Positions 1 through 40,275 of a stretch of 40,275 nt of DNA are shown in pieces (the stretch's first letter is position 1; every line of letters starts with the position of its first letter). Under the pieces are notes generated by a model that saw only the letters and a list, made by a program, of their open reading frames with translations, had not been told where the DNA came from and made no database searches. The position numbers were made by a program, and so were the translations under genes. Origin of the DNA: Bordetella parapertussis. Its GTDB lineage: Bacteria; Pseudomonadota; Gammaproteobacteria; Burkholderiales; SG8-39. Location of the stretch: positions 1 through 40,275 of the forward strand of contig CAMDFL010000023.1 of assembly GCA_945897475.1 (NCBI GenBank), read 5' to 3'.

Positions 1-389
1 TACCGGTCTTCAGCAGCGCCGCATTCCACTTTGTCACAACCAGGTGCGCAGTGTTTCTTCGGCGCGATTTGCGGCATTGGGCCGATTACTTCGCTCACAA
101 TGCTGTGATCCAGACGATGATTCCGGCCGTGCTTGTCTGGCAGAAATTCTCCGCTATCGAGAATAAGCTGACGCAATCGATAAAAGGTATCCCAATCGGG
201 CAGTGCCAGTGCAAGATCCGCGTCGAATGTCGCACGTAGCGGATCGATGTTGTATATCTCGGTCAGTATCCAATCTCTGGCCAAGGCACCCGCCAAGAAC
301 CAATCGACCCCCTCCTTGCTTGCCGATGTTGAGATGATCCTGAAGGCTCTCCTGTGAACCGGATCAATCTTTTCTGTCAGATCATGCAA
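1..389 (-). CDS. AbiEii-like nucleotidyltransferase (toxin), 3' part outside window
   Basis: The frame is open from a TTG at 389-387 to the window edge, about 129 codons. The TTG overlaps the last codons of the upstream AbiEi-like gene, the usual coupling of this pair; an ATG at 385-383 is followed at once by a stop. Visible residues include LHDLTEKIDPVHRRAF, FLAGALARDWIL and DADLALALPDWDTF, which match the start of AbiEii/AbiGii nucleotidyltransferases (GxxARD region followed by a D-x-D-like acidic motif). In this family AbiEii is the toxin of a type IV toxin-antitoxin pair. After about residue 95, near nt 105, the sequence no longer resembles the family in any of the three frames. The gene may therefore be disrupted there, or it may be a divergent member. 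Confidence 0.6.
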   Translation of the reverse strand, partial: MHDLTEKIDPVHRRAFRIISTSASKEGVDWFLAGALARDWILTEIYNIDPLRATFDADLALALPDWDTFYRLRQLILDSGEFLPDKHGRNHRLDHSIVSEVIGPMPQIAPKKHCAPGCDKVECGAAEDR

Positions 390-1416
390 GGTGGTTTTCC
401 AGAATCTTCTGGGCGGTCTCAATTGCTCTTGGATCCCCTGTCGCCATCAGGTCCGCATAGACAAGCAATGGCGGCACGTTATCTCCTTCGCCCTCATTGG
501 CAGGAAAATCCCAAAAGGGTTCAACGATTCTGACCTCTCCCTTGGGATCGGCACGCATCCGGTGCGCTTGCAGGAGCGTAACAAGGTTTGCTCTGGTGTA
601 AATCGTAATTTCCACCGGCTTCAGATACCCCGTGAGCCGAAAAGCGGCAACGTCCCCTCCCCAGAAGGCACCAAGCGGTTTCAGCTCGACGTTTTTCCAC
701 CAATCCCGATTCTCTGCATGGTAGCGGCGCACTTTGTAACGCGGCACAACCCGCAGTGCATATGCGCCTACCCAGTCCTCAATCAATTTGGGGCGGCCGC
801 GCAGATCATTTCTGCCCGCCGCCAGATTAACGAGGTACCCCATTTCCTTGAGCCGCTCCATGAGCTCCCCGACCGTACCGAGAGCCACACCCGCTGCCTT
901 GGCAATTTCCCGGTAAGGCCGGTTTAAGTACTCTGGCCGGGCGAGCAATACAAACAATACCTTCAGCCCGGCAGGATTAAACACTGTCGCCCCTTTGGGA
1001 CGGACGTGTAGCGCCCAGTCCGCAGGGGGCTCGGCACCGGCCACCCGTAAAAAAATGCCCGGGTCAGCGATGTAAGCATTTCCCACCGTGTCCAGAAACC
1101 GGATACCCGCACCCTGAAGCTGATCAGCAAGTTTCTTATTTAAATACTTTGTAATCAATAACTTACCATCTAACTCAACGCGCTTTCCGAGAAGCTTGAC
1201 CAACACGACCTGCGTGACAACCGGAATCGGATGAAAAGCATAAACGTAGTCTTTACGCCCCCCTTTGAGTCTTAACCGTAGTTGCGGTAGTTCGGCAATG
1301 GGGTCTCCGCCTTCAACCCGTAGCGTAATTTGCCCCTGGGCATGCCGACCGAGGGCCTCGCACGCCTGCTCAATGAGTGCCTTCGCATCTCCAAGATCGA
1401 CTGCTACTTCGTTCAC
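382..1416 (-). CDS. AbiEi-like antitoxin / transcriptional regulator (type IV TA)
   Basis: The protein has about 344 residues and resembles AbiEi-family antitoxins (COG4861-like). A winged-helix segment (YREIAKAAGVALGTVGELMERLKEMGYL) lies in the middle, followed by a C-terminal region with GRPKLIEDWVGAY and AFWGGDVAAFRLTGYLKP motifs. AbiEi proteins repress their own promoter and counter the AbiEii nucleotidyltransferase, and the downstream overlapping gene fits that partner. The start is chosen as GTG at 1416 because GAGAGG lies 5 nt upstream (1427-1422). A TTG at 1446 in the same frame has no visible ribosome binding site. An 11-bp inverted repeat upstream could be the operator. The family call is from motif memory only. 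Confidence 0.7.
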   Translation of the reverse strand: MNEVAVDLGDAKALIEQACEALGRHAQGQITLRVEGGDPIAELPQLRLRLKGGRKDYVYAFHPIPVVTQVVLVKLLGKRVELDGKLLITKYLNKKLADQLQGAGIRFLDTVGNAYIADPGIFLRVAGAEPPADWALHVRPKGATVFNPAGLKVLFVLLARPEYLNRPYREIAKAAGVALGTVGELMERLKEMGYLVNLAAGRNDLRGRPKLIEDWVGAYALRVVPRYKVRRYHAENRDWWKNVELKPLGAFWGGDVAAFRLTGYLKPVEITIYTRANLVTLLQAHRMRADPKGEVRIVEPFWDFPANEGEGDNVPPLLVYADLMATGDPRAIETAQKILENHLA

Positions 1417-1487
1417 CGAAACCTCTCGTCCAATAAATTTGAACAACAGAATAATTTGAACACAAGATCAACATCACCGCATATCAA

Positions 1488-1523
1488 TGTTCATTATTAT
1501 CTATCGTTCATCAATAATGAACA
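1488..1523. promoter_or_regulatory. Inverted-repeat operator candidate for the AbiEi-like regulator
   Basis: TGTTCATTATT (1488-1498) and AATAATGAACA (1513-1523) are perfect 11-bp inverted repeats 14 nt apart, in an AT-rich stretch upstream of the abiEi-like start. Extra GTTCA/TGAAC half-sites occur at 1506-1510 and around 1534-1539 and 1439-1444. AbiEi antitoxins are known to autoregulate by binding inverted repeats in their promoter. That this is such a site is inference. Confidence 0.5.
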
Positions 1524-1753
1524 ATAAATAAAATTGAACGAAATCCTGACAAAAACCGCTGATCCCTCTAGGCAAATGGGGCACGAACATCGGATGAGCG
1601 AATGTTTCGAAACCCGTTTCCAATCTATAAAAATCATAACAATCAATCACCTTTAACCTTTCCATGGGGCAGTTGCGCCTCTTAACGAGCAAGAGATTTG
1701 AGAAATATCCAACGGATCTGTCCGTTGGAACGCATCTGATGTCGCTGATCCGG

Positions 1754-1866
1754 GATCCTTTTGAGCGGATATTCCGAGGACAAATCGACATTAGTGTCGA
1801 TTTGTCCCGGCGCGATCCTCCCTGTTTGGGGGGATATTGGGGGGGCAATCTGACATCGATGTCAGA
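1754..1866. repeat. Left flank of the palindrome array (variant repeat class)
   Basis: A variant conserved block (GATCCTTTTGAGCGGATATT, then CCGAG) occupies 1754-1778. A 30-bp palindrome follows (1778-1807, 13-bp arms GGACAAATCGACA / TGTCGATTTGTCC around TTAG), then a block ending GGGGGGATATTGGGGGGG, then the 18-bp perfect palindrome TCTGACATCGATGTCAGA (1849-1866). A close relative of the first block recurs at 2317-2343. Confidence 0.7.
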
Positions 1867-1872
1867 CTGTCC

Positions 1873-2235
1873 GGCGGAGTCACCCTATTTTTGGGGGGCA
1901 CTCCAAGCACTTTTCTAGGGGTGCGTTACACCCCTACGGCGGAGTCATCCTACTTTTGGGGGGCACTCCAAGAACCCGTCGGACATGTCCGACGACCTGC
2001 CAGGAGGAGTCACCCTATTTTTGAGGGGGCACTCCAAGTGTTAACCGTTAACATTTGCTCTATCCTATGGCGGAGTCACCCTACTTTTGAGGGGGCACTC
2101 CAAGCATGCACCGTGTGAGATGTCACACGCAGTCGGCGGAGTCACCCTATTTTGGGGGGGCACTCCAAGACGGGTTTTGGGTGGACATTTTGCCCACTCG
2201 GTGGAGTCTCCCTGTTTTTGGGGGGATATTCGGAG
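1873..2235. repeat. Regular core of the array: six 35-36 bp repeats with exact 30-bp slots
   Basis: Repeats lie at 1873-1907, 1938-1972, 2003-2038, 2069-2104, 2135-2169 and 2200-2235. The five intervening slots (1908-1937, 1973-2002, 2039-2068, 2105-2134, 2170-2199) are each exactly 30 bp. The repeat begins GGCGGAGTCACCC, has a T-run, then a G-run, and ends CACTCCAAG. GGAGT/ACTCC and CCCT/AGGG make it an imperfect hairpin itself. The sixth repeat has a changed right half ending GGATATTCGGAG. Each slot contains its own palindrome: 8-bp arms TAGGGGTG/CACCCCTA, CGTCGGACATGTCCGACG, TGTTAACCGTTAACA, CGTGTGA/TCACACG, and an imperfect GTGGACA/TGCCCAC. The geometry imitates a CRISPR array, but palindromic slots argue against that. 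Confidence 0.85.
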
Positions 2236-2398
2236 CTGTAAAGCGACACCGGTGTCGCTTTGAGGGGGTATTTGGAGAGCGTTGGACATTGACCAACTCC
2301 AGACCTGCCCGGAACCGATCTCTTTTTGAGTGGATATTCCGAGCAAAACAAACGGGGTTAACCGTTACCCCCCCTTTTTTGACGTGGATATGTGAGAG
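2236..2398. repeat. Degenerate middle part of the palindrome array
   Basis: It contains the perfect 22-bp palindrome at 2240-2261 (arms AAAGCGACACC / GGTGTCGCTTT), a partial right-half repeat (GAGGGGGTATTTGGAG), an imperfect palindrome at 2281-2297, the variant block at 2317-2343, a GTTAAC-type palindrome at 2354-2371 and another right-half relative (GACGTGGATATGTGAGAG). The 65-66 bp periodicity is lost here. Confidence 0.65.
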
Positions 2399-2409
2399 TT
2401 AAACCTACA

Positions 2410-2467
2410 GGACAAATAAACATCGATGTCTATTTGTCCACCCCGAAGCCAGTGCCCCGAGCAGCGC
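2410..2467. repeat. Palindrome plus tail module, copy 1
   Basis: A 30-bp palindrome with one mismatched pair (2410-2439, arm start GGACAAATA) is followed by the tail ACCCCGAAGCC and then GTGCCCCGAGCAGC. A second copy starts exactly 200 bp downstream. Confidence 0.75.
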
Positions 2468-2528
2468 TGAGTGCGTATTTCACGTCATCGTGACCGGTGA
2501 TTTCGCCGTATCGTGACCGCCGTTTCGC

Positions 2529-2564
2529 GGCGGAGTCACCCTCTTTTTGAGGGCACACTCCAAG
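2529..2564. repeat. Isolated seventh copy of the array repeat
   Basis: This 36-bp copy begins GGCGGAGTCACCC and ends CACTCCAAG. Its centre is a perfect hairpin, CCCTC-TTTTT-GAGGG, showing that the repeat unit itself is hairpin-forming. It overlaps the palindrome 2517-2533 (CCGCCG/CGGCGG) and is followed directly by the palindrome at 2565. Confidence 0.75.
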
Positions 2565-2593
2565 AAAAGTGAGACAAAATGTCTCACTTTTTT
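2565..2593. terminator. Terminator-like hairpin inside the array
   Basis: AAAAGTGAGACA / TGTCTCACTTTT are perfect 12-bp arms around AAA, followed by further T residues. It would serve as a bidirectional intrinsic terminator if the region is transcribed. Its stem also belongs to the GACA...TGTC family of array palindromes, so the resemblance may be incidental. Confidence 0.4.
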
Positions 2594-2609
2594 AGGTGGA
2601 TTTCCGACG

Positions 2610-2667
2610 GAACAAATGGACATTGATGTCCATTTGTTCACCCCGAAACCTGTGCCCAGAGCAGCAA
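2610..2667. repeat. Palindrome plus tail module, copy 2
   Basis: A perfect 30-bp palindrome (14-bp arms GAACAAATGGACAT / ATGTCCATTTGTTC around TG) is followed by ACCCCGAAACC and GTGCCCAGAGCAGC, matching the tail of copy 1. Arm bases that differ from copy 1 are changed on both sides. Confidence 0.75.
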
Positions 2668-2858
2668 GGAACCTCCCGCTGACCGCCTTTAGCGGACGGA
2701 TTCCCGGGAACCCGCGCCACCGTCTTTAGGGGGGCCGATAGACGCCTATTGGGGCATACCAAGGCGATGGAGTATCACAAGTTTGATATGAGTAGCAGGC
2801 TGTGTTAACCCGTTAACACGAAGTATGTTATTGTTTTATATAGTTTTTTCGCATTTCA

Positions 2859-3001
2859 CTGATAGTCAAATCGAACCCGAACTGAACGTATGGAGGGCGC
2901 TTAAATTCTCGAATTGGTCATGTTTTGGATTTTTGAAAAGCGTACATCATCGATTATGTTCAAATCCTGTGTTTGCCGATGCCCGATCCCGGGGTTAATG
3001 G
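2859..3001. mobile_element. IS91-like end repeat, copy 1
   Basis: It begins CTGATAGTCAAATCGAACCC and includes ACATCATCGATTATG. It is near-identical to 37295-37438 over about 140 bp and to 39917-40018 over about 100 bp. The third copy directly abuts the stop codon of an IS91-like transposase, so this is read as a solo end or remnant of that element family. All three copies share one orientation. No transposase is left at this copy. Confidence 0.6.
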
Positions 3002-3235
3002 GTAAGGCCTTGATGCGATGGTCCCACTATTACCGCTTCGAAGCCCTCGAATGAGCGCCATGGTCGGGTTCCAACTGTCGAATCGAGGTCTGGCATAGAG
3101 GGTTAGAGCCGGCCAATCTTCCATGACGTATGGTTGGCTTGGTGGCTAAAGTGCTTTTCCACCCCCATCTTTGTATTCCCACCCGGGCCTGCTTCGGCGG
3201 CCCCGCAGACTTGTCAGGAGATCAGCATTGCCAAA
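3002..3235. other. Leader region of the first dapA-like gene, no gene seen
   Basis: No gene was recognised. It holds the ribosome binding site AGGAG at 3216-3220. An open frame upstream of the dapA-like gene (from 3134) has no family similarity and is not taken as coding. Confidence 0.5.
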
Positions 3236-4168
3236 ATGCGCGTCGAGGGCTCGTTCGTGGCAACCATCACCCCGTTCAACGAGAACGGCTCGGTCGATTT
3301 TGGCGCCTTCCGCACCCTGCTCAAATTCCAGGAGGATCACGGCAGCGTTGCCGTGCTGTTCATGGGCTCGACCGGCGAGCCCTCGTTGCTCCTGCCCGAG
3401 GAGAAAAAACAGCTGGTGGTCGAGACCGCGAAAATGAAAACCGGGAAGGTGAAATTCTTCTACGGCTGCACCGGCAACACCCCCGACCAGGTCATCGATA
3501 ACGTCAAGTGGGTGAAGGCCAACGGCAGCGACGGCGCAATCATCGCGGCACCGCCCTATATCTGCGCAGCGGAAGACGATATCGAGCGCTTCTATTTCGA
3601 CGTGGCCGACGCCACCGATCTGCCTTTGGGCATTTATAACAATCCGCCGCGCGTAAAGACCGATCTGCACTGGGATCACCTGCTGCGCATTTTCAAGCAC
3701 CCGAATTTCGTCATCCACAAGGAATCCACCAAGCCCGTGTGCCACGTGGCGCAGATTCTTGCAGCGCGGCCCGATGTCACGGTGATGTGCTGCGATGCGC
3801 CCGCGCTGGGATTGGTGGTGCCGACCATGAGCCTGGGCGGCCATGGCACCGCCAACATGGGCGGAAACCTGATCCCCGCCGAAATGGCGACCATCTCGAC
3901 ACCCTGGAAGTCCTACCAGGATGCGGAGAACTTCAAGAAAACTTACCCGGCGATGCTGCCGCTCCTGCACTACAACTATTCGGCGATCAATCCGGTGGCG
4001 GTAAAGAGCCTGATGCGCGCGCTCGGGCTTACGGTCGGTGCGCTACGCAAACCGCTGCGCAATCTGGAGGGCGAAGCCCTATCCAAGGGTGTGCGCATCG
4101 TGCAGGAACTTGGTCTTGACAAGAAGTACGGCTACGCGGTGCAGGCCAAGCTGGCCAAGGTGGCCTGA
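3236..4168 (+). CDS. Dihydrodipicolinate synthase-family aldolase/lyase (DapA-like), copy 1
   Basis: The protein has 310 residues and the DapA/NAL (class I aldolase) fold signature. GSTGE is at 44-48, the catalytic tyrosine in GIYNNPP is Tyr134, and the Schiff-base lysine in VIHKES is Lys162, close to the E. coli DapA numbering. The family forms or splits C-C bonds using pyruvate or related oxo acids. Members placed beside Bug binding proteins are usually catabolic rather than lysine-biosynthetic, and the Bug gene follows after 81 bp. It closely resembles the copy at 28536-29477. Start problem: the paralog's ATG-GCC-AAA is ATT-GCC-AAA here (3227), and the first ATG is codon 4 of that frame, 15 nt from AGGAG. 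The true start is either ATT 3227 or ATG 3236. Confidence 0.88.
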   Translation: MRVEGSFVATITPFNENGSVDFGAFRTLLKFQEDHGSVAVLFMGSTGEPSLLLPEEKKQLVVETAKMKTGKVKFFYGCTGNTPDQVIDNVKWVKANGSDGAIIAAPPYICAAEDDIERFYFDVADATDLPLGIYNNPPRVKTDLHWDHLLRIFKHPNFVIHKESTKPVCHVAQILAARPDVTVMCCDAPALGLVVPTMSLGGHGTANMGGNLIPAEMATISTPWKSYQDAENFKKTYPAMLPLLHYNYSAINPVAVKSLMRALGLTVGALRKPLRNLEGEALSKGVRIVQELGLDKKYGYAVQAKLAKVA

Positions 4169-4249
4169 GACGCGGCAAAGGACAGCAACACGCTTGTGAT
4201 CCTTGTCGTCCTTTTATATGGACCGGCCATGAAACACGGGGTACACCGC

Positions 4250-5218
4250 ATGAAACACCTGGCACGACGCGTCCTTCTTCCCGCCACGATTGTCATGGCA
4301 TCGCTGGCGCACGCGCAAAGCTATCCCGCCAAGGCGGTACAAATCGTCGTCCCCTTTCCGCCCCGCGTCACGGTGGATGTGGTTGCGCGAATCGTGGCGC
4401 AAGGCCTCACCGAACAGATGGGGCAAACCGTCAGGGTGGAAAACAAGGCCGGCGCCAACGGCATCATCGGCAGCGATTTTGTGGCGAAGTCCGCGCCCGA
4501 CGGCTACACGCTGCTGGTGCAGGCGTCGATATTCGTGATCAACCCGCTGTTCCTGCCGGATGTGCCTTACAACGTGCAGAAGAATTTCACGCCCTTGTCC
4601 AATCTGGGTTCGGGGCCACTCTTGATGGTTGCCAATCCGAAGGTGCAGGCCGGCAATCTGCGCGAATTCGTCGCGCTCGCCAAGGCCGATATCACGAAAT
4701 ACATCTTCGCCACCTCCGGCCTGGGCTCGGCCGGACACCTGGCCGAGGAGACCGTCAAGCGGCAATTCGGAATCCCTGATTTGCTCATCGTCGCCTACAA
4801 AGGCACCGCGCCGACACTGACCGATCTCATGGGCGGGCAGGTGAGCGTGATGATCGATGCCATGCCCTCGGCCTATCCGCATGTCAAGTCGGGCAAGCTC
4901 AAGCCGCTGGCGGTGAGCAGCCTCAAGCGCGTTGCCTTCCTGCCCGAGGTGCCCACGCTGGCGGAGTCGGGGCTGCCCGGTTTTGAAATGGTTTCCTGGT
5001 ACGGGCTTTGGGGTCCGTCGGGACTGCCTCGGGACATCGCGGCAAAATTGTCTCTCGAAGCGGCTCGATCAGTGCGCACGCCTTTGGCGACCGAGCGGCT
5101 CGGGGCGCAGGCGTTTGACGTGGTCGGTTCCAGCTCCGAGCAATTCGCCTCCTATATTCAGGAGGAAATCGTGCGCTACGCCAGGATCGTCAAGGAAGCC
5201 AATATCAAGGCGGAGTAG
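4250..5218 (+). CDS. Bug/TctC-family periplasmic substrate-binding protein 1
   Basis: The protein has 322 residues with a signal peptide (MKHLARRVLLPATIVMASLAHAQ) and a Bug-type fold: SYPAKAVQIVVPF at the start, DGYTLLVQ and TDLMGGQVSVMID in the middle, EEIVRYARIVKEANIKAE at the end. Bug proteins bind carboxylates or other small organic acids and may deliver them to TctAB-type permeases or act as sensors; no TctA/TctB gene is in the window. ATG 4250 is chosen because it gives a clean signal peptide; ATG 4229 is also in frame. It is closely related to the Bug protein at 27498-28466, which has the same dapA-like neighbour. The conserved PPGG of the first binding loop is PPRV here, which may affect ligand binding. 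Confidence 0.88.
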   Translation: MKHLARRVLLPATIVMASLAHAQSYPAKAVQIVVPFPPRVTVDVVARIVAQGLTEQMGQTVRVENKAGANGIIGSDFVAKSAPDGYTLLVQASIFVINPLFLPDVPYNVQKNFTPLSNLGSGPLLMVANPKVQAGNLREFVALAKADITKYIFATSGLGSAGHLAEETVKRQFGIPDLLIVAYKGTAPTLTDLMGGQVSVMIDAMPSAYPHVKSGKLKPLAVSSLKRVAFLPEVPTLAESGLPGFEMVSWYGLWGPSGLPRDIAAKLSLEAARSVRTPLATERLGAQAFDVVGSSSEQFASYIQEEIVRYARIVKEANIKAE

Positions 5219-5221
5219 CCG

Positions 5222-5245
5222 GCTGCCGCGCCATTCGGCGGCAGC
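5222..5245. terminator. Hairpin between convergent genes
   Basis: GCTGCCGC (5222-5229) and GCGGCAGC (5238-5245) are perfect 8-bp arms with an 8-nt loop. They lie between the stop of the Bug gene on the plus strand and the stop of the ThDP enzyme on the minus strand. There is no T-tract, so termination is plausible but unproven. Confidence 0.45.
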
Positions 5246-5254
5246 GCCGCGTTC

Positions 5255-7042
5255 TCAAGAACGCTTCAGCAGCGGCGCCCCGGTCGGCGTCACCATGACA
5301 TCGAGAAGATAAGGGCGGCCCGACGCGACGGCATTGATTGCGGTCTCCAGTGCGTGCCGCAAATCGCGCGCGAGCGTTACCGGACCGCTTGCCTCGACGC
5401 CCTGGGCGTTCGCCAGTTTCACCAGATCGAGCGACGGGTCGTCGATGCGCATGCCGATCCATTTGTTTTCCACCGGCCGCTTGCGCTCCCGCGCGACCGC
5501 CTCCTGATGCACCTCGTCGTTGAAGTTGGAGCGGTTGTTGGTGACGATGATGAGCACCGGAATGTGGTAATGCGCCGCGGTCCAGAGCGCGGTGGCGCCT
5601 TGCAGAAAATCGCTGTCGCCGATCAGCGTCATGGCAATGCGGCCGCGGTCGCGCACGCTGTCGCGCAATGCCAGACCGACACCGATCGCCATGCCCGGCC
5701 CGGCGCCGAGGCCACCGCCACCGTCCCAGCCGAGAAAATCCAGCGGCTCATGAAACGGGTAGTACTCGCTCGACCAACCCAGGCCGACGCGCACGATGGT
5801 GAAATGCCTCCCGGCGCGCGCCTGGGCGAGGCAATAGGTGAGTTCCTTGTACGAGATCGGCTGATCGCCCAATTGCGGGGGCGCCGGCATGGCATGCGAG
5901 GCCGGCGCAACGCCTTCCCATTTGCCCTCTGCGGTCGCGCCATCGAGAAAAGGCAACAACGCCTCGATAACCACATCCGGCTCGGCCAGCACCTTGAGAT
6001 CGACCGTGGGCAGGGCCTGGTGATCCATGCTCCAGCCGTTGTGGACATAGCTGTCGGTCGAGCAGTGAATAATGAACGCCCTCGCCGCACCGCCTGCCGC
6101 GGTCAGGCGCAAGGCGCCTGCCAGATCGACGCAGTCGAGCGCGAGGATCACGTCGGCCTGGCGCATCAAGGCCTGCGATTCCGATGGCAGATTGGGTCGC
6201 GGCGCCGGACCGTGCAGCGGGTGGTCGGTCGGAAACGACGCGCCGGCGCGCAGATCGGTGACCACGCGCGCGCCGAGCGCCTCGGCGAGTTTCACGCGGC
6301 GGTTCCAGTCTTCACTGCGCCGGGAGACTTTGCCGATGAATAACAGCGGACGTTTGGCAGCGATCAGGCGAGCGGCCATTTCCTTCAACGCCGAGGGCGC
6401 GGGATAAGGCGGCGGACCCGGCTGAAAGCGCGCGATGTCGGGCATCTCGAAGGTCGCGGTGTCGAGCGCCTCCTCCTGCAGGCCGGCATCGAGACAGACG
6501 TAGGTCGGGCCTTTGGGCGCGGTGCGCGCGATCTGCTGCGCGCGCAACAAAGCCTCGACCGCGGCCTGCGCCGACATCGGGGTGTTGTCCCACTTGGTGA
6601 AATTGCGCAACAGCGCGCCCTGATCGGCGGTGGTATGAATCCAGTCGACCCAGGGGCGGCGCTGGTCGGCATCGATCGGGCCGCCGGCGCCGATCACCAC
6701 CATCGGCACCCGCGCGCACCAGGCATTGAATATCTGCATCAACCCGGCCATCAGGCCGACATTGCTGTGCAGCAGGCAGCCCATCGGCGCGTCGGTGATC
6801 TTGGCATAGCCATGGGCGATGGCCACCGCATGGCCCTCGTTGAGGCACAGCAGCATCTGCGGATCGCGATTGCCGAGGTAATTCACCAGACTGTCATGCA
6901 GGCCGCGATAGCTCGCGCCGGGATTCATCGCCAAATACTTCAAGTCGAGCCGACGTATCATTTCTGCCATGATGTCGCTGGACCATTCCATCGCGGGCTT
7001 GTCGACGTTGATGGGCAATTCGATGTCGTTACGGCTTGTCAT
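5255..7042 (-). CDS. Thiamine diphosphate-dependent enzyme (acetolactate synthase/decarboxylase-like)
   Basis: The protein has 595 residues with three ThDP-enzyme domains. The N-terminal Pyr domain has the ThDP-activating glutamate in CLNEGHAVAIAHGYA (Glu69). A central domain resembles ILVB/BFD types (RPLLFIGKVSRRSEDW). The C-terminal PP domain has the cofactor motif GDSDFLQG...NNRSNFNDE (GDS replaces the usual GDG). Likely reactions are decarboxylation or carboligation of a 2-oxo acid, so substrate and product cannot be fixed. The start is ATG 7042. A longer open frame to 7126 only adds a low-complexity His/Leu stretch from a short tandem repeat. The gene is divergent from the CoxL-like gene and convergent with Bug 1. 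Confidence 0.82.
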   Translation of the reverse strand: MTSRNDIELPINVDKPAMEWSSDIMAEMIRRLDLKYLAMNPGASYRGLHDSLVNYLGNRDPQMLLCLNEGHAVAIAHGYAKITDAPMGCLLHSNVGLMAGLMQIFNAWCARVPMVVIGAGGPIDADQRRPWVDWIHTTADQGALLRNFTKWDNTPMSAQAAVEALLRAQQIARTAPKGPTYVCLDAGLQEEALDTATFEMPDIARFQPGPPPYPAPSALKEMAARLIAAKRPLLFIGKVSRRSEDWNRRVKLAEALGARVVTDLRAGASFPTDHPLHGPAPRPNLPSESQALMRQADVILALDCVDLAGALRLTAAGGAARAFIIHCSTDSYVHNGWSMDHQALPTVDLKVLAEPDVVIEALLPFLDGATAEGKWEGVAPASHAMPAPPQLGDQPISYKELTYCLAQARAGRHFTIVRVGLGWSSEYYPFHEPLDFLGWDGGGGLGAGPGMAIGVGLALRDSVRDRGRIAMTLIGDSDFLQGATALWTAAHYHIPVLIIVTNNRSNFNDEVHQEAVARERKRPVENKWIGMRIDDPSLDLVKLANAQGVEASGPVTLARDLRHALETAINAVASGRPYLLDVMVTPTGAPLLKRS

Positions 7043-7080
7043 GGGTGTCAGCTCTTGTGCGGGTGCATGTGAAGTTGGAT

Positions 7081-7118
7081 GCAGGTGCAGGTGCAGGTGC
7101 AGATGGATGCAGATGGAT
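7081..7118. repeat. Short tandem repeats in the divergent promoter region
   Basis: GCAGGT occurs three times in tandem (7081-7098), followed by GCAGATGGAT twice (7099-7118). The run lies in the 143-bp gap between the divergent ThDP enzyme and CoxL-like genes, where promoters of both must lie. Confidence 0.8.
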
Positions 7119-7185
7119 GCCTGCAATCATGCCTTTGGATTCGCGGCTGTGCGATTATCACACGGGCAATCTCGGGAGTTAATAA

Positions 7186-9564
7186 ATGACGCAACAATTC
7201 GGCGGCCATGCGCGCAAGGGCCGCAGCGAGGATCATCGCCTGCTGACCGGTCGCGGCAGCTTTGTTGAAAACCTGCGGCCGGCGGATGCCGCCAACGCAT
7301 GCGTGCTGCGTTCACCGCACGCCCATGCACGCATCGTCAGTGTGGATACGGGCGCGGCGGCCGCGATGCCGGGCGTGCTGGCGATCCTCACCGGGGCGGA
7401 TGTGCTGGCCGATGGCCTCGGGGGAATCCCCTGTGTCAGCCTGCCGCGCAGTGCCGCGGGCCGCACCCTGCCGATCATCGAACCGCCTTATCTCGCATTG
7501 GCCGCGGATCGAGTCCGCTTCGTCGGTGATGCCGTGGCCTTGGTGGTCGCAGAGACGCCGATGCAAGCACGGGACGCGGCCGAGCAGGTCGCCATCGAAT
7601 ACGAACCCCTGCCCGCGGTAGTTGAAACCGCGCGCGCGGCGGACGCCGGCGCGCCGCAGCTCTGGTCGATGGCGCCCGGCAATCGCTCCTTTGTGTATGA
7701 ATTGGGCGATGCGATCGCCGTGGATGCGGCACTGGCCAGGGCCTATCATGTCGCCCGCGTCAAGCTGACCATCAGCCGGGTGACCGCCAACCCGATCGAG
7801 ACACGCAACGCGATCGGCGCGTTTGACCGCGGCAACGGCCGCTACACGCTGACCAGCGGCAACCAGACGCCGCATCAATTGAAGAGCGTGTTGGCGAAAA
7901 CCATTTTCAAAGTGCCCGAGAGCATGATCCGCATCGTGTCGCCGGATGTCGGCGGCGGCTTCGGGCTCAAGGGGGGATTGTTCCGCGAGCAGATTCTGGT
8001 GATGTGGGCCGCGCGCCGGCTCGGACGCACGGTCGCGTGGATGGGCGAGCGCGGCGAGTCGCTGCTCTCCGACGAACACGCGCGCGACAACGTCATTGAG
8101 GCGGAGCTGGGCCTGGACAGGAGCGGCCGCTTTCTGGGCTTGCGGGTGCGCAGCACCGCCAATCTGGGGGCGTACGTGGCGTTGCGCGGCGCCCATCCGC
8201 CAACCAATAACCTCGGTTCACTATCGGGCGTCTATACCACCCCGGCCATTCACGCCAGGTCCGAGGGGGTGTTCTCGAACACCTCGCCGACTTCGTCCTA
8301 TCGCGGCGCCGGCCGGCCCGAGGCGACTTATGTGATCGAGCGCGCGATCGATGTCGCGGCCGACGAGCTTGGCATCGACCGCCTGGAGATGCGGCGGCGC
8401 AATGCCATTCCGGCCGCGGCGATGCCCTACCAGACCGGGTTTCTGTTTACCTACGACAGCGGCGCCTTCGAGCGCAATATGACGCTGGCAACGCAGGCCG
8501 GCGCCTGGGCCGGGTTCGCCGCGCGCCGCGCGTTGTCGCTCTCGCAGGGGAAGCTTCGCGGCATCGGCATCGCCAACTGCATCGAACAAGCCGGAGGCCC
8601 TTATGGCTCGCCATGGGAAGAACGCGCCGACCTGCGCTTCGATCCCGGTGGCGGCATGGTCGTCATGGTCGGCACCTTATCCACCGGACAGGGACACGAA
8701 ACTGTCTTCGCCGACATGGTGGCATCGAGATTTGGCATACACCGCGAGGCGGTGCGCGTGGTTCAGGGCGATACCGACATCGTGCCGTTCGGGCGTGGCA
8801 GTTATGGTTCGCGTTCGCTGATGGTGGCCGGGTCCGCGGTGACCCTGGTTTGCGAGAAGGTGATTGCCAAAGGCCGCCGCATCGCGGCCCATCTGTTCGA
8901 GGCGGCCGACGCCGATGTGATTTTCGAAGGCGGCAGCTTCAAGGTATCGGGCACCGATCGCGCCCTGACATTCGCCGAGGTGGTGCGCGCCGGGTTCAGC
9001 GTGCATAAACTGCCGCCGGATCTCGCCGGCGGACTGGACAGCAGCGTCACTTACGCGCCGAAGGAGCCCAGCTATCCGAATGGATGCCATGTGTGCGAAG
9101 TCGAGATCGATCCGGACACCGGCGCGCTGGCGCTGATTAGCTATGTGGTGGCCGACGATGTCGGTCGTGTGATCAATCCTGCCATGGTCGAAGGCCAGAT
9201 TCACGGCGGCATCGCGCAAGGTGCCGGCCAGGCACTGTTCGAGAACGTGATCTACGACCGCGACAATGGCCAACTGGTGACCGGCTCGTTCATGGATTAC
9301 GCCATGCCCCGGGCGGATGACCTGCCCGCGATACAAATCATCACCAATGAAGTGCCGTGCACCACCAATCCCCTGGGCGTGAAGGGCGCGGGCGAGGCCG
9401 GTGTGATCGGTTCGATTCCTGCCGTTATCAGCGCCGTGGTCGATGCGCTGCGCCCGCTGGGCGTCAGGCATATCGATATGCCGGCGACGCCGGAACGGAT
9501 CTGGCGCGCTATTCTGGAACAGCCGCGCGTCCTCCATAGCGATAAAAAAAATACAAACATTTAA
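7186..9564 (+). CDS. Molybdenum hydroxylase large subunit (xanthine dehydrogenase/CoxL family)
   Basis: The protein has 792 residues, typical of the molybdopterin-binding subunit of xanthine oxidase-family hydroxylases. Features in order are the N-terminal a/b hammerhead domain (EDHRLLTGRGSFVENL), the cofactor loop DVGGGFGLKGG, the active-site loop SYRGAGR and the catalytic glutamate in GVKGAGEAG. The SYRGAGR loop matches form II CoxL-like proteins (AYRGAGR), not the AYxCSFR loop of true CO dehydrogenase, so the substrate is probably an aldehyde or an N-heterocycle to be hydroxylated with water. GGGAG precedes ATG 7186. The 2Fe-2S small subunit and FAD medium subunit normally encoded beside it are absent on both sides, so electron-transfer partners must be elsewhere. 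Confidence 0.9.
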   Translation: MTQQFGGHARKGRSEDHRLLTGRGSFVENLRPADAANACVLRSPHAHARIVSVDTGAAAAMPGVLAILTGADVLADGLGGIPCVSLPRSAAGRTLPIIEPPYLALAADRVRFVGDAVALVVAETPMQARDAAEQVAIEYEPLPAVVETARAADAGAPQLWSMAPGNRSFVYELGDAIAVDAALARAYHVARVKLTISRVTANPIETRNAIGAFDRGNGRYTLTSGNQTPHQLKSVLAKTIFKVPESMIRIVSPDVGGGFGLKGGLFREQILVMWAARRLGRTVAWMGERGESLLSDEHARDNVIEAELGLDRSGRFLGLRVRSTANLGAYVALRGAHPPTNNLGSLSGVYTTPAIHARSEGVFSNTSPTSSYRGAGRPEATYVIERAIDVAADELGIDRLEMRRRNAIPAAAMPYQTGFLFTYDSGAFERNMTLATQAGAWAGFAARRALSLSQGKLRGIGIANCIEQAGGPYGSPWEERADLRFDPGGGMVVMVGTLSTGQGHETVFADMVASRFGIHREAVRVVQGDTDIVPFGRGSYGSRSLMVAGSAVTLVCEKVIAKGRRIAAHLFEAADADVIFEGGSFKVSGTDRALTFAEVVRAGFSVHKLPPDLAGGLDSSVTYAPKEPSYPNGCHVCEVEIDPDTGALALISYVVADDVGRVINPAMVEGQIHGGIAQGAGQALFENVIYDRDNGQLVTGSFMDYAMPRADDLPAIQIITNEVPCTTNPLGVKGAGEAGVIGSIPAVISAVVDALRPLGVRHIDMPATPERIWRAILEQPRVLHSDKKNTNI

Positions 9565-9655
9565 GTAATTAAATCAATAACAGGAGCTAATTTTCAGGCA
9601 GTTTTGATTCCATTTTTATTGAAATATCTTCCAAGGTCGTCCAGCTGCCGCTGCT

Positions 9656-10639
9656 TCATGGCGCGCGAATTCGGCCGTCGGTGCTGCGTTCAACAAAGTG
9701 GCAGGCGACCCAGTGGTCTTCGGCTATCTTGTTGAGCGGCGGTTCGCGTTCGGCGCAGACGGCGGCGGCAAAGGGGCAACGGGTGCGGAAGCGGCATCCG
9801 GATGGAGGATCGATCGAGGACGGGATTTCGCCCTCGATCACGGTTTGATCGCGCAGGCCCGGTTGCCCGGGATCGGGAATGGGCACGGACTTAATCAAGG
9901 CGCGGGTATACGGATGCAGCGGCTGCGACCACAGGCGCGCGCGCGGCGATTGTTCGACGATCTTGCCCAGGTACATCACCGCGACGCGGTGGGCGATGTG
10001 CTGCACCACTGATAGGTCGTGCGAGATGAACAGGTAAGACAGGCCATGCTCGCGCTGAAGATCTGCGAGCAGGTTGATCACCTGGGCCTGGACCGAAACG
10101 TCAAGGGCCGATACCGGTTCGTCGCAGATGATGAGCTCGGGATTTAGGGCGAGGGCGCGCGCGATGCCGACGCGCTGGCGCTGGCCGCCGGAGAATTCGT
10201 GCGGGTGGCGGCCGAGCGCATCCGCATGCAGGCCGACGCGTTGCGCCAGCGCGATGACGCGCTCGCGGCGTTCGCGCGGATTGCCGATGCTGTGGACGAT
10301 GAGCGGTTCTTCAATGATCCGCCCGACCGGCAGCCGCGGATTGAGCGACGCATACGGGTCCTGGAAGATCATCTGCATGCGCGCGCGCTGGCGGCGCAGT
10401 TCGCCGCGGTTGGCGCCGACGATCTCGGCGCCGTCGAGCTTGACGCTGCCACGCGTCGGTTTCACCAGCCCGACGATGGTTTTTCCCAGGGTCGACTTGC
10501 CGCAGCCCGATTCACCGACCAGGCCGAGGGTTTCGCCGCGCTGCAATTCCAGGCTGACACCATCGAGCGCGCGCAGCGTGCCCTGGCGGGTTGGGAACAG
10601 CACCTGAATGTCGTCGACGGCAAGCAGCGGCCCGCTCAT
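9656..10639 (-). CDS. ABC transporter ATPase, oligopeptide/dipeptide type (DppF/OppF-like)
   Basis: The protein has 327 residues with Walker [10 protein letters not shown], signature FSGGQRQR, Walker B LIICDEP and H-loop FISHD. A C-terminal oligopeptide-transporter extension contains [10 protein letters not shown]. It energises uptake with the DppD-like ATPase and the two permeases upstream. ATG 10639 overlaps the stop of the preceding ATPase gene (ATGA). Last gene of the five-gene minus-strand operon. An upstream extension of this frame to 11119 runs antiphase through the preceding gene and is not coding. Confidence 0.9.
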
Positions 10640-11631
10640 GCCGGGTCCGCGCCCTGCGTCAGGAAACACGCGCTCTTGCGTCCGTCGCGCGTCGGCAGCA
10701 GTGCCGGTTGCTCGACCTGACAACGTGCGAACGCCTTCGGGCAGCGCGGCGCGAAAGCACAGCCCACCGGCAATTGATCGGGCTGCGGCACCATGCCAAG
10801 GATGTCGATCAGGCGCCGTCGGGCGCCTTCCTCCGCGTCCTGGTGCATGCGCGGTGTCGCGCCGAGCAGCCCCTCGGTATAGGGATGCAATGGTTCCCCG
10901 AACAACTCGCGCACCGGGGCCTCCTCGACGACGCGCCCGGCATACATCACCAGCACGCGCTGCGCGATCTGCGCGACCACGCCGAGGTTGTGGGTGATGA
11001 GCAGCATGCCCATGCCGAACTCGGCCTGCAGGCGCGCGAGCAAGCCCAGGATCTGCGCCTGCACCGTGACATCGAGTGCGGTGGTGGGTTCGTCGGCAAT
11101 CAGGATCTTCGGCCGGCACGCCAGCGCCATGGCGATCATTACGCGCTGGCGCATGCCGCCCGACAGGCGATGCGGGTATTCGTCGATGCGTTGGCGGGCA
11201 TCGGGAATGCGCACCCGCTCGAGCAGCGCGATTGCTTCTTCGATGGCTTCCTGGCCGGTGATTTCGCGATGCTCGCGAATCGCCTCGACAATCTGCTGTC
11301 CGATGGTCATCACCGGATTGAGCGAAGTCATTGGCTCCTGAAAGATCATCGAGATGTCGCGCCCGCGCACCTTTCGCATCTGGTCCTCTTCGAGCCGCAG
11401 CAGGTCCCGCCCGGCAAACAGCACCTCACCCGCGGCGATGCGCGCCGGCGGTTCGGGGAGCACGCGCAGCACGGACATGGCGGTGACGGATTTGCCGCAG
11501 CCGGATTCACCGACGATCGCCAGCGTCTCGCCTTCTTCCAGCGTGAAGCCGACCTTGTCGACGACCGTGACAAAACCCTTCGGGCCCGCGAACTGGGTGG
11601 TGAGGCCGCGCACCTCGAGAATGGCGGGCAT
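10636..11631 (-). CDS. ABC transporter ATPase, oligopeptide/dipeptide type (DppD/OppD-like)
   Basis: The protein has 331 residues with Walker A GESGCGKS, signature LSGGMRQRV, Walker B ILIADEPT and H-loop LLITHN. The C-terminal cysteine motif [14 protein letters not shown] is usual for Dpp/Opp ATPases. It pairs with the overlapping DppF-like ATPase and follows the DppC-like permease by 10 bp. Confidence 0.9.
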
Positions 11632-11641
11632 GGCGCGCTGC

Positions 11642-12484
11642 CTACCGGTTCTTCAGGCGCGGGTTGAGCGCGTCGTTCAGGCCTTCGCCCACCAGATTGA
11701 GCGCGAGCACCGTGATCACGATGGCGACCCCCGGCAGCGCGCTCATGTACCAGGCGGTGCGCATGGCCTCGCGGCCGATGCCAATCATGGTGCCCCAGCT
11801 CATCAGGTTGGGGTCGCCCAGGCCGAGGAACGACAGGCCCGATTCGGTGAGGATCGCCGAGGCCACCAGGATCGAGGACATGACAATGATCGGCGCCAGG
11901 CAGTTGGGCAGAATCTGCTGGAAGATGATGCGCGTCTCGCTCATGCCGATGACGACGCAGGATTGCACGAATTCGCGCTCGCGCAACGACAGGAACTCCG
12001 CCCTCACCAGGCGCGCGACCGAAGGCCAGGTCACTGCGCTGATGACCAGGATGATGGTAAGCATGGAAGGCTTGAAAATCGCGACCAGGACCACCGCAAG
12101 CAGAAAAGTCGGGATGGTCTGGAACAACTCGGTGATGCGCATCAGGAGGTCGTCGGGCCAGCCGCGAAAGTAACCGGCCACCGCGCCCACCGTCACGCCG
12201 ATGCCAAGCGCTGCGGCCGTCGCGGCCAGTCCGATGAGCAGCGAGACACGCGAGCCGTGCACGATGCCGCTCAAGATGTCACGGCCGAGCGTGTCGGAAC
12301 CCAGCGGAAATTCAGGGTCTTCGCCGGGCCACAGAAACGGGCGCACCACGATGTCCCAGGGGTCCGCCGACACCAGCCACGGGCCGATCAGCGCAACCGC
12401 CATCACAAAGAGCAGCAGCACCAGGCCGATCATCGCCGAGGTCTTGCGCCGGTAGCGCCGCCAGAAATCCCGCCACGCCGCCAT
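11642..12484 (-). CDS. ABC transporter permease, DppC/OppC-like
   Basis: This inner-membrane protein has 280 residues, with an N-terminal membrane segment ([20 protein letters not shown]), a periplasmic loop containing [20 protein letters not shown] that is typical of OppC-type permeases, and further hydrophobic segments. The conserved cytoplasmic loop region is [20 protein letters not shown]. The start codon directly follows the stop of the DppB-like gene, so translation is coupled. Confidence 0.9.
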
Positions 12485-13489
12485 TCAGCCCACCTCGATG
12501 CGCGGGTCGAGCCAGGCGTACAGCAGGTCGGTGATGAGATTGGCGATCACCACCAGCGCCGATCCGAGCAGCAGGATGCCGATCAGCAGATTGTGGTCGC
12601 GCTGCAGGATGGCGTCGAATGCAAGACGCCCCAGGCCAGGCCAGCCGAACACCGTCTCCACCAGCACCGCGCCGCCAAGCAGCGAGCCCACCTGCAGGCC
12701 GAGCATGGTCACCATCGGCAGGATGGCGTTGGGCAGCACATGGCGGAAGGCGATGCGGCCTTGCGACAGGCCCTTGGCGCGCGCGGTGCGGATGTAATCC
12801 AGGCCGAATATTTCCAGCATCGAGGCGCGCATCAGGCGCGTATAAACGGCCATGTGGAAAAGCGCGAGGCTGCAGGCGGGCAGGACCAGGTGACGCCCCA
12901 CGTCGAGCGTCGCGGCGAACCAGCCCAGATTCGCGCCGATGGTGTACATGCCGTTGCCGGGCAAGAGGTTCAACTTTACCGTGAACAGCACAATGGCCAT
13001 GAGGCCGAACCAGAACAGCGGCGTGGCGTAGCAGAGCAAGGCAAGCACCGACACCGCGTCGTCCGCAAAGGTATTGACGCGCCGCGCCGAGAACACCCCC
13101 AGCAGCAGGCCGGCGGTGAACGACAGCAGCATGCTCGCCACCATCAACAGCAACGTCGCCGGCAGGCGCGTCATGATGAGTTCGAACACCGGCATGTTGT
13201 TGCGAAATGAAAAGCCGAAATCGAGCTGCACCACATTGACAAGGTACTGGAACAGCTGCACGTAAATGGGCTGATCCAGCCCGTAGGAGCGCCGCAGCTT
13301 CTCCAGGTACTGCACATCGGCGCCGCCGAATTCACCGGCGAGCACGTCGATCGCGTCACCCGGTGCCAGGTGCACGATGATGAAGTTGAGGACGACAATG
13401 GCGAGCAGGGTGAGCGCCGCCTGCGCCGAGCGGCGCGCCAGAAAACGGGCAACCCGGTTGCGCCCCGCGCGCTGCATCGCCGGCTGCAC
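12485..13489 (-). CDS. ABC transporter permease, DppB/OppB-like
   Basis: The protein has 334 residues with the OppB-type N-terminal segment (FLARRSAQAALTLLAIVV), several membrane helices, and the cytoplasmic EAA-like loop DYIRTARAKGLSQGRIAFRH with downstream PMVTMLG and ETVFGWPGLGRL. It forms the pore with the DppC-like protein. It starts 23 bp after the binding-protein gene. Confidence 0.9.
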   Translation of the reverse strand: MQPAMQRAGRNRVARFLARRSAQAALTLLAIVVLNFIIVHLAPGDAIDVLAGEFGGADVQYLEKLRRSYGLDQPIYVQLFQYLVNVVQLDFGFSFRNNMPVFELIMTRLPATLLLMVASMLLSFTAGLLLGVFSARRVNTFADDAVSVLALLCYATPLFWFGLMAIVLFTVKLNLLPGNGMYTIGANLGWFAATLDVGRHLVLPACSLALFHMAVYTRLMRASMLEIFGLDYIRTARAKGLSQGRIAFRHVLPNAILPMVTMLGLQVGSLLGGAVLVETVFGWPGLGRLAFDAILQRDHNLLIGILLLGSALVVIANLITDLLYAWLDPRIEVG

Positions 13490-13512
13490 GCGCTTTAATC
13501 CCGCGGGGATTC

Positions 13513-15117
13513 CTACTTCTCCATGTAGACGTTGGAGAAACTCTCATACGGTCCCAGACCCGTCGTATTGAGATTCCTGACCTTCTTGTCGTGGATCGTG
13601 AACCACTGAATGTAGACCAGGCCCATGTTGGGCAGGTCGGTCATCACCAGCTTCTGCACGTCGGCATACATTGCCTTGCGTTTGGCCGCATTGTTCTCGA
13701 CCTGGGCGGCTTCGAGAAGCTTGTCCATCGCGGGGTTGCTATAGCCGGAACCGTTCGAGTAGGAAACCCCTTTCTGGATGGTCTTGCTCCAGTAGAAGCG
13801 CTGCAGTCCTATCACCGGATCGGCAATGTTCGAGGCCGAGTAGATGTTGATGTCGAAGTCGTTTTCGGTCCACATCCGGCGCAGGTAGGTGGGGTTATCC
13901 GAACTTCGAATTTCCGCGGGGATGCCTATGCGGCCCAGCGATTGCTTCAATACCTCGGCGGTCTGGCGGAACATCTCGCCGCTGGGCGCCCAATCGATCG
14001 TCAGCTTGAAGCGGACGCCGTCGGCACCGCGCTTGAAACCGGCCTGGTCGAGCAGGGATTCGGCCTTCTTCAGATCGTAGGGATACTGCGGCACCTTGTC
14101 GGTGTGGAAGTCGGCCTGCTTGTTGGTCACCGGCGAGCTGGCTTTTTCGGCGAAACCGAACCACACGTTTTTCACCAGGAAGTCGGTGTTGATGGAGTGG
14201 GCAATCGCCTGGCGCACGCGCCGGTCCTGCAGTTGGGGCCGGCGCAGGTTGAACTCCATGTAATTGACCGATGTGTTGTATTCGTAGCCGGCGGTGGTCA
14301 CCGCGAGATTGGGCAGGGCCTTCAGGCGCTGCACGTCATTGAGCGGGACGATGTACTGCGTGCCGTATTGCACGGCGCCCGACTCCAGCGCCACGGCACG
14401 GGCCGCGCCGTCGGGAATGATACGGAAAATCAGCGTGTCCAGATAAGGCCTGGGCTTGTCCCAATAGTCGGGATTGCGCACCAGCGTGATGTGGCTGCCG
14501 CGCTGCCATTCCTTGAATTTGAACGGCCCGGTGCCGATCGGCGCGAGGTTCGCCGGATTCTTGAGCGGCTCGGTGCCTTCGTAGATGTGCTTGGGCATGA
14601 TCGGCGATTCGGCGCCGGCCAGCGCGCGCATGACATAGGGCGACGGTTCGGCGAGGCGAAACACCGCTGTCAACGCATCGGGTGTCTGCACCGCGTTCAG
14701 ATGCAGAAAGGTTGCCGGGCCCCGCGAATGCACCTTCTTCAGGATTTCCATGAAGGTGTATTGCACATCGGCCGAAGTGAATGGCTTGCCGTCATGCCAT
14801 TTCACATTGGGCCGCAGCTTGAAGGTGATCGTCCTGCCGTCGGCACTGACGTTCCACGCGGTCGCCAGTTGCGGCAGTATCTTGAACTTCGGGTCGTAGG
14901 TCACCAGGCCTTCGAATATCTTGGGCGAGACCGTATAGACCGGCGAAGAGGTGTTGACGCCCGCGGCCAACACCGCCGGTTCGGGATTGAGAATCATCGA
15001 CAGCGTGCCGCCCTGAGTTGGCTCCGCTGCGAAAGCCTGGCCGCTAATGGAGGCCAGAGCGAGCATTCCCATTGCAGACGCCGCGATTCGGGTGAGACCT
15101 TGAAGATGTCGAAACAT
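13513..15117 (-). CDS. ABC transporter periplasmic binding protein, peptide/nickel (SBP_bac_5) type
   Basis: The protein has 534 residues: signal peptide (MFRHLQGLTRIAASAMGM, then hydrophobic, cut after AFA), then the large two-lobed binding domain of the DppA/OppA/NikA class (FKLRPNVKWHDGKPFTSADV, RRVRQAIAHSINTDFL, LDQAGFKRGADGVRF). The start is ATG 15117, with AAAGGA upstream; a longer frame to 15345 lacks a signal peptide at its start. First gene of the dpp-like operon. SBP_bac_5 proteins bind peptides, but also glutathione, opines, sugars and metal chelates, so the ligand is open. Confidence 0.9.
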   Translation of the reverse strand: MFRHLQGLTRIAASAMGMLALASISGQAFAAEPTQGGTLSMILNPEPAVLAAGVNTSSPVYTVSPKIFEGLVTYDPKFKILPQLATAWNVSADGRTITFKLRPNVKWHDGKPFTSADVQYTFMEILKKVHSRGPATFLHLNAVQTPDALTAVFRLAEPSPYVMRALAGAESPIMPKHIYEGTEPLKNPANLAPIGTGPFKFKEWQRGSHITLVRNPDYWDKPRPYLDTLIFRIIPDGAARAVALESGAVQYGTQYIVPLNDVQRLKALPNLAVTTAGYEYNTSVNYMEFNLRRPQLQDRRVRQAIAHSINTDFLVKNVWFGFAEKASSPVTNKQADFHTDKVPQYPYDLKKAESLLDQAGFKRGADGVRFKLTIDWAPSGEMFRQTAEVLKQSLGRIGIPAEIRSSDNPTYLRRMWTENDFDINIYSASNIADPVIGLQRFYWSKTIQKGVSYSNGSGYSNPAMDKLLEAAQVENNAAKRKAMYADVQKLVMTDLPNMGLVYIQWFTIHDKKVRNLNTTGLGPYESFSNVYMEK

Positions 15118-15404
15118 GTTGTGTCCTTTGGGTTCGGGGCTGACCGGGAGAAGCAGCAACGCAACTGGAATTGTAGCTGGGTTCAGCCTGGCCTGACCGG
15201 CTTGCGGCAACGACAGGCTTAAGGCACCCACAGGCTTACCACACCGATTGTTCCTTTTATGGATTTTGCATCGCCTGCCCAAGGCAGGCGGCTGCCGCGA
15301 CTCAATAAGCCTGGCCCACCCGGATGAAACTGGCTTGGGCCACATCGGCAGCTAAATTTCCATCAGGTGAGAATTCCTTGGATATATTGCCATACCTTTT
15401 GCCG

Positions 15405-15460
15405 TTCAACGCAATATTCAACGCAATATTCTTGACAGCGTATGAACCAGTGTCTAGCCT
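15405..15460 (+). promoter_or_regulatory. Promoter with direct repeats for the CobW-like operon
   Basis: TTCAACGCAATA occurs twice in direct tandem (15405-15428). It is followed by a -35-like TTGACA (15432-15437) and, after 17 bp, a -10-like TAGCCT (15455-15460). The ATG lies at 15467, just where transcription should begin, and no ribosome binding site is visible, so the mRNA may be leaderless. The direct repeats sit where an activator or repressor could bind. Confidence 0.5.
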
Positions 15461-15466
15461 AGCCGA

Positions 15467-16525
15467 ATGAATCCGATCGATAGCGAACGCCTGCCGGTTG
15501 CCGTGCTTACCGGTTTTCTCGGCAGCGGCAAGACGACACTGTTGAACCGGTTGCTGCGTCACACGGACATGGGCGATGCGGCGGTCATCGTCAACGAGTT
15601 CGGCGAGATTGGAATCGACAATTTGCTGGTGGAAGCGAGTACCGAGGACATTGTCCTTCTTCCTTCGGGTTGCCTTTGTTGTACGGTGCGCGGCGACCTG
15701 GTCAACACCTTGCGCGAGCTGTCGATGAAGCGGGTGATGGGGGCGGTGCCGCCGTTTCGCCGCGTCCTCATTGAAACCACAGGGCTTGCGGATCCGGCAC
15801 CGATAATCCACGCATTGATGACGTTTCCGGTGACGCGGCGCTACCGCCTCGACGCGGTGCTGGCCACCGTCGACTGCGTCAATGGCGAGGCAACGCTGGA
15901 CAGTTATCCCGAAGCCGTGAAGCAGGTTGCCGTTGCCGACCGCTTGTTCCTTACCAAGACCGACCTCGCCTCGCAGGATGCGGTGGCGTCGCTGCGCGCA
16001 CGCCTGGTGGCACTCAACCCGGCGGCGCCCATAACGGCCTCCGGCGAGGATCTCTCACCCGCCATGCTGTTTGACGCAGCGCTGTACGATCCGGCGACCA
16101 AGACTGTCGACGTGCAGAACTGGTTGCGCACGGAGGCTTACGCAGGCCGCGAAAAAACCTCCGATGCGTTGCGCCATCGCACCGGAATAGACTCCTTTTG
16201 CAGCACTATCGACGATCCCCTTGAGTGGCGCCACATTGCAGCATGGCTGGATCTGCTTGCCGGGCACCGCGGTGAGCGGCTGCTGCGCGTAAAAGGAATT
16301 TTCAACGTGCGCGATGCCAAAGGGCCGATCGTCGTCCACGTCGTTCAGCACCTGTTCCATCCGCCGTTGCAACTAGAACGCTGGCCGGACGCCGACCGGC
16401 GCTCGCGCGTCGTCTTCATTACCCGCGACCTGCCGCGGGAGGTGATCGAAGAGACGCTCGCGACGCTGCGCAATGGGACTGGCGCTTCCTTCCAGTCCGA
16501 TTTATCGTCCCTTGCCTCCACCTGA
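15467..16525 (+). CDS. CobW/COG0523-family GTP-binding metallochaperone
   Basis: The protein has 352 residues. The Walker A motif GFLGSGKTT is at 16-24, the metal-binding CLCC motif of the CxCC type is at 69-72, a G3-like ETTGLADP follows, and the base-recognition motif is TKTD (variant of NKxD). A CobW C-terminal domain follows (LLRVKGIFNV). COG0523 GTPases deliver metals such as zinc, cobalt or iron to client enzymes. Its position 25 bp before a metal-dependent amidohydrolase gene suggests, as inference, that this enzyme is a client. The start at ATG 15467 follows directly after a promoter-like sequence. Confidence 0.9.
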   Translation: MNPIDSERLPVAVLTGFLGSGKTTLLNRLLRHTDMGDAAVIVNEFGEIGIDNLLVEASTEDIVLLPSGCLCCTVRGDLVNTLRELSMKRVMGAVPPFRRVLIETTGLADPAPIIHALMTFPVTRRYRLDAVLATVDCVNGEATLDSYPEAVKQVAVADRLFLTKTDLASQDAVASLRARLVALNPAAPITASGEDLSPAMLFDAALYDPATKTVDVQNWLRTEAYAGREKTSDALRHRTGIDSFCSTIDDPLEWRHIAAWLDLLAGHRGERLLRVKGIFNVRDAKGPIVVHVVQHLFHPPLQLERWPDADRRSRVVFITRDLPREVIEETLATLRNGTGASFQSDLSSLAST

Positions 16526-16550
16526 ATTTACCTCTGAACGGAACCATTCC

Positions 16551-17966
16551 ATGGAACTTGACACACTCATCTGCAACGCCCTCATCATCGGCGCCGAAGG
16601 CCGCCAGCACGGCAGCATCGGCATTCGCGGTGAGCGCATCGCCGGCATTTACGCGCCGGGCGCCGAACCTCCTGCGAAGGAAACCATCGACGCCGGCGGA
16701 AAAGCCCTGCTCCCGGGGGTGATCGACATGCACAGCCATCACCGAGAGGGGTCGCTGCCTGGATTTGAGTACAAGGACACGATATACAGCTCGACTCGCC
16801 AGTGCGCAGCCGGCGGAGTAACCACCTCGGTGGGCATGCCCAACGTCACACCCCCGCCCAACTCGCTGGACCTGCTGCACAAGCAGTTCGCGATCTACCA
16901 GCGAGATGCGATCGTCGACTGGAACTTCAATCCTGCCCCGACGCTGCTCGACGAAGTGCCGGCCATGGCGAAGACCGGCATCGCCGCATTCAAGATATTC
17001 ATGGTGGTCGACACCGGGCGCAGTTATCCGCACATGCCCGGCATCGGCGTGCACGATCATGGGAAATTGCTCAGCATCATGGAAGCCTGTGCCGCGCAGA
17101 ACGTGCCGTTGATGGTGCATCCGCACGACCAGGCGCTGATGGACCAGATCGAGCAGAAGTTCTGGGCGCGCGGCGAGCGCGATGCGCTTGCCTACGCCAA
17201 GGCCTATGCGGCGCATGATGGCGTCATCTGGGAATCCGCGATCTCGACACTGCTCCGGCTGCAGAAGGCCAGCGGCGTGCACCTGCACATCCTGCATACC
17301 CAGACCGCTGGAAGCGTTGATCTGATCCGACGCGCCAAGATGGCCGGGCAACGCGTCACCTGCGAGATCAACCCCTGGGCGCTGTTCCTGGGCTGCAGCT
17401 GGGCGGCCATCGAACGCCTGGGCTCCTACGCGCTTTCCTACTGGGTGCCCGAGAAAAACACGCCGGATCTCTGGGGCGGGCTCAAGGACGGCACCATAGA
17501 CATCGTCGCCACCGACCACGCCCCGCACACCCGCGAGGAAAAAGAGATCGGCTGGACCGACGGCTGGAAAGCGCACACCGGCACGCCTTCGACCCAGTTC
17601 TACCTGAGCTTGTTGCTCAACGCCGCGTCGCAGGGAAAAATTTCACTGGAACGGGTGGTCGAGGCAACCTCGACCGCGCCGGCGCGGATCTTCGGGCTGA
17701 TCGACAAGGGCGAAATCCGCGTGGGTGCCTTCGCGGACCTGGTGATTGCCGATCTTGACCGGGAAATGGTTATCCGCGACGAGGAGGTGCTGAGCCTCAC
17801 CGGCTGGACCCCCTATGCGGGCGACCAGGTCAAGGGCGTGCCGGTCAGGACGATGGTGCGTGGACGCACGGTCTATGTCGATGGCAAAGTGGTTGGCGAG
17901 AAGGGCTGGGGCAAGCAGGCCGTCGCGGAGTACCCGGGCTCAGCGTCCGCAAAACGCGCGGCGTGA
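16551..17966 (+). CDS. Cyclic amidohydrolase (dihydropyrimidinase/hydantoinase/dihydroorotase-like)
   Basis: The protein has 471 residues of the amidohydrolase superfamily TIM-barrel type. Metal ligands visible are HSH in GVIDMHSHHREG (His61, His63), a probable carboxylated lysine in AAFKIFM (Lys148), histidines around 190-192 (MVHPHD), HILHT and the catalytic ATDHAPH. This pattern belongs to enzymes that open cyclic amides or imides such as dihydropyrimidines, hydantoins, allantoin or dihydroorotate. The next genes encode an SsuC/SsuB-like transporter and overlap it by GTGA. The CobW-like metallochaperone is upstream. It probably acts in the cytoplasm on an imported cyclic amide. Confidence 0.85.
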   Translation: MELDTLICNALIIGAEGRQHGSIGIRGERIAGIYAPGAEPPAKETIDAGGKALLPGVIDMHSHHREGSLPGFEYKDTIYSSTRQCAAGGVTTSVGMPNVTPPPNSLDLLHKQFAIYQRDAIVDWNFNPAPTLLDEVPAMAKTGIAAFKIFMVVDTGRSYPHMPGIGVHDHGKLLSIMEACAAQNVPLMVHPHDQALMDQIEQKFWARGERDALAYAKAYAAHDGVIWESAISTLLRLQKASGVHLHILHTQTAGSVDLIRRAKMAGQRVTCEINPWALFLGCSWAAIERLGSYALSYWVPEKNTPDLWGGLKDGTIDIVATDHAPHTREEKEIGWTDGWKAHTGTPSTQFYLSLLLNAASQGKISLERVVEATSTAPARIFGLIDKGEIRVGAFADLVIADLDREMVIRDEEVLSLTGWTPYAGDQVKGVPVRTMVRGRTVYVDGKVVGEKGWGKQAVAEYPGSASAKRAA

Positions 17967-18754
17967 GAGCGTTTTTCGAATGGCTGGAGAGCGAGGCGCG
18001 CGGCGCGGGCGCGACACGTGTTGCGCTTTCGTTCGCCGTCTTTTTCATTGCGTGGCAGCTGCTGGCGCTGCTTGTCACCAACACCATGATCATGGCGCCG
18101 CCGCTTGCGGTATTCAAATCGCTCTGGGTCGAGACGCAAAGCGGCGCAATGTGGAAGCATGCCCTGGCCACGGTGGGCGTGGTGCTGTTTTCGTTTCCGG
18201 TCGCGGTGTTGCTGGGAGTGATGATCGGTCTTGCCCTTGCTTCGAGCAAGCTCATGACCCTCACCGCGGGCCCTTTGCTCACCGCGCTGTACTCGGTGCC
18301 GGTGGTCGCGCTGGCGCCGCTGTTCATCTCCTGGCTCGGCCTGGGGCTTGCGTCCAAATTCGTCATCGTCGTGCTGGTGGCGGTTTTTCCGGTGATTGTC
18401 TCGACCGAGGTCGCGCTGCGCTCCACTGACGCGCACCTCATCGAAGCCGCGCGCTCGTTCAACGCCAGCCGTGCGCAGATTTTCACGACCGTCACCTTCC
18501 CGTTCGCGGTGCCCTTCATCGTCGGTGGTGTGCGCGTGGCATGGGCGCGCGCGCTGGTGGGTGTGGTGGTGGCGGAGTTTTTCGGCGCATTCGCGGGATT
18601 CGGCTTCGCCATTCTTGCGGCCGGCCAGACCTTCGACACCCCGGTGCTGCTGGGATACGTGTTCGTGCTTGGCATCCTGGGACTCCTCGGCAGCGTGCTG
18701 CTGCGCGCGCTGGAGCGCCATCTCGCCCCCTGGCGCGAGGAGTTGGGCCAGTGA
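17963..18754 (+). CDS. ABC transporter permease, SsuC/TauC/ThiX-like
   Basis: The protein has 263 residues and about six membrane segments. The EAA-type cytoplasmic loop is visible as IEAARSFNASRAQIFTTVTF. It starts with GTG overlapping the stop of the amidohydrolase gene and overlaps the ATPase gene in turn. The family imports sulfonates, nitrate, pyrimidine precursors and similar small anions or rings. Confidence 0.9.
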   Translation: MRAFFEWLESEARGAGATRVALSFAVFFIAWQLLALLVTNTMIMAPPLAVFKSLWVETQSGAMWKHALATVGVVLFSFPVAVLLGVMIGLALASSKLMTLTAGPLLTALYSVPVVALAPLFISWLGLGLASKFVIVVLVAVFPVIVSTEVALRSTDAHLIEAARSFNASRAQIFTTVTFPFAVPFIVGGVRVAWARALVGVVVAEFFGAFAGFGFAILAAGQTFDTPVLLGYVFVLGILGLLGSVLLRALERHLAPWREELGQ

Positions 18755-19548
18755 GCGCCCCCATCCTCGAAGTCCGCGCCGTCAGCAAGACCTTCCAGCG
18801 CACCGGGAAGCCTTCCGTGGAGGCGCTTGCGCGCATCGACCTGGCCTTCGCCCCCGGCGAGTTCGTTTCCATCGTCGGTGCCAGCGGCAGCGGAAAATCG
18901 ACACTGATTCGAATCATCGATGGCCTGGTGCAGCCCACCTCGGGCGAAGTCTACGTCGAAGGCAAGCGAGTGACCTCGCCCGGCGCGGATCGCGCCGTGG
19001 TGTTCCAGCAGGACTCGCTCCTGCCATGGAAATCGGTGATGGACAATGTGATGTATGGCTTGCGCATCGCCCGGGTGCCGCACGCCGAGGCCCGGGCCAA
19101 GGCGCAGCATTTCATCGATCTGGCGGGCCTGACGGGTTTCGAGACGCATTACCCGCACCAGCTCTCGGGCGGGATGCGGCAGCGGGTCAATGTCGCGCGG
19201 GCGCTCGCGGTGAGCCCGAAAATCCTGCTGTTGGACGAGCCCTTCGCGGCGCTGGACTCCCAGACGCGCGAGATCATGCAAACCGAACTTCTGAAAATAT
19301 GGGATGCGCAGCAGAAGACGGTGGTGCTGATCACCCATCAGATCGAGGAGGCGGTGTTTCTTTCCGATCGCGTCGTGGTGTTCAGCGCCCGCCCCGGCAC
19401 GGTAAAGGCTTCGATTACGATCGACTTGCCGCGGCCGCGCACGCTGGCGATGAAACGCACCGGTGTTTTCACCGGACACGTCGACCATATCTGGAAGCTG
19501 ATCGAGGACGAGGTGCGCAGCGCGATGGGTCTGGCGACACTGACCTGA
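18751..19548 (+). CDS. ABC transporter ATPase, SsuB/TauB-like
   Basis: The protein has 265 residues with Walker A GASGSGKST, Q-loop VVFQQDSLLPW, signature LSGGMRQRV, Walker B ILLLDEPFAALD and H-loop LITHQIEEAV. The start is GTG 18751, overlapping the permease stop. It energises the SsuC-like permease. Either of the two nearby THI5/NMT1-like binding proteins could supply substrate. Confidence 0.92.
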   Translation: MSAPILEVRAVSKTFQRTGKPSVEALARIDLAFAPGEFVSIVGASGSGKSTLIRIIDGLVQPTSGEVYVEGKRVTSPGADRAVVFQQDSLLPWKSVMDNVMYGLRIARVPHAEARAKAQHFIDLAGLTGFETHYPHQLSGGMRQRVNVARALAVSPKILLLDEPFAALDSQTREIMQTELLKIWDAQQKTVVLITHQIEEAVFLSDRVVVFSARPGTVKASITIDLPRPRTLAMKRTGVFTGHVDHIWKLIEDEVRSAMGLATLT

Positions 19549-19602
19549 TCGAATTGGCTTGCCACCGGGAAGCAGCGATCGAGGCAAGGACCCGGGCGGC
19601 GA

Positions 19603-19628
19603 GGCAGGCGCCGCGGCGGCGGCCTGCC
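19603..19628. terminator. GC-rich hairpin between convergent genes
   Basis: GGCAGGC (19603-19609) and GCCTGCC (19622-19628) are 7-bp arms around a GC-rich loop, between the ATPase and the minus-strand binding-protein gene. There is no T-tract, so a terminator role is only likely by position. Confidence 0.35.
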
Positions 19629-19652
19629 GGCACTTCAAGCCTGTGAGCGCGC

Positions 19653-20627
19653 CTATTTCCCGGCGAGGAAACTGCGGTCGAAATAGCGCTCCAGCGCGAA
19701 TGGTTTGCGCGGCGAGGATCCCAGTGCAATCGCATCGTCAATGGCCATGATGTTCTGCAGTCCGGCGGCGCTCAGCATCAGGTCGCGCGGAATCGCCTTT
19801 TGCTCAATGATCACGAACTGGTAGGACGCGTCGGCGACATCCGCCGCGCTCTTGGTGTAGTTGGCAAGGATTTTCCCGGCTTCGGCGCGATTGGCGGTGT
19901 TGTTGATCCATTCAGCGGCGTCGCGCAGCGCGAGCGTGACCGCCACGGCCGGCCTGCGGTTTTTCTGCGCCCAGGCCGTGTTTACGATCAACGGTGTCTG
20001 CACATACTCCTCCTTGTACACATCAAGGATTTTCATGTTGTCGCGCTCACCGAGGGTGTCGAATGGCGCGAGCATCAGCGCGCCCTGAACCTGCCCGGCC
20101 TTGAGCGAAAGCAGGCGATCGCGCGAATTGGCGATCGAGACCATCTGCACGCCGCGCGGATCGACATTGAGATTTTTCAGCTGGTAGCGCAGCAGGTTGG
20201 CGGTGCCGCCTTCGACCGCCCCGGCGGTAACGGGCTTGCCCGCGAGCTCCGCCGCCGTTTTGATGCCGGGGGCGCCCATCAGGCGCAGTATGGTGCGGCC
20301 AAGCACGGCGCCGGTGATGACGACCGGTGCACCCTGGTCGATAGCGCGTATGACGACATCGCCCAGCGACACCCCTGCGTCCGCGCTGCCGGTGGACACC
20401 GCCTGCAGCAGCGCCGGGCTGGACGCCGTTTGCAGGACATCGACGCTAATGCCGCGCGCGGCGTACATCCTGCGTTCCTCGGCGATCGCGTGCAGCCACA
20501 GCAGGGCGCTTGGCGCAAGCACCGCGAGCCGCACGGTTTCGAGCTTGGCCTGTGCAAGCGCGGCGCGCGGTCCGGCGCCGACAAGAGCGGCAGAACAAAG
20601 CAGAAATAAAAAGAGATTGCGTCGCAT
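19653..20627 (-). CDS. ABC transporter substrate-binding protein, SsuA/THI5 (NMT1) type
   Basis: The protein has 324 residues with a signal peptide (MRRNLFLFLLCSAALVGAG, cut after ALAQA) and an NMT1/THI5-like periplasmic fold (ARGISVDVLQTASSP, GSADAGVSLGDVVIRA, ELAGKPVTAGAVEGG). AGGGGGA precedes the ATG. It is convergent with the SsuC/SsuB-like genes and divergent from the IclR gene, so it is the likely secreted component of that transporter, with IclR as the likely regulator (inference). Confidence 0.88.
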   Translation of the reverse strand: MRRNLFLFLLCSAALVGAGPRAALAQAKLETVRLAVLAPSALLWLHAIAEERRMYAARGISVDVLQTASSPALLQAVSTGSADAGVSLGDVVIRAIDQGAPVVITGAVLGRTILRLMGAPGIKTAAELAGKPVTAGAVEGGTANLLRYQLKNLNVDPRGVQMVSIANSRDRLLSLKAGQVQGALMLAPFDTLGERDNMKILDVYKEEYVQTPLIVNTAWAQKNRRPAVAVTLALRDAAEWINNTANRAEAGKILANYTKSAADVADASYQFVIIEQKAIPRDLMLSAAGLQNIMAIDDAIALGSSPRKPFALERYFDRSFLAGK

Positions 20628-20753
20628 GATTTTCCCCCTTTGTGCGTTGACCGGTTGATCAGTTATGCTAGCACACGTTTTTCAGCAAGCGATTAATCGA
20701 GGCATATGTCCAGATGACATTTCTCAAATACCCGGAAACAGGGAGCGCTTGAC

Positions 20754-21584
20754 TTGGGCCAGGCCAGCAGCGCCCGCCGTCTCCTCGGGCTGCTGGATAT
20801 GTTTTCCCCGCAACAACCGGTTTGGACCGTCGAGGGCATGGCGCGCCGTGCCAAGCTGTCGGTCTCGACCACCTACCGGTATGTTCGCGACCTTACCGCT
20901 GTCGGCCTGCTCGCGCCGGCGGGCGCGCCAGGTTATGTGCTCGGGCCGGCGATCATCGAATACGACCGGCAGATCCGGCAAAGCGATCCACTGCTGCTGA
21001 AGGCGGTGCCCGTGGCGCGTTGGCTGCTGCAGCAGGCAGCCCCGAACGGCGCGGTGGTCATTTCGCGCTGGTACCGCGACAAGGTCATGTGCCTGCACCA
21101 GGAGTCCGGCGGCGCGCATCCGCTGGCGGCAAGCTACGAGCGCGGCCTGCCGATGTCGCTGTTCCGCGGCGCGACCTCCAAGATCATTCTCGCCAATTTG
21201 CCGGACAGGCTGCTGCGGCGCTTGTTCGATGCGCGAAGAAGAGAGGCCATGGCAGCGGGCCTCGGCGGGGACTGGACGCAATTTCGCCGCTCGCTGCGGG
21301 TGCTGCGCGATGCCGGCGTCTGCCAGACGGCATCCGAAGTCGCCGCAGGCCGCATCGGCATAGCGGCCCCGATTTTCTCCGATGGCAAGGTGCTGGGCAG
21401 TCTTTCCATCGTTCTGGCCAAACACACCATGACCTCTCCGGTGTCGGCGCGCCTTCGGGCGCTGGTCATTGCCGCTGGCGCCGAAGTCAGCGCGGCACTG
21501 AATCCGGCAATGACACGCCGAACCAGCAGGAAACCCTCGAAGGGAAATAAGGGCAGCGCTGGTCCGGCGGCCCTAAAATCCTGA
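20754..21584 (+). CDS. IclR-family transcriptional regulator
   Basis: The protein has 276 residues. An N-terminal winged helix-turn-helix spans about residues 8-60 (LGLLDMFSPQQPVWTVEGMA, then SVSTTYRYVRDL), followed by an IclR effector-binding domain (GLPMSLFRGATSKIILANLP, RIGIAAPIFSDGKVLGSLSI). The start is TTG 20754, with GGGAG upstream. IclR proteins usually control adjacent catabolic genes. It lies between two binding-protein genes and is divergent from the first. The basic C-terminal tail (RRTSRKPSKGNKG) is not typical of the family. Confidence 0.88.
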   Translation: MGQASSARRLLGLLDMFSPQQPVWTVEGMARRAKLSVSTTYRYVRDLTAVGLLAPAGAPGYVLGPAIIEYDRQIRQSDPLLLKAVPVARWLLQQAAPNGAVVISRWYRDKVMCLHQESGGAHPLAASYERGLPMSLFRGATSKIILANLPDRLLRRLFDARRREAMAAGLGGDWTQFRRSLRVLRDAGVCQTASEVAAGRIGIAAPIFSDGKVLGSLSIVLAKHTMTSPVSARLRALVIAAGAEVSAALNPAMTRRTSRKPSKGNKGSAGPAALKS

Positions 21585-21615
21585 TTCTCCGTGCGCCTAG
21601 ATATTGCAATGGGCA

Positions 21616-22545
21616 TCAGAGCCCTTTCATCGCCCGCTCGTAATAAGTGAGGTCGATGTAACGTTCCGGTGGCGGGGGATTGCCGCCCCACTGGCCCTCT
21701 ATTTCGGCGCGAAGCTTGAGCACGTTGCGAAACCCCGGCAGGTCGAACTTCGCATCGATCGCGAAGCCGGCCTGCGGATCAATGGCAATTTCATAGCAAC
21801 GGGTCGCAATGTCCTGCGGCAGGTACAGGCCGGCCGCCAGCATGCCGATCGCTTCTGCCCTGTTGGCCGGGTCGAGCGTCCAGCGCAGACCCTCGACGTA
21901 AGCCTGCACGTAACGCACCAGCACGCCGGCGTTTTCAGAGGCCCAGGAGCGCAGCGCAAAACCGGTGGTGGATTGATAGGGGCCAATCATATCGACTGCC
22001 ACGCCCATGTCCTTCAGTCCGGCACGTTCGGCGTGGATGGCGAAGGGCAGGTTGAGCATCGCTGCCTTGTAGGATTTTTCATCTCGCATGCCTTCCAGGC
22101 GGAAGCGCGTCGCGCCGAGCGATTTGACCGCGTAGTCACCGCGGTTGAGGCCATGGTTCTTGAGCACCTTGTAGAGGATCAGCGCAAACGCGGTATCGGG
22201 GGCATCGACCACGACCGTTTTGCCGCGCAGATCCGCCAGCGATCCCACATCCGGCTGCACAAACAGATGATTGAAGCCGTTATCCCCGCCAATGAACACC
22301 AGTGTGTCGACTTTGGCGAGTTCCGCCATCGCTACGGCGTTATCCACCGAAGTGTGCACGATCTGGTAGCGCCCCTCGGCCAGGCCGTTGCGCAGTTCCT
22401 CCGAGTTGGGCGCCACCGGTAGATCCACGGCGAGCCCGCGTCCGGCAAAAAAGCCCTTTTGCTGCGCGGCATAAAGAGGCAGGTTCTGCACGCCCTGGAA
22501 AAGCATGACATTCAGGCGCAAGGTCGGGGTCTGGCGCGGCGTCAA
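21616..22545 (-). CDS. ABC transporter substrate-binding protein, NMT1/THI5-like, start uncertain
   Basis: Family similarity begins at TLRLNVMLFQGVQNLPLYAA and runs through FAGRGLAVDLPVAPNSEEL, RYQIVHTSVDNAVAMAEL and DLRGKTVVVDAPDTAFAL to ERYIDLTYYERAMKGL. A TTG at 22545 with AGGG upstream gives about 309 residues. The frame stays open to 22749, but the extra part lacks a signal peptide and family likeness. GAAGGAG further upstream is followed by an ATG in another frame that stops after 18 codons, so a frameshift that removed the signal peptide is possible. It is convergent with IclR. If truly leaderless it would not work as a normal periplasmic binding protein. Confidence 0.75.
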   Translation of the reverse strand: MTPRQTPTLRLNVMLFQGVQNLPLYAAQQKGFFAGRGLAVDLPVAPNSEELRNGLAEGRYQIVHTSVDNAVAMAELAKVDTLVFIGGDNGFNHLFVQPDVGSLADLRGKTVVVDAPDTAFALILYKVLKNHGLNRGDYAVKSLGATRFRLEGMRDEKSYKAAMLNLPFAIHAERAGLKDMGVAVDMIGPYQSTTGFALRSWASENAGVLVRYVQAYVEGLRWTLDPANRAEAIGMLAAGLYLPQDIATRCYEIAIDPQAGFAIDAKFDLPGFRNVLKLRAEIEGQWGGNPPPPERYIDLTYYERAMKGL

Positions 22546-22886
22546 GCGAGCACCCTGCGGATTCGCGCAGCCACCCCCGGAAACACAATTCCTGTCATCA
22601 AGATTCTTGACTCCTTCGACGAGGACAAAGCGGCCTTTGCCAGTCCATCGAGCACTTGTTCGCGCGCCCCTTGGCTGAAATTCGGATCGGGCGTACGTTA
22701 CGCCTCGCAATATCACCGGTCGTCGCTTGCGGCTGGCGGGGTGAATCATAATCTGGAAATGCGCCCCCGCCCCCCCCTGTCGAGTGTCGTCAATTCATTC
22801 TGGCTGCACGGGTTCGCCGACACCTCTGCAGGAGTGGTGCTAAGGGCGCGTCCCTGGGCGTAGAATTCAGGAAAATGGAGGCACCC
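22546..22886. other. Divergent gap between binding-protein and hydrolase genes
   Basis: About 340 bp hold no recognised gene apart from a possible N-terminal extension of the binding protein. A GGAGG ribosome binding site for the hydrolase lies at 22877-22881. No convincing promoter was seen. Confidence 0.4.
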
Positions 22887-23618
22887 ATGGACGAACCGGT
22901 CTGGAACCAGTTTCTGACAGAGCGCGACAAGCAGGTGTTTGCCGCAAGCGGCTACGGCGCGCGCCAGGGGTTCGGCAAGCGGCCGGCGCTCTTGATCATC
23001 GACGTCAATTACAACTTCTGCGGCGACCGGCCCGAGCCGATCCTGCAGTCGATCAAGCGCTGGCGCAATTCCTGCGGTGATGAAGCCTGGGTGGGTGTGC
23101 GCGCGATCAAGCGGCTGCTCGCGGCTGCGCGCGAGAGGCGTCTGCCGGTAATCTATACCACTGGCGTGCGGCGGCCGGACAACTGGGATGCGGGCGCGTG
23201 GGCCTGGAAGAACACCCGCAACAGCGAGCGCCCGACCACTTCGGGGACGGCCCTGGCCGGCGACACCATCATCGCGGAGATCGCGCCGCAGGCGCGCGAC
23301 ATCGTCATCGAGAAGCTCAAGGCGAGCGCGTTTCACGGCACGCCGCTTGGCAGCTTTCTCACACTGCTGGGCGCGGACAGCCTGATCGTCACCGGCACCA
23401 CCACCAGCGGTTGCGTGCGTGCGACGGTGCTGGACGCTTTTGCCGAAAACTACCGGGTGGCGGTGGTGGAGGAAGGCTGCTTCGACCGCTCACAGGCAAG
23501 CCACGCCATCAACCTTTGCGACATGCACGCGAAATACGCCGACGTGGTCAAGCTGGAAGAAACCATCGCGTACATCCAGTCGCTGCCGCAGGGCATGTTC
23601 CGACTGCCGCTTGGCTAG
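22887..23618 (+). CDS. Isochorismatase-fold cysteine hydrolase (N-carbamoylsarcosine amidase-like)
   Basis: The protein has 243 residues with the isochorismatase-like catalytic triad: Asp39 in LLIIDVNYNF, Lys143 in VIEKLKASAFHGT and the nucleophile Cys176 in TTTSGCVRAT, preceded by the usual cis-peptide region. Family members split amides, ureido groups or nicotinamide-like substrates. ATG 22887 is chosen over ATG 22875 because GGAGG sits 5 nt before it. An amidohydrolase and this enzyme in one region suit a two-step opening and decarbamoylation of a cyclic ureide or imide, though that is inference. Confidence 0.85.
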   Translation: MDEPVWNQFLTERDKQVFAASGYGARQGFGKRPALLIIDVNYNFCGDRPEPILQSIKRWRNSCGDEAWVGVRAIKRLLAAARERRLPVIYTTGVRRPDNWDAGAWAWKNTRNSERPTTSGTALAGDTIIAEIAPQARDIVIEKLKASAFHGTPLGSFLTLLGADSLIVTGTTTSGCVRATVLDAFAENYRVAVVEEGCFDRSQASHAINLCDMHAKYADVVKLEETIAYIQSLPQGMFRLPLG

Positions 23619-23731
23619 CCACTCGGTCGCGACCCGGGGCGTCAAGCAGGCAGGTGTCGCGGCGGCGGGCGGGGGTGCGCGCGGCGCGGCGCGCCAAACA
23701 ATACGTTGCGGCTGATCGCGCATTGCCCGAG

Positions 23732-24706
23732 TTACGGCGCGAACAGTTCGTTCAGCTCGACGCGGCGGTGCGCCACGCCCTGCTCCAGGCAGAATTCGAG
23801 AAATACCTCCAGGGTGCGCCGGTTGGAAGCGATGCCGTAGGGCCAGAAATCCTCGCCGCACAGCGCCTCGGCCTGCTCGGCCCAGGTGAAGGCCCAGGGG
23901 TAGGGATAGCGCGAGATAGTGCTGTCGCGCATGCGCGCGAGGCTGCGATTCTTCGCCGTCTCGAAGGCGGCATAAAGGCTTTTGACGATCCACGGATTAC
24001 GTTCGTACACGTCGCGGCGCAGCGCGATCACATGCATGATCGGAAAGATGCCGGTGTCGCGCCAATAGGCGGCTTCGCGCGCGGCGAAATCGGCAACCAG
24101 GCGTGTCGATGCGGGTTTCGGCCCCAGGGAACTTTTGAGCGGGTGCGAGGAGATCACCGCGTCGATCTCACCCGAGAGCAGCAACTCGTCTAGCGAGCGT
24201 TCGGGCAGGCTTATCCGGCTCACCTCGGGCGGCAGGCGTGGGGCGAGCAGTTCACGCAGGCCCGGCGCGTTGACCCCGGCCTGGACCCAGGTGTTTTCGT
24301 GCAAGGCAATGCCCAGCTGATGTTCGAGGTAGCCCCGCGCGAAGATTCCCGCGGTGTGCATCCAGTCGGGGTAGCCAATGCGTTTGCCGCGCAGGCTCTC
24401 GAGCGATTCAATGCTGCCGTCGTTGCGCGCGTAGAACGAAGAGAGGCGGAACATGCGCGAGGTGAACACCGGTATGGCGGTCAAGCCGCGGTCGCCTTGC
24501 GAAAGCAGCGAGACGTACATGCCCAGCGACATCTCCGAGACATCCCATTCCCGGTCGCGCGTGAAGCGTTGAAAAATCTCGGCAATGGGCAGGGTCACGA
24601 CGTCGAGCTCGATGCCTTCGGCGACCACCGGGCCGTCGGTCAGATCGCGAACGTGGTCGTATTCGCAGATGGCGAGGGACAGCCGCAGTTTATTTCCAGC
24701 CGTCAT
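23732..24706 (-). CDS. 4,5-dihydroxyphthalate decarboxylase-like / NMT1-fold protein
   Basis: The protein has 324 residues and no signal peptide. It resembles the group annotated as 4,5-dihydroxyphthalate decarboxylase, which shares the fold of NMT1/THI5 binding proteins: LSLAICEYDHVRDLTDGPV, GIELDVVTLPIAEIFQRF, RGKRIGYPDWMHTAGIFARG, DTGIFPIMHVIALRRDVYE and AFTWAEQAEALCGEDFWPYG. It could be a decarboxylase for an aromatic diacid or a ligand-binding protein. The ATG overlaps the stop of the molybdoenzyme gene (ATGA), so the two are made together. A Rieske oxygenase resembling phthalate dioxygenase is about 9 kb away, which mildly favours the aromatic reading. Confidence 0.75.
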   Translation of the reverse strand: MTAGNKLRLSLAICEYDHVRDLTDGPVVAEGIELDVVTLPIAEIFQRFTRDREWDVSEMSLGMYVSLLSQGDRGLTAIPVFTSRMFRLSSFYARNDGSIESLESLRGKRIGYPDWMHTAGIFARGYLEHQLGIALHENTWVQAGVNAPGLRELLAPRLPPEVSRISLPERSLDELLLSGEIDAVISSHPLKSSLGPKPASTRLVADFAAREAAYWRDTGIFPIMHVIALRRDVYERNPWIVKSLYAAFETAKNRSLARMRDSTISRYPYPWAFTWAEQAEALCGEDFWPYGIASNRRTLEVFLEFCLEQGVAHRRVELNELFAP

Positions 24707-27024
24707 GATGTTGCGTTCGCGTGCGGGTCTGGAGAGGCTGCGGCGCGCGCAGGCGCCGTGTACGCCTGCACCGCAGGCGCTTCGAAATTCCATTTCTCTA
24801 TCTCGACCAGCATCGACAGCGCGCTGGGCCCCTGCGCCAACCGCGAGGTACCCACATCGAGGGAAAGCACATTGGGATTGCCGCCGCGCTCCAGGCCATC
24901 GGGCGCAGGGTCGTACCAGGCGCCGGTGGCAATGATCGCCACACCCGGCATCACGCCGGCGTCGCAGTACACACCGGCGAGGCAGGCGCCACGATCGTTG
25001 TAAATCCGCGCCACATCGCCATCGGCGAGGCCGCGTCTGGCGGCATCGCCCGGATTGACCCGCAGCTTCTCGCGACCGGCCACCTTGTTGGCCTGCGCCA
25101 CGGGACCGGCGTCCATCTGGCTGTGCAGCCGGTCCGGCGGCTGAATGGTGATCAGATGCAAGGGATGGCGTCGCGCCGCCTCGCTGCCCAGCCATTCCGC
25201 GGGCGCGAGCCACGTCGGATGCGCCGGGCAGTCGTCGTAGCCGAAGGCGGCAATCGATTCGGAAAACATTTCAATCTTCCCTGAAGCTGTCCGCAGCGGA
25301 TGAGCGGCCGGGTCGGCGCGAAATGTCTCGAACAGCACGTAATCGCGCGCGGGAGGCGGCAATCGGATCCAGCCTTGCCGCCAGAAAGCGTCGAAGTCGG
25401 GCAGAGCAACGCCCTTGTTCGCGCACCCGGCGCACAGCACGCGCCAGATGTCACGCAGCCACTGGTTCTCGTTGCGGCCTTCGGTGTACGCCTCCGCATA
25501 ACCACCACGCTGCGCGAGTTCGGAGAAGATGTCGAAATCGTCGCGACTCGAGCCCACCGGCGCGATGGCGCGCTGCATCGCAAACACATAATCGTCGCGC
25601 GACGATCCGCCGATGTCGTTGCGCTCGAGCGTGGTGGTGGCTGGCAGCACAATGTCTGCGCGGCGCGCGGTGGCGGTCCACCAGCTGTCATGCACCACGA
25701 TGGTTTCGGGTCGGGACCAGGCGCGTGCGAGACGGTTGAGGTCCTGATGGTGATGGAAGGGATTGCCGCCGGCCCAGTAGACAAGGCCGATATCGGGATA
25801 GGTGGCACGCTTGCCATTGAACTCATACGTGCAGCCGGGGGATTCCAGCATGTCGGTAAGGCGCGCGACCGGAATGGCGCACGCCGCGGGATTTCTGCCA
25901 AGTGGAAATTCCGGCCCTGGCAGGTCGACACGCGGGCTGCCCACCCCATTCATCGAAGCATGGCCGAACGCGAAACCGCCACCGGGCAGGCCGATCTGGC
26001 CGAGCATGGCGGCCAGTGCGATGGCCATCCAGTAGGGCTGCTCGCCGTGATGCGCACGCTGCAGCGCCCAGGCCAGGGTAATGAGGCTGCGCGTCGAGGC
26101 GGAGCGGCGCGCAAGCTCGCGGATGATGTCCGCATCGATGCCGCAGATCGCGGCCGCCCAGGCGGCGTTTTTGGGCGTGCCATCGGCCTCGCCCGCGAGG
26201 TAGCGGCGAAACGGCTCAAAGCCACTGCAATGCGTGGCGAGAAACGACACCGCGTGCAGGGACTCGGCGAGCAAGGTGTGCGCCATGCCCAGCATCAGCG
26301 CGGTATCAGTGTTGGGGCGTATGGGAATCCAGCGCGCGCCGAGGAACTCCGGCGCGTCGGCGCGCGTCGGACTGATGACGATGAATTCAATGCCGCGCGC
26401 CGTGGCCTCGCGCAACGATTTTTCCATCGAGTGCTCGCCCATGCCGCCCGAGGCAATCTGGCCGTTCTTGAGCGCGAGGCCGCCGAACGCCAGAACCAGG
26501 CGGGTATTGCCGGCCACACTGTTCCAGTCGGTGACGCGGCCCGCGACCGGCTCGAAAGTGCCGATGACATGCGGCAGGATGAACTGCGCCGCGCCCCAGC
26601 TGTAGTTGCCGACCTGGTCGGTGCAGCCGCCACCGGCGAAAAGAAAGCGCCGCACCTGCGTGCGTGCATGGTGGAAGCGCCCCGCGGACGACCATCCGTA
26701 GGAGCCGCCGAACAGGCCGGTGGGGCCGCGCTCGGCGCGCACGCGCTGCAACTCTGCGGCAACCAGATCGAGCGCCTCGTTCCAGGACACTTCAACGTAA
26801 GCGTCACTGCCGCGTTGCGTGCGATCGCGTTTTTCCAGCCAGGACTTGCGCACCGCCGGTCGCAGGATGCGCGTGGGCGAATACACCATCGAAGGCATTG
26901 CGCTGAGCATGGGCGAGGGCGCGGGGTCGGCCGCGAACGGCTCGCAGCGCGCGAAGCGACCGTCTTCGACCACTGCGGTGAACGCGCCCCAGTGGGCGAG
27001 TTGCTGAAAACGCTCAATGCTCAT
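24703..27024 (-). CDS. Molybdopterin oxidoreductase, DMSO/TMAO/biotin sulfoxide reductase type
   Basis: The protein has 773 residues of the DMSO reductase family (bis-MGD). GGSYGWSSAGRFHHARTQ near residue 107 contains the serine expected to ligate Mo (second Ser of GWSS, about 113). Other features are VISPTRADAPE, WIPIRPNTDTALMLGMAHTL, HDSWWTATARRADIVLPATT (substrate-side domain) and a C-terminal cofactor domain with KLRVNPGDAARRGLADGD. There is no N-terminal 4Fe-4S cysteine motif and no twin-arginine signal, so it is probably cytoplasmic, like BisC. The start is ATG 27024, by alignment to the truncated copy at 32574. It is coupled to the dihydroxyphthalate-decarboxylase-like gene, unusual for a sulfoxide reductase. 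The substrate may be an aromatic or heterocyclic compound. Confidence 0.88.
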   Translation of the reverse strand: MSIERFQQLAHWGAFTAVVEDGRFARCEPFAADPAPSPMLSAMPSMVYSPTRILRPAVRKSWLEKRDRTQRGSDAYVEVSWNEALDLVAAELQRVRAERGPTGLFGGSYGWSSAGRFHHARTQVRRFLFAGGGCTDQVGNYSWGAAQFILPHVIGTFEPVAGRVTDWNSVAGNTRLVLAFGGLALKNGQIASGGMGEHSMEKSLREATARGIEFIVISPTRADAPEFLGARWIPIRPNTDTALMLGMAHTLLAESLHAVSFLATHCSGFEPFRRYLAGEADGTPKNAAWAAAICGIDADIIRELARRSASTRSLITLAWALQRAHHGEQPYWMAIALAAMLGQIGLPGGGFAFGHASMNGVGSPRVDLPGPEFPLGRNPAACAIPVARLTDMLESPGCTYEFNGKRATYPDIGLVYWAGGNPFHHHQDLNRLARAWSRPETIVVHDSWWTATARRADIVLPATTTLERNDIGGSSRDDYVFAMQRAIAPVGSSRDDFDIFSELAQRGGYAEAYTEGRNENQWLRDIWRVLCAGCANKGVALPDFDAFWRQGWIRLPPPARDYVLFETFRADPAAHPLRTASGKIEMFSESIAAFGYDDCPAHPTWLAPAEWLGSEAARRHPLHLITIQPPDRLHSQMDAGPVAQANKVAGREKLRVNPGDAARRGLADGDVARIYNDRGACLAGVYCDAGVMPGVAIIATGAWYDPAPDGLERGGNPNVLSLDVGTSRLAQGPSALSMLVEIEKWNFEAPAVQAYTAPARAAASPDPHANATS

Positions 27025-27213
27025 GGTGTGGCGGGATAAGGGCGCGGCAGGACCGGACGTGGCAAGAATACAGGTGAATCGGCGCGCATGGAGCCGATCA
27101 ACGCGACGGCGCACGTACAAAAGGACCGCGTCGACCTCTGGTCGCCCACGCATTGACCAATTGGTCGCGATGCAGCTGGTCGCAGAGCAGACAGGCCAGG
27201 GCCATCAATGCGG

Positions 27214-27385
27214 TCATTGCGAACACCACAAGCACTGCAGCGCGAAGGCCCCGCCGGCGCCGACCTTGGCTTCGATGATGATGGCTGCCCGATCTGTTCG
27301 CTGATTTTCTGCATCAGCGGGCGGATATAAAGATCGGGTCCTGGTCCCGGTGCGAACGAACTGACGTACATCAGGGTTTCGCGGG
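27214..27385 (-). pseudogene. Remnant of a Bug/TctC binding protein
   Basis: The minus strand reads SFAPGPGPDLYIRPLMQKIS then EQIGQP, and after a 1-nt shift near 27284-27289 continues IIIEAKVGAGGAFALQ. This is the N-terminal Bug pattern (pFxPGGxxDxxARxLAxkLxExLGQpvvVenrxGAGG). The piece has lost its signal peptide and more than two thirds of the protein. The rest of the 27025-27497 gap shows no gene. Confidence 0.6.
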
Positions 27386-27497
27386 CCAGGCCTTCGCCAT
27401 TGCAGCGCCTGGTCCGGCAATCTGCAGATGGCCGCGGCGATTGCGCAGGCCCGATCGGCATTCAAGTTGCTGCCACCATTTTTGAGTGTACCCATGT

Positions 27498-28466
27498 TCA
27501 CTCCACTTTGATGTTCGCTTCCTTGATGATCTTGGCGTAACGCCCGATTTCGTCGCGAATGTAGGTGGCGAACTGCTCTGAATTGGAACCCACCGGATCG
27601 AAGCCCTGACCGCCCAGGCGTTCATTGGCCAACTGTGAATGCACGGCCTTGGCCACTTCGGAGGAGAGCCTTGCCGAAATATCCCCCGGCAGTCCGGCAG
27701 GACCCCATAGCCCGTACCAGGACACCATCTCGAACCCTGGCAGTCCCGATTCGGAGACCGTGGGGACGGTGGGCAGGAACGCCACGCGTTTGGCGCTGGT
27801 CACCGCAAGGGCCTTGAGTTTGCCCGCTTTTACCTGTGGGATGGCGGATGGGAGCGCATCGATCATCGAGCTCACCTGGCCGCCGATGAGATCGGTGAGG
27901 GCAGGGGCGGTGCCTTTATAGGGCACGATCAGCAGGTCGGGGACGCCTGCCAGGCGTTTGATGATCTCTTCGGCAAGATGGCCGGCGGAACCGAGTGAGG
28001 AAGTCGCGAAGGAATATTTCTTGACGTCAGCTTTTACCAGTGCGAGAAATTCACGCAGGTTATTGGCCGGCACGCCCGGATGCGCGACGACCACCAGGGG
28101 AACCGAACCGACGTTGGAGATCGGCGTGAAGTCCCTTTGCACGTCATAAGGAACATTGGGCAGGAACAGCGGATTGGCAACAAAGATGGACGCCTGTACC
28201 AGGGTTGTGTAGCCGTCGGGCGCGGCTTTTGCAACCATGTCGCTGCCCAGCGTGCCGTTTGCGCCGGTGCGGTTTTCCACAATAAATTGATTGCCCATCT
28301 GCTCAGTCAATCGTACCCCGAGCACACGCGCCACCACGTCAACGGTGCCACCGGGCGGGTAGGGCACGATGATGCGCACCGATTTGCTCGGATAGGGCTG
28401 TGCTGCCGCTAAAGCGGAAATGGCAAGTGCGGCACCTGCTGCGACGGCGTTCAATAAAACTTTCAT
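27498..28466 (-). CDS. Bug/TctC-family periplasmic substrate-binding protein 2
   Basis: The protein has 322 residues with signal peptide MKVLLNAVAAGAALAISALA (cut after AAA) and the intact Bug motif VPYPPGGTVDVVAR, then DGYTTLVQ, TDLIGGQVSSMID and EIGRYAKIIKEANIKVE. GGAGAA precedes ATG 28466. It is very similar to Bug 1 throughout (shared GSAGHLAEE, VSWYGLWGP, LPGFEMV) and, like it, follows a dapA-like gene after a short gap (69 bp). Probably binds an organic acid. Confidence 0.92.
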   Translation of the reverse strand: MKVLLNAVAAGAALAISALAAAQPYPSKSVRIIVPYPPGGTVDVVARVLGVRLTEQMGNQFIVENRTGANGTLGSDMVAKAAPDGYTTLVQASIFVANPLFLPNVPYDVQRDFTPISNVGSVPLVVVAHPGVPANNLREFLALVKADVKKYSFATSSLGSAGHLAEEIIKRLAGVPDLLIVPYKGTAPALTDLIGGQVSSMIDALPSAIPQVKAGKLKALAVTSAKRVAFLPTVPTVSESGLPGFEMVSWYGLWGPAGLPGDISARLSSEVAKAVHSQLANERLGGQGFDPVGSNSEQFATYIRDEIGRYAKIIKEANIKVE

Positions 28467-28535
28467 GGGTTCTCCAGAATGGAAACACGCGGCTGTGTTG
28501 CCCACATACCGGCAGATTGTAGAGCGTCGGAAGAA

Positions 28536-29477
28536 TCAGGCCGCTTTGGCGAGCTTGCCCTGGATCGTGTATCCGTACTTCTTGTCGAGGCCGAGTTCCT
28601 GCACGATGCGCACACCTATCATCAAGGCCTCGCCCTCGACGTTGCGCAGTGGTTTGCGCAGTGCGCCCACCGGCAGGCCGACGGCGCGCATCAGGCTTTT
28701 TACCGCCACCGGGTTGATCGCCGAATAGTTGTAATGCAGCAAGGGCAGCATGCGCAGGTAGGTCTGTTTGAACGCTTCGGCTTCGGTGTAGCTCTTCCAT
28801 GGCGTGGATATCACCGCCATTTCCGCAGGCATCAGGTTGCCGCCCATGTTGGCGGTGCCGTGCCCGCCGAGGGACATGGTCGGTACCACCAGACCCAGGG
28901 AAGGCGAGTCGCAGCACATCACCGTCGCATCCGGTTTCGCCGCAAGCACCTGCGCCACCTGGCCCACGCGCGTGGTGGACTCTTTGAGAATCACATAATT
29001 GGGGTGTTTGAGCAGGCGCAGCAGGTGATCCCAGTGCAGGTCGGTCTTGATGCGCGGCGGATTGTTGTAGATCCCCAGCGGCAGGTCGGTGGCATCGGCG
29101 ACTTCCATGTAAAAGTCTTCGATGTCGTCCTCCGGACCGCAGATATAGGGCGGCGCCGCAATCACCGCGCCATCGGCGCCGTTGGCCTTGGCGAAGCGGA
29201 TGTTGTCGATGACCTGCTCGGCACTGTTGCCAGTGCAGCCATAGAAGAATTTCATCTTCCCGGTTTTCAATTTCGCGGTTTCGACGATGAGCTGCTTTTT
29301 CTCCTCAGGGGTCAGCAGCGAGGGCTCGCCGGTGGAGCCCATGAACAGGATGGCGACGCTGCCATGGTCCTCTTGGAACTTGAGCAGGGTGCGAAACGCG
29401 CCAAAATCAATGCGGTTGTTTTCGTTGAACGGCGTCACCGTGGCGACAAAGGAACCTTCGATACGCAATTTGGCCAT
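28536..29477 (-). CDS. Dihydrodipicolinate synthase-family aldolase/lyase (DapA-like), copy 2
   Basis: The protein has 313 residues starting MAKLRIEGSFVATVTPFNEN, with GSTGEPS, GIYNNPP (catalytic Tyr) and VILKES (Schiff-base Lys). AGGAG precedes ATG 29477 at good spacing. It is a close paralog of copy 1 and precedes a Bug gene in the same order, so the pair exists twice in the window in opposite orientations. A catabolic aldolase or dehydratase for an oxo acid is more likely than lysine biosynthesis. Confidence 0.92.
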   Translation of the reverse strand: MAKLRIEGSFVATVTPFNENNRIDFGAFRTLLKFQEDHGSVAILFMGSTGEPSLLTPEEKKQLIVETAKLKTGKMKFFYGCTGNSAEQVIDNIRFAKANGADGAVIAAPPYICGPEDDIEDFYMEVADATDLPLGIYNNPPRIKTDLHWDHLLRLLKHPNYVILKESTTRVGQVAQVLAAKPDATVMCCDSPSLGLVVPTMSLGGHGTANMGGNLMPAEMAVISTPWKSYTEAEAFKQTYLRMLPLLHYNYSAINPVAVKSLMRAVGLPVGALRKPLRNVEGEALMIGVRIVQELGLDKKYGYTIQGKLAKAA

Positions 29478-29527
29478 GCTGATTCTCCTGATCGATTTGC
29501 AAAGTGGCGATGCTACGCCGACAGACG

Positions 29528-29809
29528 CTATTTTAGCGCTGCATGAGCCTTCAGGTTCGCAGCGTGTTCGCGGTTCGTCGCGGTTGTCGACGCTGCGGCG
29601 CGCGTACGGTTCACCACCATGCGCTCGTGCAGGCGGCGGATCGCATCGCTGCCGGTGCGCTCGAACCAGAACGGAAACAGGCCGTGCAGCAGGCAGGCAA
29701 ATCCGGCGGCGAGCATGGTGAGGCCGAATCCCGAGGCAGTGCACAGGTGCTCGAGATAGCTCTCGCGGACCGAGTGCGGGTGGGTGGTGAACAGGAGATG
29801 TGTTTTCAT
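29528..29809 (-). CDS. Small membrane protein, DUF6356-like
   Basis: The protein has 93 residues. MKTHLLFTTHPHSVRESYLE is followed by a hydrophobic segment (GFGLTMLAAGFACLLHGLFP) and then FWFERTGSDAIRRLHERM, a pattern I recall for DUF6356 proteins of Proteobacteria. Function unknown. ATG 29809 begins the family-like part; the frame extends to 29827. It is divergent from the Lrp-family regulator. Confidence 0.65.
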   Translation of the reverse strand: MKTHLLFTTHPHSVRESYLEHLCTASGFGLTMLAAGFACLLHGLFPFWFERTGSDAIRRLHERMVVNRTRAAASTTATNREHAANLKAHAALK

Positions 29810-29845
29810 GCCCTGCAGTCTACGCAAGCGGTCCTGGAAAAATTT

Positions 29846-29900
29846 ATCATTTTCACTTCAAAAGTGACAAATAATAGGAATTAATTCTATATTTTCATTA
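29846..29900. promoter_or_regulatory. AT-rich divergent promoter region with two palindromes
   Basis: TCACTT-CAA-AAGTGA (29853-29867) and GAATTAATTC (29878-29887) lie in a very AT-rich gap between the DUF6356-like gene and the Lrp gene. Lrp/AsnC regulators commonly bind AT-rich dyads near their own start, so autoregulation is plausible but inferred. Confidence 0.45.
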
Positions 29901-29910
29901 AAATAGGGCA

Positions 29911-30381
29911 ATGGATTCCATAGACAAGCACATACTCAATCTGCTGCAGGAAGACGCCTCCATGCCGCTCGCCGAACTCTCCGAGCGCATCGGCCTGTCG
30001 CAGACGCCCTGCTGGCGGCGCATCCAGAAGCTGAAGGAAGCCGGAGTCATCCGCAAGCAGGTGGCGCTGCTTGATCCGGCGCGCATCAATCTTGGTGTCA
30101 CGGTATTTGTCTCAGTGCGCACCAGCGAGCACACGGCGCAATGGCTGGAACGCTTCGCCAAGGGTGTGAGCGTAATACCCGAGGTGATGGAAATTTATCG
30201 CATGAGCGGCGTTGTCGACTACCTGCTGCGCGTGGTGGTACCCGATATCGCCGGCTTCGACAAGGTCTACAAAAAATTGCTCAAGGCGGTCGATCTGCAC
30301 GATGTCAGTTCCAGTTTCGCGATGGAATGCATCAAGCACACCACTGCGCTGCCGCTCGATTACGTGACCACCTCGCGCTAA
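29911..30381 (+). CDS. Lrp/AsnC-family transcriptional regulator
   Basis: The protein has 156 residues. The N-terminal helix-turn-helix is MDSIDKHILNLLQEDASMPL then LSERIGLSQTPCWRRIQKL, followed by the RAM ligand-binding domain (VTVFVSVRTSEH, PEVMEIYRMSGVVDYLLRVV). The length and the TPCWRRIQKL recognition helix are typical. These proteins often sense amino acids; a DadA-like oxidase lies two genes downstream. Confidence 0.93.
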   Translation: MDSIDKHILNLLQEDASMPLAELSERIGLSQTPCWRRIQKLKEAGVIRKQVALLDPARINLGVTVFVSVRTSEHTAQWLERFAKGVSVIPEVMEIYRMSGVVDYLLRVVVPDIAGFDKVYKKLLKAVDLHDVSSSFAMECIKHTTALPLDYVTTSR

Positions 30382-30433
30382 ACTGCCGGACCCTGCGCGG
30401 CATTGCGCGACATCATAACGACAGGCGGAACAC

Positions 30434-31213
30434 ATGGATCTTGGCATCAAGGGACGCACGGCCCTGGTATTCGGCGGTAGCCGTGGCATGGGACGGGCCA
30501 TTGCAACGCGACTTGCCAGAGAAGGCGTGGCCGTGACCATTGCCGCGCGCAATCCGCAAACACTGGCACTCGCCGCAGGCGAGATCACGACAGAAGTCGG
30601 ACAGCCGGTGGCCTGGGTATCGGCGGACATCTCCACCGAGTCTGGTCGCAACGCGGCGCTCGCTGCCTGCCCCATGCCCGACATCCTGATCAACAATGCC
30701 GACGGGCCGGCGCCCGGTGACTTTCACGACTGGACGCGCGCAGACTGGATTGCGGCGCTGGATGCGATGATGCTCGGGCCCATCATGATGATGCAGGCGG
30801 TGGTTGACGGCATGATCGCGCGCAAATTCGGGCGCATCGTCAACATCAGTTCGCGCTCGGTGAAAACGCCGCAGATCGAACTGGGGTTGTCGAACGGGGC
30901 GCGTTCCGGGCTGGTGGGTTTTGTTGCGGGGCTTGCGCGCCAGACAGTGCGCCACAACGTCACCATCAATAATCTTCTGCCCGGCGTATTCGATTCGGAC
31001 GCGCAGAAAAACCACATTCGCGGCATGCTGGAATCGACCGGCAAGACGTTCGAACAGTTATGGGAAGAACGCGGACGCAACAACCCTGCGGGTCGCTACG
31101 GTCGGGTGGAGGAAATCGGCGCTTATTGCGCGTTCATCTGTTCAGCGCACGCGGCCTACATTACCGGGCAGAACCTGTTGATCGACGGCGGCGCGTACCC
31201 GGGGACATTCTGA
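30434..31213 (+). CDS. Short-chain dehydrogenase/reductase with atypical active site
   Basis: The protein has 259 residues with a Rossmann fold: GGSRGMG at 14-20 for the nucleotide, NNAD at 87-90 in place of NNAG, NISSRS with the expected serine near 139-140, and GQNLLIDGGAYPG at the end. The YxxxK pair of classical SDRs is absent: the aligned stretch is LGLSNGARSGLVGF, with Ser153 and Arg157 in the Tyr and Lys positions. I recall an SDR subgroup with this SNGAR pattern, so it may be functional with altered chemistry. It follows the Lrp gene by 52 bp in the same direction. Confidence 0.85.
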   Translation: MDLGIKGRTALVFGGSRGMGRAIATRLAREGVAVTIAARNPQTLALAAGEITTEVGQPVAWVSADISTESGRNAALAACPMPDILINNADGPAPGDFHDWTRADWIAALDAMMLGPIMMMQAVVDGMIARKFGRIVNISSRSVKTPQIELGLSNGARSGLVGFVAGLARQTVRHNVTINNLLPGVFDSDAQKNHIRGMLESTGKTFEQLWEERGRNNPAGRYGRVEEIGAYCAFICSAHAAYITGQNLLIDGGAYPGTF

Positions 31214-31257
31214 GAATTGGCCGGAGATGCCCGCCAGTCGTGGCTTCTAGCCGGTGT

Positions 31258-32526
31258 TCAGTCGAAACGCCGCGCACTGAACGGGTCGAGCTGCACGCAG
31301 GGTACGCGCCCGGCAATCAGATCCGTAATCGCCCGGCCGGTGGTCGATGCGGCACACATGCCGACATGGCCGTGGCCGAAGGCGTAATAAGCGTTGGAAA
31401 ACTGCGATGAGGGCCCGATCACCGGCAGTGAGTCGGGCATGCTCGGGCGAAAGCCCATCCAGCGCGTGACGCGGCAGACATCATCTTCGGGCAGCAGCCC
31501 AGGATAGAGGCGGCGCCCGCCGCGCAGCAGCACTTCGGCGCGGCGCCAATTGGGTGGTGCATCGAGGCCGGCCAGTTCCACCGTGCCGGTGAGGCGCAGG
31601 CCCATGTCCATGGGCGTGGCGCTGAAACTGTCATCGACGAATATGGTGGGCGTGCGCGGGCCCTTTTCCGGTTGCTTGACGATGATGTGGTAGCCACGTT
31701 CGGTATCCAGGGGCACGGCGTCCCCAAGTTGCAGGGCAAGCGGCTGCGAGAAAGCGCCGCAGGCGAGCACCACGTGGCTGGCAGCGTGGCGGCCTGCATT
31801 GGTGACAACTGCGCTCACGTTCGCGCCATTGTGCTCGAAACCCGTGACACGCTCGCGCAGTACCACTGCACCTCGCGAGGCCGCCTGGGCGATCAGTGCC
31901 TGCACCAGGGCGCACGGATCGGTGGCGTGGCCATTGGCGCGAACCAGGCGCGCATGCGTAAAACCGTCGGCCAGGTCCGGTTCCAGGTCGCGCAATGGAT
32001 AACCGGTCACGTCCTCGATTTCCACACCATTGCGACGGCGGATGTCGGTATTGCGCGCATCGTTGCGAAAGCTGCGTTCGCTCGCATATAGATACAGCGT
32101 GCCTTCCTGGCGAATGAGATGCTGCGCGCCGGCATCCCGCACGATCGGCGCGTAATTCTCGAGTGCTGGTGACAACAACGCACGCAGCGCGCGTGCCTGC
32201 GCTTCGACTTTCGGCGGGGTGGCCGAGCGCAAAAAGCGCCACAACCAGGGTGCGAGCGTTGGCAGATAGCGCCAGCGTATGGTCAACGGCCCCTCCGCAT
32301 CCAGCAACCATCCGGGTACTTTCGCTGCCACACCGGGCATGCCCACGGGAATGATCGAGGACGCCGACAGCATGCCGCCGTTTCCCGACGAAGCGCCTGA
32401 ACCGGGTTCGTTGTGGTCTATCAGGGTCACATTGCGGCCATCGCGCTGCAGCCAGGCGGCAGCGCACGCGCCGACAATTCCAGCGCCGATGACAATGACG
32501 GAAGGTGGCGCAGGCGGCGTATTCAT
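31258..32526 (-). CDS. FAD-dependent D-amino acid dehydrogenase-like oxidoreductase (DadA-like)
   Basis: The protein has 422 residues of the DAO fold. The FAD-binding motif VIVIGAGIVGACAAAWLQRD is at the N-terminus, followed by GSGASSGNGGMLS, and the C-terminal FAD-contact region is YYAFGHGHVGMCAASTTGRA. DadA-type enzymes oxidise D-amino acids to 2-oxo acids and pass electrons to the respiratory chain. The start is ATG 32526. It is convergent with the SDR gene and divergent from the truncated molybdoenzyme. Confidence 0.88.
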   Translation of the reverse strand: MNTPPAPPSVIVIGAGIVGACAAAWLQRDGRNVTLIDHNEPGSGASSGNGGMLSASSIIPVGMPGVAAKVPGWLLDAEGPLTIRWRYLPTLAPWLWRFLRSATPPKVEAQARALRALLSPALENYAPIVRDAGAQHLIRQEGTLYLYASERSFRNDARNTDIRRRNGVEIEDVTGYPLRDLEPDLADGFTHARLVRANGHATDPCALVQALIAQAASRGAVVLRERVTGFEHNGANVSAVVTNAGRHAASHVVLACGAFSQPLALQLGDAVPLDTERGYHIIVKQPEKGPRTPTIFVDDSFSATPMDMGLRLTGTVELAGLDAPPNWRRAEVLLRGGRRLYPGLLPEDDVCRVTRWMGFRPSMPDSLPVIGPSSQFSNAYYAFGHGHVGMCAASTTGRAITDLIAGRVPCVQLDPFSARRFD

Positions 32527-32573
32527 CAATAGGTTGCTTGCGCACAAATGGCGGGCTGGTATTCTAGCCTGCG

Positions 32574-33384
32574 ATGACAACACAACGATTCCAGCAACTC
32601 GCCCACTGGGGCGAATACACGGCGGTGGCGGAAAACGGGCGCCTGGTGCACTGCGAGCCGTTTGTGCACGACCCCGAGCCGTCGCCGATGCTGGGTCCAA
32701 TACCAGGCATGGCCTATTCACCGACGCGCATCCAGAGGCTGGCAGTGCGCAAGTCGTGGCTCGCAAAACGCGCGCGCGCAGTGAGCGTGGTGACGCAGGT
32801 ATCTTTGGTGGATCTTACGGCTGGTCTTCAGCCGGACGCTTTCATCATGCGCGCACCCAGGTACGGCGATTCCTGTTTGCCGGCGGCGGCTGCACCGACC
32901 AGGTGGGCAATTACAGCTGGGGCGCGGCGCAATTCATACTGCCGCATGTCATCGGCACCTACGAGCCGGTATCCGGACGTGTCACCGATTGGGCGAGCGT
33001 CGCCGCCAACACGCGCCTGATCCTCGCCTTCGGCGGTCTCGCGTTGAAGAACGGCCAGATCGCCTCGGGCGGTGCCGGCGAACATTCGATGGGTAAATGG
33101 CTGCACACGGCGCGCGAACGCGGCATCGAGTTTGTGGTGATCAGTCCGACGCGCGCCGATGCGCCGGCTTTCCTGGATGCGCATTGGATACCGATACGTC
33201 CTAATACCGATACTGCGCTGATGCTCGCCCTGGCGCACACGCTGCTTGCCGCGAACCGGCACGATGCGGGCTTTCTCGAACGCCACTGCACCGGTTTTGA
33301 TGCATTCCGGCGTTATCTAACCGGTGAAGCCGATGGCGTGGCCAAGACTGCTGCATGGGCAGCGGTTATTTGCGGCATGAATGA
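32574..33384 (+). pseudogene. Truncated, frameshifted second copy of the molybdopterin oxidoreductase
   Basis: The first frame reads MTTQRFQQLAHWGEYTAVAE up to AVRKSWLAKR, matching the intact protein at 24703-27024 from its first residue. About 30 codons are then missing and the frame shifts. The next frame continues ERGDAGIFGGSYGWSSAGRF through WIPIRPNTDTALML to AAVICGMN, where similarity stops at about residue 310 of 773. The rest of the gene is absent. The remaining piece resembles the intact copy closely but not identically, so it is an old paralog. It cannot encode a working enzyme. Confidence 0.88.
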
Positions 33385-33522
33385 GGTCTCGATGTTTCGA
33401 CGGTTGGCAGTCGGTGCCGTTAATATACCCTCCATATACCGCCCAGGGCCTTATTCAAGAGCCACGCAGTGCATGTTCAAACAGACTCGAATGCCACGTT
33501 ATTTGCCATTGAGGTCGTCGCG

Positions 33523-34833
33523 ATGCTGAACACGGAACAGAACGAACTGATCACCCGCATCGGTCCGGGCACGCCGGGCGGGAATCTCATGCGCTGCTAC
33601 TGGCAGCCGGCGGCGCTGTCGCGCGAACTCAAGGACGACGAACCCCTGGCGGTCACCCTGCTGGGCGAGGCGCTGGTGATGTTCCGCGACGGCAAGGGCT
33701 GGCCTCAGCTGATCGGCCGCGCCTGCCCTCACCGTGCAACCGACCTTACCTACGCCCGCGTCGAGAGCGGCGGCTTGCGCTGCATCTATCACGGCTGGTT
33801 GATGGACGGCCGCGGGCGCTGCGTGCATCAACCCTCCGAGCCGGCCGGTTCGGCATTCAAGGACGCGCAACTCACCGCCGCCTATCCCTGCCACGAAGCC
33901 GGAGGGCTGATCCTCGCCTACATGGGCGGGGGCGAGCCGCCGGTGCTCCCCGGATTTCATTTCCTGTCGGCGCCGGAGAGCCAGACATTCGTGATGAAGG
34001 TGCATCACGAATGCAGTTACCTGCAGTCCAACGAAGGCAACATCGACCCGCAACACCTCTCCTTCCTGCACCGCTTCCTGCGCGATGGAGTTCCAGGCAG
34101 CCGCCGCTCGTCGGACGCGCTAAACGAGATCGTGTCGAACGACCCGGCGCCGGAGATCCGTGTGGACGAGACGGCGTACGGGCTGCGCATCAGCACCGCG
34201 AGAGCACACAAGCCGGGCTCGCGCTGGGTGCGGATTACGAATTTCGTCATGCCCAACGGCTCGGCGATTCACGGCAGCCCGGTCACCAACCCGCGCACCG
34301 ACCCGGTCCCGGAAAACTGCGCGTATCAGATAAACTGGCATGTGCCGATCGACGACGGGAATCACTGGAAGTACGTGGTCGCACACCGCTTCGACGGCCC
34401 TGTCGACACGCCATTCATGCTGTCCGCTTTTACCGAAGTGGGGTCCGACTTCACGGTGGCGTACAACCGGGAGAACCGCTACCGGCAGAATCGCGCCGAA
34501 ATGAAGTCGCAAAGCTTTGCCGGCCTCGGGCCCAATTTCTTCGTTCACGACAAATGCGCGACCGAGAGCCAGGGCGTGATCATGGACCGATCGAACGAGC
34601 ACCTTGTAACGACCGATCGCGCCATTATGAGGATGCGCAAGCAGCTCCTGGAGGCGGTCCAGGCCGTGCAGGCCGGCCACGAACCCTTGATGGTGGAACG
34701 CGACGGCGCACCGCCCGCTTTGGCTGAGCTGACGGTCTTGTCGACCGAGGTTGCCGACGATGTCGAGCTCTCCGCCGACTGGTGGCGCCCCTATTTCGAG
34801 GGGAACCGGCCGAAGCCAAAGCCGCCAAAGTAA
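33523..34833 (+). CDS. Rieske-type aromatic ring-hydroxylating oxygenase alpha subunit (phthalate 4,5-dioxygenase-like)
   Basis: The protein has 436 residues. The Rieske [2Fe-2S] site is CPH (Cys68, His70) and CIYH (Cys87, His90). The catalytic domain holds the mononuclear iron motif NEGNIDPQHLSFLHR. The N-terminus GPGTPGGNLMRCYWQPAALS resembles oxygenases of the phthalate 4,5-dioxygenase group, which need only a separate ferredoxin-reductase. No reductase gene is in the window. GAGG precedes ATG 33523; the frame from 33469 is longer but unsupported. It follows the molybdoenzyme remnant and precedes a Bug gene by about 70 bp, so import and oxidation may be linked. Confidence 0.92.
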   Translation: MLNTEQNELITRIGPGTPGGNLMRCYWQPAALSRELKDDEPLAVTLLGEALVMFRDGKGWPQLIGRACPHRATDLTYARVESGGLRCIYHGWLMDGRGRCVHQPSEPAGSAFKDAQLTAAYPCHEAGGLILAYMGGGEPPVLPGFHFLSAPESQTFVMKVHHECSYLQSNEGNIDPQHLSFLHRFLRDGVPGSRRSSDALNEIVSNDPAPEIRVDETAYGLRISTARAHKPGSRWVRITNFVMPNGSAIHGSPVTNPRTDPVPENCAYQINWHVPIDDGNHWKYVVAHRFDGPVDTPFMLSAFTEVGSDFTVAYNRENRYRQNRAEMKSQSFAGLGPNFFVHDKCATESQGVIMDRSNEHLVTTDRAIMRMRKQLLEAVQAVQAGHEPLMVERDGAPPALAELTVLSTEVADDVELSADWWRPYFEGNRPKPKPPK

Positions 34834-34902
34834 ATCGACCGGCAACCTAAATCGTATTTGCGAACCGCGCTAAGATTGGCGCAATGGGAGCAAGGAGGAG
34901 CG

Positions 34903-35874
34903 ATGCGAGTTCGACTCACGATACTGCTGGTTCTGGCGTGCGCTGTGCTGCACGCGGCGGGCGCGAATGCTCAAGGGTCTTACCCGACGAAGCCGATCCG
35001 CTTCATCATTCCGTACGGGCCCGGCGGCACGCCTGACAGCATCGCGCGCGCGGTGTCGCAGCACCTCGCCGAGCGGCTGGGGCAGCCGGTGCTGCTCGAC
35101 AACCGGCCCGGCGCGGCGCAGGCGATCGCAATCGAAGCGGCAGCAAAGGCGCCGCCCGACGGGCATACACTGCTGATGGGCACGATGTCGGGTCTGGTGC
35201 TGATGACCGCCGCCCGCAAGAGCCTGCCCTACGATCCGTTCAAGGACATCGCCTCGGTGACGTTGCTGATGGCGACGCCGTTCTTCATCAGCGTCCACCC
35301 GTCAATCCCGGTCAATACCATCCACGAGTTCATCGCCTACGCGCGGGCGAATCCCGGCAAGCTCTTCTACGCGTCGGCCGGCACCGGCAGCGGCCACCAC
35401 CTGGTGACTCAGCTCTTCAAGACGCGCACCGGGTCCGACATGGTGCACGTGCCGTTCAAGACCAACCAGCAGGGGCAGCTCGACCTGGTAGCGGGGCAGG
35501 TGCAGGTGATGTTCGAGGGCCCGGGCATCCTGCCCTTCGGCAGGAGCGGGAAACTCAAAATCCTCGCCGCCACCAGTGCAAAGCGCGCGGCCGCAGCGCC
35601 CGACCTGGTCACGCTGAACGAGACAGTGCTGCCAGGCTTCGACGTCGCAACCTGGTTCGGGCTGTCGGTGCCCGCCGGCGTGCCGCGGCCCATCATCGAC
35701 CGGCTGAACCGCGAAACGGTTGCGCTGCTGCGCATGCCCGCGACGGTGGAGAAGTTCTCGGGCACCGGCATGGAGTTCCTGCCGGGCACGCCCGAGGAGA
35801 TGAGCGAGCGCATCCGCGCCGAATTCCCGCTCTGGAGCAAAGTGATGCGCGCAGCGGGAATCGAGCCTGAATAA
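34903..35874 (+). CDS. Bug/TctC-family periplasmic substrate-binding protein 3
   Basis: The protein has 323 residues with signal peptide MRVRLTILLVLACAVLHAAG (cut after ANA), then YPTKPIRFIIPYGPGGTPDS with the intact PGG loop, LLDNRPGAAQAIAIEAAAK, DGHTLLMGTMSGL and a C-terminus FPLWSKVMRAAGIEPE. AAGGAGGAG precedes ATG 34903. It is a close paralog of Bug 5 (37512), sharing GTMSGL and KSLPYDPFKD. It probably forms an operon with the Rieske oxygenase, hinting at an aromatic acid ligand. Confidence 0.93.
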   Translation: MRVRLTILLVLACAVLHAAGANAQGSYPTKPIRFIIPYGPGGTPDSIARAVSQHLAERLGQPVLLDNRPGAAQAIAIEAAAKAPPDGHTLLMGTMSGLVLMTAARKSLPYDPFKDIASVTLLMATPFFISVHPSIPVNTIHEFIAYARANPGKLFYASAGTGSGHHLVTQLFKTRTGSDMVHVPFKTNQQGQLDLVAGQVQVMFEGPGILPFGRSGKLKILAATSAKRAAAAPDLVTLNETVLPGFDVATWFGLSVPAGVPRPIIDRLNRETVALLRMPATVEKFSGTGMEFLPGTPEEMSERIRAEFPLWSKVMRAAGIEPE

Positions 35875-35885
35875 AAGCCAGGCCG

Positions 35886-36083
35886 TCACTCCAGTAACCA
35901 CCGAACGCGTATCGGGCGATACATGCGCCAAATATAGATCAAGCAGGTCGATGCGCCCGCAGGAATGAGCACGTGGCGCACCGCGAGCGCGATCCGCTCC
36001 TTGGGTTCCTTCCACGGGTAGATGCTCACTTCGGCCTTGGGCGCGAGCATCGCGGCTTCCCGCTGGAACGGCGCATTCTCTAG
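35886..36083 (-). pseudogene. C-terminal remnant of an alpha/beta hydrolase
   Basis: The minus strand reads LENAPFQREAAMLAPKAEVS then IYPWKEPKERIALAVRHV, like the end of alpha/beta-fold hydrolases (APNAEVxxYPWKEPxERI). The following residues (LIPAGASTCLIYIWR) do not belong, and the N-terminal body is missing. Low to moderate certainty. Confidence 0.45.
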
Positions 36084-36158
36084 TGGTCGCCTGGTCGCCT
36101 GCCATTTCCACGCGCCGGTGCTAATCTGCGTCCGGAAAAATTCAGCGGGAGGAAGGCC

Positions 36159-37136
36159 ATGAAATTCACCATAAAATTCGCCGCACTCATTGCATTGCTC
36201 GCACTATCGTTCGCAACAAGCGCGCAGCAGTACCCCACCAAGCCGATTCGCCTGGTGATCCCGTATCCGCCCGGCGGTGTGGACATCACGGCGCGGCTGC
36301 TCATGCCCACGCTGGAAAAGGAGCTGGGCCAGCCTTTTGTCATCGACTACCGGCCGGGTGCGTCGGGCGTTATCGGCGTGGACAACATCGCCAAGTCGAC
36401 GGCGGATGGTTATTCGCTCTTGATGGCCGTGGCTTTCAGTTGGGTCCTCCAGCCGGCCGTGCGCAAGGTGGCGCCGTATGACCCGGTCAAAGACTTCACG
36501 CCCATTTCCCTGGTGATCGAGCCGCTCGGGGTGATCGTCGCGAACAACAATTTTCCGCCCAACAACCTCACCGAGATGATCGCGTGGACGCGCGCGAATC
36601 CGGGCAAGGCAGCCTGGGCGACCTCAGGCATCGGCAGCTCATGGCATATCAACAGCGAGATGGCCAAGAAGCTCGGTAAGTTCGACGTGCTGCACACGCC
36701 CTTCCAGGGCTTCGGACCGATGTTCCCCGCGGTGATGAACGGCCAGATCCAGATGGGGCTGTTCGCCTACACCAGCATCTTTCCACTGATCGCCGGCGGC
36801 AAGGTCAAACTGCTGGGCATGATGACTACGGAGGGACCGCTCAAGGCGGTGGCGCTGCCCGGGGTGCAGTCACTCAGCGAGGTCGCCGCGGTGCCGCAGT
36901 TCGTCTCCGATTGGATCGGTGTCGCGGGCCCGGCCGGACTGCCCGCACCCATCGTACAACGCCTGAACGCCGCCCTGGTGAAGGCCGCGGCGGGGCCTGA
37001 ATTTGTCGAACGCTCGACGCGCGAGAAGGCGCTGATTGTCGCCGGCACGCCGGAGCAGCTCGCCCAACGAGTGCGCACGGACTTCGCCCTCTCGCAGCGG
37101 TTGGTGAAGGAAGTCGGCATCGCGCTTGACGAATAG
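36159..37136 (+). CDS. Bug/TctC-family periplasmic substrate-binding protein 4
   Basis: The protein has 325 residues with a signal peptide (MKFTIKFAALIALLALSFAT, cut after SAQ), then YPTKPIRLVIPYPPGGVDIT. The first loop lacks one residue relative to the usual PPGGxxD. Later motifs are DGYSLLMAVAFSWVLQP, WATSGIGSSWHINSEMAKKL and GQIQMGLFAY. GGAGGAAG precedes the ATG. It is more distant from the other Bug proteins here, so it probably has a different ligand. Confidence 0.92.
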   Translation: MKFTIKFAALIALLALSFATSAQQYPTKPIRLVIPYPPGGVDITARLLMPTLEKELGQPFVIDYRPGASGVIGVDNIAKSTADGYSLLMAVAFSWVLQPAVRKVAPYDPVKDFTPISLVIEPLGVIVANNNFPPNNLTEMIAWTRANPGKAAWATSGIGSSWHINSEMAKKLGKFDVLHTPFQGFGPMFPAVMNGQIQMGLFAYTSIFPLIAGGKVKLLGMMTTEGPLKAVALPGVQSLSEVAAVPQFVSDWIGVAGPAGLPAPIVQRLNAALVKAAAGPEFVERSTREKALIVAGTPEQLAQRVRTDFALSQRLVKEVGIALDE

Positions 37137-37294
37137 GCGCAGGCGGCCGGGCCTGGCGACAAGGGTGAGCCAGAGCTACCGTTACGGACTGCCCAAGGTG
37201 ATGGCCGCGATGTCGCGGGTGTCGGCGGGCCGACCGGATCAAAACTGGCCGGGTCGTCGGACAACATATTTAGGAGGCGACATGCGCGAGATAA

Positions 37295-37438
37295 CTGATA
37301 GTCAAATCGAACCCGAGCTGAACGTATGGCGGCAGCTGAATTTCTCCAATGGGCCATGTTTTGGACTTTTGAAAAACGTACATCATCGATTATGTTCAAT
37401 ACTCAGGTTTGCCCATGCCCGAATTCGGTTTTAATGAG
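37295..37438. mobile_element. IS91-like end repeat, copy 2
   Basis: It starts CTGATAGTCAAATCGAACCC, like copy 1, and matches it for about 140 bp including GTTTGCC(C/G)ATGCCCGA and TTAATG. Compared with copy 3 it diverges immediately after CGATTATG. It lies in the 375-bp gap between Bug 4 and Bug 5, which holds no gene. Confidence 0.65.
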
Positions 37439-37511
37439 CTTTCGCGGTGGTGTGGTCGATGAAATTATCTAGTATTTATTCCATTATTAAATAAAAAACG
37501 TGGGGTAAGCA

Positions 37512-38498
37512 ATGCCAATAAATGGACAAGTTATTTTATTTTTGTTAATTGTTGGATTGCATGCAATTTCAGGCGCCGCGCACGCGCAAGGCGCAGCGGC
37601 GGTCTATCCCGTCAAGCCGGTACGATTCATTCTCCCCTATGCCGCCGGTGGCATGCCTGATACCACGGCGCGAGCGCTCTCGCAGGACTTGTCGGTTCGG
37701 CTGGGCCAATCCGTGGTGATCGATAACCGCCCCGGCGCGGCCCAGGCGATCGCGTTGGACGCGGCCGCTAAGGCGCCCGCCGACGGCTACACCATGGTGA
37801 TGGGAACCATGTCGGGCCTGTTGTTTCTCACTGCTACGCGAAAATCGCTGCCCTACGATCCGTTCAAGGATTTATCCTCGGTTACGCTATTGATGAACAC
37901 GCCGTTTTTCGTCTCGGTGCACAACTCGCTGCCGGCCACCTCCATACAGGAGTTCCTCGCTTTGATGAAAGCGCAGCCAGGAAAATATTTCTATGCAACG
38001 CTGGGAGTTGGCAGCGGCCACCATCTGGTAACGGAGCTTTTCAAAATACGCACCGGAACGAATTTCGTGCATGTGCCCTTTAAAGGCGGGGTACAAGCGC
38101 ATGCCGATTTGATCGCAGGCCAGGTGCAAATCATGTTCGAAGGGCCCGGCCTCCTGAATCATGTGAAAAGCGGCAAGGTGCGCGTATTGGCCGCCACCAC
38201 CGCCAAACGCGCCGCGGTGATGCCCGAAGTCCCGACGCTCAATGAAACGATATTGCCAGGGTTCGATGTGGGCACTTGGTTCGGACTTTCAGTTCCCTCG
38301 GGCGTGCCGCGTCCCGTGGTTGACAAGCTCAACCGCGAGATGGTGGCGATACTGCGCTCGCCCGCGCAACTGGACCGATTTGCCGCGCAAGGCCTCGAGG
38401 GCATGGCGAGCACGCCCGAGGAAATGAGCGAACGCATCCGCGTCGAGTATCCGATATGGACCAAGGTGATGCGCTCGGCGGGCATAGAACCCGAATAG
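37512..38498 (+). CDS. Bug/TctC-family periplasmic substrate-binding protein 5
   Basis: The protein has 328 residues. Signal peptide MPINGQVILFLLIVGLHAIS (cut after AHAQG) is followed by YPVKPVRFILPYAAGGMPDT, the GTMSGL segment and the C-terminus YPIWTKVMRSAGIEPE. It is a close paralog of Bug 3. The first 60 bp of the gene are AT-rich with TTA and ATA codons, unlike the GC-rich remainder and the other Bug genes. The IS91-like end repeat stops about 70 bp upstream, so the start region may be of different origin. Confidence 0.92.
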   Translation: MPINGQVILFLLIVGLHAISGAAHAQGAAAVYPVKPVRFILPYAAGGMPDTTARALSQDLSVRLGQSVVIDNRPGAAQAIALDAAAKAPADGYTMVMGTMSGLLFLTATRKSLPYDPFKDLSSVTLLMNTPFFVSVHNSLPATSIQEFLALMKAQPGKYFYATLGVGSGHHLVTELFKIRTGTNFVHVPFKGGVQAHADLIAGQVQIMFEGPGLLNHVKSGKVRVLAATTAKRAAVMPEVPTLNETILPGFDVGTWFGLSVPSGVPRPVVDKLNREMVAILRSPAQLDRFAAQGLEGMASTPEEMSERIRVEYPIWTKVMRSAGIEPE

Positions 38499-38543
38499 CA
38501 CCCAAGCAATCATCATGTAAGCAAAATTCTCTGGGAGTGTGTA

Positions 38544-38654
38544 ATGAGCGTTCGAAAGAGAGTGTTGCCGTTGTTGTTGTGCGGCACGCTGGCTGGTGCG
38601 GCCGCGCAGGCGCAAACCTTTCCCACTAAACCGCTGCGTTACATCATTCCTTAA
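38544..38654 (+). pseudogene. Bug/TctC gene cut off after 36 codons
   Basis: GGGAG and ATG 38544 start a typical signal peptide (MSVRKRVLPLLLCGTLAGAA, AQAQ) and the first Bug strand TFPTKPLRYIIP, then TAA. Loop, binding domain and C-terminus are missing. The sequence beyond the break looks like another gene on the opposite strand, so the gene was cut by a deletion or rearrangement. Confidence 0.85.
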
Positions 38655-38659
38655 GCCGC

Positions 38660-38770
38660 GCAAAACCAGGTTATCCACTCCCATGCGGCAGGTGCCCACG
38701 GGGTGATAGGCGGCAAGGAGCAGCGCGGCACCCGCCCGGTGCTGGTAGTCACCCGAGTCATTCCGCTGAC
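38660..38770 (-). pseudogene. Possible scrap of a GMC oxidoreductase
   Basis: The minus strand reads AAYHPVGTCRMGVD then NLVLRGL. YHPVGTCRMG is the C-terminal signature of glucose-methanol-choline oxidoreductases. The residues before it (NDSGDYQHRAGAALLL) do not fit well and nothing else of the gene remains. It sits between the truncated Bug gene and Bug 6. Confidence 0.4.
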
Positions 38771-38775
38771 GCGGC

Positions 38776-39744
38776 TCATTCCGGATGGACTCCTGCGGCA
38801 CGCATGACCTTGGTCCACAGCGGGATCTCACTGCGCACCCGCGCCACAAGCTGATCGGGGGCGCCGGGCAACAGGTCGATATTGTCAGTCGCAAATTTCT
38901 CGATCGTTTCCTTGTTTCTCAGGAAGCTCACCGTTTCGCGGTTCAGCCGCTCGACAATCGGCCGCGGCAGATTGGCCGGCCCGGACAGGCCGAACCAGGC
39001 GTCAATATTGAATTCGGGGACGCCGGCTTCCGCCATCGTCGGTAGTTGGGGCATCGCACGGGCACGTTCGGGGCCGGTGATGGCGAGCGCGCGAAGCTTC
39101 CCGGACTGCGCCGGCGGGATGCTGGAAGTCGGGCCCTGGAAGGTCAACTGAATCTGCCCCGACAGAATATCCGGCATGAGCTGAGCCGATCCCTTATAAG
39201 GCACGTGCACCATGCTGATCCCGGTCCTGATGCTGAGCAGTTCCATGCCGAGGTGGTGCATGCTGCCCACGCCGATGGAACCGTAGTTGAGCTTGCCGGG
39301 ATTGGCCTTGGCGTAAGCAATCAGATCCTGCACGCTTCGCGCCGGCACTGACGGATGCACCAGCAGGTAGAACGGCGAACTGAACAAGGTGGTGATGTGA
39401 GTGAAGTCCTTGATCGGGTCGTAAGGAACACTCTTGTGCGTGCCCTGCACGAAAACCAGTCCAATCTGGCTGTTTTGCAACAGCGTGTAGCCATCGGGCT
39501 CGGCTTTCGCGACGGCATCATGGGCAATGATGTGACTTCCGCCCGGGCGGTTTTCCATGATGACCGGCACACCAAGACTTTGCGAGAGATGGCTGGACAG
39601 GCTGCGACCGAAGATATCGACCATTCCGCCTGCCGTGGTTCCCGTAAGAATGCGAATTGCGCGGTTCGGGTAGTCCTGCCCTGCGGCGGTGGCGCAATAC
39701 AGGAGTGCGCCGATCAGGGCGGATACGCTGTGTCGGGTGGGCAT
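38776..39744 (-). CDS. Bug/TctC-family periplasmic substrate-binding protein 6
   Basis: The protein has 322 residues with a signal peptide (MPTRHSVSALIGALLYCATA, cut after AGQ) and DYPNRAIRILTGTTAGGMVD, in which the usual PPGG is TAGG. DGYTLLQNSQIGL and a C-terminus IPLWTKVMRAAGVHPE follow. GAGG precedes the ATG. It is the only one of the four right-end Bug genes on the minus strand. The ligand is unknown. Confidence 0.92.
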   Translation of the reverse strand: MPTRHSVSALIGALLYCATAAGQDYPNRAIRILTGTTAGGMVDIFGRSLSSHLSQSLGVPVIMENRPGGSHIIAHDAVAKAEPDGYTLLQNSQIGLVFVQGTHKSVPYDPIKDFTHITTLFSSPFYLLVHPSVPARSVQDLIAYAKANPGKLNYGSIGVGSMHHLGMELLSIRTGISMVHVPYKGSAQLMPDILSGQIQLTFQGPTSSIPPAQSGKLRALAITGPERARAMPQLPTMAEAGVPEFNIDAWFGLSGPANLPRPIVERLNRETVSFLRNKETIEKFATDNIDLLPGAPDQLVARVRSEIPLWTKVMRAAGVHPE

Positions 39745-39916
39745 GGGTTATGTCCTCGTTGCGAAAGTGGCGTGATTGCCTGCGCGCAATGATATCGGGT
39801 GGTCATGGAGTCGGCAGGCACCACCCGCCAGCACAGAATCCAGACGCCTCCCCTCGATACCCGCTTCGTTATGGATCTGCCGGATGAACTCCAGCCCTGC
39901 TTCAACGGCTGGGCGA

Positions 39917-40018
39917 CTAATAGTCAAATCGAATCCGAACTGAACGTATGGCGGCAGCTAAATTTCTCCAAGGGGCCATGTTTTGGGCTTTTGAAAAAGC
40001 GCACATCATCGATTATGC
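39917..40018. mobile_element. IS91-like end repeat, copy 3, next to its transposase
   Basis: It starts CTAATAGTCAAATCG and runs to CGATTATG, where the stop codon of the minus-strand transposase (40015-40013) is embedded. This links the repeat to the 3' end of that transposase. The stretch 39745-39916 holds no gene I can assign. Confidence 0.7.
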
Positions 40019-40275
40019 GATGTCAGGAACCGGGTGGTAGGTATGCTCGTTTGACGGTTCCCCTGCCGCACATTCAGGCGCGACATGAGGCGGCCCTCGT
40101 GCAGGGATAAATCGTTTGGCCGGCGACCACAGGTTGAGGTGTTTGAGTATTCGCCGCACGACTGCAGGATCGTCAATTAACGCGATTACCTGCATTGGCC
40201 CTTTGCACTTGGGGCGTTCGAGCGGGTCAACTTCATAGACTTTGTAGATCAAGCTCGCCCAGGTCGAGGGAGCCC
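40013..40275 (-). CDS. IS91-like transposase, C-terminal part, continues beyond window
   Basis: The frame is open from the window edge to a TAA at 40015-40013. It reads STWASLIYKVYEVDPLERPK, CKGPMQVIALIDDP, AVVRRILKHLNLW and ends TYHPVPDIA. This is the C-terminal region of transposases of the IS91-like rolling-circle group (RxYEVDPLxCPxCxGxMRVIAxIDDPxVVxRIL). The first cysteine of the CPxC knuckle is arginine here. The Y2 catalytic domain lies outside the window, so intactness is unknown. Confidence 0.75.
   Translation of the reverse strand, partial: APSTWASLIYKVYEVDPLERPKCKGPMQVIALIDDPAVVRRILKHLNLWSPAKRFIPARGPPHVAPECAAGEPSNEHTYHPVPDIA

Follow-up and report, generated by a model that had tools for sequence, protein, structure and literature searches.

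A non-coding stretch of 1.1 kb beside the abiE genes of the window (the whole stretch of DNA analyzed here, 40,275 nucleotides, which makes up an entire 40-kb contig of a 4.6-Mb MAG) consists of a conserved hairpin repeat alternating with 30-bp slots of unrelated palindromes. The architecture of this array, the length of its slots, the excess of palindromes, the compensatory changes within them, the turnover of slots and the linkage to one AbiEi clade are demonstrated by the observations described below. From these sequence comparisons we tentatively favor an abiE-linked tandem array of two kinds of hairpin that would function as a single strand, most likely as a transcribed non-coding RNA serving the abiE module.

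Repeat searches and a covariance model located ten repeats of 35-36 bp on the plus strand, at positions 1743-2343 and 2529-2564 of the window. Six core repeats (W3 to W8, at 1873-1907, 1938-1972, 2003-2038, 2069-2104, 2135-2169 and 2200-2235) enclose five consecutive slots of exactly 30 bp each (S1, 1908-1937; S2, 1973-2002; S3, 2039-2068; D, 2105-2134; and E, 2170-2199), and the original prediction of six repeats and five exact slots within 1873-2235 was confirmed. W3 forms a GGAGT...ACTCC hairpin with a T-rich loop, and W8 is a hybrid of both repeat types. Weaker copies start at 1743 (W1, a degenerate repeat of the GGATATTCCGAG type, 1743-1778), 1808 (W2, also degenerate, 1808-1843) and 2308 (W9, with the GGAA...TTCC stem form, 2308-2343), and a further strong copy at 2529-2564 (W10) carries the CCCTC-TTTTT-GAGGG fold. 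The slots associated with the weaker repeats W1 and W2, namely B (1778-1807) and C (1843-1872), also measure 30 bp.

An inverted repeat was present in all five core slots, as had been predicted, with one imperfect and one weak case. Slot S1 holds TAGGGGTG-CGTTA-CACCCCTA, S2 holds CGTCGGACATGTCCGACG, S3 holds TGTTAACCGTTAACA, which is A/T-rich and thermodynamically weak, D holds CGTGTGA-GATG-TCACACG, and E holds the imperfect palindrome GTGGACA-TTT-TGCCCAC; slot B is a near-perfect palindrome (GGACAAATCGACATTAGTGTCGATTTGTCC) and slot C is likewise palindromic. The mean identity of the core repeats is 91%, whereas that of six slots is only 44%, against 42% for shuffled slots, and each slot therefore has a palindrome of its own. 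The centre of the palindrome differs from slot to slot within the 30 bp. Across the array as a whole, the repeat sequence diverges strongly.

Additional palindromes extend the array on both sides of the core, at 1708-1729 (the abiE-proximal TCCAACGGATCTGTCCGTTGGA), 2240-2261 (the perfect palindrome AAAGCGACACCGGTGTCGCTTT, with a half repeat after it), 2281-2297 (F), 2354-2372 (H, GGGGTTAACCGTTACCCC), 2410-2439 (I), 2563-2593 (N), 2610-2639 and, most distally, 2696-2715, 2735-2752, 2772-2789 and 2802-2819. Three palindromes are exactly 30 bp long (1778-1807, 2410-2439 and 2610-2639). When arms of at least 7, at most one mismatch and a loop of at most 6 were allowed, 16 non-overlapping palindromes were counted in 1709-2819. 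Across 33 further stretches of the same 1.1-kb size in the window, the number ranged from 2 to 8 and averaged about 3.7. Requiring arms of at least 9 left 8 palindromes in the array region and 0-2 in these stretches. These numbers agree with the earlier estimate of about 16 palindromes, three of them of 30 bp. The earlier delimitation of all of 1709-2819 as array stands with respect to the palindromes but not for 2472-2530 (plus strand), a solo IS21-like element end inserted in the array that is not one of its units. No other copy of the array contains this end, and no transposase gene accompanies it; in the same-genus genome G002, where relatives of the element look intact, the same end lies next to a gene that combines a putative HTH with an integrase core of the rve type.

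The array sits in a 1.8-kb gap between the antitoxin gene abiEi (AbiEi_2; 382-1446, minus strand), its conserved neighbor, and a DHDPS-family gene (3227-4168, plus strand), and lies upstream of the abiEi promoter region. In the window, the toxin gene abiEii is cut short, its 5' part occupying 1-381 on the minus strand, and the array is still present; positions 1-91 are sequence interrupting abiEii, and similarity to the intact gene of the orthologous locus L203 stops at position 92. The abiEi promoter region contains, at 1486-1520, the inverted repeat TGTTCATTATT...AATAATGAACA, and related TGTWCATTATTAATGWACA motifs were observed upstream of several other AbiEi genes (L217, L229). This inverted repeat is likely the AbiEi operator, separate from and unlike the slots. 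On the other side, a dispersed repeat of about 150 bp adjoins the array at 2850-3006 and recurs at 37293-37400 and 39916-40005, with copies of roughly 90% identity on five or more further contigs of this genome (C295, C79, C194, C174 and C44) and one copy in the relative G036. From 3108 onward, the window can be aligned with the same-genus genomes G001 and G002; what precedes this point in those genomes does not match the abiE-array region, suggesting an insertion. No tRNA was found. No clear promoter or terminator was seen to drive the array, promoter-like sites occurring at chance level and terminator-like sites slightly above it.

Altogether, four array loci were found, and each adjoins abiE genes. 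Apart from the window, these are L203, a 3.4-kb contig of the beta-proteobacterial MAG Kiruna2_bin-3108, with an intact abiEii and an AbiEi 98% identical to that of the window; G099:C25, from the Burkholderiales MAG RH-20apr16-384 of another family, with an AbiEi of 49% identity; and G000:C17, in the window's own genome, where a remnant of one repeat and one palindrome adjoins an abiEii fragment. The orthologous array of L203 comprises seven repeats whose starts lie 65-67 bp apart; its slots measure 29-32 bp, four of them exactly 30 bp. The G099 array was missed by the first covariance model (R1); with model R3, its three repeats, which start 68 and 65 bp apart and enclose palindromic slots of different sequence, scored 36.5, 35.7 and 31.0 bits. 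The direction of the array relative to abiE is the same in the window, L203 and C17 and is opposite in G099, a difference that speaks against the array being simply the leader of the abiE transcript.

The distribution of the array is narrow. Among 399 genomes of the order, the repeat is present only in G000 and G099, and a single clade (support 100/99) unites the AbiEi proteins encoded beside the arrays of the window, L203 and G099; at 40-odd other AbiEi loci of the order and class, neither a repeat match nor a dense upstream palindrome cluster was detected. The window's own genome contains no array units besides the abiE remnant at C17, and its 30-mer palindromes have no other occurrence there. 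Stricter repeat patterns gave no match in 85,000 species genomes and viral contigs, blastn gave none against phages and plasmids, an exact 14-mer scan of viral contigs returned only single chance matches, and no relatives of AbiEi or AbiEii were found in viral contigs. The single matches of covariance model R2 in other genomes (E 0.02-1) were mostly due to chance, with no second repeat and no palindromes, C17 being the real match amongst them. Pattern matches in the family of G099, other than the array, fell within apparent coding sequence.

The arrays fold far better than their shuffled versions on either strand, with z values of about -6 for the window and L203 and of -2.5 and -2.2 for the two strands of G099. 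Individual slots likewise form better folds than shuffled versions of themselves (p about 4e-13 by Fisher's method, combined over 14 slots), the weak ones being S3, E and F; in L203, the stem of slot E is lost. Among seven palindromes of 30 bp treated as a family, 97.8% of cells are paired, compared to 30-40% with the partner slid, and pair column 9/22 displays all four Watson-Crick pairs (TA, AT, CG and GC). The folding of the repeat was likewise corroborated, and its hairpin covaries too: 79% of the cells are paired versus 35-61% when slid, with G-C, A-T and G-T at columns 7/31 and the stem forms GGAG/CTCC and GGAA/TTCC. G-T versus A-C mismatches would point to opposite strands for the repeats and for the slots, and neither they nor the folding single out one strand.

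Changes in slot stems between the window and L203 are mostly pair-preserving. In slot B (L203:619-648), a T-A pair is replaced by G-C and a C-G pair by T-A; in slot C (L203:553-582), C-G is replaced by G-C and an A-C mismatch is repaired to T-A. The remaining stem changes are one-sided transitions. Palindrome N and its homolog in C17 differ by three double changes (GTGAGACA/TGTCTCAC vs GCAGGACA/TGTCCTGC). Orthologous and homologous slots together contain six Watson-Crick-to-Watson-Crick double changes and no pair-breaking double changes, while random placement of the same substitutions gave a mean of 1.35 and reached six or more in 10 of 200000 trials (about 5e-5); the three double changes between the window and L203 alone were matched in 1197 of 200000 placements. 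The compensatory double changes in homologous slots therefore indicate that hairpin formation is maintained, and what is preserved in the slots appears to be the folded shape, not the sequence. The original prediction that the arms differ yet stay complementary, with the symmetry itself being kept, thus gained support at independent loci, and the homologous loci, looked at for non-palindromic slots, did not overturn it.

The slots also turn over. S1 to S3 of the window, the first with no counterpart found in L203, stand against one unrelated, also palindromic, slot there, so the number of units differs, and the palindrome at 2240-2261 is extra relative to L203. Palindrome F (L203:297-314) and the distal palindromes at 2696-2715, 2735-2752 and 2772-2789 are common to both. 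The differing sets indicate that slots have been gained and lost with the repeats staying alike.

Under the reading that we tentatively favor, the 35-36-bp repeat would form a hairpin with a T-rich loop (A-rich on the other strand) that is kept mainly by sequence, and the 30-bp slots would be kept by shape, each folding back on itself with letters free to change in pairs. The array would work in single-stranded form, most likely as a non-coding transcript folded into a chain of hairpins, in which the repeat hairpins could be a protein-binding or processing signal and the slot hairpins interchangeable double-stranded arms. Counting against this reading are the equal folding of the two strands, the mismatches that point to different strands for repeats and slots, the reversed direction in G099, the weakness of some slots, the persistence of the array beside a truncated abiEii and the lack of a clear promoter or terminator. 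The chain would serve the abiE module, an association that, like a purely mutational origin of the covariation, was absent from the original prediction. Speculatively, the array RNA might be a ligand or decoy for the nucleotidyltransferase toxin AbiEii, because MenT relatives of AbiEii extend tRNA acceptor stems (PMC10435456). The further proposal of a new class of non-coding array belonging to one type IV toxin-antitoxin (AbiE) clade, with fixed-length slots refilled with unrelated hairpins between constant repeats, and with hairpin RNA or single-stranded DNA setting AbiE activity as a ligand, decoy or sensor, we consider unlikely.

The strongest rival to a functional array is an origin by mutation with no selected function, in which template switching (quasipalindrome correction) makes palindromes and copies arm onto arm, and unequal recombination between repeats gains or loses units. 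Template switching has been documented to generate stems that pair perfectly as well as compensatory changes of several bases, and it can imitate covariation due to selection (PMC8794818). The adjacent double changes (pairs 8-9 of slot B and the three pairs of N versus C17) resemble tract copying, the number of units differs between the window and L203, and some slots have decayed, all of which such a process could produce. It leaves unexplained, however, the fixed 30-bp slot length in two genomes, the varying palindrome centres within the slots, the retention in two families beside one AbiEi clade and the absence at the 40-odd other abiE loci. On balance, we find a neutral account of the array somewhat unlikely.

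The original prediction had offered three roles, namely a structured RNA, a multi-operator array and a foldable substrate for a recombinase; the first and last are both still viable because both strands of the array fold equally well, and the operator role is disfavored. As foldable DNA, single-stranded or cruciform units would be substrates for a hairpin-recognizing enzyme of the HUH transposase or tyrosine-recombinase type, and the symmetry would be kept by cutting, binding or exchange. The equal folding of the strands, the turnover of slots between close relatives with the repeats staying alike and the ability of the array to flip relative to abiE would suit such a substrate. No recombinase or transposase gene adjoins the array, however, its units are not scattered through the genome beyond the one abiE remnant, and the IS21-like end is confined to the window copy, L203 having the array without it; this account is, in our judgment, distinctly doubtful.

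An array of operators for one or several dimeric repressors, AbiEi included, appears improbable. AbiEi relatives do bind inverted repeats in their own promoters, of which two or four 23-bp sites are known (PMC7319586), and the palindromes here are likewise inverted repeats upstream of abiEi, many with an inner GACA...TGTC. The array, in contrast, spans 1.1 kb upstream of the promoter region instead of overlapping it, its slots are unrelated rather than of shared sequence, and the likely AbiEi operator near 1486-1520 is separate and unlike them. The GACA...TGTC motif, earlier described as shared, is indeed common in the window genome and L203 but is absent from the G099 array; its GACA-to-TGTC spacing varies from 0 to 4, and none of the 30-mer palindromes recurs elsewhere in the genome.

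A CRISPR-like array with spacers palindromic by chance, taken up from structured DNA or RNA, is largely refuted and highly improbable: the 36 + 30 bp spacing, the near-identical direct repeats, the unrelated slots of constant length and their turnover do resemble one, but no cas1 was found in the genome (92% complete), phages, plasmids, viral contigs and the own genome yielded neither exact nor similar protospacers for the tested slots, the repeat degenerates within one array, and the slots, rather than being foreign-derived and free of internal symmetry, are palindromes with compensatory changes between orthologs.

None of the known repeat families tested fits the array, which fails the defining tests of CRISPR, REP/BIME, type III antitoxin RNA, AbiEi operators and all Rfam families. 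With REP, BIME and REPIN sequences it shares short, extragenic, linker-separated palindromes, often in tandem, that can fold as RNA or single-stranded DNA. Those elements are, however, one sequence family dispersed in high copy with a GTAG-type tag, whereas here the palindromes are mutually unrelated, confined to abiE loci and set in fixed 30-bp slots between a conserved repeat, and no such tag was seen beside each palindrome when the array sequence was read. Nor does a TnpA-REP transposase gene, as associated with REP elements, adjoin the array. Type III toxin-antitoxin RNAs (ToxI, antiQ) are tandem structured repeats of 35-36 nt beside a defense toxin gene, which the array resembles; they immediately precede a type III toxin gene and share its orientation, whereas the neighbors here are the type IV AbiEi and AbiEii, no type III toxin is present, and the direction of the array relative to the operon is not fixed. 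Rfam covariance models gave no match above threshold, and loose searches gave only weak, implausible matches; the covariation of stem pairs between homologs that marks structured RNAs is present.

To our knowledge, no array has been described in which fixed-length slots hold covarying palindromes unrelated to one another, and no description of arrays of variable palindromes was found in the part of the literature covered. Even if neutral, the array, with several orthologous stems and slots of fixed length, would be an unusually clean natural record of palindromes made and kept by template switching. The AbiE toxin-antitoxin system, which is widespread and acts against phages, has been described in terms of two proteins and a promoter. 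An array of covarying hairpins associated with a single AbiE clade would indicate either a nucleic-acid partner or a new structure-keeping repeat, and the former, if true, would add a nucleic-acid component to a system regarded as protein-only.
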